Assembly (NCBI RefSeq): GCF_003353065.1
Contig: NZ_CP027806.1
Span: 2,004,501-2,068,500, forward strand
Origin: Cyclonatronum proteinivorum
GTDB lineage: Bacteria > Bacteroidota > Rhodothermia > Balneolales > Cyclonatronaceae
Length of the DNA stretch: 64,000 nt
Reading direction: 5' to 3'
The notes under the pieces were generated by a model that searched no databases, was not told where the DNA came from, and saw nothing but the letters and a program-made list of their open reading frames with translations. Below are positions 1-64,000 of the stretch, in pieces. Numbering within the stretch: position 1 is the first letter of the stretch; every line of letters begins with the position of its first letter. Both the position numbers and the translations under genes were made by a program.

Positions 1-1613
1 CGCAGGGTTTTAAGGGAGTTGATGAGCTTGATGTTGTCGCGCTGATGCAGGCCGATGCTTGGCTCGTCCAGAATGTAGAGCACCCCGACAAGCTGCGTGC
101 CGATCTGCGTCGCAAGCCGGATGCGCTGTGCTTCGCCCCCGCTGAGGGTCTGCGCTTCGCGGTCGAGGGTGAGGTAGTTCAGCCCTACGTTTAACAGAAA
201 ATCGAGACGGTCGCGGATTTCTTTGATAACCTGCGAGCCGATCAGCCGCTGCCGGTCGGTGAGTTCAAGCCGGTCGATGGTGTACCGCAGCTCTGCGATG
301 TCGAGTTGCACGAGGTCGGCGATGGTATGCTCGCCCAATTTGTAAGAGAGCGCTTCTTTGTTGAGACGTCCGCCCCCGCAGGCAGCGCATTTCACCTTAT
401 TCATGAAAGCTTCGGCTTTCTTTTTTTGGCCTTTGGTGCTGCCTTCACTGAAGGATTCGCGCACCATAGCCGCAAGGCCTTCAAACTTTTGCTTGTAGAA
501 GACGTCGCCGTCGCCAAAGTTGTACTTCACTTTGTAAGTCTTATTCCCGCTGCCATAGAAAAGCACGTTCAGTACCGGAGCCGGAATTTCACTGAAAGGG
601 GTGTCAAGACCGAAGCCGGCTTCTTCGAGCACCGCTTCGATTTGTTTGAAGGCGAAGTTGGTTTTGGGCGTCCCGAGAAAGCGGATGGCGCCCTGATTCA
701 CTGAAAGGGAGTGATTGGGTATGACGAGATCGGGATCGACATCGTAGTCGTAGCCGAGACCGTCGCAGGTCGGGCAGGCGCCGTAGGGGGAGTTGAAGGA
801 AAACAGGTTGGGCGCCGGATCTTCGTAGGCAAGGCCGCTTTCGGCGTCGAAGAGCTTCATCGAATAGAGCTGGTCTCGGGCGGATTCGCCCCCGCTTTCA
901 GGGATGTGCAAAATCACGTTGCCGTCGGCCATTTGCAGCGCGGTTTCGACAGACTGCGCGATGCGAGTGCGGCTGTTTTCGGTCACGACAAAGCGGTCGA
1001 TGACCACATCTATATTATGCGTCTTGTAGCGGTCGAGCTTCATGTCCGGCGCGAGTTCCAGAAACTTCCCGTTCACCCGCACGCGGATGTAGCCCTGTTT
1101 CAGGGTTTGCTCGAAGAGCTCGCGGTAATGCCCTTTGCGGCCGCGCACGACCGGCGCAAGGCAGTAGGCCTTCGTTTTTTCGGGCAGCTGCATGATGGTA
1201 TCCACAACCTGATCGGTGGTTTGCTTCTGCATTTTGTTGCCGCTCAGGTAGGAGTAGGGGATGCCGACCCGGGCGTAGAGCAGGCGCAGGTAGTCGTAAA
1301 TCTCAGTTACGGTGCCGACCGTTGAGCGCGGATTCCGGTTGGTCGTTTTCTGATCGATGGAAATCACCGGGGAAAGCCCGTCGATGAAATCCACATCAGG
1401 ACGCTCCATCATCCCTAAAAACTGCCGCGCGTAGGCCGAGAGCGACTCCATGAAGCGGCGCTGCCCTTCGGCATAGATGGTGTCGAAAGCGAGAGAAGAC
1501 TTTCCCGAACCGGAAAGTCCGGTAATGACGACGAGCTGTTCGCGGGGAATGTCGATGTCGATTTTTTTCAGGTTATGCTCGCGGGCGCCGCGTACGATAA
1601 TGGACGAATACAA
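1..1613 (-). CDS. uvrA: UvrABC excinuclease subunit A (partial, C-terminal part beyond window)
   Basis: Damage-recognition ATPase of nucleotide excision repair. Reading the minus strand gives about 537 residues of the N-terminal part. Visible motifs are the first Walker A ([14 protein letters not shown] near residue 30), the zinc-module segment [16 protein letters not shown], a second cysteine pair in [17 protein letters not shown], the ABC signature [18 protein letters not shown] and the Walker B region [15 protein letters not shown], which runs off the window at base 1. Full UvrA is about 940 residues, so the second ATPase half lies outside. No ATG is available before the conserved [11 protein letters not shown] segment. 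The likeliest start is TTG at 1613, with an unstarted in-frame extension further upstream. A TATCTTTG promoter-like box lies about 100 bases upstream. Identification is certain; the start codon is not. Confidence 0.95.
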
Positions 1614-1711
1614 AATGTGTTTTTTTGGGATGGGTTTGGGATTGCACCGAAAGGCTTTTCGATAAACTAGGCTGAGCCACAATAGCTTCAGGTTCTGCAA
1701 AAGACCAATCC

Positions 1712-1719
1712 CAAAGATA
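1712..1719 (-). promoter_or_regulatory. candidate Bacteroidota-type -7 box upstream of uvrA
   Basis: On the minus strand this reads TATCTTTG, matching the TAnnTTTG -7 consensus known for Bacteroidota primary sigma factors. It lies about 100 bases 5' of the presumed uvrA start in the 307-base gap between uvrA and the DAHP synthase gene. No convincing -33 TTG was identified. The rest of that gap (1614-1920) shows no gene or hairpin that I can support. Confidence 0.4.
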
Positions 1720-1920
1720 AGGTTTCCTGCATTAACATAGTTCCGCTTTCCCCTGCGGTTACGGTTACCGCGCTAAATCATGCAGCATGAATTAAGAGAA
1801 GTAATTACGCCCCGAAAACCTTATTTTAGCGCCCTTTATACTAAGACCTGCCGTCTTTAAACAAGCTTTTTACTGATACTCAATTTTCTGCCTGACTTAT
1901 AGGACGTACATTTTTTGCTC

Positions 1921-3327
1921 ATGCATTCAACCGATACACATCAAAAAAAGGCTGCACCAGCAGCTGCAGCACCAACAACGGACTGGAACCCCCTAAGCTG
2001 GAAAAACTTCCCGATACGTCAGCTGCCGGATTATCCCGATCAGCAGGCGCTGGAAGAAGCCTTTCAGCAGCTCAAACAGCTGCCGCCATTGGTTAACTCC
2101 TGGGAAATCGACGCCCTGAAGGGCAAGCTTGCCAAAGCTTCCCGGGGTGAAATGTTTTTGTTGCAGGGCGGCGATTGTGCCGAAACCTTCGATCACTGCA
2201 ACGACGCGCATATTGTGAAGCTTCTCAAAGTATTGTTGCAAATGAGCTTCATTATGGTGCACGAAATGAATATTCCGGTGATCCGGCTGGGGCGGATGGC
2301 CGGGCAGTACGCCAAGCCGCGATCCAAACCAACCGAGCGCGTTGATGATGTGGAGTACCCGATCTACCGCGGTGATGTGGTAAATGCTTTCGAAGTCGAT
2401 ACCGAACTGCGCAAGCCATCCCCGCAGCGCCTTGTGGAAGCCTACCATAAATCTGGCCTGACGCTCAATTTTGTGCGCTCGCTCACCGAAGGCAGCGGCT
2501 TCGCGGATCTGCACCATCCGGAGTATTGGGAGCTGAATTTCATGAAGAAGAACAAGTTTTATGATGAGTACGCCAAAATGGTGAACTCCATCACCAGCGC
2601 GATTCGCTTCATGGAAGGCATTTTACCAGCTGAGCTCGTGAACCTGCGTCAGGTCGAAATGTTCACAAGTCACGAAGCCCTGAACCTGTACTACGACGCC
2701 GCACAGACCCGCCGCTCGCCGCACAAGGATGGCTGGTACAACATGAGCACGCACCTGCCGTGGATTGGCAACCGCACCCGCGATCCCAAAGAAGCGCATG
2801 TGGAGTATTTCCGGGGTATCAAAAATCCGGTTGGCATTAAAGTCGGCCCGCCCTACGATCTCGATGAAATTGCGGATTTGGTCCAAATGCTGAATCCTTC
2901 AAATGAAGAAGGAAAAATTACCCTCATCACCCGTTTTGGCCGCAAAACGGTAGAGACCGAGCTGCCCAAGCTGATTGATAAAATTGAGCGCAAAGGCCTG
3001 AATGTGCTTTGGAGCGCCGACCCCATGCACGGCAATACCTTTGCAACCGACAGCGGAATCAAGACGCGGGCTTTTGATGACATCATCGAAGAAATTCGGA
3101 AGAGCTTCGCGATTCACCGGGAGATGGGCACCATTCTCGGCGGGGTGCACCTTGAGATGACGGGGGAAGACGTCACGGAGTGTGTCGGCGGCGCCAACGG
3201 CCTCAGCGCACAGGGCCTGAGCACCAACTATCAGAGCTATTGCGACCCGCGCCTCAACTATGAGCAGAGTCTGGAGCTGGCCTTCATGATTTCACGAGAG
3301 TGGAAGGCAGGCCAGAAGAAAAAGTAG
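1921..3327 (+). CDS. 3-deoxy-7-phosphoheptulonate (DAHP) synthase, class II
   Basis: First committed enzyme of the shikimate pathway, condensing phosphoenolpyruvate and erythrose 4-phosphate. The 468-residue protein has the features of the plant/actinobacterial class II family: the N-terminal TDWNPLSWKNFP segment, FLLQGGDCAETF (metal-binding Cys), RLGRMAGQYAKPRSKPTE, HLPWIGNRTR, KVGPPYDLDEI, WSADPMHGNTF and GGVHLEMTGEDVTECVGG. An in-frame TTG lies at 1915, but ATG 1921 is the simpler start. The N-terminus carries an Ala/Pro-rich stretch before the conserved core. The gene stands alone; chorismate-using pabC and pabB lie 1.4 kb downstream on the same strand. A strong hairpin follows the stop codon. 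Confidence 0.96.
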   Translation: MHSTDTHQKKAAPAAAAPTTDWNPLSWKNFPIRQLPDYPDQQALEEAFQQLKQLPPLVNSWEIDALKGKLAKASRGEMFLLQGGDCAETFDHCNDAHIVKLLKVLLQMSFIMVHEMNIPVIRLGRMAGQYAKPRSKPTERVDDVEYPIYRGDVVNAFEVDTELRKPSPQRLVEAYHKSGLTLNFVRSLTEGSGFADLHHPEYWELNFMKKNKFYDEYAKMVNSITSAIRFMEGILPAELVNLRQVEMFTSHEALNLYYDAAQTRRSPHKDGWYNMSTHLPWIGNRTRDPKEAHVEYFRGIKNPVGIKVGPPYDLDEIADLVQMLNPSNEEGKITLITRFGRKTVETELPKLIDKIERKGLNVLWSADPMHGNTFATDSGIKTRAFDDIIEEIRKSFAIHREMGTILGGVHLEMTGEDVTECVGGANGLSAQGLSTNYQSYCDPRLNYEQSLELAFMISREWKAGQKKK

Positions 3328-3362
3328 GCAGCAGTAGCAGCACCAGCAGTAAAGCAGTTTTT

Positions 3363-3400
3363 GTCAGGCCGCGGCTGACCTTTCGTCACCGCGGCCTGAC
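3363..3400. other. perfect 12-bp hairpin 3' of DAHP synthase, without U-tract
   Basis: GTCAGGCCGCGG (3363-3374) is exactly complementary to CCGCGGCCTGAC (3389-3400). The loop can pair further (TGAC/GTCA), leaving a 5-base tip. It has no T-run downstream on either strand, so it is not a canonical intrinsic terminator. It could be an mRNA 3'-end stabiliser or a factor-dependent stop signal. Confidence 0.6.
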
Positions 3401-3572
3401 GTGTATTCAGGGGGGCTGAAAAGCTTGCAGACGCGCGCTGACAAGCCGTAAGCGGGATAAAATCAAATTGTCAGTTGGCATTGGGCCGGAAGGAGTGGCA
3501 CAGGCTTTGCCTTTTCTTAGGTGAAATTGAAACTCAAAAAAATCACAAATAACCTTTAAAAGGAGAATTGCC

Positions 3573-4019
3573 ATGACACTCGTAAGATTCCGCAACGATC
3601 ATAACACTGACAACATGATCCCAAGAACCTTTTCTGAAATGCTCGACACTTTCTTCGACACCGCAAACGCAACCCGCGCCATTGACCGCAACGGTATGTT
3701 CCATCCCGGCGTCGATATTGTAGAGCATGACAATAAGTTCGAGATTCAGGTCACCCTGCCGGGGCTGAAGAAAGAAGAAATCAACATCGAACTCGAAGAC
3801 AATACCCTAACCATCAGCGGTGAGCGCCGTTACGAAAACGAAGACAAAACCAAGAAGTATCACCTCGTTGAAACCCGCTACGGCAAGTTCACCCGCTCTT
3901 TCACCCTGCCGCGCAACATCAACCGCGACAGCATTCAGGCCGCCATGCAGGACGGTATCCTGAGCGTAACCATCGACAAGAGCGAAGAAGCCGTAAGCCG
4001 CAAAATCGAAATCGGATAA
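3573..4019 (+). CDS. Hsp20/alpha-crystallin family small heat-shock protein
   Basis: ATP-independent holdase chaperone of the cytoplasm, 148 residues. The alpha-crystallin domain runs from about residue 45 (PGVDIVEHDNKFEIQVTLPG) through LEDNTLTISGERRYE and the FTLPRNINRDSIQAAMQDGILSVTI beta strands. The C-terminus carries the I-x-I oligomerisation motif as IEI. A good Shine-Dalgarno (AAAAGGAGAATTGCC) precedes ATG 3573, which is unusually clear for this window. A strong intrinsic terminator follows, so the gene is monocistronic. Heat or stress induction is expected for the family, but I see no CIRCE or ROSE-type element. Confidence 0.95.
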   Translation: MTLVRFRNDHNTDNMIPRTFSEMLDTFFDTANATRAIDRNGMFHPGVDIVEHDNKFEIQVTLPGLKKEEINIELEDNTLTISGERRYENEDKTKKYHLVETRYGKFTRSFTLPRNINRDSIQAAMQDGILSVTIDKSEEAVSRKIEIG

Positions 4020-4057
4020 GCTTCACCGCTGAAATTAAAAACAGGGTAATACCCATC

Positions 4058-4099
4058 AAAGGCCGGTCTGCCAGGTGCAGGCCGGCCTTTTGTTTTTTT
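4058..4099 (+). terminator. intrinsic terminator of the hsp20 gene
   Basis: AAAGGCCGG (4058-4066) pairs with CCGGCCTTT (4082-4090), with inner pairing CTGC/GCAG, followed by a T-rich run to 4099. This is a canonical Rho-independent terminator about 40 bases after the stop codon. Confidence 0.9.
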
Positions 4100-4222
4100 G
4101 GCTTGGGGATGATGATATTTTTCTTGGACCATCCATTTTCAGCCCAATAAAGAAACTTCTGATGGGATTCAGCGGGTCATCCGGCTTAATGATGTTTTCA
4201 CCCGCACTGCCTATATTGCGAC

Positions 4223-4768
4223 ATGCGACTTGATCAAAAATATTTTATTCCGTTTATGCTGGTTGTGGCCGGCATTTGTGTGGTGCTCATCATTTATTTT
4301 AACCTGCGCTTCATGGGCTCGCAGCAGCAGCGATTTGCCGAGCGCGTGGGCGACGGGCAGGAACATCTTGAGCAGCGCTACCCCGCAATTTTTGAAAGCG
4401 GCAGCATTACGCCCGCTGAACTAAGCGGAGAGCAGCCCCTCATTCTGTTATTCTGGGCTTCATGGTCAGGACGCGCCGATGAAGCGCAGCAGGATTTGTT
4501 CCGCCGCATTCAGACCCACGGCTCGGAAGCGGTCGTAATATCGGCAGCGGTTAAAGACGACGCCGGGCACATCCGCGAAATCAAAGAAGCGCACGGCTTA
4601 CCGTTTATTTTTGTGGATGGCACCGAACATTATAATGAAGTGCGTCTGCCCGGTCTGCCGAGCTTGCTGGCTTTTCGGCCCGATGGCAGCCTGTTCGGCT
4701 CACGACTGGGATTTTCCGGTCCTGAAGACTACGACTTTCTCGATGCACTACTGAGCACGGAACCCTGA
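4223..4768 (+). CDS. membrane-anchored thioredoxin-like protein lacking the CXXC pair
   Basis: The 181-residue protein has one N-terminal transmembrane segment (residues about 9-30, FMLVVAGICVVLIIYF) and a thioredoxin-like domain at about 70-175. The strand-loop that normally holds the redox site reads FWASWSGRADEA where TlpA/ResA proteins have FWATWCGPC. Both active-site cysteines are therefore replaced (Ser and Ala) and the protein cannot do thiol-disulfide exchange there. The cis-Pro region is kept (LPGLPSLLAF). The stop codon overlaps the pabC start (TGATG), so the gene is co-translated with pabC and pabB. Its role is unknown; a binding or scaffold function is an inference. Confidence 0.75.
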   Translation: MRLDQKYFIPFMLVVAGICVVLIIYFNLRFMGSQQQRFAERVGDGQEHLEQRYPAIFESGSITPAELSGEQPLILLFWASWSGRADEAQQDLFRRIQTHGSEAVVISAAVKDDAGHIREIKEAHGLPFIFVDGTEHYNEVRLPGLPSLLAFRPDGSLFGSRLGFSGPEDYDFLDALLSTEP

Positions 4769-5649
4769 TGGCGCAGCCGGCAGTGTTCAACCGAAAGCTG
4801 GTTTCGCGGGAAGAAGCCGTCCTCCCGGCTGATGCGCGGGCCCTTGCCCTTGGCGAAGCCTGTTTTGAAACCTTACGCGTGTATCCCGGTGGAAAAGTGC
4901 TCGGATTCCGGCAGCACCTCGACCGGCTGATGCGCGGACTCACGCAGCTCGGCTTTGATCCGCAGTATCACGCGCAGGCATTCCATCCCGATACCGCCGC
5001 CGCCGAACTCCTGCAGCTGATTGATCAGTGCGGACTTAGCGAAACTGGGGCGCGCGTTAGGATTCAGGCCGGACGCGCAGACTGCAGCGGCATTCGCGCA
5101 GACGCACCGCCGGTCTTTTTTTGTATGATGATGGCAGCCGCCTTCGAACCGCAAAGCCGGGCCGTAGCCCTGCATGCGGGGGACTTTCGCCGCATACCGC
5201 CCGACGCATGGGATGCCTCCGTAAAATGGAGTTTTTATCAGCCTGCGGTACAGGCACTACGTACGGCGCATAACGCGGGCTTCGACGATACGCTGTTTTG
5301 GGATGCGGCCGGTAACCTGGCTTGCGGGGCGCTGTCGAACATTTTTCTGATCAGCGGAAGCGCGGTATCTACACCATCCCTGGAAAGCGGCGCCCTGCAC
5401 GGCATTACGCGCGGCCTGATCTGTGAAGCCCTCGCTGATGCAGGCATTCCGGTGCAGGAACGCCATCACAGTCCTGCGGATGTACAATCGGCTGAAGCCC
5501 TTTTCCTTACAAGCTCCCTGCGCGAAATTGCGCCGGTTGCGCGGCTTGGTAAGCGCAAAAAAGCGGTGAATCATCCCATGCTGCAGCGTGTTTGCACGGT
5601 CTTTGAAACCTACCGAAACCAAAACCTCAACCCCCTGCACAAGCTGTAA
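4768..5649 (+). CDS. pabC: class IV aminotransferase-fold enzyme, probable 4-amino-4-deoxychorismate lyase
   Basis: PLP enzyme expected to release pyruvate from aminodeoxychorismate to give p-aminobenzoate for folate. The 293-residue protein shows ALGEACFETLRVYPGG at the N-terminus, the PLP lysine in WDASVKWSFYQPA, and a C-terminal half with TPSLESGALHGITR and LFLTSSLREIAPV. It sits in TAATG overlap with pabB, the usual partner. The segment LACGALSNIF occupies the place of the family's VECCAANLF or ETSRSNIF motif, so the glutamate that contacts the PLP pyridine nitrogen appears to be replaced. A class IV aminotransferase of other specificity is possible, but the linkage favours PabC. Confidence 0.82.
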   Translation: MAQPAVFNRKLVSREEAVLPADARALALGEACFETLRVYPGGKVLGFRQHLDRLMRGLTQLGFDPQYHAQAFHPDTAAAELLQLIDQCGLSETGARVRIQAGRADCSGIRADAPPVFFCMMMAAAFEPQSRAVALHAGDFRRIPPDAWDASVKWSFYQPAVQALRTAHNAGFDDTLFWDAAGNLACGALSNIFLISGSAVSTPSLESGALHGITRGLICEALADAGIPVQERHHSPADVQSAEALFLTSSLREIAPVARLGKRKKAVNHPMLQRVCTVFETYRNQNLNPLHKL

Positions 5650-6962
5650 TGCCGCACTTCATAGCTCCGGCGCATTTCGACGCGCTCATCCGCCGACTCA
5701 GCGGGCAGATGCCGGTCGTGATGCTGGAAACACAGCAAAACGGGGATGCGCTGGTTGCGGCAGGCGCCCGCGCTATCCTGCAGTGCCGGGATCACACAGC
5801 GACTTTTCATAAGGCCTCAGGTGCCATCACCCGAAAAAAACAAAACCCCTGGCACGCCCTGCACGACTTCCGGTCGGAATGGTCCGGGCAGTGGATGTTC
5901 GGCTATCTCGGCTATGATCTCAAAAACGGACTTGAGCGGCTGCATTCCGCGAATCCCGACCCGGTCAGCGCACCGGATTTGTGGCTGATGGTGCCTGAAC
6001 GGGTGCTGCGTTACGCCGCCGGTAGCGGCACGCTGGACGTGACGGAAGGACCGGAGCTGCCCGAAACCTGGCTTGCTCCCCCGACAAACTTGTGCGCAAC
6101 AGCGGATGCGTTTCGTTTTGAAATTGAAACAGGAACGGAGACAGATCGGGCGCGCTATCTTGACATCATCCGGCAGGCACAGCGGGCCATTTTTGAAGGG
6201 GATTATTACGAAATCAATCTCAGTCGACAGCTATCCGGTACCTATGAAGGCGATCCGTTCGCGCTGTATGCTGCAATGCGCGCGCGTGGACCGGTACCAT
6301 TCGGGGCCTGGCTCGCATTCGGCGATTTTCGGGTATGCTGCGCTTCCCCCGAGCGCTTTCTTAAACGAGCCGGGAACCGGCTGATTTCAGAGCCAATCAA
6401 GGGTACGGCCCCCGTTGCCGCTTCCGATGCTGAGAATGCACAAATTGCAGCCGCGCTCCTGGCTTCGGAGAAAAACCGCGCAGAAAATCTCATGGTTGTG
6501 GACCTGGTGCGCCATGATTTCAGCGCCGTTTGTGCGGCAGGCAGTGTGCAGGTACCGGAGCTGTTCGCCATCAAAAAATTCGGTACGGTCCATCAGATGA
6601 TTTCTACCGTGACGGGCGAGCTGCGATCAGGCGTCAGCTCAGTTGAAGCCCTTGCGGCCTGTTTCCCCATGGGCTCCATGACGGGCGCCCCCAAAATCAG
6701 TGCAATGCGGGATATTGAAAAGCTGGAGACATACCGCCGGGGTATTTACAGCGGGGCCATCGGTTACATCAGTCCGGAAGATGATTTCGATTTCAATGTG
6801 GTGATTCGTACGGCCATCTGTCGCAACGGACGGCTCTTTTACGCAACAGGTGGCGCGATTACCGCTGACTCCGAACCCGCTGAAGAGTGGGATGAGACGC
6901 TGGTTAAAAGCCGGGCGCTCACCCAAGCCGCTGTTTCCGCAACAGCGCTCCAAAAGCGATAA
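5649..6962 (+). CDS. pabB: aminodeoxychorismate synthase component I
   Basis: Chorismate-binding enzyme that aminates chorismate to aminodeoxychorismate with a PabA glutaminase. The 437-residue protein has the N-terminal GYLGYDLKNGLE segment and the catalytic block YYEINLSRQL, SPERFL, EPIKGTAPVA (the PabB-type lysine; TrpE has PIAGT), KNRAENLMVVDLVRHD, GSMTGAPKISAMRDIE and GGAITADSEPAEEWDET. The start overlaps the pabC stop (TAATG). No pabA/trpG is in the window, so the amidotransferase subunit must be elsewhere or shared with TrpG. Confidence 0.92.
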   Translation: MPHFIAPAHFDALIRRLSGQMPVVMLETQQNGDALVAAGARAILQCRDHTATFHKASGAITRKKQNPWHALHDFRSEWSGQWMFGYLGYDLKNGLERLHSANPDPVSAPDLWLMVPERVLRYAAGSGTLDVTEGPELPETWLAPPTNLCATADAFRFEIETGTETDRARYLDIIRQAQRAIFEGDYYEINLSRQLSGTYEGDPFALYAAMRARGPVPFGAWLAFGDFRVCCASPERFLKRAGNRLISEPIKGTAPVAASDAENAQIAAALLASEKNRAENLMVVDLVRHDFSAVCAAGSVQVPELFAIKKFGTVHQMISTVTGELRSGVSSVEALAACFPMGSMTGAPKISAMRDIEKLETYRRGIYSGAIGYISPEDDFDFNVVIRTAICRNGRLFYATGGAITADSEPAEEWDETLVKSRALTQAAVSATALQKR

Positions 6963-7097
6963 GTCATTTTGTGATCAGTACCTTTTCGCTGAATTAAATA
7001 GGAAAGCTTTTAGTTTTAACAGGGCAGAAGCTACAGGCGCAGCTTGGTGAAGTGGTCCATCTGCGCGTAAATCCAAATTGAAAAAAAGGCATATACT

Positions 7098-8600
7098 ATG
7101 GATACAAGCGCCAAAACGCTTGGACAACTCAAAGCTACCGGCTGGCAGCCCAAATCAGTTAAAGAAGAAATCAGAAACAATCTGATGACAGCCCTGAAGA
7201 ACAAGGATACGCTTTTTGAAGGCATAAAAGGCTACGAAAAAACGGTTATTCCGCAGCTTCAGCACGCCTTACTTTCCAGGCATGATTTTATTCTTCTTGG
7301 TCTGCGGGGGCAAGCTAAAACCCGACTAATCCGCATGATTCCGCAACTCCTTGACCCGTTCATGCCCGTTGTGGAAGGCTCTGAACTCATGGACGATCCC
7401 TTTGCGCCCATTTCCCCCTTCGCCAAAAACCTTGTGGCAGAAAGGGGAGATGAAACCCCGATTACGTGGGTGCCAAGGCAGCACCGGTTTGCGGAAAAGC
7501 TTGCCACCCCCGATACAAGCGTAGCCGATCTCATCGGAGACGTTGACCCGATCAAAGCCGCAACCGAAAAGCGCACGCTTGCCGACGAGCTTGTCATCAA
7601 CTACGGTCTGATTCCGCGTATGAACCGCGGCGTTTTTGCCATCAACGAATTACCAGATCTGCAACCGCGCATTCAGGTAGCCTTGCTCAACATCATGCAG
7701 GAGCGCGATATACAAATCCGCGGTTTCAACATCCGTATCCCCCTTGACGTGCTCATGGTGTTTACTGCCAACCCGGAAGATTATACGAACCGGGGCAACA
7801 TCATCACCCCGCTCAAAGACCGGATTGATTCTCAGATCATCACGCACTATCCTAAATCCATTGATGTGGGTGTGGAAATTACAGGGCAGGAAGCCTGGGT
7901 TTCCCGTAACGGGAGCGCGACAAACATCCCGTACTTTGTGCGCGAAATTGTGGAACAAGTTGCTTTTGAAGCCCGCAAGTCAGAGTTTGTGGATCAAAAA
8001 AGCGGGGTGTCGGCGCGCATGTCCATCACAGCCATGGAACAGCTTGTTTCCGCTGCGGAGCGTCGGAGTATTCTCACCGGTGAACCCGTTTCAGTTCGGA
8101 TCAGCGATCTGTATCACATGGTTCCGGCCCTGACCGGGAAGCTTGAGCTTGTGTATGAAGGCGAACAGGAAGGTGCTGTGAATGTGGCCAAAGTGCTGAT
8201 TGGTAAAGCCGTCAACACCATTTTCAAAAAGTATTTCCCGGATCCGCAGAACAGAAAGCAAAGCGGTGCGGCCTTTCAGTCGGTGCTGCAGTGGTTTGGA
8301 AAGGGTGGAAAGGTAGAGCTTGCCGACGATTTGCCGCAGGCTGCGTATCAGCAAAGGCTTGCTGCCGTGGATGGACTCGAGGATTTGGTGCGCAAGCAGG
8401 TGAAACCATCTGCCGCAAGCGAGGCCTTCATTTTTATGGATTTCGTGCTCGATGCCCTTCATCAGAATTCAATGCTTGGACGGGAAGACCTTGACCTGAA
8501 CATGACCTACAGCGATATGGTGGGCAGTATGCTCGGTTCGCTTGGCAAGTTCGGGGACGATGATGCCGATGACAATGATGATCCGGCGCAGTATTTCTGA
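7098..8600 (+). CDS. Mg-chelatase/MoxR-like AAA+ ATPase
   Basis: The 500-residue AAA+ protein resembles ChlI/BchI- and MoxR-type ATPases that act with a von Willebrand A partner as chaperone or metal-insertion machines. Walker A is GLRGQAKT (about residue 68). The Walker B region is GVFAINELPDLQPRIQVALL, where Asn-Glu replaces the usual Asp-Glu. Sensor 1 is VFTANPEDYTNRG and the arginine-finger region is ITPLKDRIDSQI. The C-terminal 150 residues form a helical extension ending in an acidic tail (DDDADDNDDP). No VWA-domain gene is adjacent, which is unusual for the class. Its client is unknown. Confidence 0.8.
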   Translation: MDTSAKTLGQLKATGWQPKSVKEEIRNNLMTALKNKDTLFEGIKGYEKTVIPQLQHALLSRHDFILLGLRGQAKTRLIRMIPQLLDPFMPVVEGSELMDDPFAPISPFAKNLVAERGDETPITWVPRQHRFAEKLATPDTSVADLIGDVDPIKAATEKRTLADELVINYGLIPRMNRGVFAINELPDLQPRIQVALLNIMQERDIQIRGFNIRIPLDVLMVFTANPEDYTNRGNIITPLKDRIDSQIITHYPKSIDVGVEITGQEAWVSRNGSATNIPYFVREIVEQVAFEARKSEFVDQKSGVSARMSITAMEQLVSAAERRSILTGEPVSVRISDLYHMVPALTGKLELVYEGEQEGAVNVAKVLIGKAVNTIFKKYFPDPQNRKQSGAAFQSVLQWFGKGGKVELADDLPQAAYQQRLAAVDGLEDLVRKQVKPSAASEAFIFMDFVLDALHQNSMLGREDLDLNMTYSDMVGSMLGSLGKFGDDDADDNDDPAQYF

Positions 8601-8661
8601 CGGGTCATGCCGATTGCTTCGCAGCATAAAAGCTTGCGTTGCAACTCAGCTTAAACTTGCC

Positions 8662-8669
8662 TATCTTTC
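8662..8669 (+). promoter_or_regulatory. candidate -7 box for rpmE
   Basis: TATCTTTC is close to TAnnTTTG. A TTG at 8639-8641 lies 20 bases upstream, a spacing that fits the Bacteroidota -33/-7 layout. It is 40 bases before the L31 start codon. Confidence 0.4.
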
Positions 8670-8708
8670 GAATCTGTTTACAATTAGCCAAGCAACGAAT
8701 AGTTCATC

Positions 8709-8927
8709 ATGCCCAAAAAAGATATACATCCCGAATACAACGAAGTCACGATTGTGATGAGTGATGGTTCTGAGTTTGTAACCCGCAGCACTATGAAGAC
8801 CAAAGATGGTACTTACCGCGCTGAGGTTGACTCCAAAAATCACCCTTTTTACAACGAAAATCTGAAAATGATTACTGCAACCGGCCGTGTTGATAAGTTC
8901 AACAAGCGCTATGGCAAGAAATCATAA
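8709..8927 (+). CDS. rpmE: 50S ribosomal protein L31 (zinc-free type)
   Basis: The 72-residue protein begins with the family's MPKKDIHPEYNEVTIVMSDG and ends with the basic FNKRYGKK tail. No cysteines are present, so it belongs to the C-minus group that binds no zinc. It is the only L31 gene in the window, so whether a zinc-binding paralogue exists elsewhere cannot be told. The gene has its own promoter-like box upstream and an intrinsic terminator directly downstream. Confidence 0.93.
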   Translation: MPKKDIHPEYNEVTIVMSDGSEFVTRSTMKTKDGTYRAEVDSKNHPFYNENLKMITATGRVDKFNKRYGKKS

Positions 8928-8951
8928 GTCAGACCCGTCAGGTTTTTCCAT

Positions 8952-8987
8952 AAGGCGATACTCTTTCTGAGGGTCTCGCCTTTTTTT
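8952..8987 (+). terminator. intrinsic terminator of rpmE
   Basis: AAGGCGA (8952-8958) pairs with TCGCCTT (8976-8982), followed by a run of seven T residues. It lies 25 bases after the stop codon. Confidence 0.9.
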
Positions 8988-9053
8988 ATTAGATGAACAT
9001 CCGGCTTCACCCCAAACCTTATTGCTCAACCTTTCCGCTTTTTCGCTGTTGCT

Positions 9054-9698
9054 ATGATTACGATTGAAACCCTTACAGTAAATCCATTCAGCCAAAACAC
9101 TTTTCTGCTGATCCGCGACCGTGCCGCCCTGCTGATTGATGCCGGTTTTTCCAAAGCTTCCGAGCTCAATCAGATGATTGACCTGCTTGATGATCACAAA
9201 GCGCAGCTTAAAGCCATTGTGATTACGCATGCGCATGTTGATCATGTTATGGGTCTGCAGCGGGTGCTTGACCGTTTTGATGTGCCCGTGTATATGTCGC
9301 ACGCGGATATGTATCTCTGGGAAAACTCTCACAAACAAGTGGAGATGTTCGGTGTTTCGATGCGGCCCTTTGACTTTATCCCGGAGCCGCTTCCGCACGA
9401 TGCAGCCTGTGAAATCGCAGGCTTCCGCTTCCTGAGTCTCTTCACCCCGGGACATGCCCCGGATCACGTTTCTCTTTATTTTGAGGAAGACGGTTTCGTA
9501 GTTGCCGGGGATGTGCTGTTCAACGGCAGTATCGGACGCACCGACCTTTACAAAGGAGATTTTGAGCTGTTGAAGAAATCGATTTTCGAAAAAATTTACA
9601 CCCTGCCCGAGTCAACAGAAGTGTACTGCGGCCATGGTCCGAAAACCATTGTTGGACATGAAAAGAAATTCAATCCCTTTGTGAAAGCGGAAGCGTAG
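9054..9698 (+). CDS. metallo-beta-lactamase-fold hydrolase (glyoxalase II-like)
   Basis: The 214-residue binuclear metal hydrolase of the MBL superfamily has THAHVDHVMG (HxHxDH motif), TPGHAPDHVSLY (third metal His), GDVLFNGSIGRTDL (bridging Asp) and YCGHGPKTIVGHE (last metal His). Size and motif spacing fit the stand-alone YcbL/glyoxalase II-like group that hydrolyses thioesters. The substrate is not established by sequence. There is no obvious operon partner, and a repeat block follows. Confidence 0.88.
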   Translation: MITIETLTVNPFSQNTFLLIRDRAALLIDAGFSKASELNQMIDLLDDHKAQLKAIVITHAHVDHVMGLQRVLDRFDVPVYMSHADMYLWENSHKQVEMFGVSMRPFDFIPEPLPHDAACEIAGFRFLSLFTPGHAPDHVSLYFEEDGFVVAGDVLFNGSIGRTDLYKGDFELLKKSIFEKIYTLPESTEVYCGHGPKTIVGHEKKFNPFVKAEA

Positions 9699-10551
9699 CC
9701 GAAGGATGTATTTTGACCGCGGACGGCGGATGGCAGACCGCAGATTGCGGAAAGTGGAATGCCGAATTAACTTTTTGGGGGATTTCCCGCGGCGTTGATC
9801 GGAGCTTCCATGCATTGAGATCTCTTACATGATGCTTTGATTACGTTTTGCGGCAGTGCGTACGGTTGGGGCTTTGACTGCGCCCTTTTCATGTCCCGAT
9901 GTTCGGGATGACACTTTACTAAATGTCAAGCGGCCTTCGCGACAAAAGGCGTGGCTCGCCGCGCCGTGGTTTTCAATTCGACACTGTCATCCTGAGCGGA
10001 GCCGGAGGCGGAGTCGAAGGATCTGGGGATGGAGCTTGGGATTTTGGTTCAGACGCCCTGTTAATCCGTGCTCTGTTTATGTACCGGACCCCCGAAGCCC
10101 CCACGGCGTCATCCCGGAAACGCCTACGCAGGTGCTTGATAAATATCAGTATAGACCACCGGCGTTATCCGGGATCTACCAGTTTTGGTGTGTGTCAATG
10201 CCGGTAGCAGGCATTCTCGTGCGGGTTTAGCCAATTTAGAACAAACATCCCAAACCCGCTATTACATCGCGACAGCGCCACCTTGGCAGATCCCGGATAA
10301 TGCTGCATAACTTTGGTGTGGTTAAAATATGCCGAAATGCAGCATTTCCGGGATGACGGGACTCGGGTGGGTTGGGACCAGAAAAATCATCACAATTCCC
10401 GCCTGTCTTTATTCAATTCGCTTGCTTTGCAAACCCTTGCTATTCAGGCCCCAAGCCCAGCACAACGAGAGCCTTCGACTGCGCTGCGTTTCGCTCAGGA
10501 TGACACTCATAACCACCTCAATCTCGGGCAGTACTCATCTTTGCCCAGGCT
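9699..10551. repeat. repeat block R1: A elements flanking a B element
   Basis: There is no gene here. The block holds a degenerate purine-rich stretch (9718-9751), an A element (CATCCTGAGCGGAGC...GTCGAAGGATCTGG, 9986-10026), B1 (10106-10358) and a second A element in the opposite orientation (10471-10507). The several open frames across it are stop-poor because of base composition and match nothing. Confidence 0.85.
10106..10358. repeat. B element copy 1 (nested inverted repeats)
   Basis: The outer arms are GCGTCATCCCGGAAACGCC at the left and GCATTTCCGGGATGACGG at the right. The inner arms are GTTATCCGGGATCTACCAG and TTGGCAGATCCCGGATAATGC. It is one of five copies in the window. Confidence 0.85.
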
Positions 10552-11166
10552 TTAAAGCGATTTCAGGCGGGTGATTTCTGCTTCGCAGTGTGCGGCCCGG
10601 GTTTCGTCTTGCTTTGCGATAGTTTGCAGCACTTTGATGGCTTCTTCAATGCGGTTTTGTTTCTCGTAGATGCCTGCGAGGGTGAGGGTCGCAAGGTCTT
10701 CGCTGCGGTTGACTGCCGGCTGTTTGGCTTTGGGTGCTTCCTCTGATTGCTTCATTCGGATGCGGGTAGCTTCCGGATTGGACAGCTGCTGTATGAGACG
10801 ATCGATATCCACAAAAAAGCGCTGATCTTTTTCAGGAAGCCACTGCTGCTGCACGGTCGCGTCATCGGAGAGCACCGGTAGCCAGGCTTCGAAACCGTCG
10901 GGGTGCTGGAAGTAGTAGGGGAGATAATGAAAAAAGGGCGAACCCGGGGCAAAGGCTTTGGCCATTGCAGCGCACTTGAGCGCGTTAACCTGATCGCCCG
11001 ATTGCAGATACAGCCAGCCCAGTAAAAAATAACCCACTGCGTCGTTGCCGCGGCGCTTGAGATGTTTGTGAAGTCCTTCGATGGCCTTATCCGGTTTGCG
11101 TTCAAAAAGCTCTACATGACTTTTTAGCGATTCCGGAAGCGGGAAGGGGAAGGATTTCATCATCAT
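10552..11166 (-). CDS. TPR-repeat protein of unknown function
   Basis: The 204-residue cytoplasmic protein has no signal peptide. Tetratricopeptide-like helices are visible at about residues 25-75 (AIEGLHKHLKRRGNDAVGYF, then LYLQSGDQVNALKCAAMAKA) and at the C-terminus (LTLAGIYEKQNRIEEAIKVL). It is last in the minus-strand run miaB, sigma-54 activator, lptE, this gene, and begins about 55 bases after lptE ends. The context suggests an envelope-related or scaffolding role, but that is inference. Confidence 0.65.
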   Translation of the reverse strand: MMMKSFPFPLPESLKSHVELFERKPDKAIEGLHKHLKRRGNDAVGYFLLGWLYLQSGDQVNALKCAAMAKAFAPGSPFFHYLPYYFQHPDGFEAWLPVLSDDATVQQQWLPEKDQRFFVDIDRLIQQLSNPEATRIRMKQSEEAPKAKQPAVNRSEDLATLTLAGIYEKQNRIEEAIKVLQTIAKQDETRAAHCEAEITRLKSL

Positions 11167-11221
11167 ACAAAAAATAAAAAACGATGGATTTTATGGGAAT
11201 GAAAGCGGGCCTCAGCTGCAC

Positions 11222-11776
11222 CTACCAGCTGCCGAGCGCGTCGTTGAACATGTTACGGGCGATGGTCTGCATGGCTTCAAGGGCAGCTTCACGCTCACCG
11301 TCGATGGGGTCTTCATTGGGATCGAACTCAAACACGCCGTTGAAATTGCGGGTCCACTCCGGCTCGTCACGGTCCTGAAACTGATAGGTCGCGCGGACCG
11401 TGATTTCAACCCGGTTCAAATCGGTGCGGTCGTCGCCGGAAACGCTGAAGGGGCGGTTACGATAGTTCGTAATGGTGCCCTCGAAGAAAATATCGGCCTC
11501 ATCAGGATTTGAAGACAGCCGCAGCCGGCTTTGGTTTACAAAACGATTGATGAGCGCTTCGTTGAGATCTTCGGAGAGAAATCCAAGACCGGAATTAGAG
11601 TTGTCCGGAAAGAAGGGAATGTACACCGTGCGGACTTCCGAAGGGATGGAAACGCCGGTAAAGCTGTAGGTGAAACAGCCCGCAAGCAACAGACACGCAG
11701 CCGCTGCGCTCATAAGCGCGTAAAGTCGGTTTTTGATAAGCCGGTTCATGGGCATGGGTGCGCGGGCGGGCTTCAC
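11222..11776 (-). CDS. lptE: LptE-family outer-membrane LPS-assembly lipoprotein
   Basis: Partner of LptD in LPS insertion into the outer membrane. From ATG 11776 the protein has 184 residues. The more likely start is the internal MNRLIKNRLYALMS, which gives a clean lipoprotein signal ending in LLLAGC. The mature part begins YSFTGVSIPSEVRTVYIPFF and contains the LNEALINRFVNQSRLRL helix typical of Bacteroidota LptE. ATG 11776 overlaps the stop of the upstream sigma-54 activator by four bases (ATGA). The sigma-54 regulator next to lptE and miaB is a gene order I recall from Bacteroidota genomes. Confidence 0.85.
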   Translation of the reverse strand: MKPARAPMPMNRLIKNRLYALMSAAAACLLLAGCFTYSFTGVSIPSEVRTVYIPFFPDNSNSGLGFLSEDLNEALINRFVNQSRLRLSSNPDEADIFFEGTITNYRNRPFSVSGDDRTDLNRVEITVRATYQFQDRDEPEWTRNFNGVFEFDPNEDPIDGEREAALEAMQTIARNMFNDALGSW

Positions 11777-13113
11777 GGTTGGAGTCCGTACTGATCGATT
11801 TTGCGGTAAAGCGTGCGCTCGCTCATGCCGAGCGTTTCAGCCGTTTTGCGGCGGTTGCCGTCGAAGCGCTCGAGCGCGTACTGAATCAGGAACTTCTCTG
11901 TCTGTTCGATGGAAGGCACGTCATCAAGTTTGCGAAGGTAATCAAGAAGGGTCGGTTCTTCGGGGGCTTCTTCGGTTTGGACTTCCGTCCCGCGCTTACC
12001 TTCGGGCTGAATTCCGCGCCCGGCCTGCGTCCCTTTGCCGCCCGGGTAGCCTTCCGATTCATAATTCCAGCCCGGCTCGCGGTACCCCTGCTGATAAGGG
12101 CTGTCGCCGCTGACCGGCGCACCAAGCAAAGGCAGAGATCGCAGGGGCTTGCCGTCGGGGTTCATGCTGCTGTAAATAAGGGTGCCCAGCATTTTTTTGA
12201 TGTCCGAAATTTCGGTCCGCAGCTCCAGAAGCGTCGCATAAAACATGTGCCGCTCGCGCTCATCCGACTGCTCCCGGTACCCGCTGCCAATCGCCATCGG
12301 CAGGTTATCGGTTGAGCCGTGATGTTGCCGGCCTTTGAGATACTTTTGCAGCTTCTCGGCGGTCACAAACTGCGACTTCTCCAGCACGACCAGCTGTTCG
12401 GCCACATTCCGCAGCTCGCGGATGTTGCCTGGCCAGCGGTAGGAAACAAGAAGCTCTTTGGCGTCATCCGAAAAGCCCTGAAACACGGAATCATACTTGC
12501 GGGCATAATCTTCCACAAACTTCCGGAAAATAAGGGGGATATCTTCCTTGCGGTTGCGCAGGGGCGGGATGTGAATGGTCACCGTGTCAAGGCGGTAATA
12601 GAGATCTTCGCGGAAATGTCCTTTCTGCACATCATCCCATAAATCACGGTTGGTAGCGGTGATAATGCGGACATCGGTCTTGCTTACAACACTTGATCCG
12701 ACCCGGTAATACTCGCCGTTTTCGAGTATGCGCAAAAGCTTGACCTGCACATTCTTGGGCGTATCGCCGATTTCATCCAGAAAAATGGTGCCGCCGTTGG
12801 CCATTTCAAAATAGCCCTGCCGCGCCTGATCAGCCCCGGTAAAGGATCCCTTCTCATGACCAAAAAGCTCGCTCTCGATGATGCCTTCCGGAATGGCTCC
12901 GCAGTTGACAATCACCAGTTTTTTATCCTTGCGCTCGCTCAGTCCGTGAATCACCTTCGCCATCACATCTTTACCGACGCCGCTTTCCCCGCGCAGTAAA
13001 ATGTTGATTTTCGTAGGCGCGACCATCGCCGCCTTGTTAAGCACGCGCATAAGGCTTTCGGAATGACCGATAAGCCCGTATTTGTCCTGAATCTTGCGAA
13101 TGTTCTCGTTCAT
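11773..13113 (-). CDS. sigma-54-dependent transcriptional activator without sensory domain
   Basis: The AAA+ bacterial enhancer-binding protein starts at MNENIRKIQDKYG; an in-frame ATG also exists at 13167. The AAA+ domain occupies about the first 240 residues: Walker A GESGVGKD, the sigma-54 contact loop GSFTGA (usual GAFTGA), Walker B GGTIFLDEIGD, the arginine-finger region FREDLYYRLDTV, and RWPGNIRELRN. After a poorly conserved linker of about 130 residues comes a Fis-type helix-turn-helix (RRKTAETLGMSERTLYRKI). No receiver, GAF or PAS domain precedes the AAA+ core, so its activity must be controlled by another protein or be constitutive. The stop codon overlaps lptE. Confidence 0.92.
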   Translation of the reverse strand: MNENIRKIQDKYGLIGHSESLMRVLNKAAMVAPTKINILLRGESGVGKDVMAKVIHGLSERKDKKLVIVNCGAIPEGIIESELFGHEKGSFTGADQARQGYFEMANGGTIFLDEIGDTPKNVQVKLLRILENGEYYRVGSSVVSKTDVRIITATNRDLWDDVQKGHFREDLYYRLDTVTIHIPPLRNRKEDIPLIFRKFVEDYARKYDSVFQGFSDDAKELLVSYRWPGNIRELRNVAEQLVVLEKSQFVTAEKLQKYLKGRQHHGSTDNLPMAIGSGYREQSDERERHMFYATLLELRTEISDIKKMLGTLIYSSMNPDGKPLRSLPLLGAPVSGDSPYQQGYREPGWNYESEGYPGGKGTQAGRGIQPEGKRGTEVQTEEAPEEPTLLDYLRKLDDVPSIEQTEKFLIQYALERFDGNRRKTAETLGMSERTLYRKIDQYGLQP

Positions 13114-13216
13114 TTGATCAAATCCTGTAGGTAATGTTGACCTTCTGTGCAGCCTGCCGCCTCCCAAAGAAAAAGGCAGACCGGCATGAAGCGGACTGCC
13201 TTATTAAGACGGAAAC

Positions 13217-14659
13217 TTACACGCGAACCGGCTCAGCTTTTAAATCCGCATATTCAGACTGACTGAAAGCTTGTATGGAGCTGCGTCCGAGCGGCTTGCC
13301 TTTCAGCGTTGCGGCAGTTCTGTCCGTAATCCGAACCTTCACATACTCGCCGGGCTGATAGTCCATGCGATCGAAAACCACCATCTTATTGGTATCGGTA
13401 CGACCGCTGAGCTGCGCCGCATTGCGCTTGCTTTCACCTTCGACCAATACAAGATGTGTGCGCCCGATTTCTTCACGGTTGAGAGCCGCCTGATTCCGCA
13501 TTTGCAGCTCGATAATTTCAGAAAGCCGGCGCTTTTTAACCTCCTCGGGGATGTCATCCTCGAACTTGCGGTGTGCCAGCGTGCGCTCGCGCTCGGAATA
13601 GGCAAACATATAGGCAAGGTCGTAGCGCACAATATCCATAAGCGAAAGCGTATCTTCATGCTGCGCTTCGGTCTCCCCGCAGAACCCGGTGATGATATCC
13701 GTAGAAAGCGCAACCCCCGGAATAATTTCCTTCATGCGGTCAATCAGGCTGAGATAGGCCTCGCGGGTGTACGGACGCCGCATGCGTTTCAGCACTTCGC
13801 TGTTACCCGACTGCGCCGGGATATGGATATAGTTACAGATATTGGGCCGCTCATTGATAATGCTCAGCAACTCATCAGGGAAATCTTTCGGATGAGAAGT
13901 CGAAAAGCGAATCCGCATTTCAGGATCAACAAGGCTTGCCCGGTACATGAGCTCAGCGAAGGTTGTGCCGTTATCATTGTACGAATTCACATTTTGCCCG
14001 AGAAGCGTCACCTCGCGGTAACCATTTTCGCTGAGCTGACGAATTTCATCCAAAATCGAATCAATCGAACGGCTGCGTTCACGTCCGCGGGTAAAAGGCA
14101 CGACGCAAAACGAACACATATTGTCACAGCCGCGCATAATCGAAACGAAAGCCGTAACCCCGTTACCTGTAGTGCGCACCGGAGCAATATCGGCATAGGT
14201 TTCTTCGAGAGAGAGAATCACGTTCACGGCTTTACGACCGTCATCAACCTGCGCGAGCAGGTTCGGGATATCGCGGTAGGCGTCGGGACCAACCACAAGA
14301 TCGACCAGCTTTTCTTCATCCAGAAACTTCTCCCGGATACGCTCGGCCATGCACCCCAGCACCCCCACAATCTGATCTTGCTGATTCTTATTTCGAACCG
14401 AGCGAAAGTACTTCAGGCGATCCCAGACTTTGCGCTCAGCATTATCCCGGATGGAGCAGGTGTTCACAAAAACAATATCGGCCTGTTCAGGACTCGCAGC
14501 TGCCTTATGCCCCTGATCGGTCATAATAGAATTCACGATTTCAGAGTCAGAAAAATTCATCTGACAGCCGTAGGTTTCAATAAAATATGTTTTTTGTTCC
14601 AAGATCTTCAGTACTACGTGTTGGTGTGTGGAAATGAAAGTGAGCCGTTTTTCAGCCAA
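13217..14659 (-). CDS. miaB: tRNA-2-methylthio-N6-dimethylallyladenosine synthase
   Basis: Radical-SAM methylthiotransferase modifying A37 of tRNAs that read UNN codons. The 480-residue protein has the N-terminal UPF0004 domain ([18 protein letters not shown] and [14 protein letters not shown] provide the auxiliary-cluster cysteines), the radical-SAM motif [20 protein letters not shown] and a C-terminal TRAM domain ([20 protein letters not shown] to [14 protein letters not shown]). It carries two Fe-S clusters and therefore depends on the suf system at 53-59 kb. It is first in the run toward the sigma-54 activator, lptE and the TPR gene. The nearby TATCTTTA at about 14670 may be its promoter. 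Confidence 0.96.
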
Positions 14660-14723
14660 ACCTAAAGATAATCAATTTTAGCGGTTTTGACACCTTTGGG
14701 CTGACTTTTTGGCAGAAGCAAAC

Positions 14724-15239
14724 TCAGCCCGATCTCCGGAACCGGATACGAAGCTGTTCGGTGCGCTGAAGTGCTTCACTCACGCTGCGGCTGTCCGGCA
14801 AGGAAGGCGGAAGGGCAGTATCCTCAAAAGGTGAATCCTCAAAAACATCCGGATTCCACAAAGCCCGCTGCCGGTCGGTTTCGGGTATGTAGCCTGAAAT
14901 CCGGGAAGCCGGCAGCTCAAGCAGCTCATGATGAAACCGGTGCCAGCTGTTATGCAGCCGCTGAAAAAGCAGAAACAGCCCCGAAACCAGGCGCTCATCC
15001 CCGCTGTCGTCGCAGGCCTGATATAAATTACGGTAGCGCTGAAGGTCCAGACAAATGGATTCAAGCTGCGCACACAGCGCTTCATGTCGCGCCTCCGGAC
15101 CAAGCGCCTCCGCGGTATCTGCCGCTTCAGCCTCATACCGGCTCCGGTTATACTGCAGCCGCTGCAGCGTACCAAGCGCAAGCAACTGCGCGGTCGACCA
15201 AAACTGCAGATCGCCGGTGGGCTCTCCTGATGGATTCAT
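14724..15239 (-). CDS. hypothetical helical protein
   Basis: The 171-residue protein has no recognisable family. It is strongly helical with many Leu/Arg/Gln residues (AQLLALGTLQRLQYNRSRYE, then LDLQRYRNLYQACDDS). The central part (FHHELLELPASRISGY) is followed by an acidic, Pro/Ser-rich tail. There is no signal peptide or membrane segment. It lies between pyrE and miaB on the same strand, 54 bases after pyrE ends, and its codon use looks like its neighbours'. Real-gene status rests on length, operon position and absence of a better frame. Confidence 0.6.
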   Translation of the reverse strand: MNPSGEPTGDLQFWSTAQLLALGTLQRLQYNRSRYEAEAADTAEALGPEARHEALCAQLESICLDLQRYRNLYQACDDSGDERLVSGLFLLFQRLHNSWHRFHHELLELPASRISGYIPETDRQRALWNPDVFEDSPFEDTALPPSLPDSRSVSEALQRTEQLRIRFRRSG

Positions 15240-15293
15240 GCCGGGCTTACCTTATATATGGCTAAAAAACGAATGACGCAGATGGTGCTGACC

Positions 15294-15941
15294 TCACAAA
15301 CCTTTCGGCCAGGTTTCCGGATCCTGCCGCCAGGCCGTAAGCAGCTCAAGATCTTTCTGCGCAACAAAACCGAACTTGACCCCCGCTTCGAGCAGGGTAT
15401 CATAATTGGTAAGCGCATTCACCTTTAACTCTTTCTCCTCAAAACGCGACGCTGCCTGCGTAAACCCATAGTTGAAAATAGAAACAATGCCCAGCACCTC
15501 AACGCCGATAAACTGCAGGGCTTTGGCAACGGAAATCGCAGATTCGCCCGTAGAAACCAAATCCTCAATAATCACCGCCTTTTCCCCTTTCTGAATGCCG
15601 CCCTCAATCTGATTGGTCGTGCCATGCTGTTTCGGCTTGCTGCGAACATACGCCATAGGCTTATTCATCCGATCAGCAATCCAGGCCGCATGCGGAATAC
15701 CCGCCGTTGAAGTCCCCGCAATCACATCCGTATCCGGATAGGTCTCCCGGATAAAGGCAGTAAACTCATCCGCAATTTTAGCACGAAGCTCCGGAAAACG
15801 CAGCGTCAGGCGATTGTCGCAATAAATAGGAGAATTCCAGCCGGAAGTCCAGCGAAACGGCGTATGCGGACGCAGAATAACAGCATTAATCTCGAGCAGG
15901 CTGATCGCAAGCTCCTTGGCGAAAGTCGGGTTAATAATCAT
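15294..15941 (-). CDS. pyrE: orotate phosphoribosyltransferase
   Basis: Makes orotidine 5'-phosphate from orotate and PRPP in pyrimidine synthesis. Starting at MIINPTFAKELAISLLE (ATG 15941) the protein has 215 residues, the normal size. Motifs are TPFRWTSGWNSPIYCDNR, the catalytic-loop region KPKQHGTTNQIEGG and the PRPP-binding block KAVIIEDLVSTGESA. An in-frame ATG at 15986 would add 15 residues encoded by a terminator-like hairpin, so it is less likely. The leader carries a U-rich reading frame overlapping an intrinsic terminator just ahead of the start, suggesting pyrimidine-sensitive attenuation (see findings). Confidence 0.94.
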   Translation of the reverse strand: MIINPTFAKELAISLLEINAVILRPHTPFRWTSGWNSPIYCDNRLTLRFPELRAKIADEFTAFIRETYPDTDVIAGTSTAGIPHAAWIADRMNKPMAYVRSKPKQHGTTNQIEGGIQKGEKAVIIEDLVSTGESAISVAKALQFIGVEVLGIVSIFNYGFTQAASRFEEKELKVNALTNYDTLLEAGVKFGFVAQKDLELLTAWRQDPETWPKGL

Positions 15942-16071
15942 CTTGTAAAATATTCTGATATGAAAAAAGCCTGCAACAGGCTTCAAAAAAAGTGATAGAG
16001 CAGATGTAGGGTGCTGAAACGATCAGATAAAAAAACAGCCTGAAAGTCTGAATATACAGCAGTTGCACCAC
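15931..16071 (-). other. candidate pyrE leader-peptide frame
   Basis: A minus-strand frame open from far upstream ends with TAA at 15933-15931, overlapping the pyrE start. A GTG start near 16071 would give a peptide of about 46 residues rich in Phe/Tyr/Leu/Ile encoded by U-rich codons (RLFFYLIVSAP, then SITFFEACCRLF). It covers two T7 runs and the whole terminator hairpin. The start codon is a guess; the frame could also be read from further upstream (first ATG at 16278). Confidence 0.4.
15961..15983 (-). terminator. terminator-like hairpin in the pyrE leader (candidate attenuator)
   Basis: On the minus strand AAGCCTG-TTG-CAGGCTT is followed by a TTTT run, a compact intrinsic terminator ending about 20 bases before the pyrE ATG. 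There is no minus-strand gene upstream whose transcription it would end, so an attenuator role for pyrE is the simplest reading. Confidence 0.7.
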
Positions 16072-16553
16072 GCCACAGTGCAGAATCAAACAGGGTGCAA
16101 TGGTGAACAAATTAGCCTGATAAAATACTTTAAAATCACAAAAATTCAAATAAAGGACCTGCGGACAAACCAAAACCCGCACACAAAACCCCACAAACCA
16201 AACCCAAAAGGCTACGGCGGCAACAGTAGCGGCAACGGCAGCAGCAGCTGCAACGCCAAACCGCACACCGAACCACAAAGCCCTGCCACCAAACGCACGG
16301 GCATGCCAAGGCTCTTATTTTTTTGGGTAAAACTCAGAGAACATCAAGGGCGCACAGACAGATTGACACCCCCCAAATCGAAGATCAATGCGTTGCTTTT
16401 TTTCCTCAGCAGACGACAGATTTCAGACCGCCGACCGCCGACCGCCGACCGCCGATTGCAGATTGCAGAAAAGACGGGTTTGAATCTGCCGAATTCAGTG
16501 AGCAAGGTTTGTACGGTTTTTTGATAGAAGTTTTGGCCCCGCTTAACCCTCCA
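15990..16553. repeat. intergenic stretch with an F element copy
   Basis: Apart from the pyrE leader, 16080-16310 holds A/C-rich low-complexity sequence with no supportable gene. An F element lies at 16315-16470: the ACTCAGAGAACATCAAGGG and CCCCAAATCGAAGATCAATG blocks are followed by a short iterated GACCGCCGACCGCC tract (six or so copies of CCGCCGA-like units). F elements recur at 21.5-21.7, 26.56-26.8 and 48.7-48.97 kb. Confidence 0.7.
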
Positions 16554-16979
16554 AGGGTTCCTTATGTTTGGCGCTGGGAGATTGAAGTCAACTTTCGAGA
16601 GCAGAAAACCCTGATGGGCTGCGGGCAGGCACAGGTGCGCAACCAGCACTCCGCCGAAGGTGTACCTAAGTTTGTTACAGCGGTGTACAGTCTGTTACTG
16701 CTTGCCGCTGAACACTGCAGCAGGCAGAATGATCCACCGGTCCAAATGCTGCAACGTGCCAAGTGGTACCCCGAGAAAGAAAACAGCAGGTGGACGACAG
16801 GAGACATTTGTAACCGCTTCAGGGCGGAATACTACAGCAAAGCCATAGGGGTGAGTTTTGACGGCTTCATGAACAAAAGGTACCGAAAGCAGAACCACCT
16901 AAAACTGCTAAACCCGGCTTTATCGGCCATGATTAGCATCAGAACTTAGCCAAACTCCAGTAACCCTCCAAGGGTTCCT
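16544..16979. repeat. 19-bp direct repeats bracketing the transposase remnant
   Basis: TAACCCTCCAAGGGTTCCT occurs at 16544-16562 and again at 16961-16979. Each copy is itself nearly palindromic (AACCCTCCAAGGGTT). The transposase frame reads through the left copy. Confidence 0.85.
16554..16949 (+). pseudogene. C-terminal fragment of an IS4-type DDE transposase
   Basis: The frame contains YVWRWEIEVNFREQKTLMG, which fits the IS4-family Y-(2)-R-(3)-E-(6)-K signature exactly and includes the third catalytic acid. It is followed by VRNQHSAEGVPKFVTAVYSL and a basic tail ending ISIRT. The N-terminal two thirds with the two catalytic Asp residues are missing; sequence upstream is repeat-derived. The fragment lies between two direct copies of TAACCCTCCAAGGGTTCCT (16544-16562 and 16961-16979). 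It is a remnant, not an active element. Confidence 0.8.
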
Positions 16980-16999
16980 AAACCCTTGGAGGGTTTCAT
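16962..16999 (+). terminator. terminator-like 15-bp perfect hairpin after the transposase remnant
   Basis: AACCCTCCAAGGGTT (16962-16976) pairs perfectly with AACCCTTGGAGGGTT (16981-16995) around a CCTA loop, followed by a T-rich stretch (TTTCATTTTAT). It works as a terminator sequence on the plus strand and reuses the direct repeat as its left arm. Confidence 0.7.
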
Positions 17000-17021
17000 T
17001 TTATCCCCATCTTGACCTTAA

Positions 17022-17140
17022 TATTATATGGGATATAAAACTCCCCTGTTGAGAGGGGCATTATCACTGTGTCACCGCATAGTATGTCAGTGTATCATTT
17101 TTAGGCTATAATGTTGTTAATATTTGGGATACAAAACTCC
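17022..17140. repeat. H element copy 1
   Basis: It contains a CTCCCCTGTTGAGAGGGG palindrome, then TGTGTCACCGCATAGTATGT, CAGTGTATCATTTTTAGGC and TAATGTTGTTAATATTTGGG. The same roughly 95-base unit appears twice in tandem at 20.45-20.64 kb. It always leads into the left end of a C element. Confidence 0.8.
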
Positions 17141-17646
17141 CCTCTCGAGAGGGGTGGCCCCGGTAGGAGTTTGTTAGGGTCTGTGGCGCCGGAATTATTT
17201 TTACACTCTTTCAACGCCCAGATGGTGGCGGGACGGGGTGTGGGAATGCTGACCGAAGCCTATTTATTTCAGTGCAGGCTGAGTCGCTATAAAAGGAAGG
17301 AACGAGGCTGGTGCGACTCCGGAAATAATTTACCAGCCGTATCCGCAATGGCTGCGCACGATTCGAGACGCAACTCCTGATGGTATGCCGCCCTTTCAGG
17401 GCTCTATTTGTGTGGGGCCGCAATCCCGGGGTTGTCACCCCGGGCTGTGGTATGCCGCCCTTTCAGGGCTGTGGTTACGTTGGGGTAATTCTTTTTTTGA
17501 GCTCATTACAATTGTGTGATGTCTTTTTTCGTGGCGTACGCCGCCCCAATCCCGGCACTGGGGCACTCACACCCCGCCCGTTCGCAGGCGGACACTTAGG
17601 TCCGCCCCTACAACCCGGGCACCCCTCTCGCAGAGGGGAGTTTTGG
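17132..17646. repeat. C element copy 1 (complete, nested inverted repeats)
   Basis: The outer arms are AAAACTCCCCTCTCGAGAGG at the left and, in reverse complement, the same sequence with one inserted base at the right (17620-17646). The inner arms are GGCGGGACGGGGTGTGGG near 17227 and CACACCCCGCCC near 17570. Between them lie perfect small hairpins: GCCCTTTCAGGGC twice and CCCGGGGTTGTCACCCCGGG (17425-17444). No protein is supportable in it. Confidence 0.85.
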
Positions 17647-17731
17647 TCCCGTGGCGTTGCAGGACTCTTAGCCAAAAAATAAGAAAGAAATTAAGGTATC
17701 GAAGCTATTATTATCACGGGACTTACCAATT

Positions 17732-18180
17732 CCCATCTCGAGAGGGGTGGCCCCGGTAGGAGTTTGTTAGGGTTTGTGGTGCCGGAATTGTTTTTGCACT
17801 CTTTCAGCGCCCCGATGGTGGCGGGACGGGGTGTGGGAATGCTGACCGAAGCCTATTTATTTCAGTGCAGGCTGAGTCGCTATAAAAGGAAGGAACGAGG
17901 CTGGTGCGACTCCGGAAATACATTACCAGCCGTATCCGCAATGGTTGCGCAAGAATCGAAACGCACCCCCGAAGATATGCCGCCCTTTCAGGGCTCCATT
18001 TGTGTGGGGCCGCAATCCCGGGGTTGGCACCCCGGGCTGTGGTATGCCGCCCTTTCGGGGCTGTGGTTACGTTGGGGTAATTCTTTTTTTGAGCTCATTA
18101 CAATTGTGTGATGTCTTTTTTCGTGGCGTACGCCGCCCCAATCCCGGCACTGGGGCGGTCACACCCCGCCCCGTCACCAC
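17732..18180. repeat. C element copy 2 (right end missing)
   Basis: Nearly identical to copy 1 for more than 400 bases at an offset of about 594 bases, with the same hairpins. It stops at the inner right arm (CACACCCCGCCCCGTCACC), where the sequence changes into the upstream region of the lipoprotein gene. Confidence 0.85.
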
Positions 18181-18330
18181 CGGTGGGCGTTTCCGGTTGG
18201 TGCTTTTCGGCGCTACGGCCTGCGCCTTTCTTGCTGCCTTTAACAGCTGTTTTTGCGTATTTTGGAGCTGTGGGTTCTTGCTGACGCCCATCTTAATATC
18301 CAAACATCAGCCCTTTCTTTTTTTGCTGCC

Positions 18331-20448
18331 ATGCCAATGAAAATGCCTATGCCAATGCTTAAGCCGATCTTTCGCTTCTTTTGCGAGTGCTGCCGCCTGT
18401 GCGGCGCCGCTTTCCGTCTGCCCGCCGCGGCCTTTTGGGGTGTGCTGGCGCTCACGGCTGCCCTTTTTATGCTGACGGGCTGCGATTCCCCATCCGCACC
18501 CGACGACGCGCCCGCAATTTCATCCATCACCTGGACGCCCGCCGCGGCCATCGACGGGCGGGACAACACCTACACGCTCACCGTCAGCAATGCCGACGGT
18601 ATCGAACAGGTGCAGGTGCGCGGGCTCAACGACCCCGCATATTCGCAGACCTTTACCGGTATCGGCGCTGACACCTTCACCACCGAAATCACCCGCACCT
18701 ACAGCCTGGCCAACACCCATCCCCGCATCATTGTGTATCAGGTGATGGTCACCAGCGCGGGCGGCCATGAGAGCGGGCGGAACTTCAACGTGAGGGTAGC
18801 CCCGCAGCAGAATGTGAGCCTGCAGGTCACCGTGCTGTCGGAGCGCGCCTGGCCCATGCCCGGCGACGAGCTGCGCTACCGCATCCAGGCGCAGGGCAAC
18901 GGCGATGCGCTCACCGAGCTCAGCATGGATTTCGGGGACGGCACCCTGGCCACCTTCCCGCTGAGCGGACACGAGCTGGATAAGACGCTCACCCACACCT
19001 ACACCGACAGCGGCCTGTACGACTGGCAGGTACAGGTGCACAACGATATCGGGCAAAGCAGCACCCAAACCGGACAGACCAGCATCCGAAGAACCTTCAC
19101 CATTGACCTTCCAACAACAGCGCTAACACTTACATATAACACTGAAGGTGTAGGGCAGCTTGGAGCTATAACTGAGCCAGACAATACGGCGAGCCTGAGA
19201 TTTATAAGCAGAGACGGCGAGGTAGATCAAACTTTTTACGCACAAAACGGAAGAATAACAGGCCAAATTCCTGAAGGAGAGTTCAGAGCAAGATTTAACT
19301 CAGAGTACAGCCAACTAAACAGAATGATGGTGCACAGAGGAATTCACGCAGATGAAACCCAGTATTTGAGTCATGTACACAACGGCGAAAAAAGCTGGCT
19401 TGTGAGAGGATACAGCTCGACAAGAGAGCACCTCGTTGATAGTAATGTGGATTGGTTCCTTGATATTTCGGCAGATGTAGATACGAGGATTGAAACCCTG
19501 AAAGGCGTTTACATAGACCAGGGATGGGTGTCGCCGCCAAGACTTTTAGATGTTTACGCGTTTTCAGTTTTTGCAAACGCTCAAAACTTTAGAGCTGAGG
19601 AAGCTTTAATAGTTCCATTAATAAAAACTCTGGGAGGCATAGAAGAGACACAATACGTAGTTCACAATTGGGGTAATCCGACCATGGACTGTACTGGTTG
19701 GATAATCGGAGAAATGCCAAGACCTGAACAGTGTGTGGATCAGAAAAGAATAGAGCGTGGTTGGGATCCAATATCATCTCTTCCAGACGGAGGAGCAAAC
19801 CCTCCGGGAGTTATACCTCCTGATTTGGAGTATACAAAAAACAGCTTCAACCAGTACATGAACCGGCTAAAAGGGATATGGAACAGTGCTATTGTTGGGG
19901 GAAATCCATACAACATAGAAATAGTCGGAGGCTTCTCGCCAGATCTTACCCAGTATTTGAATGGTTGGCTTGTTCAAAGAAGCGGCGGGACAGTCGATCT
20001 TTTTAGTCCAAAACGAAATGTATTTTTTATATCTCACAATATTGGTGCGGGAACAGAATTTTTTGATGCTGCACGTGTTTCTGCGGGGGGTCAGTTTTAT
20101 ATCCCGCTCTCTAGCTATATGATAGTTCCGGGGATGAATGTTGTGGGCTTTGATAACGAGAGTACATTCTGGGGTCAACCAAGGGAAGGCAGAAATCAAA
20201 ACCAGGAACCCATTTGCGCCTACTCCATCAGGGATAGTACTATTGATACTTCATGCGACCCTTTTCCTGAAGGGTTTACTGAGTATGACGGTGTGATTAC
20301 TGCCATTGCAACCATGTTTGGAACGTATTCCCAATCACAAAAAACTGATTGGGATAGATTGATGATAGGTAATGCTAATATGGACGGCTTTAACGTACTA
20401 CTGCCAAGACAAGGGTATCAATTCAGCGAAGCACACCCGGGCCGCTGA
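18331..20448 (+). CDS. large lipoprotein with PKD-like domain and uncharacterised C-terminal region (compositional chimera)
   Basis: From ATG 18331 (an in-frame start also exists at 18253) the protein has 705 residues. A long Cys-containing N-terminal region leads to a hydrophobic stretch and the lipobox LTGC (Cys about 51), so it is a predicted lipoprotein. Ig-like strands follow (ITWTPAAAIDGRDNTYTLTV), then a PKD-type domain (MDFGDGTLATFP and HTYTDSGLYDWQVQV, about residues 190-245). Residues 260-705 match nothing I know. Up to about base 19,080 the DNA is GC-rich with CGN arginine codons. After that it is AT-rich and arginine is mostly AGA/AGG. The gene interrupts a C/H repeat tract on both sides. 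This looks like a join between a native anchor and foreign C-terminal DNA. Confidence 0.75.
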   Translation: MPMKMPMPMLKPIFRFFCECCRLCGAAFRLPAAAFWGVLALTAALFMLTGCDSPSAPDDAPAISSITWTPAAAIDGRDNTYTLTVSNADGIEQVQVRGLNDPAYSQTFTGIGADTFTTEITRTYSLANTHPRIIVYQVMVTSAGGHESGRNFNVRVAPQQNVSLQVTVLSERAWPMPGDELRYRIQAQGNGDALTELSMDFGDGTLATFPLSGHELDKTLTHTYTDSGLYDWQVQVHNDIGQSSTQTGQTSIRRTFTIDLPTTALTLTYNTEGVGQLGAITEPDNTASLRFISRDGEVDQTFYAQNGRITGQIPEGEFRARFNSEYSQLNRMMVHRGIHADETQYLSHVHNGEKSWLVRGYSSTREHLVDSNVDWFLDISADVDTRIETLKGVYIDQGWVSPPRLLDVYAFSVFANAQNFRAEEALIVPLIKTLGGIEETQYVVHNWGNPTMDCTGWIIGEMPRPEQCVDQKRIERGWDPISSLPDGGANPPGVIPPDLEYTKNSFNQYMNRLKGIWNSAIVGGNPYNIEIVGGFSPDLTQYLNGWLVQRSGGTVDLFSPKRNVFFISHNIGAGTEFFDAARVSAGGQFYIPLSSYMIVPGMNVVGFDNESTFWGQPREGRNQNQEPICAYSIRDSTIDTSCDPFPEGFTEYDGVITAIATMFGTYSQSQKTDWDRLMIGNANMDGFNVLLPRQGYQFSEAHPGR

Positions 20449-20451
20449 GGA

Positions 20452-20645
20452 GGGGGCATTTTTCAGTGTGTCACAGCACAGTATGTCAGTGTGTCATTTT
20501 TGGTTATGATGTTGTTAATATTTGGGATATGAAACTCCCCTCTCGAGAGGGGATTTTCAGTATGTCACCGCACAGTATGTCAGTGTGTCATTTTTAGGCT
20601 ATAATGCTGTTAATATTTGGGATACAAAACTCCCCTCTCGAGAGG
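20452..20645. repeat. H elements, two tandem copies
   Basis: Two copies of the roughly 94-base unit, with TCAGTGTGTCATTTTT at 20486 and again at 20580, each followed by AATATTTGGGATA and a CTCCCCTCTCGAGAGGGG palindrome. They begin two bases after the lipoprotein stop codon. Confidence 0.8.
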
Positions 20646-20830
20646 GGTGGCCCCGGTAGGAAATTGTTAGGGTTGATGATGCCTGAGCAGTCTCCAATCT
20701 CTTTCAACGCCCCGATGGTGGCGGGACGGGGTGTGGAGATGCTGGTCGGAGGCAACAAATTAATTAACCACCACAGTGGCAAATGGTGGGGCACCCCTAA
20801 GGCTGGAAACAGATCATTTGCCCCAACGAC
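20625..20830. repeat. C element copy 3 (left half only)
   Basis: It contains the left outer arm (CTCCCCTCTCGAGAGGGGTG), the AGGAAATTGTTAGGGTTGATG link and the inner left arm GGTGGCGGGACGGGGTGTGG. It then diverges near 20750 into sequence with a short GAGACGCG iteration (20870-20905). Confidence 0.75.
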
Positions 20831-20975
20831 CGCGCGTAGAGGTGCGTTGATTTGAAACGTGATAAATCGAGACGCGGTAAATGGAGACGCGATGAATCGC
20901 GTCTCTACAATTTCGGATATCAAAATCAAATCCAAGAAACTGAATTTGTTCTCTCAAATACCATCTACAAAGAAC

Positions 20976-21731
20976 CCGTCATTCCGGAAATGCTGCAGCG
21001 CGGGACCGAATAGCCTGCACAAAGCCAGAGCAGCATTATCCGGGATCTACCAAGCCTGAACTACCGCAATGCAATAGCTGACCTGGGAAGCCGGAACCAC
21101 AAAGACCCCGGTCGCCATTGGAGGCCCAACTACCGGCATGGTCACAGGCCGAAGCTGGTAGATCCCGGATAACGCCGTTGAGCTAAGGTTTTATTTATCA
21201 ATATCCTGCGCAGGCGTTTCCGGGATGACGCCGTTGGGGGGCTCCGGGACATAAACAAAGCACGGATTTATTGAGCGTCCGAACCAACCTCCCAAACCCC
21301 ATCACCAGATCCTTCGACTCCGCCTTCGCTGCGCTCCAGCTCCGCTCAGGATGACAGGGGCATTTTCCAAAACCCCCGGCGCGGCTTGCCGCGCCGTTTG
21401 ATGCGAGGCGTCGCTGTCATCCTGAGCGGAGCGTAGCGGAGTCGAAGGATCTGGTTGTGGAGGGCTCCGTTGCGTTGATCCATATCGGGGCAAGACAACC
21501 GCAGGAGATCTCACGTGAGGCTTCGATGGGCTGCCGGGGCAGGCCGGTTTGTTGGGGCTTTAATAGCGGCGTTGCCATGCCCGGCTGTTTGGGATGACTC
21601 GTTTATTTACTTTTGGAGTAATCGTCTGCCGTCTGCCGTCCAAAAAAAGCAACGCCTTCATCTTCGATTTGGGGGTTCTCAATCTGTCACGAAGCCCCTG
21701 ATGCTCTCTGAGTTTTCCCCAAAAAAATAAA
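20976..21731. repeat. composite B-A-F repeat, left arm of an inverted pair
   Basis: The order is B2 (20976-21232), two A elements in opposite orientations (21307-21350 and 21415-21455) and an F element (about 21480-21731). The whole block is the reverse complement, with scattered differences, of 26556-27335. No gene is supportable within it. Confidence 0.85.
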
Positions 21732-21850
21732 AGCCCGACCTGCCCGTCAGGCGGGTGTTCGGGCTATGGGTTGGGATCTGTTGGCGGAGAATATGCTGTG
21801 CGGTTAGGCCGCAAGCCGGATCTTTGTCGGGGCTTGCGTTATGGGTGCTA

Positions 21851-22345
21851 TCACAAAAACATAATCAGCAGTTTGAGGAGGAGGAGGGCGTAGAGGCCGG
21901 CGAGGAGGTCGTCGGCGAGGATGCCGAGGGGGGAGGGGAGTTTTTCGGCTTTTTTGATGCCGAGGGGTTTGGTGATGTCGAAAATCCGGAAGAGGATGAA
22001 GCCTGCAAGGAGGATCGGGATGTCGGTTGCGAGACTGCCGGTGAAGCTGATGCCGATGAAGGGGACGGCCTGACCTGCCCATTCGTCGGCGACAAAGAGG
22101 GCGGGGTCGTCGCTGTAGGCGCGTTCGAAGCCGGGCGCGGTGAACAGACTTGCGGCAATCCAAATCAGGAGGAAGGCGGCGATGCCGGTGGGGCCGGCGA
22201 TTAGCCCGGCGCCGTAGATGAAGGGGAGGGCGGCGAGGCTTCCGGCCGTGCCCGGTGCTTTGGGAGTCAGTCCGGAGCCCAGGCCGGTACCGAGCCAGAA
22301 GGCGATGTTACGCGGATGGGGTGGCTTTTTTTCCAAAAAGGTCAC
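21851..22345 (-). CDS. pgpA: phosphatidylglycerophosphatase A
   Basis: Integral membrane phosphatase converting phosphatidylglycerophosphate to phosphatidylglycerol. The 164-residue protein has the family's LGTGLGSGLTPKAPGTAGSL N-terminal motif, the acidic site DDPALFVADEWAGQ, and FDITKPLGIKKAEKLPSPLG followed by ILADDLLAGLYA, which supplies the conserved Asp pair. Several hydrophobic helices are evident. Its start lies inside the end of pgsA (38-base overlap), so the two consecutive steps of PG synthesis are translationally linked. Confidence 0.92.
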   Translation of the reverse strand: MTFLEKKPPHPRNIAFWLGTGLGSGLTPKAPGTAGSLAALPFIYGAGLIAGPTGIAAFLLIWIAASLFTAPGFERAYSDDPALFVADEWAGQAVPFIGISFTGSLATDIPILLAGFILFRIFDITKPLGIKKAEKLPSPLGILADDLLAGLYALLLLKLLIMFL

Positions 22346-22952
22346 GGTTTTGGAGTACGTATTCGAGGCCGGTGTACACGGTAAAGGCCATCACCCCGAA
22401 ATACATCCAGGTCAGTATGCCGGTTTGGATGAGCCATGCTTCCACAAATTGCTGCAGGGCGGGTATCATGAGCAGGGTGAAGGAGAGCAGGGCGATGTAG
22501 AGAAAAATGAGCTGAACGGCAGTTTTGAGCTTGGCGGAGTAGCTTGTGCTCATGCTGAAGCCCTGTTTGCGGGCAAGGGTGCGCATCCAGGTGATGAGCA
22601 GGTCGCGCCCCACAATGAGGCCAAAGGCCCACCACGGAAACAAATCGGGGCTGAGGATACACAGGGAAGCGAAGCCGAGAAAGGTGAGAATTTTATCGGC
22701 AAGGGGATCCATGAAGTTTCCGAATTCGGAGTGCGCTTGCAGCAGGCGCGCGAGGTAGCCGTCGAGGTAGTCGCTGATGGCCGCTACCGTGAATACGATT
22801 ACGGCAGCAAGCCGCAGCACCCAGTCTTCCTGCAGAAAGAGGACCAGAAACACCGGTGCAAGCATGATACGCATGAGCGTGAGCAGGTTCGGAATCCGCT
22901 TCAGGGCAGGGTAATCGGCAGCGTTAAAGTTTGAATTCGGAAAAAGGGCCAT
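22308..22952 (-). CDS. pgsA: CDP-diacylglycerol-glycerol-3-phosphate 3-phosphatidyltransferase
   Basis: Membrane enzyme making phosphatidylglycerophosphate. The 214-residue protein begins with LKRIPNLLTLMRIMLAPVF and carries the CDP-alcohol phosphotransferase signature D-G-x2-A-R-x8-G-x3-D-x3-D in SDYLDGYLARLLQ followed by GNFMDPLADK. Multiple hydrophobic helices follow. It overlaps pgpA downstream and is divergent from cinA, with 186 bases between the starts. PgsA and PssA share the signature; the adjacent pgpA supports the PgsA call. Confidence 0.93.
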   Translation of the reverse strand: MALFPNSNFNAADYPALKRIPNLLTLMRIMLAPVFLVLFLQEDWVLRLAAVIVFTVAAISDYLDGYLARLLQAHSEFGNFMDPLADKILTFLGFASLCILSPDLFPWWAFGLIVGRDLLITWMRTLARKQGFSMSTSYSAKLKTAVQLIFLYIALLSFTLLMIPALQQFVEAWLIQTGILTWMYFGVMAFTVYTGLEYVLQNRDLFGKKATPSA

Positions 22953-23138
22953 GAACTTTGTTTAGGGTTTGTTGGTCGCCCAAAATAACCGAAATGCGCA
23001 CGAATAAAAAGCGGGGACATGCCCGGCTTTGGGGCATAAATTTCACAGCACCGCTCCGTGCGTTTGGTTATTTTGATAAACTTACATTTTTAGTATGCTG
23101 ACAAACAAACCGACGGACTTCATCCAACTTTTTCATTC

Positions 23139-24425
23139 ATGAGAGCAAGCATTCTCACGATCGGCAACGAGTTGCTGATCGGCGACATCATCAACACCAA
23201 TGCCGCCTGGATCGGCACTTTCCTGACCGAGCATGATATCGAGCCGGTACGCAGCGTAACGGTCGGGGACAGCGAATCGGAAATTGTGCACCATTTAAAG
23301 GACTGTGCAAAGGTATCGGAGCTTATCATCATAACCGGCGGCCTGGGTCCGACGCACGATGATGTTACCAAACACACCCTACTGCGCTACACCGGCGGCT
23401 CCTTCACCGAACACAAGCCGACGCGTGATTTCATTGAATATAACTTTGAAAAGCGCGGCATTCCGGTTTCCAAGTCCAATCTGGCACAGGCCATGGTGCC
23501 GGATACCTGTGAGGTGCTGTTCAATAAAGCCGGTACGGCACCCGGCATGTGGTTCGATTTTGAGGGCGTCGTGCTTGTTTCCCTGCCCGGCGTGCCGTCG
23601 GAGATGAAATATTTAATGGAGAAGGAGGTCTGGCCGCGGCTTGCGCAGAAGCTGGGCGCCAACGGTACGCTGTTCCGGCATTACATGCACACGGCGGGCA
23701 TTGGGGAAAGCACCCTGAGCGATATTGAAATCGGGGACATCAGCGACAAGCTGGTAGATGGGGTGCAGCTTGCTTTTCTGCCGCATTCGCACGGGGTCGG
23801 ACTTCGGATTTCCGCAACCGGCACGACCGCTGAAATGGCACGGGCCCGTGCGCTGCCGCTGATTGAGCACATCCGGCGCAAAGCGAGTGAGCACATTTAT
23901 TCGGAAGTGCAGGGAGATGATCTGCCCGCTGCCGTAGGCCGCTTGCTGGAGCACAGCAAAAAGACCATTGCCACCGCCGAAAGCTGTACCGGCGGACTCC
24001 TGGGCAGCATGATTACCGATGTGCCGGGCAGCAGCGGCTGGTACAACGGCAGTATCATCGCCTATCAAAACGAACTCAAAACGAGCTTACTTGGGGTGCC
24101 GGCGGAAATCCTGCAACAGCACGGGGCGGTGAGTGCCGAAACTGCGCTTATTATGGCCAAAGCCGCTGCCGAAAAGCTGGGCGCGGATGTCGGCCTGAGT
24201 ACGACCGGCATTGCCGGACCCGGGGGCGGCACCGAAGAGAAGCCGGTAGGGCTGGTCTGGTTCGGCTATTACGACGGCGAGCGGCATTTTGCCATGCGGG
24301 CGCAATTTTTCAAAAACCGGAAAATGAACAAAGAACGCACGGCTTTGGTCGCGCTCGATATTACCCGGCGCGTGCTCACCGGTATCACCCGCATGCCCTA
24401 CGACGCCCCGGTCGTCGTTGGCTGA
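23139..24425 (+). CDS. cinA: CinA-family protein (nicotinamide-nucleotide amidase)
   Basis: The 428-residue two-domain protein starts with a molybdopterin-binding-like (COG1058) domain (ASILTIGNELLIGDIINTNA, then ITGGLGPTHDDVTK). The C-terminal PncC domain (about 270-420) has TAESCTGGLLGSMITDVPGS, YQNELKTSLLGV, GAVSAETALIMA and STTGIAGPGGGTEEKPVG. The full-length form is linked to NMN/NAD recycling (deamidase and ADP-ribose pyrophosphatase activities known in the family). Downstream, after 15 bases, is a TonB-dependent receptor-like gene. Confidence 0.93.
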   Translation: MRASILTIGNELLIGDIINTNAAWIGTFLTEHDIEPVRSVTVGDSESEIVHHLKDCAKVSELIIITGGLGPTHDDVTKHTLLRYTGGSFTEHKPTRDFIEYNFEKRGIPVSKSNLAQAMVPDTCEVLFNKAGTAPGMWFDFEGVVLVSLPGVPSEMKYLMEKEVWPRLAQKLGANGTLFRHYMHTAGIGESTLSDIEIGDISDKLVDGVQLAFLPHSHGVGLRISATGTTAEMARARALPLIEHIRRKASEHIYSEVQGDDLPAAVGRLLEHSKKTIATAESCTGGLLGSMITDVPGSSGWYNGSIIAYQNELKTSLLGVPAEILQQHGAVSAETALIMAKAAAEKLGADVGLSTTGIAGPGGGTEEKPVGLVWFGYYDGERHFAMRAQFFKNRKMNKERTALVALDITRRVLTGITRMPYDAPVVVG

Positions 24426-24440
24426 GGCGGAAGCCGTTTC

Positions 24441-26468
24441 ATGCTGAGTCCCGCATTTCTCATAGCGTCCCTTCTCTGGCTGTGGCAGGCCGTGCCCGAC
24501 ACCCTGCCTGCGCCGGAACCGCCATCGGTGCCTGACACCCTTCAGACCGAAACCCCGGCTCTGCCGGATACCCTCCAAAACGGCACTTTTGACCCGACCG
24601 GACGCGGGCGCTTCTCCGATCCGCAGCCTGAAGTGCCGGAAGAACGCCGGCGTCCGCAGCCGATCGTGATTCCCAAGCAGGTCGGCCTGAATCCCGGATT
24701 CACGGAAGTCTTCACCGACAGCCTGCAGCGCTGGGAGCAGTGGTACAACCTGGCCGAACGTCGACAGGCGCAGTCAGGGGCGATCTCCTTCCGGCTGGGC
24801 TCACACGGGCGCAACGACGCCATCCTTTTTCGGGGCATTGAACCGCGGCATCAGCAGTTTCTCTTCGAAGGCATCCCGCTCAACAACACCGTAAGCGGAG
24901 CCATGAACAGCAATTTTCTGCCGCTCGACCGCATGCGGCTGTACAGCGAACACGAAGGTGGTATCCGCTACACCGGCGAGTTCGCCCTTCGGCGATTCTA
25001 CCTGAACAAACCGCTGACCTGGATCAATTTTGAAGATACAAGCAGTGATGTGCGCCGGGCGGAAGTCATATTCTCACGCAACGTAAACCGCTCCGGCAAT
25101 ATCGAGCTGGCCTATCGCGGCAACAACGACAACGGAAACTACCGCCGCAGCTCGCTCGACGCCCGACAGGCATCGGTTCGCTACACGCACTATCTCAACG
25201 AAGCCTGGTCGGCGCAGGCACAGCTGTTCTACAACAGCTTTCAGATGGATGAGTCAGATGGCTACACCATCCCCGACCTGAACTTCTTCAACTTCGAACC
25301 GCTTCTTACACCCGTAACGCGCACCAACGCCCGCTCAAGCACGCGCAAAACCCTGGTCTCGGCCTCGCTGTTTCACCGGCCCGATGAAGCAAGCAAGCAG
25401 CAGAGCCGCATTCACCTGTACCACAACCGCGACCGCCGCATTTTTTACGACAACCTCGACCGGCTCTTTTACCGCGCATTCAGTTACGGCGCCTATGCCG
25501 ATACCCGCATCGATCGCGGTCCGCTCGAGCTGCAGCCGCTTCTGCACCTGCGCGCCACCGTACTCGATGACGACAGCAACACCCTGATCAACCGCTCGGC
25601 CTGGACCGATCTCAGTGCCGGGCTCAGGCTGGTATTTGTGCCCGCTGCAGCCGTGCAGCTGGGCGGCTGGTCCGAGCTCAGCTACCGCACCGACGGACAG
25701 CTTGGCTACGAAGCCGGCTACCGCTTCGATCTGCGTCCCGCCCCAAACTGGCACTTTTGGCAGTCACTCTCCGTAGGGGAAGTGCTGCCCACGATTCAGC
25801 AGCTCTTCTGGATCAGCGAAGATTTTCTGGGGGATGACGCCCTCAGCCGCGAACAAATCATCCGGGCCGAAGCCGGGCTGCAGTGGGGCCGCGGCTGGAT
25901 TGACGCACTCGGCCTGCGCGCCTACGGCTCACGCATCGCCTCCCCCATCGTGATGAACCCCGAAACCGGCATTTTCCAGAACATCGACGCCTATCAATCG
26001 CTCGGGGCGGAAGTCTTTGCCGATTTCGAAACAAGCTACCTCGAAGCGGGCCTCTCCGCCACGGTGCAGCGCTACTTCAGCACATCCGCCCGGGCCGAAA
26101 ATCAGTTTCTGGATCAGAGCGGGGTCCGCAACACCAACCGGGCGTACTTTTACCTTAAAAACTACTTCCTCAACTTCGCGACCTACGCCAAAATCGGCGG
26201 CGTATTCACCTTCTCGCCCAACGCCTTCCACAGTCCCGCCTACTACCCCGAACTCGACTACTGGGATCCCCTTACACCCGATCAGCCGATCCCCGCCTAC
26301 TACCGCTTCGACCTCGAAGCCTCCGCCCGCGTACGCATGCTCATGGTGCAATTCCGCTACGAAAACCTCCTCGACGGCCTCGGTCAGCTTGGCTACTTCG
26401 AAACCGCCCGCTACCCCATGCCCCCGCGCCGTTTCCGCATCGCCATCCGCTGGATCATCAGAAACTAA
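24441..26468 (+). CDS. TonB-dependent receptor-like outer-membrane beta-barrel protein
   Basis: The 675-residue protein starts with a hydrophobic signal sequence (MLSPAFLIASLLWLWQA). A Pro-rich linker with repeated PDTL units follows. Then comes a plug-like region (about 90-170) containing ISFRLGSHGRNDAILFRGIE and LFEGIPLNNTVSGAMNSN. The rest is alternating aromatic/polar beta strands typical of a 22-strand barrel, ending in RFRIAIRWIIRN. The protein is shorter than most SusC-like receptors and has no carboxypeptidase-like N-domain. The ligand is unknown. It is in the same direction as cinA and closely spaced; the codon use is GC-rich like cinA. Confidence 0.78.
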   Translation: MLSPAFLIASLLWLWQAVPDTLPAPEPPSVPDTLQTETPALPDTLQNGTFDPTGRGRFSDPQPEVPEERRRPQPIVIPKQVGLNPGFTEVFTDSLQRWEQWYNLAERRQAQSGAISFRLGSHGRNDAILFRGIEPRHQQFLFEGIPLNNTVSGAMNSNFLPLDRMRLYSEHEGGIRYTGEFALRRFYLNKPLTWINFEDTSSDVRRAEVIFSRNVNRSGNIELAYRGNNDNGNYRRSSLDARQASVRYTHYLNEAWSAQAQLFYNSFQMDESDGYTIPDLNFFNFEPLLTPVTRTNARSSTRKTLVSASLFHRPDEASKQQSRIHLYHNRDRRIFYDNLDRLFYRAFSYGAYADTRIDRGPLELQPLLHLRATVLDDDSNTLINRSAWTDLSAGLRLVFVPAAAVQLGGWSELSYRTDGQLGYEAGYRFDLRPAPNWHFWQSLSVGEVLPTIQQLFWISEDFLGDDALSREQIIRAEAGLQWGRGWIDALGLRAYGSRIASPIVMNPETGIFQNIDAYQSLGAEVFADFETSYLEAGLSATVQRYFSTSARAENQFLDQSGVRNTNRAYFYLKNYFLNFATYAKIGGVFTFSPNAFHSPAYYPELDYWDPLTPDQPIPAYYRFDLEASARVRMLMVQFRYENLLDGLGQLGYFETARYPMPPRRFRIAIRWIIRN

Positions 26469-26555
26469 GCCCGCATCACAGCATACAGCGCAAAAAGGAA
26501 ACCCGTAACCGGGCACCAAAGGTCGGACACCGAACGCCTCACCCTTAACAATGCG

Positions 26556-27335
26556 CCATTTTTTTTTGGGGAAAACTCACAGAGCATCAGGGGCCCCGTG
26601 AAAGATTGAAAGCCCCCAAATCGAAGATGAATGCGTTGCTTTTTGGGATGGAGACGGCAGACGGCAGACCGCAGACCGAAGACCGTGGACGGTTACTCCA
26701 AAAGTAAATAAAGGTGTCATCAGCGGGGCATGGCAACACCACAATCAAAGCCCCGAAAAATAGATCTGCCCCGGCAGGCCATCGAAGCCCCATGTGAGAG
26801 ATCCCCTTCGGCTGTCTTGCCCCGATATGGATCAACGTTTCGAAGCCTTCCATAACCAGGTCCTTCGACTCCGCTGCGCTCCGCTCAGGATGACAGCGTC
26901 GCCTTGCGTCAAACGGCGCGGCAAGCCGCACCGGGGGTCTTGGAAAATGCCCCTGTCATCCTGAGCGTAGCCGAAGCGCAGCGGAGGCGGAGTCGAAGGA
27001 TCTGGTGATGGGGTTTGGGAGGCTGGTTCGGACGCTCTGTTAATCCGTGCAGTGTATATGTCCCGGAGCCCCCCTCACGGCGTCATCCCGGAAACGCCTG
27101 CGCAGGAGCTTGATAAATATGACCTTAGCTCAACGACGTTGTCCGGGATCTACCAGCTTCGGCCTGCGACCATGCCCGTTGCAGGCCTGCAAAATCGAAT
27201 GCACACATTTCAGAATTGACATCCCAAACCCGCTATTACATCGCGGCGGGTCCCGCTTGGTAGATTCCTGATAAAGCTGCGTGAAGTTTCGTGCAGATTA
27301 TGTAGCCCCGTACCGCAGCATTTCAGGGATGACGG
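26556..27335. repeat. composite F-A-B repeat, right arm of the inverted pair
   Basis: The order is an F element (26556-26830), A elements in both orientations (26860-26902 and 26953-27003) and B3 (27080-27335). It is the reverse complement of the 20976-21731 block, with scattered mismatches. Both blocks contain the long noncoding stretch around CATATCGGGGCAAGACA and its complement. Confidence 0.85.
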
Positions 27336-27883
27336 CCTCGTGGGTTTGGCGTGCGATATTTTCGTGCTACAAAGGTGCCGCTCCGGTAGAGACGCAAAAC
27401 CTTGTGTCTCAATGATGTTTCGAAATCAAAAACGAAAAACGTGCAATCTCGAACAACAGGGCATGCCAAAGCCGGCATTATAACTGTAATTATTAACACG
27501 ACGCTTATCAATTCCCCTCTTGCAGAGGGGCGTTTTGCATCGGAGCGTTTCAGGGTTTTGTAACCAAAAAAAATGCAAATATGGCCGCTAAAGTAATTAT
27601 TAAAAGTGCACTTATTCATTACCTGTTTGCAGCTTGAGTTGGACGTTTGCTTATCGATCCTGTAGTTCCTGTTCGACCTCCATCCTTCGTCATTTATAAT
27701 TGCAAAAAAACGAGTCATTTCAATTGGCTTGGCTTAACGAACAATGAATGCGCCGGGTCCATTGCAGGTACAAAATCGGCAACCTAAAACGGCATCGTAT
27801 CCGAGTGCAATCCTGCTTATTTTGATAGCCATATCTCTTCTTTTTCAGCATTCTGATTCTGCTGTTATGAAAATCACCAATCC
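27336..27883. other. gene-free stretch before the SdiA-regulated-like gene
   Basis: A solitary right-end fragment of a C element lies at 27511-27575 (CCCCTCTTGCAGAGGGG, then GAGCGTTTCAGGGTTTTGTA). The remaining bases, 27580-27883, are AT-richer and contain no frame with family resemblance. I see no convincing promoter box. Confidence 0.6.
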
Positions 27884-29593
27884 ATGCGCACTTTTCTAAA
27901 TTTTGTACTGCTCTTGCTGCTAAGCGGCATGGCGCACCTGCCTGCGTCCGCCGATCCCCCGCAGTATAATTCCATCCGGCTCTTGTCTGTGCAGTCACTG
28001 CCGGTTATTGATCCGTCCGGACTCGATCTGCATAGTGATCCCAACTACCTGTGGACGGTCAGTGATGAGCCTATGGGGCAGATTCACCGCATCACAACTG
28101 GCGGACAAATTGTCGAGAGTCTTCCTTATTTAGGTGAGGATATGGAGGGCATCACCTATGATCCTGAAACGGATACCCTGTGGATTGTGGAAGAGCGTGC
28201 GCGGCTAATGAAACAGCTCGACCGGGACGGAAACATTCTGCAAACACGCAGCCTCAATATTGGTCAGCCCAATGAGAATGATGGTCCCGAAGGCATCACC
28301 CTGAATCAGCTTAACCGGCACTTTTTTGTGGCCAACGAAAAAAATCCGCGGATTATCTGGGAGCTCAATTCCAATCTCGACATTATCCGAACCACGCACA
28401 TAAATTTCGAATCTCCTTTTGATATCACCGACATATCCGGCCTGTTCCACGAAGCGGTACGCGGTGAACTCTGGATTCTGAGCGACGAGAGCCGCAAGAT
28501 TGTGGTCGCCGGAACGGACCTGATCCCCCGCTATCATTTTGACCTCAATATCGTGAAACCCGAAGGCATAGCCGTAGATTTTGAAGGACGTCGCCTGTAT
28601 GTTGTCTGCGACGCGCAGAACCGGCTTTACACCTACCGGCTCGAAACCTTGCTCACCCCGGACCCGCATCCGCTGGCTACCGGCAGCTACACTTTCGATT
28701 TCTGGTCGCCTGATGAGCCCGATTATTCCTACCCGCCGCACATGGTGTTTCTCATGAGCGCTGAAGACGACCCACAGCTCGACGCCGTTTTCAATTCACC
28801 CTACGTTGTGCCGCCCGGCGACTATCATCCGGATGACGCCCAAACGCTGGGCTTCCCGTACAACAACACGCGTCGCACCCGCATCAACGGACTCGGCGCA
28901 CAGGGTATCAGCTTCATCAATACGGCACGCGGGCGGGATGTTGGCGCTGCGGTGCTTGCCCTCGATACCCGCGGGGTTACTGCAGCCCACGTTTCTTGGC
29001 TGGGCGCTACCATCCTTGCGAACAACCGCTGCTACGCCATCCGCCTGCAATACCGGCCATCGGTTGAGGATGATTTCGCAGACTTCCTTCACCTCGGTGA
29101 AATTGTAGAATATGAGCGACAGCAAAACGGACACGCGCGCCACTTCAGCGAGCTGCCCCTGCCGGAAGAAATGATGGACCGCAGCAATGCCGAGCTCCGC
29201 TGGGTTTTCTATTACACCGGTGAGCAAACCGGAGGCGGGGCCCGCGATGAGTTACGCCTCGATAATATCGTGGTCACGCCGGTCACCTTCAGCACCGCCG
29301 ACCCCGGAAGTGAGCGACCTGTCCGGACCCTGCTGCATCCCAACTATCCCAATCCCTTTAATCCGGAAACAAACATTTCCTTCACTCTGGGGCAGGCTGC
29401 AGATATCCGCCTCGAAGTTTACGATGCGCAGGGTCGCCGCATTCGTCTTCTCAGCGCCGGCGTACTGTCCGCCGGAACGCATCGCTACCGGTTTCGCGCA
29501 GATGACCTTTCAAGCGGCATTTATTACATCCGCCTCACCGAAACCGGTTCATCACCTGTCATCCACACACAAAGCATGGTTTTGGTGAAATAG
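27884..29593 (+). CDS. secreted SdiA-regulated-like beta-propeller with T9SS type A sorting domain
   Basis: The 569-residue exported protein has an N-terminal signal peptide (LNFVLLLLLSGMAHLPASA). Residues about 30-260 form a propeller like SdiA-regulated proteins: DPSGLDLHSDPNYLWTVSDE, EGITYDPETDTLWIVEE, GPEGITLNQLNRHFFVANE, PEGIAVDFEGRRLYVVCD. A middle beta-sandwich region (about 260-470) has no recognised family. The last 85 residues are a T9SS type A domain: LHPNYPNPFNPETNISFTL, then GIYYIRLTE and a basic terminal lysine. It should cross the outer membrane through the SprA-containing T9SS. The substrate is unknown. It stands alone and is convergent with the ABC exporter gene. Confidence 0.85.
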   Translation: MRTFLNFVLLLLLSGMAHLPASADPPQYNSIRLLSVQSLPVIDPSGLDLHSDPNYLWTVSDEPMGQIHRITTGGQIVESLPYLGEDMEGITYDPETDTLWIVEERARLMKQLDRDGNILQTRSLNIGQPNENDGPEGITLNQLNRHFFVANEKNPRIIWELNSNLDIIRTTHINFESPFDITDISGLFHEAVRGELWILSDESRKIVVAGTDLIPRYHFDLNIVKPEGIAVDFEGRRLYVVCDAQNRLYTYRLETLLTPDPHPLATGSYTFDFWSPDEPDYSYPPHMVFLMSAEDDPQLDAVFNSPYVVPPGDYHPDDAQTLGFPYNNTRRTRINGLGAQGISFINTARGRDVGAAVLALDTRGVTAAHVSWLGATILANNRCYAIRLQYRPSVEDDFADFLHLGEIVEYERQQNGHARHFSELPLPEEMMDRSNAELRWVFYYTGEQTGGGARDELRLDNIVVTPVTFSTADPGSERPVRTLLHPNYPNPFNPETNISFTLGQAADIRLEVYDAQGRRIRLLSAGVLSAGTHRYRFRADDLSSGIYYIRLTETGSSPVIHTQSMVLVK

Positions 29594-29743
29594 TCGGGTT
29601 ATAGCTTGTGTTCCTTTATCCAAATAAAGCTGGCAGCAAGAATTTGGCGCCTCAAGCTGTTTTGGAATCCCCTTCGCAAAAAAATCCCCGCCAATTAAAT
29701 ACTTCAAACTTACCCCGGCACCTACAATCTCTGAACTCAAAAC

Positions 29744-31540
29744 TCAGACAAGCTTCTCCTGAAACTGAATATCGTGCAGCCTTCGGTACAAACCGTTTTG
29801 GGCCATAAGCTGTTCGTGCCGGCCCCGCTCGAGGATGCGGCCTTGTTCCATGACTAAAATGGTGTCGGCGTCGCGGATGGTTGAGAGGCGGTGCGCAATC
29901 ACAAAAGTTGTGCAGCGCTTCATTAGATGACCCAACGCGAGCTGCACCGCGGCTTCAGATTCTGAATCGAGCGAGGAAGTTGCCTCGTCGAGGAGTAAAA
30001 TGCGGGGCTGTTTGAGGATGGCGCGCGCGATCGCGATGCGCTGCCGCTGCCCCCCGCTCAGCTTGATGCCCCGCTCACCCACCCTGGCCTCATAGCCGTC
30101 CGGGTGCTCTCGGATGAAGCCGTCCGCCTGCGCGAGACGCGCCGCCTCCTCGACTTCTGGGTCCGTCGCCTCCAGCCGCCCGTAGCGGATGTTCTCCCGA
30201 ATGGTCGTGCCGAAAAGCTGAATATCCTGGGGCACGACCGCGATGAAGCTGCGAAGCTGCTGTTGCGGAATCATCCGGATATCCCGGCCGTCAATAGTGA
30301 TGCGGCCTCCGGTGACCTCATAAAAGCGCGGAATCAGGCTCAATAGCGTCGTTTTGCCCGCCCCGCTTGGTCCTGCGAGCGCAACGATTTCCCCCGGCTC
30401 ACAACGGAAGTTCACCGATTCCAGCACGGACTGATCCTCCCCGTACCCGAAGGAAACCTCCTCAAAAGCCACCGCGCCCAGGACCGGGTCCAGTGGCCTG
30501 GCCTCGGGATGATCCTCTATTTCGGGCACTTCTTCCAGCAATCCGAAAATCCGCTCCGAGGCGCCGACCGCGCTGCTGAAGACCGCATACACCCGCGCCA
30601 TCCCGCCGAGGGAGCGCCCGATGTTGAAGGCAAAAAAGATGAAGGCTACCAAATCTCCGGCGGTCAGCCGACCCGCCAATACCTCGGTGCCGCCGTACCA
30701 GAAAATCACGATCATGGTGCTGAGGAACATCACCGCAACCACCGACCAGAACAAATTGCTGTACAGCACGCGCTTCCGGGCCGTGCGGAACAGCTCCTCG
30801 GCTTTGTCGTTGTAGCGCGCCACTTCGTAGGATTCGCGCGCGAAGGACTTCACCGACTGAATCGCACCGAGCGACTCCTCCGCAATGGCTGTCGTGTCAG
30901 CGAGCCGGTCCTGCACTTCTCGGGAGAGCTTCCGGATGAGGCCGCCAAAATAACGAACAGCCAGCGTGATCAGCGGCACGGTCACGAAAATGACCAGACT
31001 CAGCCGCCAGTTGAGGTACACCATGAGTCCGACCGAGCCGATCAGGCTGATGGTTTGGGTGAGGCCCTCCGAGAGGGTGCCGGTCACGGCGTCGCGAATC
31101 GCGCCCACATCGTTGGTGAGGCGGGAAGTGATTTCCCCCAGCCGCTGATTCGAGAAAAACCGCAGGCTCAGCCGGTTGAGGTGTGCGTACAGTTCGCGAC
31201 GTAAATCCGTGACGACCCGCTCGCCGATCCAGTCGAGCAAATAGCTGCCCCAGAAGCCGAGGAAAGCCTGCATCACAAAAAGTCCGATCAGTATGAAGGT
31301 GACCGTGTTCAAAAGCTCCCGGTTGCCGCCGTCGAATACGGCATCGAGGAGCTCGCGGAGGCCAAGCGGTACGGCGAGCCACACGAGCGTCGCCAAAAGG
31401 GAAGCGACAAGGGCAAACAGCAAGCGGCCGAGGTAAGGCCGGGCGTAGGTCAGAATCCGCAGGTACTGCCGGAAAGATGTTTTGTTGAGATGCAAAAGGG
31501 CGGGTTTAAAAGTGGGATGCTTTTCGGGCAAGGTAAACAT
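29744..31540 (-). CDS. MsbA-like ABC exporter (fused permease and ATPase)
   Basis: The 598-residue half-transporter has a six-helix ABC type 1 transmembrane domain at about residues 25-320 and a nucleotide-binding domain at about 350-590. The NBD motifs are Walker A GPSGAGKTT, the Q-loop VVPQDIQLFG, signature LSGGQRQRIAIARAIL, Walker B ILLLDEATSSLD and the H-loop IAHRLSTI. The family includes lipid A flippases, lipid and peptide exporters; the other envelope genes here make a lipid substrate plausible but unproven. It is divergent from the glycosyltransferase gene, with 112 bases between starts. Confidence 0.9.
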   Translation of the reverse strand: MFTLPEKHPTFKPALLHLNKTSFRQYLRILTYARPYLGRLLFALVASLLATLVWLAVPLGLRELLDAVFDGGNRELLNTVTFILIGLFVMQAFLGFWGSYLLDWIGERVVTDLRRELYAHLNRLSLRFFSNQRLGEITSRLTNDVGAIRDAVTGTLSEGLTQTISLIGSVGLMVYLNWRLSLVIFVTVPLITLAVRYFGGLIRKLSREVQDRLADTTAIAEESLGAIQSVKSFARESYEVARYNDKAEELFRTARKRVLYSNLFWSVVAVMFLSTMIVIFWYGGTEVLAGRLTAGDLVAFIFFAFNIGRSLGGMARVYAVFSSAVGASERIFGLLEEVPEIEDHPEARPLDPVLGAVAFEEVSFGYGEDQSVLESVNFRCEPGEIVALAGPSGAGKTTLLSLIPRFYEVTGGRITIDGRDIRMIPQQQLRSFIAVVPQDIQLFGTTIRENIRYGRLEATDPEVEEAARLAQADGFIREHPDGYEARVGERGIKLSGGQRQRIAIARAILKQPRILLLDEATSSLDSESEAAVQLALGHLMKRCTTFVIAHRLSTIRDADTILVMEQGRILERGRHEQLMAQNGLYRRLHDIQFQEKLV

Positions 31541-31652
31541 CCCCGAAAGAAAATCAATTCAGGCGCAGCCCGCTTTCTGTGTTTGGCCTGAATGAAAGCC
31601 GCCGCCTGCCGGTTTTAATCCCAACGACTTTCAACCGCATGATTTTGTAGCT

Positions 31653-33623
31653 ATGAGAACTGTATTTATTGATACATCCAGCGTGCGCCCGGTCGCTTCC
31701 GGCACGGGACGCTACACCCAAAATCTGGCGGAAGGCCTCGCGCAGCGGTACGAGGTCGTTACCTCGCCCGGCAATTGGCACCCTCAAATGCGGCAGATGC
31801 CGGAAGGGCCGCGTGACTGGCACCGCGAGCTGAACTTCCGGCTTGCCGCAAATCAGCCCAACATCCATGCAGATGCCGGTATTTTCCCCAACTATTTCAT
31901 GCCGCCCGGCTGGCCTTATCCGGCGGCGGTCACCATTCACGACCTTTCGTTTCTCACGCATCCGCAGTTTTACAGCCCGCGCATGCGGCATTTTTACCGG
32001 CTCCGCATCCGGCATACGCTCAAACACGCACGCGTCATTCTAAGCGTCAGTGAAGCATCGCGCCGGCAGATTCTGGCGCTCACCGGCATTTCACCTGAGC
32101 GCGTGCTTGTGCATGCGCCGGCCCTGCCCGTTACCTGCTGCAATCCCGTGCCTGTCCACGAAGAGCCGTATCTCCTTTATATCGGCAACCTCGAGCCCAA
32201 GAAAAACATCGAAAACATGCTGCGCGCCTATGCCCTGTTGCGCAAACAGCAAAAGGTGTCGCTTGTGCTCGCGGGACGCTTTCACGGGCAACCTGCCTGG
32301 AACCGGAAAATCCGCGACCTTATCCGCGAAATCCCCGGTGTCAGCTATGCCGGTTTTGTGGATGATACCCGCCTGGCTGACCTCCTCGCCTTTGCGTCGG
32401 GACTCGTGCTTGTTAGTCATATCGAAGGATTTGGTTTGCCTGTGATGGATGCCCTTGCCAATCAGGTGCCCGTGCTCATTTCCCGTGACCCCGCCCTGCA
32501 GGAAACCGCTGCGGGCCATGCCCTCACCACCGATGCGAGCGCTCCGGCGCAGATCGCACGCGGCATGGGCGACCTCCTCGAAATTCCCGCTGCCGAACTT
32601 GCCGGAGCCGCGCGACACATGCGCCGCCGCTTCTCTCCCGAAACACGGGATACCGACATGCTGCGCATCACCCGCAGCCTGCGAAGCCCGCGTCCGCTTT
32701 TTTTGCACGGTGAGCCGGAGCGTAATCGCGAAACCAGCCCGAACGTGGCCCTCCTCAGTGGTATCGCCTATGCTGATGTTTTTGGTTCGGGCATCACCCC
32801 GGCCAAACTGCACCGTTCGCTAAGTGGTGTCCGCCTCAGCAAAACTGCGTTTCAGGAAAAGCTTGATGTGCTCCTCAGCCTACGTCCTGACTTGGTAGTG
32901 AAGGAAAATGGGGTTTTGTTTTTGGGGGAACACCGGGGGCGCACCGAAAGCCCGCGATGGGCGCAAAGCTCCGAGGTCGTCCGACGGCGCCATGCGCGAC
33001 TGCTGGGCGTTCTGATGGCCTCGCCCTGGGTCCGTGGCCTGTACTACAGCGGCGGTACCGCGCACGGCAGCGGACTCGATGCGCAGCCCGATCTCGACCT
33101 CCTCGTTATTGCCGCCCCCGGCCGCGCCTGGCTCGCATGGGCATGGGTGCGGCTCGTCAGCCTCCTCGGCGGCCCCAACAGCCGGATCTGCGCCAACTAC
33201 ATTCTCGCGGAAAACGCGCAGGAAGTCCACTGGCAGCGGGATTATTACACCGCCTTCCAGCTTCTTTTCCTGCGGAAAGTCAGCCTGAAACCCGGCTGCA
33301 CCCACATCCGCCGCCACAACCGCTGGATTACGGATTTCTTCCCCAACAACAGCTATGCCGAAGCACCTGCCACGCCGGAAGTCCCCCGTGGGTTGCTCAC
33401 CCGCCTCAACCTCGCCCTGCAATTCGTGGCCGGCTGGTTCTGGAACCGCCGCGGCCTCCGCAGCGGCGAAGGCGGCCTGCTGTGGGACGCACACCGCATC
33501 AAGCTCCACACCAACGACCACCGCCCAACCGTAAAACAAGCCTTCGCCGAACGCATGCGCAAGTTTGGCGGCCTGCCTACGGGCACCGCGGCAACATCTG
33601 TGCGGGCTGCGAAAATGCGGTGA
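31653..33623 (+). CDS. GT4 glycosyltransferase fused to a nucleotidyltransferase-like domain
   Basis: The 656-residue protein starts with a GT-B family 4 glycosyltransferase (about 1-345): GTGRYTQNLAEGLAQRY, VTIHDLSFLTHP, LYIGNLEPKKNIENMLRAYA and HIEGFGLPVMDALANQVPV. In the last motif Asp stands where the second Glu of the E-x7-E pair usually is. From about 370 a winged-helix-like stretch leads to a minimal nucleotidyltransferase motif near 466-486 (GGTAHGSGLDAQPDLDLLVI: G-S followed by D-x-D), then RAWLAWAWVRL and RICANYILAENAQEVHWQRD. I recall stand-alone proteins with this C-terminal architecture in Bacteroidota, encoded near glycosyltransferases. Acceptor and nucleotide are unknown. Confidence 0.8.
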   Translation: MRTVFIDTSSVRPVASGTGRYTQNLAEGLAQRYEVVTSPGNWHPQMRQMPEGPRDWHRELNFRLAANQPNIHADAGIFPNYFMPPGWPYPAAVTIHDLSFLTHPQFYSPRMRHFYRLRIRHTLKHARVILSVSEASRRQILALTGISPERVLVHAPALPVTCCNPVPVHEEPYLLYIGNLEPKKNIENMLRAYALLRKQQKVSLVLAGRFHGQPAWNRKIRDLIREIPGVSYAGFVDDTRLADLLAFASGLVLVSHIEGFGLPVMDALANQVPVLISRDPALQETAAGHALTTDASAPAQIARGMGDLLEIPAAELAGAARHMRRRFSPETRDTDMLRITRSLRSPRPLFLHGEPERNRETSPNVALLSGIAYADVFGSGITPAKLHRSLSGVRLSKTAFQEKLDVLLSLRPDLVVKENGVLFLGEHRGRTESPRWAQSSEVVRRRHARLLGVLMASPWVRGLYYSGGTAHGSGLDAQPDLDLLVIAAPGRAWLAWAWVRLVSLLGGPNSRICANYILAENAQEVHWQRDYYTAFQLLFLRKVSLKPGCTHIRRHNRWITDFFPNNSYAEAPATPEVPRGLLTRLNLALQFVAGWFWNRRGLRSGEGGLLWDAHRIKLHTNDHRPTVKQAFAERMRKFGGLPTGTAATSVRAAKMR

Positions 33624-33780
33624 GGGAAATGCCATTAAAGCATTGAAAACATTATTATCACCACGCTTAACCAACTTCCCTCTCGCAGATGGGAATTATG
33701 GCTTCGTGGCATTTCAGGGCTACCGAGCCAAACAGCAATGTTAATGCAATCTCGAAGGTATTAATAAAACAGCACTTTTC

Positions 33781-34334
33781 AATTCTCCTCTCGAGATGGG
33801 TGGCCCCAATGATATGTTGTTAGGGCTGATGGTGTTGTTTTTGCCTTTGAACGCTTTCAGCGCCCGGATGGTGGCGGGACGGGGTGTGGGAAAGCCGGTC
33901 GAAGGCTACCCTTTTCAGTGCAACCCGATAAATTATTAAAGGAAGAAAAGGGAAGGGAAGCGACTTTGGTGATCGAATCAATGACCGCTTACTGTCAGCA
34001 TGATTAGAAATATCGTAAACGAAAAAAACTTTGGATGATATGCCGCCCCTTCAGGGCTCCATTATTGATGGGTCGTGATCCCGGGGTTGTCACCCCGGGC
34101 TATGGTATGTCGCCCTTTCAGGGCTGGAGCGGCGGGTTGTTGGAATTATTTATTACTCTCGTTACAAGTGTCCGGTATTATTTTCGTGGCGTAAGGTGCT
34201 CGATCTCCGGCATCCGGGCGTTCACACCCCGCCCCTTCAAAATCGGAGCCTTTTTAACATTTGATGCTTTTTTCGGGCTCTTGCCGCTGATTTTGTTTTT
34301 CCAGGGGGCACCCCTCTCGCAGAGGGGAGTTTGG
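33781..34334. repeat. C element copy 4
   Basis: It starts at CTCCTCTCGAGATGGGTGGC and ends at CACCCCTCTCGCAGAGGGGA. Between them are GGCGGGACGGGGTGTGGG, GCCCCTTCAGGGCTCC, CCCGGGGTTGTCACCCCGGG and TTCACACCCCGCCCC. It resembles copy 5 more than copies 1 and 2. Confidence 0.85.
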
Positions 34335-34415
34335 CTCCGTGGCGTTTCAGGATTACCATACCAAAACAACAATGTAGATACGAGCTCTAAAATATTAATA
34401 AGACGGCACTTATTA

Positions 34416-34959
34416 ATTCCCCTCTTGAGAGGGGTGGCCCCAATGAGATGCTGTAAGGGTTGATGATGTTATTGTTGGATTTAAACTCTTTCAACGCCCG
34501 GATGGTGGCGGGACGGGGTGTGGGAAAGCCGGTCGAAGGCTACCCTTTTCAGTGCAACCCGATAAACTATGAAAGGAAGAAACGGGGCGGGTGGCGACTT
34601 TGATGATCGAATCAATGACCGCTAAATGTCAGCATGATTAGAAAATCGCCAGTGAAAAAAACTTTGGATGATATGCCGCCCCTTCAGGGCTCCATTATTG
34701 ACGGGTCGTGATCCCGGGGTTGTCACCCCGGGCTGTGGTATGTCGCCCTTTCAGGGCTGGGGCGGGTTGTTGTATATGATTTTTTCTGATCCGTACTTTG
34801 TGATGCTTCCCTTGGCGTAAGGAGGAGATATTTGACTTCCGGGCGTTCACACCCCGCCCCGTCAAAATCGGAGCCGTTTTAACATTTGTGACTTTTTCCG
34901 GTTCCATGCCGCTGGTCAGGACTTTCCCGGGGGCACCCCTCTCGCAGAGGGGAGTTTGG
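34416..34959. repeat. C element copy 5
   Basis: Tandem neighbour of copy 4 at a period of about 620-635 bases, in the same orientation and with the same order of hairpins. The link between the units carries AATAAGACGGCACTTATTAA, repeated again before copy 6 at about 35020. Confidence 0.85.
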
Positions 34960-35035
34960 CTCCGTGGCATTTCAGGATTACCATGCCAAAACAGCAATGC
35001 AGATACGAGATCGAAGGTATTAATAAGACGGCACT

Positions 35036-35195
35036 TATTAATTCCCCTCTTGAGAGGGGTGGCCCCAATGAGATGCTGTAAGGGTTGATGATATTATGAT
35101 TGCTTTTAAACTCTTTCAACGCCCGGATGGTGGCGGGACGGGGTGTGGAAATGCCTGTCGAAGGCAAGAAGCGAATTACCACCACGCGGTAATTA
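35036..35195. repeat. C element copy 6 (left half)
   Basis: CCCCTCTTGAGAGGGGTGGC and GGCGGGACGGGGTGTGGAAA are present. The central hairpins and right end are absent. Confidence 0.75.
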
Positions 35196-35238
35196 TTTAG
35201 AGAGCTTAATGCCAAGTGTGCCCATAATCACCCTCGTG

Positions 35239-35410
35239 GCCGTCATACCGGAAACGCCCACTCAGATGCGGGGCGGTGGGTGTTGCAGAACCGGCACCAC
35301 AGCCGTACTATTTCATCACGGCAATTCCCGCTTGGCAGATCCCGTATAATGCTGCGTGAAGTTTCGTGCAGATGATAGGGCCCCGTGCTGCAGCATTTAC
35401 GGGATGACGG
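35239..35410. repeat. B element copy 4 (internally deleted)
   Basis: Outer arms are CGTCATACCGGAAACGCCC and GCATTTACGGGATGACGG. Only one inner arm remains (TTGGCAGATCCCGTATAATG), so the left inner arm has been lost and the unit is about 85 bases short. Confidence 0.8.
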
Positions 35411-35444
35411 GCTCGGGGGTGAGACAGGACTGAACTGAACTGAA

Positions 35445-35535
35445 CTGAACCGGGTCAGGACGGGGATCGGGCTTGGTAGCTGGTTTTACTACATCCAGTT
35501 CATCCTGTAATTCTAAAAATCCTGTTCAAAACAAT
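35445..35535. repeat. G element copy 1
   Basis: Contains CCGGGTCAGGACGGGGATC and TCATCCTGTAATTCTAAAAA followed by CCTGTTCAAAACAATG. The reverse complement occurs at 48310-48415. Confidence 0.7.
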
Positions 35536-35552
35536 GCGGGATCTTATGTTGT

Positions 35553-36635
35553 CTACTTCGGCGTTCGCCAGATGAGGAAGAAGCTGATCAGCAGGAACAG
35601 CAGGTGCGGGGCGGCGGCGGCCCAGAGGGGGTCGAGCTGACCGCTTGCACCGAAGGGTTCGATGATTTTCATGATAATCAGATAGAAGAAAATCACGATG
35701 AGACCGGTGCCGAGGAGTACGCCGCGTCCGCCTTTGCGCCGGTTGGAGGTCGAAATGCCGAGTCCGACGAGCGTGATCACAATAGTCCCGAAGGGATAAA
35801 ACAGCTTTCCGAAAAACTGCACTTTGGGAAGGGCAACCCCGCCGACTCCGCTGCGCTCCAGCGAGCGGATGTAGTCGATGATTTCCGGGTAGGTAAGGCG
35901 GTAGATGTCGTTTGTGGACCGCGCCATATCCTGCGGCAGCACGGTCAGGGTTGTGTCTGCCTGATGGCTGGACGTACGCACAATGCCTTCATCCGTAAAC
36001 AAACGCCGCTCGAGCCGGATCAGCCGCCACTCTTCGGTTTCGGGTTGCCATTCCATGCGTGAGGCGTCCACAATTTCGGCAACCCGGTCATTCTCGAACC
36101 TGAAAATCCGGACGTGATAGCCCATGGCAGAGCGGCTGTCGAAGTAGTTCACCGTGAGCATGGTGTGTTCGTTTTCCTGCCGGAACAGACGGGAGCGATC
36201 AATGCGGTCGGAGCCCCTTGCCAGGTACTGCCGCTCAAACTCGAAGCGCTCGTCGTTTGCGCCGGGAATCACAAAGCCGTCGAGATAGCTGAGTACGCCC
36301 GTCACCATGGTCGCAAAGAGCAGAAAAGGCACCATGAAGCGGTAAAAACTCACGCCTGCGCCTTTGATGGCCGTCAGTTCGAGCCGCTCACTCATCTGCC
36401 CTGCGACCAGCAGTACGGCCACGAAAACGGCGACCGGGGAAACCAGCCGGATCATCTCCGGTATGTAATTGAGGTAGTAGCGGGACCAGATTTCGCTGAG
36501 CTCGGCGCCGCGGTCGGAGAAGGTGTCGCTGTTTTCCGAAAAGTCAATAACGATAAAAATGAACACGAGCACGCCCAGTACCATGAGCGTTGCAAGCAGC
36601 AGCCGCATAAAAATGAATCGGTCAATGCGGGTCAT
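35553..36635 (-). CDS. lptG: LptF/LptG-family LPS export permease (second gene of pair)
   Basis: Inner-membrane permease of the LptB2FG lipopolysaccharide extractor. Starting at MTRIDRFIFMRLLLATLMVL (ATG 36635) it has 360 residues, the standard size. TM helices lie near 10-30, 55-80 and 100-125. A periplasmic jellyroll occupies about 130-265 and three C-terminal helices follow. ATG 36635 overlaps the stop of the upstream family member by four bases (ATGA), so the pair is translationally coupled. The F versus G assignment is by position only. An ATG further upstream (36773) lies inside the neighbour and is not needed. Confidence 0.85.
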   Translation of the reverse strand: MTRIDRFIFMRLLLATLMVLGVLVFIFIVIDFSENSDTFSDRGAELSEIWSRYYLNYIPEMIRLVSPVAVFVAVLLVAGQMSERLELTAIKGAGVSFYRFMVPFLLFATMVTGVLSYLDGFVIPGANDERFEFERQYLARGSDRIDRSRLFRQENEHTMLTVNYFDSRSAMGYHVRIFRFENDRVAEIVDASRMEWQPETEEWRLIRLERRLFTDEGIVRTSSHQADTTLTVLPQDMARSTNDIYRLTYPEIIDYIRSLERSGVGGVALPKVQFFGKLFYPFGTIVITLVGLGISTSNRRKGGRGVLLGTGLIVIFFYLIIMKIIEPFGASGQLDPLWAAAAPHLLFLLISFFLIWRTPK

Positions 36636-38398
36636 GGGGCAGGCTCCTGTTTGCGCGGCTGATCCCCGGGCGCAGGGGTGTCCGAATCTGATCCGGTGTC
36701 TGTATTTGTGACTGACGCAATGACGGCTGTTTCCGGCTGTGGCGCCGCTGACCCGAGCTCTGTACCCTTCCAAAGATCTGAAAACCTGAACTCATACATC
36801 ACCTTGGCCATGAGGTAGATGCCGAGTGCGAGCAGCGTGATGTTGCCAAACCACATCCCCATAAAAGGTGAAATGACCAGCCGGTCGGCCAGCTTTTCCC
36901 CCTGTATAATGGTGATCCAGTAATAGGTGAACACCACTGTTGCGATGAGCGCATTGAACCCCAGGTTGCCTTTCCGGGTGAGGATGCCGAGCGGCGCGCC
37001 CACAAGCACAAAAATGATACAGCCTACGGGAATCGCTACTTTTTTATGGACTTCCACCATGTATTGGGCAATACGCTCGGTGCGCCAGGCCCTGTTGTTG
37101 GCATGAGAACTCAGGCGCGATGCCCCGCCCCGCAGGCTTGCCACGACTGCACTTGCCGCGTCTTTCTGCAGCTCAAGGGTCTGAAGCTGATTTAATATGA
37201 CAAAGGCCGTTTCTTCAATATTGCTTCGCGCAAGGGTGTCTGCGGGCAGTTCGCCGGAACCGGAATTTTGGGCGAGGCTGTCGGCTGCGTCTGCTGTTGC
37301 GAATTCCGCTTCCGCTTCAACATCTGCGTATCGGGCAAAAGTGAAGATGGTTTCCGTGTTTGAGCCGCTGACATCCTGAACCGGTGCCGCGCCCGTTTCC
37401 TTTGCGGATGACGGGTAATCTTCATCCCGCTCATTTCGGAGACCGCTTTCTTGGAACGGATTCCAGGCGTCGGGGCGGATGTGCTCGCGGTGCTTCCGCA
37501 TGAGCCGGGTCGGGCTCTGATCGTTGCGGTACAGCTCGAAGTCGTTTCGGGTGTTGGTGTGCAGGGAGTCGATAATTCCGAGCATCATTTGGGAGCTCAT
37601 GGTGCGGTCATCACGCCGGCGGGAATTGGGATCGCTTCGGCTGAAGGTGAGGTCGCCCATGTCGAAGTTGACGCGGTAGGTGCTGAAAAAGGTGCGCTCG
37701 TGCCGCCGCTTGCCGTCTGCACCGGAGGAAAGGTCCCGGCTGATGGAGCCGTCGAACAGGAAAAGGCTGAGAAAGTCGGTATCGGGCACGGATTTCAGAA
37801 AACCGGAATGTGCACGAATGACTGCTGCGTCAACCTGATCGTTGCCGTTGCGGAACAGTATGACGTCAAATAAACTGTCTGTACCGGCAGGGATGCGTCG
37901 TACCAGAAAGTTGTAGCCGTCAATGCCGTCATAAAACACGTTTTCCTGCAGGTCAAATCCGGGCCGCTGTGTACGGATATCAAGGAAAAGCGAGCGGGCT
38001 TTGAAGTTAGCGTCCGGCAGGATTTCGTTGGAGAAATACACCAGAAAAACGGCTAAGAAAGTCCCTGCCATCAAAATGGGATAGATGATGCTGAGCGGAT
38101 TGATGCCCGCTGCCCGTGCCGCCGTGAACTCGTTGAGCTCAGAAAATTTCCCGAAAGCCATCAGGCAGGCAACGAGCACCGACATGGGCATGGCAAGCAC
38201 AACCATGAAGGCGAGGTTGGTGGCAATCAGCTCAAGGATGATTGAAATCGGGAGTCCGCGTCCTATCAGCCGGTCGATGTGGAGCACAAGGAACTGCATG
38301 AGCAGCAGGAACATGACGATAAGGAAGCAAAACAAAAAAGGCCCGATATGCCTTTTAAGGATTTCTCTCTGTAGTTTTCTGATTCCGTTAGCTGACAT
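36632..38398 (-). CDS. lptF: LptF/LptG-family LPS export permease (first gene of pair)
   Basis: The 588-residue permease begins LQREILKRHIGPFLFCFLIV, the conserved lateral-gate helix, followed by the family's SELNEFTAARAAGINPLSII and VYFSNEILPDANFKARSL. The periplasmic region (about 140-460) is much longer than in E. coli LptF. It contains a low-complexity acidic/Ala-rich insert (about 330-400) before the C-terminal helices at about 465-560, and the cytoplasmic tail is Thr/Ser/Pro-rich. With lptE at 11 kb this supplies much of the Lpt system; lptB, lptC and lptD are not in the window. Confidence 0.88.
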   Translation of the reverse strand: MSANGIRKLQREILKRHIGPFLFCFLIVMFLLLMQFLVLHIDRLIGRGLPISIILELIATNLAFMVVLAMPMSVLVACLMAFGKFSELNEFTAARAAGINPLSIIYPILMAGTFLAVFLVYFSNEILPDANFKARSLFLDIRTQRPGFDLQENVFYDGIDGYNFLVRRIPAGTDSLFDVILFRNGNDQVDAAVIRAHSGFLKSVPDTDFLSLFLFDGSISRDLSSGADGKRRHERTFFSTYRVNFDMGDLTFSRSDPNSRRRDDRTMSSQMMLGIIDSLHTNTRNDFELYRNDQSPTRLMRKHREHIRPDAWNPFQESGLRNERDEDYPSSAKETGAAPVQDVSGSNTETIFTFARYADVEAEAEFATADAADSLAQNSGSGELPADTLARSNIEETAFVILNQLQTLELQKDAASAVVASLRGGASRLSSHANNRAWRTERIAQYMVEVHKKVAIPVGCIIFVLVGAPLGILTRKGNLGFNALIATVVFTYYWITIIQGEKLADRLVISPFMGMWFGNITLLALGIYLMAKVMYEFRFSDLWKGTELGSAAPQPETAVIASVTNTDTGSDSDTPAPGDQPRKQEPAP

Positions 38399-38756
38399 GT
38401 AAAAAAGAGGCGCAGGGGAGGTGAAGCGACGAATTAAAACGTGATGAAGCGGTTATAAACTTCCTGCCTAAAATAGGGCGAATTGAACTTCAACCGAAAA
38501 AAACATAACAGCTGTGTTTTTCGCTTATTGCTTGCTTATATTTGCTGAGGATTAACACACACCAGAAAATCAGTCTCAGTCTATTCGATATATTGTTACG
38601 CGTTTGCCGGAACAACCGGCTTTTCTCAAGGTTTATGGATCCGCACAGTGCTTGTCGTTTTATATTTCAGGGGCGATACGTCGCCTTTTTTAGTTTAAGG
38701 CGCTGTGCACATGAACCGGCTGCATTTACACCTTCCAAATAACAATACCTTTTTGC
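38399..38756. other. divergent intergenic region lptF / sprA
   Basis: This 358-base region holds the promoters of the two divergent units. A TATATTTG box lies at 38536-38543 toward sprA. No hairpin or small gene is supportable. Confidence 0.6.
38536..38543 (+). promoter_or_regulatory. candidate -7 box for sprA
   Basis: TATATTTG matches TAnnTTTG. A T-rich element (TTTTTC, 38516-38521) sits about 15 bases upstream in place of a -33 box. The 5' leader to sprA would be about 210 bases long. Confidence 0.45.
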
Positions 38757-41700
38757 GTGCAGATTGCTGAGCACAGATTTTTAATGCTTGTCCTGGGATT
38801 GTGGGCCATCCTGTTCGCCGGGATTTTTCCGGTTGAAGCTGTGGGTCAGACTTCAGGTGCAGCGCATGTATTTTTCCAGACGCAGTCCGAGCCTGATCTC
38901 TACCCCGAACGGCATTTGGTAGCGTTTAGCGGGAAACGACAGCTGACGACCGCCACCGCGGATACGCTTGAAGCCCCGGCAGCAGATTTTTCCACCGCGG
39001 ACGCCGACACTACGCTTCTGCCCATCTCACCACCGGCTGCCCGCGACTCCGCCAACGTTTTTCCGCACCCCCGCACTTCGATTGCGTCCGATGCCTTTCC
39101 GCGACAGCTCCCGCGCTTGCTTCAGATTCGCAACACGGAAGACCGCACGCAGTTTGAGCGCGACAGCCTGTCAGGCGATATCCATGTGCGGCGAACCATC
39201 GGCAACCTGAGCATTCCCTTTGATAACCGCTACACCTTTGAGCAGTTCGCTGCAGAGCACAAAGCCCATCACAGAAAAACACAGTTCCGGGAGCTGATAC
39301 GCGAAGACCGGATTCGTCGGGAGCGCAGGCGCGGGGTGCTTGATTTCCGGATTACTGTGCCGGGCGGACAAAGCTCGGCCTTTACCACCATTTTTGGTCG
39401 CCCGGAGGTGAACCTGCGGGTAACCGGTTCAGCCAATATGAACATCGGGGTGTCCATTTCGGACTCGGAAGATCCGGCACTTCCCGCTGATCAGCAGCGC
39501 AGGGTTGATCCCAAATTTGACCAGAACCTGAAGCTGAATATTGCCGGTACCATAGGCGACAAGCTTACCATTTCAACCGACTGGGATACGGAGCGGCAGT
39601 TTGAGTTCGAAAACCGGCTCAACATTTTATATACCGGGTATGAGGATGAAATCATCCAGAGCATTGAGCTCGGTAACGTGACCATGGAAACCGGCAACCG
39701 GCTGATCCGGGGCGGTGGATCGCTTTTCGGCATTAAGGCCAAAGCCAAATTTGGCGCGCTCGATATCACGACGGTAATCTCGCAGCAGGAAAGTGATTCG
39801 CAAACTGAAACCATCAGCGGAGGCTCGCAGGAATCGGTCATTAATATCGCGCCCAATGCCTATGAAAACGACCGGCACTTTTTCCTGGATTTTTTCTCGC
39901 GTCAGGAGTTTGAAGGGATTATGGCGGATGTGCTCAATCCGCGCCGGCTTTTTGATATTGTGAATATTGAAGTGTATGCACTTGATATTTCATCGAGCGA
40001 TGTGGAAGGCCGCGTGCCGGCAATTGCGTTGCTTGATCTGGGTACGGTGGAAAGCGGAAACGGCTTTTTGCCGCCCAATGAAAATTTAGACCGCTTTCCT
40101 GCGGGGCAGCTTGAGCCGTTTCGCGACCCCACGGTAGGCGTGTCGGCAGAAGATCTCGGGGTAGCTTCGGATGAATTTGAAGAAGGTATTTTTATCCCGC
40201 TGGTTGAAAATGTGGACTTCGAGGTCAATCAGACCCTTGGCTACATTTCTTTACTCCGTACCCGCCTTGACAACCGTCAGGCCCTTGCCGTTGCCTTTTC
40301 GTACCGCGATCCCAGTGGCGAAATTGTCTATGTAGGTGATCCGAGCACGGGTTCGAGTCAGCGGCTCTTTCTGAAATTGCTTCGCCCTTCAAGTCAGAGC
40401 TCCAACAGCCGGGCATGGCCGCTTACCATGCGGAATATTTATTCGCTGAACACGAGCAATCTCACCCGCGATAATCTCGAGCTTGATATTTTCTACACCG
40501 GCGGCACGACCGATCAGGTCAACATTCCGGGCCTGAACACGGTGCTTCTGCAGGATTTGGGTCTTGACCGCGTGGACGCGCAGGGGAATCCGACGCCTGA
40601 CAACCAAATTGACTTTAACACCCTTACGCTTGATCCCCGGGCCGGGCGCATTATTTTCCCCTATCTCGAACCGTTCGGGCAGCGGATTGTGGACATCATC
40701 AATGCTTCCAACCTTCCGCCGGAAGAAAAGGAGCAGGCCATACAGCGCTTTGCTTTTACGGAGCTGTACACGACACGACCCAGCAATGCGGGGCAAAACT
40801 CACGCAATGCGATATACCGGATCAACGGACTTGCAAGGGGTGGTGTCTCAGACAGCTTCATGTTGGGCTTCGGACTGATTCCCGGCTCCGTTCGTGTGCG
40901 TGCTAACGGCATTGAGCTTACGGAGGGGGTTGATTATGAGGTGGATTACATCCTCGGGAATATCGTCATCACCAACCGCGCCTATCTTTCGGCCGGGCAG
41001 AACATTGAGGTGGAGTACGAGAGCAATCAGCTCCTGCAGATTCAGCAAACAACGTTTACAGGGGTGCGGGCGCAGTATAATTTTACCGACAACATCCGCC
41101 TCGGGGGGACTTTCTTCCGACTCAACGAGCGCCCGATTCAGGATAAAATACCGGTCGGGGATGAGCCCATCAACAACACCATTATCGGGTTTGACGCAAG
41201 TGCCCGCTTTGATGCGCCCTGGCTCACCCGTGCTCTCAATGCCATGCCCTTGCTGCAGACCCGGGCACCCTCAACCATTGATATCAGCGGCGAATGGGCA
41301 CAGCTTCGTCCCGGGGTTGCGCAAACGAGTGCCGTGCAGCGGGCCATCAACCGCGGTGAGCTTTTCCCGGATGAAGAAAACGGTCTTGCCTTTATTGACG
41401 ACTTCGAGGGCTCCCGCTCCACCATCAGCTTTTTGAATCCCGGTCGCTGGTTCCTTGCAGCCTCCCCCTACGCCCTGCCCGCACTTGATCCGGACATGGG
41501 CAATGCCTCGCAGGCAACTTCGGTGCGGGCCATCCGCTCAGATTACCGCTCGCAGTTCTCGTGGTACATGATCCCTTCCACCATCTCCAGGGGCGGCTTG
41601 TCATTCCCGGAATCTGCGGAGGTTCTCGTGGAAGACGTATTCCCAAACCGGCAAATCAGCACACAGGATCAGCGCACCATCCAAACGCTGGATATATTCT

Positions 41701-44700
41701 ATAACCCGCGCGAACGCGGTCCCTACAACTACAACATGGATCTGCGCGATTTGCTCGAGAACCGCCCGGACGAAACCTGGGGTGGATTTACCGCCGTGCT
41801 TCCGGGAGGGCTCGGCGACTTCACCCAGCAGAACATCGAATATCTTGAGTTTTGGGTACAGCCGGTTCTGCCAGAGGGAAGGTCACCCTCTTCCTTTAAT
41901 CCTGCCGATTACGACGGTACCATCTTTTTTGATATCGGGACTGTGAGTGAAGATGTTATACCCAACAACACCCTCAATACCGAAGATGGCTTGTACGAGC
42001 GGGAAAACAACCTGCGGGTCGATTCTGAAGGCCGTTCCTATGTGCTGAATTCTCCTGTGGAGTTTAACGGGCAGTTCTCGGTTGCCAACATCAACCGGGA
42101 AGATGTAGGGCTTGACGGTATTCCGAGTGCGGGCAATGACGGACTGAATGAGCAGACGCTTTTTGCAGACTTTATTGCCGCCATGCAGCAGGCCTACAGC
42201 AACGATCAGGACCGCTTGCAGGCCATTCTGAATGATCCGAGTAATGATGAATATGTGTATTACGACAACGCGGATGTGCGCGGTTTGCCCCTGCATAAGC
42301 GATTCTACCGCATGTACGGCTATCTCGAGGGCAACTCCATCAGCGAGGGCTCGCAGCGCGCCGTAACCAACCGCCCGGATTCAGAAGGTCTGATTAACCC
42401 TGCCGTGGTCAACACCGAAAATTCGTTCTATCAATTTGAGTTCCGCATGAATCCGGCGGATACGACTTCGCTGGCTGTCGGGCAGAACTATGTGGTTGAT
42501 CGTCAGGACGCTCCCGGCACCGTCGCTCCCTGGTATCAGGTACGTATTCCGCTACGTGACTTTGTGCGGGAGGTGGGCAATATTCAGGATTTGCAGCGGG
42601 TGACGCATATCCGCATGTGGATGAGCGGCTATCGGGAGCCCCTCACCCTGCGCTTCGCAACCTTCGAGTTTGTGGGTAACCTTTGGCGGAAAGCCAACAT
42701 CGGTAATGTAGAAGATGAGACGACCATCTTTGATATATCGACCATCAATTTTGAGGAAAACGCCTCCCGTACGCCGGTGCCCTACCGGATTCCGCCGGGG
42801 GCCATTCGCTCTACCATTCGCGGGCAGCAGGAAACCATTGTAGATAATGAGCAGTCGCTGGTACTCGAAGTTCAAAACCTGAAATCGCAGGACATCCGGA
42901 TGATCAGCCGCGTTTATCCGGGGAACCTGAGCCTGGTTAATTACTCGAACATGCGGATGTTTGTGCACGGGGAAGGCTTCGAAAACCGCGAAGATGTGGA
43001 GCTTGTGCTCCGCCTCGGCAGCAACCTCGAAAACAACTACTACGAGTATCGTCAGCCGGTGACGCCCACCGATACAACCATCGCGTTCAATCCGGTAGGT
43101 GCCGGTTCCGGGCGTGATGCGGCCTTGCTTGAAGATGCCCTGCGCGTGTGGATACCCGAAGAAAACAGCATGAATATCGTGCTGGGTACTTTCAATGAGC
43201 TCAAACAGCTGCGGAATATTGACGGTATTGATCCCGAGACCAAATACGAGCGGAGCGACATTTTGCGGGATGCTGTACCCGGCGCAACCCTGGCCATTGT
43301 CGGGAATCCGTCGCTTGACCGGATTACGGAGATTGGTATCGGCATTCGCAACCCGCACGAAAGCGGTATTGATGCGGAAGGGCGTCCGCGGGTGAGGGGG
43401 GACGCAAACGTAGGTTCGGTGCAGCAGAGCAATCGCAGAAATGGCGCAGGAGTACCCAACCTGAATGCACAGCTATGGGTAAACGAGCTGCGGGTATCCG
43501 GCTTTGACAATCAGCGGGCCTGGGCGGGCAACCTTTCTGCGCGCATTCAAATGGCCGATTTTGCGACCTTTAATGCGACCATGAGCCACCGGCAGGATGG
43601 GTTCGGGGCGATTGACTCGCGCATGATTGACCGCAGCAAAAGCGATGAAACAAGCTACAACCTCAGCACGACCCTTAACCTGCACCGTTTCATTCCGGAG
43701 GCCTACGGGTGGAACATTCCCGTAAACCTGAGTACCCGCAATTCGGTTTCAACCCCCCGCTTCCTGCCGAGAGAAGGGGATATCCGTTTTTCAGATTTCA
43801 GACGTGCCATCGAAAACGATGTGCCGGACCCCGACGAGCGCGACCGCATTATCAGTGACCGCCTGGCCGAAATTCAGACCCGGAGTGAGAGTTACTCGAT
43901 TAACGTGACCGGCCTCACCAAGAACAACTCCCGCAGTTTCTTGCTTCGCAATCTGGTTGATCCCATCACCCTCAGCTACAACTACACAACATCGGAAGCG
44001 AGCAACCCCAACAATGCTTTCGACAACCGCTGGAACTACAACACAAGCCTGAACTACAACCTGCGGTTTGCGTCGGTAGAAACCCTGCGACCGCTTTGGT
44101 TTCTGGAAGATGTGCCCGTGGCCAATCTCATCTCGGGATTCCGCCTTGCCTATCTGCCGCGCAGCATAACGACTTCGCACACAATCGACCGCCGTTACTC
44201 CGAGCTTCAGCGCCGCTCTTTTGATGATCAGGATCCTTTCGCGCTTCAGCAGCAACATCAGTTCACTTACGTGAACACCTTCGCTATTGACTACGACATC
44301 ACCCCGCCCATCAGCCTGCGAATGAACACCCGAACCGAGTACAACTTCGATGACATCTCGCGGGTGTTTTCGGAGCAGGATTCGCTGATATACAACATCA
44401 GGCCAACTTTTGATGTGCTCAGCGACGCCTTGTTCGATTCGGATGTGGATGTGCGCCGGGAATCCTACACGGAAAACTACAACGCAAGCTGGCGGCCCCG
44501 TTTTAATCAGATTCGCCCGCTAAGCTGGATGACCTATCAGAGCACCTATCAGGGCGGATTTCAGTGGCGTAATTCCCCGCAGGGTTCAGGCCTGGGCTCT
44601 ACGGTCGGAAACACCTTCACCCTCGATCAGACCCTCGGCATACGGTTGCAGGAGTTGCTGCGCCGCATTCCTTTTTATGATGCGGCGGTTTCGGCCAACG

Positions 44701-46283
44701 AAGCTGAGTTCAGGCGCAGGGAAACCGAGGCGCGGCAGCGCAGGGACCGCAGGCAGCAGGAACGTGACCTGCGCAGGCATGAGCGCGCGGTGGAACAGGC
44801 CCTCGAAAGGGGAGAAGAACCGCCGGAAATGCCTGCTAATCTCAGGCGCATTGCCAACCGTCAGCAACAGGCACAAGAGCCCGAAGGCCGCGATTTTTCA
44901 GAGAACCTGACCTACCGGCTGCGTCAGATTTTGCTCTCAACTGTGAGTATGCAAAACCTCGACATTACCTACCGCACGACCCGAACTTCGAGTTATTCGG
45001 GCTATGCCGGCGGTCCGTCTTTGCTCGGCGCTTTCCGCGACCGAGAAGAAGATGATTTTGCGCCCGGCTTCGGCTATCGTCTCGGACTCTCCAATCAGAT
45101 TCCGCTGGCTGAGCTGGTGCGTCCCGAGGATGAAACGCAGGTGTTCAGCCTTTCAAGCACGCTCAATGAAAACAATGATATGCGGGTTCGAACCCGCGTG
45201 ACGCCATTCCGTGATTTCAATATTGATCTGGACTGGAATATCACCTGGCGGGAGAATCAGAGTAACTCTCTCACCGTAGCTATTGATTCTGTGTCAACAC
45301 AGTTTAACCTTAGCGGTGAGGTGGAAACTTCCGTGTGGACCTTCGGGGGCGGTTACGGCTCATTGTTCCGCAGGCAGCTTCAAATAGGACTTGATAACCT
45401 TCCGGAGACCGGCAACATTATTATGAGTCCGGAAGACGGCGGAGGGACGCTCCTAAGTCCCAATACGCTGGGGCAGGATTTCAGGGCCGCCTACCTTGCC
45501 GGTCTCGGCGGTACGGTTGATTCCCGCAACTACATGCCTTTTCCCATGCCAACCTGGCGCGTGAACTGGGGCGGATGGGAGCGCCGGATCGGCTTCCTGC
45601 GGAATTACATCAACCGTATGACGCTCACGCACAACTATTCATCGACTTACCGGCTTCAGTGGCGCTTCCTGCCTGATGAAGGGGCCGCGGTCAACCGTCC
45701 GGTCGGGGATTTTCAGGCCGCAGATTTCCGGGCCGAGTTTGAGCCCAATTCCATCACCCTCACCCGCGCCTTTCAGCCGCTGATTGGGGTCAATATGACC
45801 TTCACAAACGGAATCCGCAGTACAATCAACTATAACCGCTCCCGCAACACAAGCCTGAGCCTTTCCAACTACAATGTGGTGGAACAGGAATCGCAGGGTC
45901 TTGCGGTCTCTATGGGCTACAGCGCACGCGGCTTCCGGCTGCCCTTCATGCGCCGTTTTCAGAACACGCTTGATCTCAATCTGAACGTCTCCTACAATGA
46001 AGATCTCCGCAAAACCTATGCGCTCAACAGCGATCTCGGGGATGTGTTCCGGGGACCTGCCGGAGAGATTGTGCGGGATGTAAACTTCTACGAGCCTGCC
46101 GAGCCAACCGAGCGGGGCGATGCGCGGCTTTCAATCACTCCGAGCATTGGGTACACCTTCTCGCAGACTATACGTGCCAATTTCGAGTACCGCTACAATC
46201 AGCTCATTCCGCGTTCGAGCGGCGTATTCCCGAGAACCGATCAGGACATCATGTTCAACATCGTGGTCACCATTCGTTCCTAA
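38757..46283 (+). CDS. sprA: SprA-family type IX secretion outer-membrane translocon
   Basis: The 2508-residue protein is the giant beta-barrel channel of T9SS (SprA/Sov), needed for secretion and, in gliding species, motility. A signal sequence (LMLVLGLWAILFAGIFPVEA) follows a GTG start at 38757; ATG 38784 is an equally good start. Typical features are FRITVPGGQSSAFTTIFGRP, LNIAGTIGDKLTISTDWDTE, RLIRGGGSLFGIKAKAKFG, GFLPPNENLDRFPAGQ and VDYEVDYILGNIVITNRAYL. The rest is thousands of bases of alternating beta-strand sequence. An unusual Arg/Glu/Gln-rich helix lies at about 1980-2045. Its presence agrees with the T9SS signal on the 27.9-kb gene. Short spacing (9 bases) to the DMT gene suggests co-transcription. 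Confidence 0.93.
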   Translation: MQIAEHRFLMLVLGLWAILFAGIFPVEAVGQTSGAAHVFFQTQSEPDLYPERHLVAFSGKRQLTTATADTLEAPAADFSTADADTTLLPISPPAARDSANVFPHPRTSIASDAFPRQLPRLLQIRNTEDRTQFERDSLSGDIHVRRTIGNLSIPFDNRYTFEQFAAEHKAHHRKTQFRELIREDRIRRERRRGVLDFRITVPGGQSSAFTTIFGRPEVNLRVTGSANMNIGVSISDSEDPALPADQQRRVDPKFDQNLKLNIAGTIGDKLTISTDWDTERQFEFENRLNILYTGYEDEIIQSIELGNVTMETGNRLIRGGGSLFGIKAKAKFGALDITTVISQQESDSQTETISGGSQESVINIAPNAYENDRHFFLDFFSRQEFEGIMADVLNPRRLFDIVNIEVYALDISSSDVEGRVPAIALLDLGTVESGNGFLPPNENLDRFPAGQLEPFRDPTVGVSAEDLGVASDEFEEGIFIPLVENVDFEVNQTLGYISLLRTRLDNRQALAVAFSYRDPSGEIVYVGDPSTGSSQRLFLKLLRPSSQSSNSRAWPLTMRNIYSLNTSNLTRDNLELDIFYTGGTTDQVNIPGLNTVLLQDLGLDRVDAQGNPTPDNQIDFNTLTLDPRAGRIIFPYLEPFGQRIVDIINASNLPPEEKEQAIQRFAFTELYTTRPSNAGQNSRNAIYRINGLARGGVSDSFMLGFGLIPGSVRVRANGIELTEGVDYEVDYILGNIVITNRAYLSAGQNIEVEYESNQLLQIQQTTFTGVRAQYNFTDNIRLGGTFFRLNERPIQDKIPVGDEPINNTIIGFDASARFDAPWLTRALNAMPLLQTRAPSTIDISGEWAQLRPGVAQTSAVQRAINRGELFPDEENGLAFIDDFEGSRSTISFLNPGRWFLAASPYALPALDPDMGNASQATSVRAIRSDYRSQFSWYMIPSTISRGGLSFPESAEVLVEDVFPNRQISTQDQRTIQTLDIFYNPRERGPYNYNMDLRDLLENRPDETWGGFTAVLPGGLGDFTQQNIEYLEFWVQPVLPEGRSPSSFNPADYDGTIFFDIGTVSEDVIPNNTLNTEDGLYERENNLRVDSEGRSYVLNSPVEFNGQFSVANINREDVGLDGIPSAGNDGLNEQTLFADFIAAMQQAYSNDQDRLQAILNDPSNDEYVYYDNADVRGLPLHKRFYRMYGYLEGNSISEGSQRAVTNRPDSEGLINPAVVNTENSFYQFEFRMNPADTTSLAVGQNYVVDRQDAPGTVAPWYQVRIPLRDFVREVGNIQDLQRVTHIRMWMSGYREPLTLRFATFEFVGNLWRKANIGNVEDETTIFDISTINFEENASRTPVPYRIPPGAIRSTIRGQQETIVDNEQSLVLEVQNLKSQDIRMISRVYPGNLSLVNYSNMRMFVHGEGFENREDVELVLRLGSNLENNYYEYRQPVTPTDTTIAFNPVGAGSGRDAALLEDALRVWIPEENSMNIVLGTFNELKQLRNIDGIDPETKYERSDILRDAVPGATLAIVGNPSLDRITEIGIGIRNPHESGIDAEGRPRVRGDANVGSVQQSNRRNGAGVPNLNAQLWVNELRVSGFDNQRAWAGNLSARIQMADFATFNATMSHRQDGFGAIDSRMIDRSKSDETSYNLSTTLNLHRFIPEAYGWNIPVNLSTRNSVSTPRFLPREGDIRFSDFRRAIENDVPDPDERDRIISDRLAEIQTRSESYSINVTGLTKNNSRSFLLRNLVDPITLSYNYTTSEASNPNNAFDNRWNYNTSLNYNLRFASVETLRPLWFLEDVPVANLISGFRLAYLPRSITTSHTIDRRYSELQRRSFDDQDPFALQQQHQFTYVNTFAIDYDITPPISLRMNTRTEYNFDDISRVFSEQDSLIYNIRPTFDVLSDALFDSDVDVRRESYTENYNASWRPRFNQIRPLSWMTYQSTYQGGFQWRNSPQGSGLGSTVGNTFTLDQTLGIRLQELLRRIPFYDAAVSANEAEFRRRETEARQRRDRRQQERDLRRHERAVEQALERGEEPPEMPANLRRIANRQQQAQEPEGRDFSENLTYRLRQILLSTVSMQNLDITYRTTRTSSYSGYAGGPSLLGAFRDREEDDFAPGFGYRLGLSNQIPLAELVRPEDETQVFSLSSTLNENNDMRVRTRVTPFRDFNIDLDWNITWRENQSNSLTVAIDSVSTQFNLSGEVETSVWTFGGGYGSLFRRQLQIGLDNLPETGNIIMSPEDGGGTLLSPNTLGQDFRAAYLAGLGGTVDSRNYMPFPMPTWRVNWGGWERRIGFLRNYINRMTLTHNYSSTYRLQWRFLPDEGAAVNRPVGDFQAADFRAEFEPNSITLTRAFQPLIGVNMTFTNGIRSTINYNRSRNTSLSLSNYNVVEQESQGLAVSMGYSARGFRLPFMRRFQNTLDLNLNVSYNEDLRKTYALNSDLGDVFRGPAGEIVRDVNFYEPAEPTERGDARLSITPSIGYTFSQTIRANFEYRYNQLIPRSSGVFPRTDQDIMFNIVVTIRS

Positions 46284-46292
46284 ACAGCCGCT

Positions 46293-47156
46293 ATGGGTAT
46301 TGTGCTGATTTTGCTGAGCGTTGGCTGTTCTGTGCTGCTGGCTAACCTGCTGAAGCTGGGCGAGCTGCGCCGGTACTCCATTCTGAACGTACTTACGGTG
46401 AATTATGCGGTTGCTTTTTCGAGTGCGCTGGTGCTGAATGTGCGGAATGAGGTGTCGCTATGGCCGGACTTTCCGCTTTGGTTCTGGTTTTTCTGCGCCT
46501 TTATCGGCTTCATTTTTATTGCCAATTTTTTTCTGTTCAGCCGCTCGGTTCATCAGAACGGCCTTGGGGTAAGCATTGCGGCCATGCGGATGTCGCTGCT
46601 GCTGCCCCTGCTGCTTGCCGTTGTGCTGTACGGGGAGGCGCTGACGCTGAGCCGGGTAACCGGCATTCTGCTTGTTTTTGGTGCCTTGTATCTGCTGATT
46701 TCCGGCAGGGTGAAGCTGCGTTTAACACAGGTTAGCAGCGCGGGTTTACTGCTGCTGATCTTTATCTTTTCCGGCACGGCGGATGCGTCTCTCAAAATTT
46801 TTGAAGAAGAGATGAGTGCGGTTGCGAGTGAGGCCCATCTGATGAGCGCTATTTTTTTCTTTTCCCTACTTATCGGTATTGCGACATCGTTGCGGCAGGG
46901 ACAGCTGCAACAGCTGAGCCGCTCAGAGGTCATGCTTGGAGCAGGGGTGGGGATTCCCAACCTGTTTTCATCGGTCTTTCTGATACAGGCCTTTGCCTGG
47001 TACGATGCAAGTGTGGTCTATGCGGTCGTCAATATGCTTGTTGTGGCAGGCGGCGCACTCACCGGATATCTTTTCTGGAAGGATGATATTACGCGCAAAG
47101 AACTCGCGGGCATTGCCCTTGCACTTGCCGCTATTTTGCTGCTGGTTGTGTTTTAG
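46293..47156 (+). CDS. EamA/DMT-superfamily transporter
   Basis: The 287-residue polytopic membrane protein has about ten predicted helices in two similar halves, as in the drug/metabolite transporter (EamA) fold. The first half ends with LSRVTGILLVFGALYLLISG and the second with TRKELAGIALALAAILLLVVF, both the characteristic last helix of each repeat. The substrate is unknown. It follows sprA after 9 bases on the same strand, a position more likely due to compact packing than shared function. Confidence 0.85.
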   Translation: MGIVLILLSVGCSVLLANLLKLGELRRYSILNVLTVNYAVAFSSALVLNVRNEVSLWPDFPLWFWFFCAFIGFIFIANFFLFSRSVHQNGLGVSIAAMRMSLLLPLLLAVVLYGEALTLSRVTGILLVFGALYLLISGRVKLRLTQVSSAGLLLLIFIFSGTADASLKIFEEEMSAVASEAHLMSAIFFFSLLIGIATSLRQGQLQQLSRSEVMLGAGVGIPNLFSSVFLIQAFAWYDASVVYAVVNMLVVAGGALTGYLFWKDDITRKELAGIALALAAILLLVVF

Positions 47157-47230
47157 ACAGCTTCGAAACAAAAAACCAGTGGTGAATAATTTTTTTAACC
47201 TTAGACGAATCTACTAAACCTTAGCACAAC

Positions 47231-48229
47231 ATGACTGAATTACAGCAAAAACCCATTCAGGAACTTCTTGATAAATCTGCACAGCTTCAAAAGCGCATTG
47301 GTTTGCCGGAAGCAAGCGATCCTCGTGTGCTTACAGCCGCAGCGGAGCTGTCAGATAAAAACATCTGCAAGCCGGTGCTGATAGGGGATGAGGGCGAAAT
47401 CAGGAAGGCAGCTTCTGCGGCCGGAATCAGCCTGCCCGCGGCGGTTGAGATCGCGCAGCCTGAAGGCAGTGAGCACCTGTCTGTTTTTGCGGATCAGCTT
47501 TTTGAGCGCCGGCGCCACAAAGGTATGACGGAGGCAGTTGCGGCCGATACCGTACGGCAGCCGCTTTGGTTTGCGAATTTCATGCTGGATGCCGGGCTGA
47601 CCGACGGCACGCTTGCCGGCTCCGTTCATACGACCGGAGATGTCATCCGCTCAGCCCTGCAAACGGTCGGGGTCCGTGAAAAAGGCGGCATGCTTTCGAG
47701 CTGTTTCCTGATGATTCTTCAGGACGGAAGACAGCTGACCTACGCCGACTGCGGTGTCATTCCTTATCCTGATTCGCCTACACTTGCGGGCATTGCGGCG
47801 GACGCTGCTGCTTCACATCTGAAGCTAAGCGGTGAGGCGGCTAAAGTTGCCATGCTTTCTTTTTCGACCAAAGGCAGTGCAAAGCATGAGCGGGTAGCGC
47901 TCGTAACCGAAGCCCTGCAAATGGTGCGCGAAAAACATCCTGAACTGCTGATTGATGGTGAACTGCAGTTTGATGCCGCTTACGTTGCGGAAATCGGGCT
48001 TCGCAAAGCGCCCGATTCTCCGCTGAAAGGCGCGGCCAACGTCTTCATTTTCCCGAACCTTGATGCGGGCAACATTGCCTACAAAATCACAGAAAGGATC
48101 GGATGCGCCGTTGCGCTCGGCCCCATCCTGCAGGGACTCTCCAAACCGGTGAACGACCTGTCGAGAGGTTGCTCCGCTTCTGATATCGTGCTGATGTCGG
48201 CCATTACGAGCCTGCTCTCTGAGGTCTAA
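47231..48229 (+). CDS. pta: phosphate acetyltransferase
   Basis: Interconverts acetyl-CoA and acetyl phosphate in acetate metabolism. The 332-residue single-domain form lacks the N-terminal P-loop/DRTGG domain. Diagnostic segments are KPVLIGDEGEIRKAA, DAGLTDGTLAGSVHTTGDVI, GMLSSCFLMIL, YADCGVIPYPDSPTLAGIAA, MLSFSTKGSAKHERV, GELQFDAAYVAEIG and ANVFIFPNLDAGNIAYK. No ackA is adjacent. Related phosphate butyryltransferases share the fold; the GSAKHERV and GELQFDAA motifs favour Pta. Confidence 0.93.
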   Translation: MTELQQKPIQELLDKSAQLQKRIGLPEASDPRVLTAAAELSDKNICKPVLIGDEGEIRKAASAAGISLPAAVEIAQPEGSEHLSVFADQLFERRRHKGMTEAVAADTVRQPLWFANFMLDAGLTDGTLAGSVHTTGDVIRSALQTVGVREKGGMLSSCFLMILQDGRQLTYADCGVIPYPDSPTLAGIAADAAASHLKLSGEAAKVAMLSFSTKGSAKHERVALVTEALQMVREKHPELLIDGELQFDAAYVAEIGLRKAPDSPLKGAANVFIFPNLDAGNIAYKITERIGCAVALGPILQGLSKPVNDLSRGCSASDIVLMSAITSLLSEV

Positions 48230-49020
48230 AAACACGGCAAGCCAAGGCCGCGAAATGGGACTGCGGATGGGGCGGGATTTGAGCGGATTGGCTTTCGCCG
48301 CTTCTTTGTTTTTGAACAGGATTTTTAGGAATACAGGATGAACGGGATTTTTTGAAATCAGCTTCCCTATCCTGAACCGCGTCCTGACCCGGTTCAGTCC
48401 AGCCCTGTCTCAAGCCCGACTCCCAGACGCCCGTCCTCCCGGAAATGCTGCAATCCGGCATTTTTTTACCACCACGAAAAGAGGTGCAGCATTATCCGGG
48501 ATCTACCAAGCGGGAGCCGCCGCGATGTGATAGCGGGTTTGGGATGCCTGTGCTGAAATGCGTGGGTTCGCTTTTGCAGGGCTGCAACAGGCATGGTCGC
48601 AGGTCGAAGCTGGTAGATCCCGGATAACGCCGTTGAGCTATGGCGTTGATAATGATACACCTAAGTGGGCGTTTCCGGGATGACGCCGTGGGGCTTCGAT
48701 GGGCTGCCGGGGCAGGACGCGTTGCCGGGGCTTTGTTTGCAACGCTGCCATGCCCCGTTGTTCGAGATGGCCCGTTTTTTTGTGAAACTGCGTTCCACTG
48801 TCTTCCTTATCCTTTCCGTGCTTTCATTCCGTTTCAACACAAAATCAGCGACGCACTGTAATACTGACATAATGTTCCCTGAAAAAAAGCAACGCATTCA
48901 TCTTTGATTTGGGATCTCACAATCTGTTACGAAAGACCGTGATGTTCACGGAGTTTCCCCCCAAATAAAAAAAGTATCGGGTGTGGCATACAAGCTTGTG
49001 GCAGGTCTGTTAAGGTTGAC
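48230..49020. repeat. repeat block R5: G, B5 and F elements
   Basis: This gene-free stretch contains G copy 2 (48310-48415, reverse complement of 35.4 kb), B5 (48431-48687, inverted relative to B1) and an F element (about 48690-48968). The A element found between B and F in the other composites is absent here. Confidence 0.8.
48431..48687. repeat. B element copy 5
   Basis: Outer arms are CGTCCTCCCGGAAATGCTGC and GCGTTTCCGGGATGACGCC. Inner arms are GCATTATCCGGGATCTACCA and TGGTAGATCCCGGATAACGC. It has the same orientation as B2 and is inverted relative to B1 and B3. Confidence 0.85.
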
Positions 49021-49024
49021 CTGA

Positions 49025-49062
49025 ATGCAAAAAGCCCGCAACGGGAATCCGCTGCGGGCTTT
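49025..49062 (-). terminator. intrinsic terminator of the GH13 gene
   Basis: On the minus strand AAAGCCCGCA (49062-49053) pairs with TGCGGGCTTT (49040-49031), followed by TTTT. It lies about 30 bases past the stop codon. Confidence 0.85.
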
Positions 49063-49091
49063 GGGTTTGTGAAGAATGGGGTTTTGCTGCG

Positions 49092-50459
49092 TTAGTTGGA
49101 GCTCACGAAAACGCGGTATTCCCAGGGTTGGAGGTTGAGGAAAGTGACCATGCTGTCTTCCTGTCCGAATAGTTCGGTGTAGCTTTGGCCGGGAATCGGG
49201 CCTGTGATTTCAAAGAGTTGTTCCTGATCGGAGAAGTTTAGTACGACAACAACATGGGCGTCGTCGCGGCTGCGGCTGAAGGCGTATATGGCCTCATCCT
49301 GTGTGGTGCTGATGCGCTCCATGGGTCCGCCGGCCGTGCCGTTTTGCAGGGCGGGATGCTGCCGCTTCAGTTGAAAGAGGGTGGTATAGAATTCAGTGAA
49401 GGGGCTGTCGAAATCCCAGACGATGGGGTCTTTTTCGAAGAATTCGAGCATGTGGTCAAAACCTGTTTCCTGCCCGTTGTAGATGAGCGGCATGCCTTCC
49501 ATGAGGCTCATCATAACTGCAAAGGTTTCAACGCCATCGCCGAGGCGGTCGAATTCGGTTCCGGCCCATGAATTTTCGTCGTGGTTGGTGATGAAATTCA
49601 TCATGTAGGTGTCTTCCGGGAAGTCGCGGCGGAAATCGGCAATGAGGGCGTCAATTTCGCTGAGTTCACCTTCACCGGCAGCGATGCGGTTCCAGAGGTG
49701 GTGCATTTCCCACCAGTAGCCCATGTCAAAGGCAGGGTGCAGCTCGGGGTGATGTGCTTCTGCCAGCATGAAAACCGGTTTAATGCTGTCAAGCTCCTGA
49801 CGGGCACGGAACCAGAATTCGGAGGGTACGAGGTAAGCAACATCCGCACGGTAACCGTCGATGTTGAATTCTTCGACCCAGTAGCGAAGTGCTGAAATCA
49901 TATAGTCGTGCACTTCAGGGTTGTCGAAGTCAAGCTGAATGACATCGCTCCAGTCGGTGTCGTAAGGGGGCATGAAGTTGCCTTCTTCATCTCGCGCAAA
50001 GAAATCAGGGTTGGTTTCTGTGAGCGGGTTATCCCAGGCGGTGTGGTTCGCAACCCAGTCGAGAATGACTTTGAGTCCCAGCTCATGCGCTGTTTCAACG
50101 AGTGAGCGGAAGTCATCTTTGGTACCGAACTCGGGATTTACATCGAAGTAATCTTTCACTGAGTAGTAGCTGCCGAGGGTTCCTTTGCGCTCTACTTCTC
50201 CGATCGGATGTATAGGCATGAGCCAGATAATATCGATGCCGAGATCACGCAGGCGGGGCAGGTGTTCTTCGACCTTTTGGAAGGTACCTTCTTCAGAAAA
50301 CTGACGGACATTTACTTCGTAAATGGTTGCGTTTCGGCTCCACTCAACCGGAGAGAACTGAGGTACGGGCGCGGTTTCGGATTCATCGCTGCCGCAGGCT
50401 GAAAACACCGTAAAGGCCAGAACGAAGATACTTAGGTAAATAAGCTTGTTTTGAATCAT
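49092..50459 (-). CDS. GH13 alpha-amylase-family lipoprotein
   Basis: The 455-residue glycoside hydrolase of family 13 acts on alpha-glucans. The signal sequence ends in a lipobox (VFSAC), so it is a predicted lipoprotein. The (beta/alpha)8 barrel starts at ATIYEVNVRQFSEEGTF. Conserved regions are LKVILDWVANHTAWD (region I), GYRADVAYL (region II with the catalytic Asp), VFMLAEAHHPE (region III with the general acid Glu) and FITNHDENSW (region IV Asp). A short C-terminal beta domain ends in WEYRVFVSSN. It is a single gene bounded by its own promoter box and terminator, without a sus locus. Confidence 0.92.
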   Translation of the reverse strand: MIQNKLIYLSIFVLAFTVFSACGSDESETAPVPQFSPVEWSRNATIYEVNVRQFSEEGTFQKVEEHLPRLRDLGIDIIWLMPIHPIGEVERKGTLGSYYSVKDYFDVNPEFGTKDDFRSLVETAHELGLKVILDWVANHTAWDNPLTETNPDFFARDEEGNFMPPYDTDWSDVIQLDFDNPEVHDYMISALRYWVEEFNIDGYRADVAYLVPSEFWFRARQELDSIKPVFMLAEAHHPELHPAFDMGYWWEMHHLWNRIAAGEGELSEIDALIADFRRDFPEDTYMMNFITNHDENSWAGTEFDRLGDGVETFAVMMSLMEGMPLIYNGQETGFDHMLEFFEKDPIVWDFDSPFTEFYTTLFQLKRQHPALQNGTAGGPMERISTTQDEAIYAFSRSRDDAHVVVVLNFSDQEQLFEITGPIPGQSYTELFGQEDSMVTFLNLQPWEYRVFVSSN

Positions 50460-50508
50460 GTAAGTAATGGGGTTCTTGGTTTATAGTCATAATTGCACAA
50501 TTGAAAGC

Positions 50509-50516
50509 CAAATATA
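50509..50516 (-). promoter_or_regulatory. candidate -7 box for the GH13 gene
   Basis: The minus strand reads TATATTTG, 50 bases 5' of the start codon. It is back to back with the equivalent box for the kinase gene about 90 bases away. Confidence 0.5.
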
Positions 50517-50599
50517 CAGCACTTGGCGTAAAAGTGCCTGAATTAAGCATGTGCGCTGAAAAGGCGAATTTGATGCTTCAAAAGCAAGTGTAAAGTACT

Positions 50600-50607
50600 A
50601 TATTTGT
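50600..50607 (+). promoter_or_regulatory. candidate -7 box for the histidine kinase gene
   Basis: TATATTTG with a TTTG at 50569-50572 upstream; the 27-base spacing is somewhat long. The kinase start is about 110 bases further on. Confidence 0.45.
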
Positions 50608-50716
50608 GGTATTAATACTGCTTTCGTAATTGTGCGCAATCCCCATTCAGCCCTTTTTATGGTCGTCTGTATTAGTACATATCCTGAATTTTGCACCTAT
50701 ATAATTGCCCTAAATC

Positions 50717-52726
50717 TTGATCACGCTTTCTTCGGTGAAAGTTGCTGCCTGTAAAGGTACGATCGATTCTATCACCGCTGAGTATAATTCAGCATTTGAG
50801 GTTTTGAAGAACACACTCTGTGCTGCTGAGCTGCGGGAGTTGGAGATTGCCATGCGCATATCTCTGTTGTTGGGGCGCGCGCAACCTGTTTGTTTTGCGT
50901 CAGGTTGTTACGAAGTGCGCAGTATTCCGCTCCATCATCAAAGTGTGCCGCAGGGGCTGTGCTTTGTAGAGCCGGTAAATCATGCTGAAGGGGCTATAGG
51001 TCATGTGCACGGTAATGAACCCTTTTGGTGTGCTGACGCGGAAGGGAAAGTCCTTTGGGCCAATAAGGCGGCGGAAAGGCTTGTGGTATCAGGGATCAAA
51101 ATAGCGGGTAAAGAAAGTATTGTTGACCTGCAAAGCCTGAAAAAAAGAGAACCGTTGGTTCTCAAGACTACATCCGGGCTGATGCAGCTCAGTCAGGTTT
51201 CTTCAGAATACGCAGACTTTATCCTTCTTACAGCGAGACCTTATCCGAAAGCTTCTGATAGTCAAAAAAAGCTTTCTTCCGTCGATTCATTTAAAATGGG
51301 TCTGTTTTGTACAAATGAATCAGGTGAGATCATTTTTGTGAATGACACGTTTGCCCGCTTTTTTGGATACCATGATGCATCGGACTTAGGTGAGGCAGTT
51401 TCCCATATTCACAGCCTTTACCATTTACCGGCAGAGCGAGATGCGTTTATTAAGCTGCTCAAAGAAAAAAAACAGCTGGAAACGGTTGACGGTGAGTTTG
51501 TAAAGCGGGATGGGACGGTGTTCAGGCTTCATGGTACCGTAACGATTCATGAAGATGAGGAGAGCGGCGAAGTTTACTTGCAGGGTGCTGTTCTGGCATC
51601 AACTCTTAACACAGCTACCGAGCATATTTTGCTGCCTTATCTAAACCTGTTTGAAAGCTTGCCATTCGGTGTGATGGTTTGCAATACTAAGGGTGAGATT
51701 GTTTATGTAAACAAGGGTTTACAGGATTTGCTTGAAACAAGTCATGATGAAGTTGCAGGCAAGACTACTGATGATTTGTTTGAAAGGCCTTATAACAGAG
51801 AGGAAGGAGCTAAAGAACGGGGCGTAAAGACCATTTTCAGCCATACGCAATCGAAAGGCAGTCATTACGGCAGATATGTTTTTATTACGAATTCAGGTCG
51901 CAGAATAGTAGCCGGAATTAGTAGCACTTTGGTCAGGAATATTATTGGTATTTCTAATGGTATGGTTGTGCTTGTAAGGGATATCACCCTGAAATCTGAT
52001 GAAGTGCGGCAGCTGCAGCTGGCGAAACAGCGTGCAGACGAGGCCAATGCGCTCAAGGAATCCGTGTTATCTAATCTCAGCCATGAGACGCGAACCCCTT
52101 TGACGAGCATTATTGGTTTTTCTTCCATATTGGATCAATATCTGAAAGATGCTGACCCGGAAATGGCAGATTTTGCAAACAACATCAAGAGGTCAGCTGA
52201 GCAACTGTTGGTGATCATCAATAACCTGCTTTTGCTGGCAGAAAAGGAACTGAACAAGTCGAAGTATCCGCTGACACCCGTAAATATTACAGCGCTTTTG
52301 GACCGGGTTCTTCCGGAAATCGAGCAACAGGCGCGGGTTTCCGGTTTGTCTTTCAGCTTTCAGGCAGCACCTGATCTTATCGTAAACACGAATGCCTATG
52401 CCGTTGAGACCATAGTGGATGTTTTGGGTCAGAATGCTGTAAAGTTCACTGAGAAAGGCCATGTGGCTTTTAAAGCGGGTCGGATTAACGGATCTTACAT
52501 TTTTATTGAGTGCCAGGATACCGGGGTGGGCATAAAACCGGATGCGATTGAGAAAATCTTCGAACCCTTTGCTCAGGAAAGCACTGGCACAACCCGAAGC
52601 TTTGGGGGGGCAGGGCTCGGACTGTCGGTTTCAAAAAAGCTGGCAGCTGTAATCAATGCGGATATATTTGCTGTGAGTGAAAAGGGGAAAGGGTCCGTTT
52701 TCAGGCTTCTACTTCCGGTGCGATAG
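50717..52726 (+). CDS. soluble multi-PAS histidine kinase (orphan)
   Basis: The 669-residue protein has no transmembrane segment. Three PAS-like domains are visible: about 100-180 (PFWCADAEGKVLWANKAAER), 190-300 (FKMGLFCTNESGEIIFVNDT) and 310-430 (SLPFGVMVCNTKGEIVYVNK). The HisKA helix holds the phospho-acceptor His (NLSHETRTPLTSIIGF, about 450). The ATPase domain has N box GQNAVKFTEKGH, G1 CQDTGVGI, F box FEPF and G2 GGAGLGLSVSK. No receiver domain or response-regulator gene is adjacent. Start is TTG 50717 or GTG 50735; no nearby ATG exists. It probably senses an intracellular signal. Confidence 0.87.
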   Translation: MITLSSVKVAACKGTIDSITAEYNSAFEVLKNTLCAAELRELEIAMRISLLLGRAQPVCFASGCYEVRSIPLHHQSVPQGLCFVEPVNHAEGAIGHVHGNEPFWCADAEGKVLWANKAAERLVVSGIKIAGKESIVDLQSLKKREPLVLKTTSGLMQLSQVSSEYADFILLTARPYPKASDSQKKLSSVDSFKMGLFCTNESGEIIFVNDTFARFFGYHDASDLGEAVSHIHSLYHLPAERDAFIKLLKEKKQLETVDGEFVKRDGTVFRLHGTVTIHEDEESGEVYLQGAVLASTLNTATEHILLPYLNLFESLPFGVMVCNTKGEIVYVNKGLQDLLETSHDEVAGKTTDDLFERPYNREEGAKERGVKTIFSHTQSKGSHYGRYVFITNSGRRIVAGISSTLVRNIIGISNGMVVLVRDITLKSDEVRQLQLAKQRADEANALKESVLSNLSHETRTPLTSIIGFSSILDQYLKDADPEMADFANNIKRSAEQLLVIINNLLLLAEKELNKSKYPLTPVNITALLDRVLPEIEQQARVSGLSFSFQAAPDLIVNTNAYAVETIVDVLGQNAVKFTEKGHVAFKAGRINGSYIFIECQDTGVGIKPDAIEKIFEPFAQESTGTTRSFGGAGLGLSVSKKLAAVINADIFAVSEKGKGSVFRLLLPVR

Positions 52727-53036
52727 CCTTTTTAAGGCAGTTAGGGCTGTTCCTGATCAGACCGTTTTTCACAAAAGACGTCATTTTCAGATTTTCCCGG
52801 TAATCCCCCAAAATGCCTTTCAGAACTGCGGGTAATATTGTTGCTTCAGGGCCTTAATCTTATTTAGACCGATTAGACATAGACTCGATTTTTTTGTATA
52901 TTTGGACCCAACAAAAATAGTAAAGGGCGCTAAGTAATTGTTTTTCATAAGAGAAACACAGAAAATTATTTGAACGGCAACATACGCAGGTATGTTTGGC
53001 TACTAACTAATCATTACCAAAATCAGCATAGGTATT
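52727..53036. promoter_or_regulatory. suf operon upstream region with -7 box at 52897-52904
   Basis: The 310-base region contains TATATTTG (52897-52904) about 130 bases before sufB, following a T7 run. Just upstream are repeated TTAGAC/TAGAC units (TTTAGACCGATTAGACATAG) that could be an operator. No regulator gene of IscR or SufR type is adjacent. Confidence 0.45.
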
Positions 53037-54488
53037 ATGTCGAGACTCACTGAAGCAGAAGCGGTAGAAACCGCTGCATCCCGAAAGTACAAATATGGCT
53101 TTACGACCAAAGTCGAATATGAAGAGTTTCCCAGAGGATTGAATGAAGATATCGTCCGGGAAATCTCAAGACGCAAGGACGAACCCGAATGGTTACTTGA
53201 ATTCCGGTTGAAGGCTTACCGGCAGTGGCGTGAAATGGAAGAACCCGACTGGCCGAATGTTGAATATGAGAAGCCTGACTACGAGAATATCGTCTATTAC
53301 TCATCTCCTAAGGAAAAGCCTAAGCTTAACAGCCTTGATGAAGTTGATCCTGAAATTCTTGATACATATAACAAGCTTGGTATTCCGCTTGAAGAACAGA
53401 AAATGCTTGCAAACGTAGCCGTCGATGCGGTATTTGACAGCGTATCGGTTGCTACCACATTCAGAGAGAAGCTTAAAGAAGCTGGCGTCATCTTTTGTTC
53501 TATCAGCGAGGCTGTGAAGGATTATCCCGAGCTTGTAAAGAAGTATATGGGAACTGTCATCCCAACCAATGATAACTTCTTTGCGGCCCTGAACTCAGCC
53601 GTTTTCTCAGATGGCTCCTTTTGCTTCGTACCCAAAGGCGTAAAGTGCCCGATGGAGCTTTCAACCTATTTCCGTATCAACAATCCCGATTCAGGACAGT
53701 TTGAGCGTACGCTTATTATAGCGGAAGAAGGCGCAGAGGTAAGCTACCTGGAAGGCTGCACGGCTCCCATGTTCGATACCAACCAGCTTCATGCTGCGGT
53801 AGTAGAGCTTGTAGCCCTTGATGATGCCGATATTAAGTATTCAACGGTACAGAACTGGTACCCCGGTGATGAAGAAGGAAAAGGCGGCATTTTTAACTTT
53901 GTGACCAAGCGCGGTATCTGTAAAGGCGAGCGCTCCAAGATTTCCTGGACACAGGTTGAAACCGGCTCTGCCATTACCTGGAAGTATCCAAGTGTAATTC
54001 TCAAAGGGGATCATTCTATTGGCGAGTTTTACTCGGTTGCGCTTACCAACGATTTCCAGCAAGCCGACACCGGTACCAAAATGATTCACTTGGGTAAAAA
54101 CACCCGCAGCACTATTATTTCTAAGGGTATTTCAGCCGGAAAATCACAAAACAGCTACCGCGGTTTGGTGAAAATTGGCAAGAAAGCACAGGGATCCCGT
54201 AACTACTCTGTCTGTGATTCCATGCTTATCGGCAGTGAGTGCGGGGCGCACACCTTCCCTTTTATTGAGTCTGCCAACAATACTTCTTCTGTAGAACACG
54301 AAGCGACTACAAGCAAAATCGGTGAAGATCAGATCTTCTATCTGCAGCAGCGCGGACTTGATGAAGAAGAAGCCATCTCACTGATTATTAACGGATTCTG
54401 CAAGGAAGTCTTTAAAGAGCTTCCGATGGAATTCGCCGTTGAAGCGACCAAGCTGTTGAGTATCAAGCTTGAAGGTAGCGTAGGCTAA
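53037..54488 (+). CDS. sufB: Fe-S cluster assembly scaffold subunit SufB
   Basis: Core subunit of the SufBC2D scaffold. The 483-residue protein includes [74 protein letters not shown], the long beta-helix core ([20 protein letters not shown]), [20 protein letters not shown] and [20 protein letters not shown]. It opens a uniform plus-strand gene cluster that continues through nadD. The spacing to sufC is 86 bases. Confidence 0.97.
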
Positions 54489-54574
54489 TTCAAACCTGAC
54501 TATTAAAGAAGGGCGCTGAGCTTCAGTACCCTTCATCTTTTTTTATCAAACCATCATCATAAATAATTACTATC

Positions 54575-55348
54575 GTGTTAAAAATAGTTGACTTACACGC
54601 ACAAGTAGAGGGTGAGGATATTGAAATCCTCAAAGGTATCAATCTTGAAATTAATAAAGGCGAAGTCCATGCCATCATGGGACCAAACGGCAGTGGTAAA
54701 AGTACGCTGGCCAAAGTCGTAGCCGGTCATCCCGCTTATGAAGTAACTGCCGGACAAATTTTCTTCGACGGAGAAGATGTTCTCGAGATGGAACCCGAAG
54801 AGCGTGCGCTCGCCGGGCTGTTTCTTGCTTTTCAGTATCCTGTCGAAGTACCGGGTGTGAGCAACGCTATGCTCATTCGCCAAAGCGTTAACAACATCCG
54901 GAAAGCCCGCGGACAGGAAGAACTCGACCCGCTTGAGTTTGAGGATTATATCGCTGACAAACTCAAACTTGTCGAAATGGACAACAAATTCCTGGACAGA
55001 AGTGTAAATGCCGGTTTTTCAGGCGGCGAGAAGAAGCGTAACGAAATTCTTCAGCTTGCTGCCATGGAACCCCGTTTGTCATTGCTCGACGAAACCGATT
55101 CTGGGCTTGATATTGATGCGCTACGCATTGTCTCAGAAGGTATTAATGCGCTCCGCAGTCAGGACAACGCATTCATGGTAGTAACGCACTATCAGCGCAT
55201 TCTGAACTACATCAAGCCTGACTTTGTGCATGTACTGATGGGCGGCCGTATTGTTAAATCCGGTGGCAGCGAGCTCGCGCATGAGCTTGAAAATCAGGGA
55301 TACGACTGGCTAATTAAAGAAACACACGTAAACGGAGAAGTAAAATGA
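54575..55348 (+). CDS. sufC: Fe-S cluster assembly ATPase SufC
   Basis: ABC-type ATPase of the SufBCD complex. The 257-residue protein starts at GTG 54575. It shows Walker [29 protein letters not shown] (Q-loop), signature [19 protein letters not shown] and Walker [20 protein letters not shown], all SufC-specific. The stop overlaps the sufD start (ATGA), so SufC and SufD are coupled. Confidence 0.97.
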
Positions 55349-56676
55349 GTACCGCCGTTCAGTTTGAACAATCAACCTATTTGAACGAGCTGCACTCTGG
55401 TTTTTCGGTAACGTCAACCGGCGTTGCTCCTGTAGAAACAGCCCGCGAGAAGGCTGTTAAAAACGTACAGGAGTGGTCCTTTCCGACTCCCCGTGACGAA
55501 GACTGGCGGCAGCTTTCCCTTAAACCGCTATACAGAAATGCATTTGTACAGCCGTCTGCCGCTGAAATAACCGCGGAAGATGTGTCTGATTTTCTAATGC
55601 CGGAGTCCGCCAAATCCACCTTGGTTCTTCTTAACGGTGTTTTGGTACCGGCACTTTCAGAGACATCAGCTTTGCCCGAAGGATGTTACGCCGGTTCTGT
55701 GAAAAATGCTCCTGAGTTTGTTGTTAAAGCGCTAGAAACGCACTTCGGGAATGTAGCCCGTTACGAGCGCGATGCTTTCACCGCATTTAATACGGCAGTA
55801 TTGGAAGATGTGATTGTTGTATACACAGCCAAGGACGTCAAAGTTGAAGCGCCGCTGCATATTCTCAATCTCACCGATGCGCGTTCTCTGGCTGTTGCAA
55901 CTGCTCCCCGCGTATTTATTTTTGGGGAGCGTTTCAGTGACGCGACCGTTGTAGAAGATTTTATCGGTCTGGGAACTGAGCCTTATTTCAACACTGCAGT
56001 ATCTGAAACGGTACTCGAAGATGAGGCGCATGTGAATCACATTAAAGTACAGCGTGAGAATAGAAACGCGATTCACATCAGCCGTGTAGCTTCTTTGCTC
56101 GGTCGCGGAAGCAATTATAATTCTTACACAGTCTCAAGTGGTGCGTTATTATTCCGCAATGAACCGCTTTCGCTCGTTGATGCTGAAAATGCACACGCTA
56201 CGCTTGACGGCCTTGTGATGGTAGATGGTAATCAGGTTTCTGACACGCACAGTACCTTAGATCACCTTAAAGCCAATTGCACAAGTCATCAGCTGCATAA
56301 AGTCATTGCACTTGGCGAAGGAAAGTCTGTCTTCAACGGAAAGATTTTTGTTCGCAAAGATTCGCAGCAAATTGATGCGTTTCAGGAAAACCGCAACCTG
56401 CTCCTTTCTGAGACAGCTGATGTTTTCACCAAGCCGCAGCTTGAAATCTTTGCAGATGATGTGAAATGCAGTCATGGCGCGACTATTGGTCAGCTAAGCG
56501 ATGAAGAATTGTTCTACATGCGCAGCCGGGGCTTAAGCCGAAAGACAGCTGTCCAAATGCTCACCTACGGCTACGCGCTTGATGTAATTGAAAACATTCC
56601 GGTTGAAAGCCTTCGTGAACAACTGACACTTCTTGTTGCTGACTTCACAGGCAATGAAGCCGTGCCGCAGGCATAA
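55345..56676 (+). CDS. sufD: Fe-S cluster assembly protein SufD
   Basis: SufB paralogue in the scaffold complex, 443 residues. Recognised by the N-terminal [19 protein letters not shown] segment, the beta-helix core and the C-terminal [40 protein letters not shown] and [17 protein letters not shown] blocks. It has a four-base overlap with sufC; sufS starts 31 bases after it. Confidence 0.96.
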
Positions 56677-56706
56677 CCCTGCTTAACACCCGAAACAATC
56701 GATTCT

Positions 56707-57969
56707 GTGAACGAATCACTCGTAAATACAAAGGCAACTCCCGGCCGGATCTTACAGATCCGGCGGGATTTTCCTGTTCTCGAAAGACAGATACACGATA
56801 AGCCGCTGGTCTATCTCGATAATGCTGCTTCAACGCAGATGCCCCGTCAGGTAATTGAGACGGTTTCAGCCTATCACACCTATCATCACTCAAATGTACA
56901 CCGAGGTGTACATCAGCTGAGTCAGGAAGCAACGGATTTATATGAAGGTGCGCGGGAAAAAGTCCGTGCGTTCATAGGTGCGTCATCCGTGAAGGAGATA
57001 ATTTTCACAAGCGGCACAACCGACGCGATAAATCTTGTGGCGAACAGCTGGGGCAATCGCAACATCGGCCGGGATGATATCATACTGATTTCGAATATGG
57101 AACATCATGCCAACATTGTACCCTGGTATATGCTGGCCAAACGAACAGGTGCAAAAATCGAAGTCATACCTGTTCTGGATGATGGTTCTCTCGACATGGA
57201 TCAGTTCGCAGCACTTGTCCGGAAACCCAATGTAAAGGTTGTGTGCGTCAATCATGTGTCTAATGCACTCGGTTCAGTGAATCCTGTTGAACAGATTTGC
57301 CAAATCTGCCGTGAACGCGACATCTGCACTGTCATCGACGGCGCACAGGCCATTGGTCATTTTCAGATTGATGTTAATCAGCTCGGGGCAGACTTTTATG
57401 CCTTTTCAGGGCACAAAATGCATGGGCCTACCGGCATAGGTATTTTATACGGACGGGAAGAATTGCTTCAGGAAATGGATCCCTACAAAGGCGGCGGAGA
57501 CATGATCCTAAGCGTTTCTTTTGACCATATTTCATGGAATGAGCTTCCCTACAAATTTGAGGCCGGTACACCTGCGATTGCACAGGCAGTCGGTTTAGGC
57601 GCTGCCGTTGATTATTTGAACGGGCTTGACCGTACCTACCTGGCAAAGTATGAAGATGAGCTTCTCGCGTATGCAACCAAGCGGTTGGGCGAAGTTCCCG
57701 GTATGCGACTGATAGGCACAGCTCCCCAAAAGGTGTCGCTGAATTCATTTGTGATCAAAGGCGTGCACCCGCACGACATTGGCAGCATTCTCGACGGAGA
57801 AGGTGTAGCGGTTCGTACGGGTCAGCATTGTGCTGAGCCTGTCATGGATCGGTTCTGCATTCCTGCAACAACCCGGGCGTCGATGTCCATCTACAATACT
57901 TTTGAGGAAATTGATATGCTCACAGAAGCGCTGCTTAAAGTAACGGAGCTTTTCGATGTTAACGACTAA
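56707..57969 (+). CDS. sufS: SufS-type cysteine desulfurase
   Basis: PLP enzyme that mobilises sulfur from cysteine for Fe-S assembly, 420 residues from GTG 56707. Motifs include KPLVYLDNAASTQMPRQVIE, HHSNVHRGVHQLSQEATD, IIFTSGTTDAINLVA, AQAIGHFQIDVNQLGADF, the PLP-Lys FSGHKMHGPTGIGILYG and the active Cys in GVAVRTGQHCAEPVMDRF. The end overlaps sufU by 14 bases, matching the SufS-SufU partnership. Confidence 0.96.
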   Translation: MNESLVNTKATPGRILQIRRDFPVLERQIHDKPLVYLDNAASTQMPRQVIETVSAYHTYHHSNVHRGVHQLSQEATDLYEGAREKVRAFIGASSVKEIIFTSGTTDAINLVANSWGNRNIGRDDIILISNMEHHANIVPWYMLAKRTGAKIEVIPVLDDGSLDMDQFAALVRKPNVKVVCVNHVSNALGSVNPVEQICQICRERDICTVIDGAQAIGHFQIDVNQLGADFYAFSGHKMHGPTGIGILYGREELLQEMDPYKGGGDMILSVSFDHISWNELPYKFEAGTPAIAQAVGLGAAVDYLNGLDRTYLAKYEDELLAYATKRLGEVPGMRLIGTAPQKVSLNSFVIKGVHPHDIGSILDGEGVAVRTGQHCAEPVMDRFCIPATTRASMSIYNTFEEIDMLTEALLKVTELFDVND

Positions 57970-58414
57970 TCGCTCAAAGAATCTGTATCAGGAAGTCATT
58001 CTTGATCACAACAAAAGCCCGCGTAATTACAGGGAAATTGAAAACTTCACCCATTTTGCGAAGGGGCATAATCCGCTTTGCGGCGATAAGCTGGATGTTT
58101 ATTTGCTTGTAGATGATGCGCAAACGGTGCAGGATGTGAGCTTTGTCGGAGACGGCTGCGCTATTTCCAAAGCTTCTGCGTCAATCATGACAACCATTGT
58201 AAAGGGCAAATCCATCGAGGAAGCGAAAGCTCTTTTTACCGGTTTCCATGACATGGCCACAGGTAAAGCGGAACCGAGTGATGATCCTAAATTGCGCCGT
58301 CTGCAGGTTTTTGCCGGGGTGAGAGATTTACCCGCCCGTGTAAAATGTGCAACCCTTGCCTGGCACACCCTCGATGCCGCTTTAAAGGACAAAGACGAAG
58401 TTTCAACCGAATAA
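57956..58414 (+). CDS. sufU: SufU-type sulfur-transfer protein
   Basis: The 152-residue zinc protein accepts sulfur from SufS. Metal and thiol residues are in HNPLCGDKLDVYLL, GDGCAISKASASIMTTI and LPARVKCATLAWHTLDAAL. The insertion between the second and third Cys (EPSDDPKLRRLQVFAGV) is the mark of SufU rather than IscU. The start lies inside the end of sufS. No sufE gene is present, in keeping with SufU doing that job. Confidence 0.94.
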   Translation: MLTTNRSKNLYQEVILDHNKSPRNYREIENFTHFAKGHNPLCGDKLDVYLLVDDAQTVQDVSFVGDGCAISKASASIMTTIVKGKSIEEAKALFTGFHDMATGKAEPSDDPKLRRLQVFAGVRDLPARVKCATLAWHTLDAALKDKDEVSTE

Positions 58415-58449
58415 ATTTTAATGTATCCAAAATCATTTGGAGATCAGAT

Positions 58450-58998
58450 ATGCCAAAAATAGCCGAAATAGAGCGTACACCGAACCCAAACGCCATTCGC
58501 TTTGTACTCAAAGACCCTATATCTCAAGGCGTAACCCGATCTTATGAATCAGCCGAACTTGCTGAAAAAGACCCGCTTGCAAGTCAGCTGTTTCAGATCG
58601 AAAACGTAATCAATGTGTATTATGTCGATAAGTATGTGACGGTTACGCAGGATGGCTCAGCCGACTGGAATGACCTTTTGCGTAAGCTTGCCCCGCCGAT
58701 ACGGGAAGCAGAAGCCATTGGTGTGCTTGAAACAGACGATGATGAAGTTCACCTTAGCAAAGAGGCTATGAATGATCCGCGTCTTGTTGAAATTAATCAG
58801 ATGCTGGATGAGCAAGTGAGGCCTTATTTGCTTGCTGACGGAGGAGGTCTGAAAGTGCTCGGTTTAGAAGGAAACATACTGAAAGTTCATTATCAGGGGT
58901 CTTGTGGCACCTGTCCGACAGCAACAACCGGTACCCTTTATGCTATCGAAAGCATGGTTCGGCGAATCCACCCTGAGATTGAGGTGAAAACCATTTAA
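58450..58998 (+). CDS. nfu: Nfu-type Fe-S carrier
   Basis: The 182-residue protein has an N-terminal Nfu_N domain (ERTPNPNAIRFVLKDPISQ, then IENVINVYYVDKYVTVTQ) and a C-terminal NifU_C domain carrying the cluster-binding CxxC (YQGSCGTCPTATTGTLYAIE). The start was placed at ATG 58450 with 35 bases after sufU; a frame extending upstream into sufU is a shadow. It probably delivers clusters to apo-proteins such as MiaB and radical-SAM enzymes. Confidence 0.94.
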   Translation: MPKIAEIERTPNPNAIRFVLKDPISQGVTRSYESAELAEKDPLASQLFQIENVINVYYVDKYVTVTQDGSADWNDLLRKLAPPIREAEAIGVLETDDDEVHLSKEAMNDPRLVEINQMLDEQVRPYLLADGGGLKVLGLEGNILKVHYQGSCGTCPTATTGTLYAIESMVRRIHPEIEVKTI

Positions 58999-59024
58999 CC
59001 CAACAGCAATCCATTTTTTGAACG

Positions 59025-59363
59025 ATGGCCATTACAATCACAGAAAGAGCGGCAAAGCGAATTCTCGAGATTAAAGATCAGGAAAGCCGTCCGGAAAGCG
59101 CTGTTTTAAGAATTGGTGTTGCCGGTGGCGGATGCTCCGGTTTAAGCTACAAAATTGATTTCGATAACGAAGGCCCTTCGGAAAACAGCAAAGATCAGCT
59201 GTTTGAAAGTCAGGGTATTCCTATTGTTGTTGATATGCGGAGTTTTCTGTACTTAGCTGGCACAGAGCTTGACTATACCGACGGTTTGAAAGGGCAGGGA
59301 TTTCACTTTGTAAATCCTAATGCAAGTCGTACCTGTTCTTGCGGTGAATCTTTTGCTGTTTAG
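59025..59363 (+). CDS. HesB/IscA-family A-type Fe-S carrier
   Basis: The 112-residue A-type carrier has the three conserved cysteines: GGGCSGLSYKIDF and the C-terminal CSCG (RTCSCGESFAV). ITERAAKRILEI opens the domain. It could be SufA or ErpA; the operon position favours SufA. The next gene starts 15 bases after the stop. Confidence 0.94.
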   Translation: MAITITERAAKRILEIKDQESRPESAVLRIGVAGGGCSGLSYKIDFDNEGPSENSKDQLFESQGIPIVVDMRSFLYLAGTELDYTDGLKGQGFHFVNPNASRTCSCGESFAV

Positions 59364-59377
59364 AATTGAAACCTACC

Positions 59378-59914
59378 ATGATTGAAAACAAAGTCGCAAA
59401 GTCAGGACTAATAACACTTGACCTTGAAATGTTTCGGGGCAAAACCCCCGTACATGCGTTTGACCTGAAAGACTATCTGTATATGGAGCTTATCTTACGC
59501 GAGAAAGATTTTCGCGAAGCGCTCCAAAATCTTGACTGGGAGCCTTATTCAGACAGCGTCATCGCTGTTTATTGTTCCGCTGATGCCATTATTGCGCATT
59601 GGGCGTATATGTTGGTTTGCAGTCACGCACAGGCCGTCGGGGCGAAGGTGCTGTACGGCACGCCGGAACAGGTTAAGCTTATCATCATGCTGCAAAATGT
59701 TCGGGCACATGATTGGTCACAGTACGATGGCAGAAAAGTGCTCCTTAAAGGATGCAGCCATGAAGAGCTTGATCCGTCGGTTTATGCAACTGCAACACAG
59801 CTCCTGCTTCCGTATGCTGACCGGCTGATGTACGGGGAAGCCTGTTCTTTTGTGCCGGTTTACCGCAAGCCAAAAGAAAAGAAAGTCAGGCAGGACGCAC
59901 AGCCGGCGGGCTGA
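59378..59914 (+). CDS. DUF2480-like protein in the suf cluster
   Basis: The 178-residue protein starts at ATG 59378 (an upstream TTG at 59366 is less likely). The sequence resembles the DUF2480 family as I recall it from Bacteroidota, where it lies at the end of suf operons: LITLDLEMFRGKTPVHAFDL, LDWEPYSDSVIAVYCSADAI, IAHWAYMLVCSHAQAVGAKV and VLLKGCSHEELDPSVYATAT. It is cytoplasmic with no signal. Conserved-looking Cys and His residues (Cys in VYCSAD, LVCSH and KGCSH) could bind metal or take part in sulfur transfer, but no function is established. Confidence 0.8.
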   Translation: MIENKVAKSGLITLDLEMFRGKTPVHAFDLKDYLYMELILREKDFREALQNLDWEPYSDSVIAVYCSADAIIAHWAYMLVCSHAQAVGAKVLYGTPEQVKLIIMLQNVRAHDWSQYDGRKVLLKGCSHEELDPSVYATATQLLLPYADRLMYGEACSFVPVYRKPKEKKVRQDAQPAG

Positions 59915-60003
59915 ACGCTTGCTATTTCAAATCATCTGTTTTTTAGAATCAGGCAGAGCATTTCGCTTTGCCTTTTTTCATTTATCTACAGCCTTAGCAC
60001 TAC

Positions 60004-61014
60004 ATGTCGATTCAAAACCGGAAGAAAGATCACGTATCGCTCTGTGTGAGCGGTAATGTCAACTATGAGAAAACAACGGGTTTTGAACAATACGACTTCC
60101 TGCACAATGCGCTTCCGGAAATTGCACTGGATGACATTGATGTATCTGCGGAATTGCTGGGCAGACGGTTTTCCTTCCCGCTCTTTATTTCGTCCATGAC
60201 GGGGGGATACAGCGGAGCGGTCGCTGTGAATGAGATTATCGCTGAATTTTGTGAATCGCGCAATCTGCCGTTTGGGGTTGGCAGTCAGCGGGCTATGCTG
60301 GAGCGTCCTGAAGAACGTGCTTCATTTCGGATTGCACGGGAAAAAGCGCCAACGGCATTTATCGCCGCGAATATTGGCGGATGTCAGCTGCCGCAATTAA
60401 CGGGAGATGACATTCAATGCATGCTCGATGTTATTGAAGCGAATGCACTCATCATACATCTCAACCCCTTGCAGGAACTGATGCAGCCGGAAGGCGATCG
60501 TGATTTCAGCCATGTTTTAGAAAACATTGAACGACTATGCAGGCAACTTGAAGTGCCTGTTATGGTGAAGGAAACCGGAGCCGGTATATCAGGGCTGGTG
60601 GCTGCAAAGCTCTACAAAGCCGGTGCTGCAGTCGTAGATGTTGCCGGTGCCGGCGGAACGAGCTGGAGCCGTGTGGAAAACGCCCGCGCTTCGGATCCAA
60701 ACAGTCTTTTTGATGACTGGGGAATCCCAACGGTGGTTTGTCTCGAACAGATTTCGGCGCTTAAGGTACCGGGCCGGCAGCTTATCGCTTCTGGCGGCAT
60801 AAAAAACAGCCTGGATATTGCCAAAGCACTTTGTCTCGGGGCAGATTTTGCGGCCGCGGCACAGCCTGTGATCAAAGCGGTCATACAGGACGGCAGGGAA
60901 GGATTGGAAGCCTGGTTTGGACAGCTCAGGCGCGACTTCACCTTTGCGCTCTGTTTACTGGGTGTTTCTTCAGCTGAAGGGCTGAATAAATCTTATCTCA
61001 TTAAGCGTCAGTAA
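60004..61014 (+). CDS. fni: isopentenyl-diphosphate delta-isomerase, type 2
   Basis: FMN-dependent interconversion of IPP and DMAPP, 336 residues. Family motifs are NRKKDHVSLC, FDxxxL-like HNALPEIALDDID, PLFISSMTGG, FGVGSQRAMLE, IAANIGGCQL, ALIIHLNPLQELMQPEGDRD, MVKETGAGIS, AAVVDVAGAGGTSWSRVEN and LIASGGIKNSLDIAKALCLG. The next gene but 76 bases, a polyprenyl synthase, uses its products. Type 2 enzymes are unrelated to Idi-1. Confidence 0.95.
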   Translation: MSIQNRKKDHVSLCVSGNVNYEKTTGFEQYDFLHNALPEIALDDIDVSAELLGRRFSFPLFISSMTGGYSGAVAVNEIIAEFCESRNLPFGVGSQRAMLERPEERASFRIAREKAPTAFIAANIGGCQLPQLTGDDIQCMLDVIEANALIIHLNPLQELMQPEGDRDFSHVLENIERLCRQLEVPVMVKETGAGISGLVAAKLYKAGAAVVDVAGAGGTSWSRVENARASDPNSLFDDWGIPTVVCLEQISALKVPGRQLIASGGIKNSLDIAKALCLGADFAAAAQPVIKAVIQDGREGLEAWFGQLRRDFTFALCLLGVSSAEGLNKSYLIKRQ

Positions 61015-61089
61015 GTTTTCAGCTAAGGTTCCGTTTAGGCTGACAAAACCGTACCTTTGCTCAGCAATTTTTAATGATACTTTTTTGGT

Positions 61090-62076
61090 TTGAATACTGA
61101 CAGACTCCTTTCCAGTTTAATCATCGAAGCACTCAATGCGCTTCCTGTCCCTTCGCGGCCTAAAAGTCTGTATGACCCGGTGTGCTACACCCTGGGTCTC
61201 GGCGGCAAACGCATACGTCCCAAGCTTGTAATGATCGGCTGTGGCATGTGCGGTGGTGATCCCCGGCAGGCTGTTAATGCAGCACTCGCAGTTGAGCTCC
61301 TGCATAATTTCACACTCATTCATGATGATATCATGGATCAGGCTTCATCCCGCAGGGGAAAGCCCGCGGTCCATGTTCGGTGGGATACGAACGTGGCTAT
61401 TTTGAGCGGCGATGTGATGTTCAACATGGCATTTCAGCAATTAAACCACTACACACCCGAAAACGGATTTCCGCCGGAACTCTTTGGGCAGCTTCATCAC
61501 ATCTTTTCAGAAGCTACACGCATTGTGTGCGAAGGGCAGGCCCTTGATATGGAGTTTGAGACAGCCCTTGAAGTGGACCTTGACGATTACATCCACATGA
61601 TAAGCTGTAAAACGGCCGCCTTACTCGACGCTTCCCTGAAGATGGGTGCGCTTATAGCCGGTGCCAATTCTGAAACGGTCGAAACCATCGGACGGCTTGG
61701 TCTCGAAGCCGGTATTGCTTTTCAGATACAGGATGATCTGTTGGATGCTGTTGCTGACCCCGACAAATTCGGTAAACGGGTAGGCGGCGATATCTATGAA
61801 GGCAAAAAAACGTGGTTAAGTATAGAAGCCTTAAAACGTGCTCAGCCGGAAAAAAAAAGCCGCATTTTGGCCATTCTCCAAAACTTTTCATGTACGGAAG
61901 AAGATGTTCGCTTCGTTGTGGACGCCTATGAAAAACTTGGCGTACTCGCCGATTCAGAAGAAGCCATAAAAAATCATTATATTTCATGCCTTTCTGCGCT
62001 TCGTCATTTCGAAGATTCGGCCTATAAACAGGCGATTCTTCATCTGATTGAAACTCTCAGGGATCGCGAAAACTAA
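61090..62076 (+). CDS. short-chain polyprenyl diphosphate synthase
   Basis: Trans-prenyltransferase condensing IPP units, 328 residues, start TTG 61090. It has the first Asp-rich motif in LLHNFTLIHDDIMDQ, RRGKPAVHVRWDTNVAILSG, and the second in GIAFQIQDDLLDAVAD with KTWLSIEALKRA near the end. The first motif is DDxxD without the two-residue insert of bacterial FPP synthases, and the fifth residue before it is Phe. This resembles type I GGPP-like synthases and suggests C15-C20 products; this is inference. It follows fni on the same strand. Confidence 0.92.
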   Translation: MNTDRLLSSLIIEALNALPVPSRPKSLYDPVCYTLGLGGKRIRPKLVMIGCGMCGGDPRQAVNAALAVELLHNFTLIHDDIMDQASSRRGKPAVHVRWDTNVAILSGDVMFNMAFQQLNHYTPENGFPPELFGQLHHIFSEATRIVCEGQALDMEFETALEVDLDDYIHMISCKTAALLDASLKMGALIAGANSETVETIGRLGLEAGIAFQIQDDLLDAVADPDKFGKRVGGDIYEGKKTWLSIEALKRAQPEKKSRILAILQNFSCTEEDVRFVVDAYEKLGVLADSEEAIKNHYISCLSALRHFEDSAYKQAILHLIETLRDREN

Positions 62077-62119
62077 ACCAAGGTTCCGCTCACTTTCATT
62101 AACGTCCAAAACGTAAGCT

Positions 62120-62965
62120 TTGAAGTTATCCTCATCATCAGTTTTAATTTTGCTGACCCTAATTCTGGGCAGCTCCCTTTTACTCAGTTGTACCAATCAA
62201 AATCAAATCCGTCCGGGAGACTCTCTTGAAGTAGCCTTCGATAAAGCGATGGCTTTTTATGACCGCGGGCGTTTCGGTGACGCGGCACAGGCTTTTGAAA
62301 CGGTAATTACCGTTGGTCGCGGCACGGATATCGGGCAGGAAGCACAGTTTTTTCTGGCAGAGAGCTATTTTAAAAACAGACAATATCGCTTAGCTGCTTC
62401 TGAATATCAGCGCTATCACATCTTCTTCAACCGCTCCGACAGATCACCTGACGCTCAGTTTATGGAAGCTTACAGCTATTACCTGCTGAGTCCCCGCTAC
62501 GAGCTTGATCAGACAGACACGTTTCAGTCAATCGAACTTTTTCAGCTGTTTGTGAGCCGAAACAGGGCGTCGCCCCGGGTCGAAGAAGCGGTTCAGTATA
62601 TTGATGAAATGCGTGAAAAACTGGCGCAAAAGAATTTTTCTGCCGCCAATCAGTATATGCGTTTGGGGCGCAGAACGGCCGTAAACTTCAGGGCTGCTGC
62701 CATCTATTACGGTCTTACGATCGACAGATACCCTGAAACCAGTTTTGCAGAAAAATCACAGGCAAATCAGATTCGGGCCTGGGTTTATTTTGCTGAAAAC
62801 AGCACGCTCAACCGTCAGGAAGAACGCTTTAACAAGGCAATCGAGTCCTATGAGACCTATGTGCAGCTGTTTCCGCGCGGTGCGAACCGTTCATTGGCTG
62901 AAGAATATTTCGACCGTGCGGTACAAGGGCGTGATCAGGCAGTAAGTCAGCTTGCGAACCTTTAG
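62120..62965 (+). CDS. bamD: BamD outer-membrane assembly lipoprotein
   Basis: TPR lipoprotein of the beta-barrel assembly machine, 281 residues from a TTG start at 62120. The signal sequence ends in the lipobox LLLSC (Cys 24). TPR-like helical pairs follow: EVAFDKAMAFYDRGRFGDAA, EAQFFLAESYFKNRQYRLAA, SEYQRYHIFFNRSD, EAYSYYLLSPRYELDQTDTF and EERFNKAIESYETYVQLFPR. Size and layout match the YfiO/BamD family. A structured 70-base leader for nadD follows the stop. Confidence 0.93.
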   Translation: MKLSSSSVLILLTLILGSSLLLSCTNQNQIRPGDSLEVAFDKAMAFYDRGRFGDAAQAFETVITVGRGTDIGQEAQFFLAESYFKNRQYRLAASEYQRYHIFFNRSDRSPDAQFMEAYSYYLLSPRYELDQTDTFQSIELFQLFVSRNRASPRVEEAVQYIDEMREKLAQKNFSAANQYMRLGRRTAVNFRAAAIYYGLTIDRYPETSFAEKSQANQIRAWVYFAENSTLNRQEERFNKAIESYETYVQLFPRGANRSLAEEYFDRAVQGRDQAVSQLANL

Positions 62966-63036
62966 AAGCCGGATGTAACCCAGCAAAGCTGAAGCTTTGA
63001 CAGGGTTACCGGACGGGCTGGTAGTCCCATCAAATT
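62966..63036 (+). other. structured gap between bamD and nadD
   Basis: GTAACCC (62975-62981) pairs with GGGTTAC (63003-63009). Inside, CAAAGC (62984-62989) pairs with GCTTTG (62994-62999) around a TGAA tetraloop. The hairpin ends 27 bases before the nadD ATG, and no U-tract follows. It may be an RNA leader element or an incidental structure. Confidence 0.5.
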
Positions 63037-63636
63037 ATGCGACAGACAGCTGGGGCAAAAATAATCGGTATTTACGGGGGCAGTTTTGATCCGGTACACA
63101 AAGGGCATGTTTCCGTTGTGAAATCGGTCTTATCAGACGGCGCTGTAAATGAAGTTTGGATTACCCCTGCTGCGCAATCCCCATTTAAGCACAATGGGGC
63201 CGTTTGCCCGTTCAGGCACCGCTCAGCGATGCTTAAACTTGCATTTCAGGATGAAATGCGGGTTCGGGTTTGCGAAATTGAACAGGAGCTTCCGAAGCCC
63301 AGCTTCACCCTGCAAACCTTGCGGACCTTACGTGCGAAATATCCTGCTTACAGCTTCATGCTGTGTCTGGGGAGCGATAATCTGCGTCATTTTACCGCAT
63401 GGCATGGGTATGATGAAATACTGAAAACAACAAAACTGCTTGTAGCCCTGAGACCTGCCTTTTCAGCTGATGCGATTCCCAAAGAAGTCCTGAAGTCTGT
63501 GCAGTTTCTGAACCATCAGCCTGTAGCTGTTTCCTCAACCGATGCACGTGCGAAACTGCGTACCGAACAGTTTTCGCATGACGTTCCTGATGAAGTGAGC
63601 GCCTATATCAAGGCACATAAGCTGTACGAAACCTGA
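63037..63636 (+). CDS. nadD: nicotinate-nucleotide adenylyltransferase
   Basis: Adenylates nicotinate mononucleotide in NAD synthesis. The 199-residue protein begins near the nucleotidyltransferase motif GIYGGSFDPVHKGHVSVVKS. It also has VWITPAAQSPFKHNG, FMLCLGSDNLRHFTAWHGYD, KLLVALRP and the C-terminal VSSTDARAKLR (usual SSTxIR). It is the last plus-strand gene in the cluster. Confidence 0.95.
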   Translation: MRQTAGAKIIGIYGGSFDPVHKGHVSVVKSVLSDGAVNEVWITPAAQSPFKHNGAVCPFRHRSAMLKLAFQDEMRVRVCEIEQELPKPSFTLQTLRTLRAKYPAYSFMLCLGSDNLRHFTAWHGYDEILKTTKLLVALRPAFSADAIPKEVLKSVQFLNHQPVAVSSTDARAKLRTEQFSHDVPDEVSAYIKAHKLYET

Positions 63637-63652
63637 ATTATGGCTACAGGTC

Positions 63653-64000
63653 TTATCGTCTGCCTTTGAAGAAAAGCTTTAACAGCGCACTGCATTCTTC
63701 TTCGAGTATACTGTGTACAATTTCAACCTGATGATTGAGCTTTTGGTTGGATGAAACGTTCATCATAGTACCACAGGCACCTGTTTTGGAATCAAGGGTG
63801 CCTATGCAAATCTGCTTCAGACGTGCAAGCACAGAAGCGCCGGCGCACATCGGGCATGGTTCAAGCGTGACATAGAGCGTACATTCCTTCAGGAATTTAT
63901 CGTTCAGCGTGCTGCAGGCAGCTGTAATTGCCTGCATTTCAGCATGGGCGGTAGGATCGCTTAAGGTCTCCACAAGATTATGACCACGTCCGATCACCTG
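63653..64000 (-). CDS. tadA: tRNA adenosine deaminase (partial, N-terminus beyond window)
   Basis: Zinc deaminase that makes inosine-34 in tRNA-Arg(ACG). The reverse strand gives the C-terminal 115 or so residues, with zinc/catalytic motifs AHAEMQAI (HAE) and LEPCPMCAGASVLA (PCxxC), and the TadA-like TLDSKTGACGTMMN segment and a C-terminal FFKGRR tail. The N-terminal strand up to QVIGRGHN continues past base 64000. It converges with nadD, with 16 bases between the stops. Confidence 0.93.
   Translation of the reverse strand, partial: QVIGRGHNLVETLSDPTAHAEMQAITAACSTLNDKFLKECTLYVTLEPCPMCAGASVLARLKQICIGTLDSKTGACGTMMNVSSNQKLNHQVEIVHSILEEECSALLKLFFKGRR

Follow-up and report, generated by a model that had tools for sequence, protein, structure and literature searches.

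The stretch of the Cyclonatronum proteinivorum genome analysed here, referred to as the window, is 64,000 nt long and covers positions 2004501-2068500 of a chromosome assembled as one contig of 4,294,247 bases. The initial annotation had described at least six full or partial copies of a repeat, the C unit, at 17.1, 17.7, 20.6, 33.8, 34.4, and 35.0 kb, and all six exist, with the inner left arm GGCGGGACGGGGTGTG exact in each of them (17227, 17820, 20720, 33873, 34507, and 35132). The features, in window coordinates, are as follows.

17043-17138, + strand: palindrome (17043-17058) and 80-nt spacer of the second type, before unit 1
17137-17640, + strand: C unit 1, complete, with an Acido-Lenti-1 core between paired inner and outer arms
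17139-17154, no strand: outer left palindrome P (CCCCTCTCGAGAGGGG)
17227-17242, + strand: inner left arm GGCGGGACGGGGTGTG
17390-17469, + strand: REP-like core nested in unit 1, in which CCCGGGGTTGTCACCCCGGG lies between two direct GCCCTTTCAGGGC hairpins; scored as Rfam Acido-Lenti-1 at 17425-17470
17568-17579, + strand: inner right arm CACACCCCGCCC
17622-17638, no strand: outer right palindrome CCCCTCTCGCAGAGGGG, then AGTTTT (terminator-like)
17639-17731, + strand: 93-nt spacer, unit 1 to unit 2
17732-18171, + strand: C unit 2, with outer left arm, inner left arm, Acido-Lenti-1 (18017-18062), and inner right arm, without right outer arm
20537-20631, + strand: palindrome (20537-20552) and 79-nt spacer of the second type, before unit 3
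20632-20735, + strand: C unit 3, a left end (outer and inner arm)
27514-27530, + strand: solitary right-type outer palindrome and spacer
33677-33693, + strand: first palindrome of the 33.7-35.1 kb array, right-type outer, with 2 mismatches
33785-34327, + strand: C unit 4, complete; Acido-Lenti-1 at 34080-34125
34328-34418, + strand: 91-nt spacer, unit 4 to unit 5; 33694-33784 and 34953-35043 hold spacers of this type
34419-34952, + strand: C unit 5, complete; Acido-Lenti-1 at 34713-34758
35044-35147, + strand: C unit 6, a left end (outer and inner arm)

The copies at 17.1, 33.8, and 34.4 kb are complete, the one at 17.7 kb lacks only the right outer arm, and those at 20.6 and 35.0 kb are left ends only. 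Left outer palindromes are located at 17139-17154, 17732-17747, 20632-20647, 33785-33800, 34419-34434, and 35044-35059, right outer palindromes at 17622-17638, 34311-34327, and 34936-34952, and the inner right arm CACACCCCGCCC at 17568, 18160, 34223, and 34848. The hairpins reported inside the unit were recovered in the four copies that have an interior, with GCCC(C/T)TTC(A/G)GGGC occurring twice per copy and CCCGGGGTTG(T/G)CACCCCGGG also present, and the four cores score as Acido-Lenti-1 with 49.4-54.7 bits against a gathering threshold of 37. At 27.5 and 33.7 kb, where right-end fragments had been proposed, a right-type outer palindrome with its spacer is present, and the inner right arm is absent at up to one mismatch.

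Outer and inner arms are both inverted, and the unit combines terminal inverted repeats with an apparent lack of coding capacity, as in the definition of a MITE. No conserved gene was seen in the C unit, and the open reading frames (ORFs) within it were taken as spurious because the interior lengths, which were the basis of this decision, vary without regard to frame.

Several further repeats are found in the window. Two palindromes beyond those of the initial annotation (17043-17058 and 20537-20552) are accompanied by another spacer type (17061-17137 and 20460-20631) with a repeated CAGTGTGTCA, which is also present twice, 945 nt apart, in contig C64 (L176) of the congener G022. A long inverted repeat (21132-21727/26561-27179) surrounds the CinA and porin genes, with arms of 277, 110, 84, and 48 nt that are 83-92% complementary, and pieces of it match several places in G022. 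A separate 138-nt direct repeat (27208-27345 and 35283-35420) is 78% identical. Upstream of unit 1, a 208-aa ORF (16323-16949) without Pfam match looks like the end of a transposase; its 3' end recurs beside the array in locus L048.

Copy number and array structure in the genome

BLASTN with the 509-nt unit (17132-17640 of the window) as query gave 124 matches in the own genome (E <= 0.001). The exact outer palindrome CCCCTCTYGAGAGGGG occurs 75 times genome-wide on the forward strand, compared to zero occurrences of the reversed pattern used as control, and with up to two mismatches it was found eight times in the window vs. a mean of 0.0 in 30 simulated sequences of the same nearest-neighbour make-up. 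At the DNA level, the C unit is almost confined to this genome: three of the 40 relatives searched, own genome included, have matches (own genome, n = 65; G022, n = 7; G119, n = 1). Among the matches listed, which extend to 2.87 Mb of the 4.29-Mb contig, no exact outer palindrome lies before 1.381 Mb (first at 1381172), whereas the Acido-Lenti-1 core is present from 0.19 Mb onward.

The organisation of the repeats was surveyed in 15 stretches around copies (the window and 14 other loci), with palindromes accepted at up to three mismatches. These stretches contain 106 palindromes and 81 palindrome-to-palindrome intervals shorter than 900 nt, which by length fall into 44 spacers (43 of 79-95 nt and one of 112 nt) and 37 units (>130 nt); the recurring spacers are of two kinds, and unit orientation within an array is mostly uniform. 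Inner arms are found in 36 of the 37 units, confirming that the nested order recurs across the own genome, with a variable interior. The Acido-Lenti-1 stem (up to four mismatches) is present in 20 of these 36 units (395-584 nt), and the remaining 16 (235-690 nt), without a full core, lie in the same arrays as the core-bearing ones; four of the 16 keep a single REP-type hairpin, and 12 have none at the mismatch level used. The core is thus a repeat with a dispersal of its own that sits within a shell, and the shell is also found coreless, in agreement with the earlier description of the unit as composite and non-autonomous. An alignment of 34 units, in which some rows had the wrong orientation, gave no exact boundary for the insertion of the core. 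In a sister subfamily, four units form a tandem array with a 366-nt period (own genome 1415103-1416469; L202 11104-12470).

The periodic arrays suggest that local tandem duplication and recombination via the repeated palindromes and spacers may have generated them. Five congeners yielded no empty site, exact to the nucleotide, for the 33.7-35.1 kb array. In the congener stretches fetched, the right-hand flanking gene (35553-36773) was aligned in G022, G104, and G149 and the left-hand gene (31653-33623) in G148 and G119, and none of the five stretches contains a P-type palindrome (up to one mismatch). As the two flanking genes are not adjacent in any of these stretches, the comparison, which was made between species of the genus, gives the absence of P only. 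No target duplication was found for any C unit.

Of 23 clusters listed, four were dropped for ORFs shorter than 150 aa and 19 could be scored; in 15 of the 19, by hand count, transcription of the gene preceding the left end runs towards the unit (binomial test, two-sided, about 0.02). In addition, P followed by AGTTTT is terminator-like, with 10 terminator-like sites in the stretch vs. 2.5 expected. Hairpins 3' of co-directional genes may also serve as terminators or mRNA 3' ends.

The Acido-Lenti-1 core and Y1 transposases

The core corresponds to Rfam family RF01687 (Acido-Lenti-1), for which we found at least 57 places in the own genome, 49 of them above the cut-off; this count is a lower bound, with 150 of 1058 candidates scored. 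Outside the arrays, the core forms seven inverted pairs (193, 325, 362, 381, 383, 832, and 3534 kb), 177-185 nt apart start to start, three of which have one member below the cut-off. One of the five Y1 transposase genes of the own genome (PF01797, 2323755-2324090) has Acido-Lenti-1 copies on both sides, and no flanking copy was seen at the other four. Another of the own Y1 genes (L032, 1604777-1608121) has three ACCCTTTCAGGGT hairpins alongside, perhaps a REP type of its own.

RF01687 was found in 28 of the 148 genomes drawn from the phylum, own genome included (E <= 0.001), with 13 above the cut-off. Y1 genes were searched in 21 of the other 27 positive genomes, leaving out six with single weak matches, and were present in 20 of the 21. 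Six of the 21 have an Acido-Lenti-1 match no more than 400 nt from a Y1 gene (G053, 138 and 219 nt; G099, 95 nt; G112, 117 and 102 nt; G144, 138 nt; G016, 112 nt; G121, 390 nt). Only in G053 and G099 does the neighbouring cluster include matches above 37 bits, the adjoining matches in G112, G144, G016, and G121 being sub-threshold (25.9-34.6 bits). By a rough hand estimate, which ignores clustering, adjacency by chance summed over these genomes would amount to about 0.15.

Given this adjacency, the supposed RNA behaves as the REP of a RAYT (Y1) transposase group, whose members would cleave at it. The initial annotation had suggested mobilisation of the whole unit in trans by a RAYT transposase, and for the core, which flanks a Y1 gene here and lies near one in six of the 21 other genomes, the idea holds up; for the arms, outer as well as inner, it finds no support. 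None of the five own Y1 genes has the outer palindrome P at a distance of 1.5 kb or less, and the inner arm is represented only by a 12-nt match with two mismatches (L031 and L034).

Compared to known REP/REPIN systems with their RAYTs, the core is similar in its short palindromes, its genome-wide inverted doublets, and its position on both sides of a Y1 gene. It differs in that no GTAG or CGTC tag was seen by eye beside the core stem of unit 1, where GCCCTTTCAGGGC is preceded by GGTATGCC and followed by TCTATTTG or TGTGGTTA, and in that it is filed in Rfam as an sRNA; the C arms, moreover, are not RAYT-associated. Acido-Lenti-1 was published as a probable RNA (PMC2864571), and a regulatory-RNA reading has been suggested (PMC13298647). 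Our literature search found no published statement of Acido-Lenti-1 as a RAYT REP. This Rfam sRNA family seems to be a DNA repeat associated with a transposase, a point of relevance to regulatory-RNA annotations such as that of PMC13298647.

P-type palindromes around DUF559 genes

At both ends of the shell, which are inverted relative to each other, P (CCCCTCTYGAGAGGGG) and GGGGTGTG are separated by a variable stretch. The congener G022 contains a stand-alone coreless unit of 252 nt (AATCCCCTCTTGAGAGGGGTGCCCC...GGGGCGGGGTGTG...CACACCCCGCCC...GGGGCACCCCTCTCGAGAGGGGAATT) and a second unit without the right outer arm, which lies between two genes; the orthologous gene pair in the own genome encloses an intergenic stretch lacking P-type palindromes. 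As the remainder of this stretch has diverged from G022, it represents an absence and falls short of an exact empty site. When named genomes were scanned for TTCCCCTCTYGAGAGGGGTG, at least 116 stretches were obtained, and the matches listed (80 of the at least 116) include Mucilaginibacter, Ignavibacteria, Nitrospinota, Nitrospirae, Desulfobacterales, Zixibacteria, Pelosinus, Planctomycetota, Cloacimonadota, and others. In the at least 116 stretches, GGGTGTG follows P at a distance of no more than 75 nt at 123 of 136 sites. In the 80 stretches, an inverted P partner lies within 2.5 kb at 31 of 93 sites (at 95-129 nt in 20 of the 31), and a short hairpin of varying sequence is often seen by eye between P and GGGGTGTG. 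At about position 5780 of L243, P, hairpin, and GGGGTGTGT are apparently read in-frame inside an endonuclease III-like gene (by eye).

Five of the at least 116 P stretches contain a DUF559 gene, within 130 nt of P in three of them (L242, 58 nt; L265, 84 nt; L298, 129 nt) and farther away in the other two (913 and 1906 nt). In L242, which comes from a Bacteroidetes MAG, DUF559 is the sole ORF longer than 77 aa of a 511-bp element whose ends (P, hairpin, and GGGGTGTG) match through the second hairpin.

DUF559 (PF04480) was picked for a flank test on a guess that it has such flanks, not by a blind count over gene families. In a first general test of flank similarity, 11 of 25 DUF559 loci scored above the 95% level of mismatched flanks; in a second comparison this was the case for 12 of 21 DUF559 and 14 of 30 Y1 loci, the best inverted repeats at Y1 flanks, among those listed, being of other sequence types than P. 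In the plasmid set, nine of 14 loci were at or below 0.011 in the general test, and L323, L329, and L332 had a higher score in direct than in inverted orientation. As Y1 genes pass the general test too, it was replaced by a specific one, which required on both sides, within 300 nt, a P-type palindrome with a pyrimidine-rich, C-rich 5' arm, a stem of 7, one mismatch, and a loop of at most 9. Such palindromes bracket 28 of the 39 DUF559 genes: 19 of 25 loci of the order (from 30 fetched, after removal of L099 and L110 for insufficient length and of L123-L125 for weak or partial matches) and nine of 14 plasmid loci (of 39 records) from Cyanobacteria, Alphaproteobacteria, and Deinococcus. The corresponding numbers are 2/30 for Y1 genes (of 35 loci, the rest being too short), 0/164 for pseudo-gene windows, and 3/164 for other genes, two of these three being DUF559 neighbours. 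Genes next to DUF559 have a palindrome on one or more flanks in 19 of 24 cases, as expected with a shared flank, which limits the independence of this control; some control loci also overlap one another. On plasmids, for example, DUF559 separates sufB from sufC or paaD from paaZ, or lies within a large reading frame. As partners of the unit, S23 four-helix-bundle genes (PF05635) were rejected, the two own copies (197 and 897 kb) lying away from the arrays.

The single DUF559 gene of the own genome (L109, 2682841-2683143) lies in-frame within the type I restriction gene hsdR (Pfam order HSDR_N, DUF559, SWI2/SNF2). Its left end reads AATTCCCCTCCTCCGGAGGGGTGGC...CGGGGTGG, also given as AATTCCCCTCCTCCGGAGGGGTGGC...GTCGGGGTGGTC, and its right end CCACCCCG...GGGGAGGGGAAT, also given as GACCACCCCGTCC...GGGGAGGGGAAT. 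The hsdR genes of G022 (84% protein identity in the region) and G155 (73%) are uninterrupted, without DUF559 and without P at the matching place; thus, the ends came with the DUF559 gene at this site. The insertion is given without an exact junction because the linker there is variable. Similarly, DUF559 is found in-frame in an Eco57I-type gene in L117; in L108, by eye a relative of the L117 protein, DUF559 lies elsewhere, with a short DUF559-less insert near the L117 site.

Origin of the C unit

We consider it probable that the C element is a two-layer non-autonomous repeat, consisting of a MITE-like shell of a DUF559-associated class and a nested RAYT REP. Since the same end plan (a P-type palindrome, then a variable stretch and a G-rich GGGGTG, repeated in inverted orientation at the other end) brackets DUF559 genes and is fitted by the C unit, the shell is read as a nuclease-less form of this class, from which it would descend, and it may move when a DUF559 nuclease acts in trans on its ends. 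A REP/REPIN-type repeat, Acido-Lenti-1, of a RAYT transposase would have come to sit inside many shells, and intergenic arrays, most of them 3' of a gene in the same orientation, could have arisen as duplication and recombination multiplied the units. Several observations run counter to this reading: the tandem arrays are not as expected from cut-and-paste transposition alone, the C shell resembles the DUF559 ends in plan and over about 20 nt and not in full homology, the C unit as DNA is almost confined to this genome, neither a target duplication nor a nucleotide-exact empty site was found for it, and most P sites have no nuclease gene nearby. The own DUF559 ends share the shell plan and differ in subtype, and with only this one DUF559 gene, no present-day mobiliser of the C shell is therefore identified. 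A nuclease gene that is often bracketed by P-type palindromes is a testable partner candidate.

More tentatively, it is possible, if short of probable, that a mobile class spread across many phyla has DUF559, a Vsr-like PD-(D/E)XK protein, as its sole gene and P, a hairpin, and GGGGTG-type runs as its ends, and enters operons and, in-frame, genes such as those for restriction-modification; the very common P...GGGGTGTG repeats including the C elements would be its nuclease-less offspring, and Acido-Lenti-1 a RAYT REP parasitising them and no RNA family. No description of a mobile-element family with a DUF559 gene between palindromic ends was found in our literature search. A Caulobacter DUF559 protein is described as a Vsr-like nuclease behind an SOS response, not transposition (PMC12907096), and in Legionella, DUF559 occurs in a repeated, recombining segment together with a transposase (PMC12308824). 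The candidate partner gene belongs to this Vsr-like/DUF559 nuclease family by Pfam; the available parts of both papers do not treat DUF559 as the only gene of a palindrome-ended element.

The P palindromes could instead be old host terminators or structural repeats beside or into which DUF559 genes insert, leaving the shell without DUF559 descent. The terminator-like P and AGTTTT sites, the position of the arrays 3' of a co-directional gene, and the 111 of at least 116 P stretches without DUF559 would all be expected in that case; we regard it as unlikely in view of the hsdR site, where the uninterrupted congener genes lack P and the own copy has DUF559 with both ends, and of the 511-bp L242 element, whose matching ends include the second hairpin. 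We give a little less credit still to the whole unit, shell and core, being a large element of the REPIN/BIME type moved by RAYT transposases. The RAYT association of the core speaks for it, as do the palindromic units in mosaic arrays with conserved spacers and the reported RAYT-like genes with long TIRs in place of flanking REPs (PMC3733652); against these stand the arms, with no outer palindrome and only the short inner-arm match near the own Y1 genes, P-type palindromes on both flanks of just two of 30 Y1 genes, and, among the best inverted repeats listed for Y1 flanks, sequence types other than P.

Least probable of all, and in our view improbable, is that the unit is primarily a structured RNA, kept for its function as a 3' UTR or small-RNA element. 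The predicted fold of unit 1 (-231 vs. -192, sd 15, in simulated sequences), the 15/19 orientation bias, and the published RNA status of Acido-Lenti-1 are compatible with such a role. By contrast, unit 4 folds at -206 vs. -187 (sd 12), so that the fold z of about -2.5 and -1.6 for the two units does not bear out the initial annotation, which had named a structured RNA as the alternative to a mobile unit. Interior content and length differ among the copies, pairing in inverted doublets and a position on either side of a transposase gene are traits of mobile DNA, and five congeners have no P-type palindrome beside one flanking gene of the 33.7-35.1 kb array.

Among other known repeats, BIMEs consist of palindromes alternating with conserved linkers in intergenic arrays. 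The C palindromes likewise alternate with conserved spacers in intergenic arrays, although C units measure 235-690 nt and have two arm pairs, in contrast to the 20-40 nt of BIME REPs. The inverted ends, the many intergenic copies, and the lack of any conserved gene seen are shared with MITEs; the C ends, however, are themselves palindromes, the units form tandem arrays with near-constant spacers, and neither a transposase with C ends nor a target duplication was found. CGTC REPs are reported to have stems of 8-9 bp and a CGTC tag, and palindromic repeats are also known within genes, as are Rickettsia palindromic elements, which lie in-frame (PMC3733652, PMC10969869); for the CGTC repeats, PMC3733652 reports that no dedicated transposase was found. 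By description, the C shell is similar to these two groups in that palindromic repeats occur inside genes as well.
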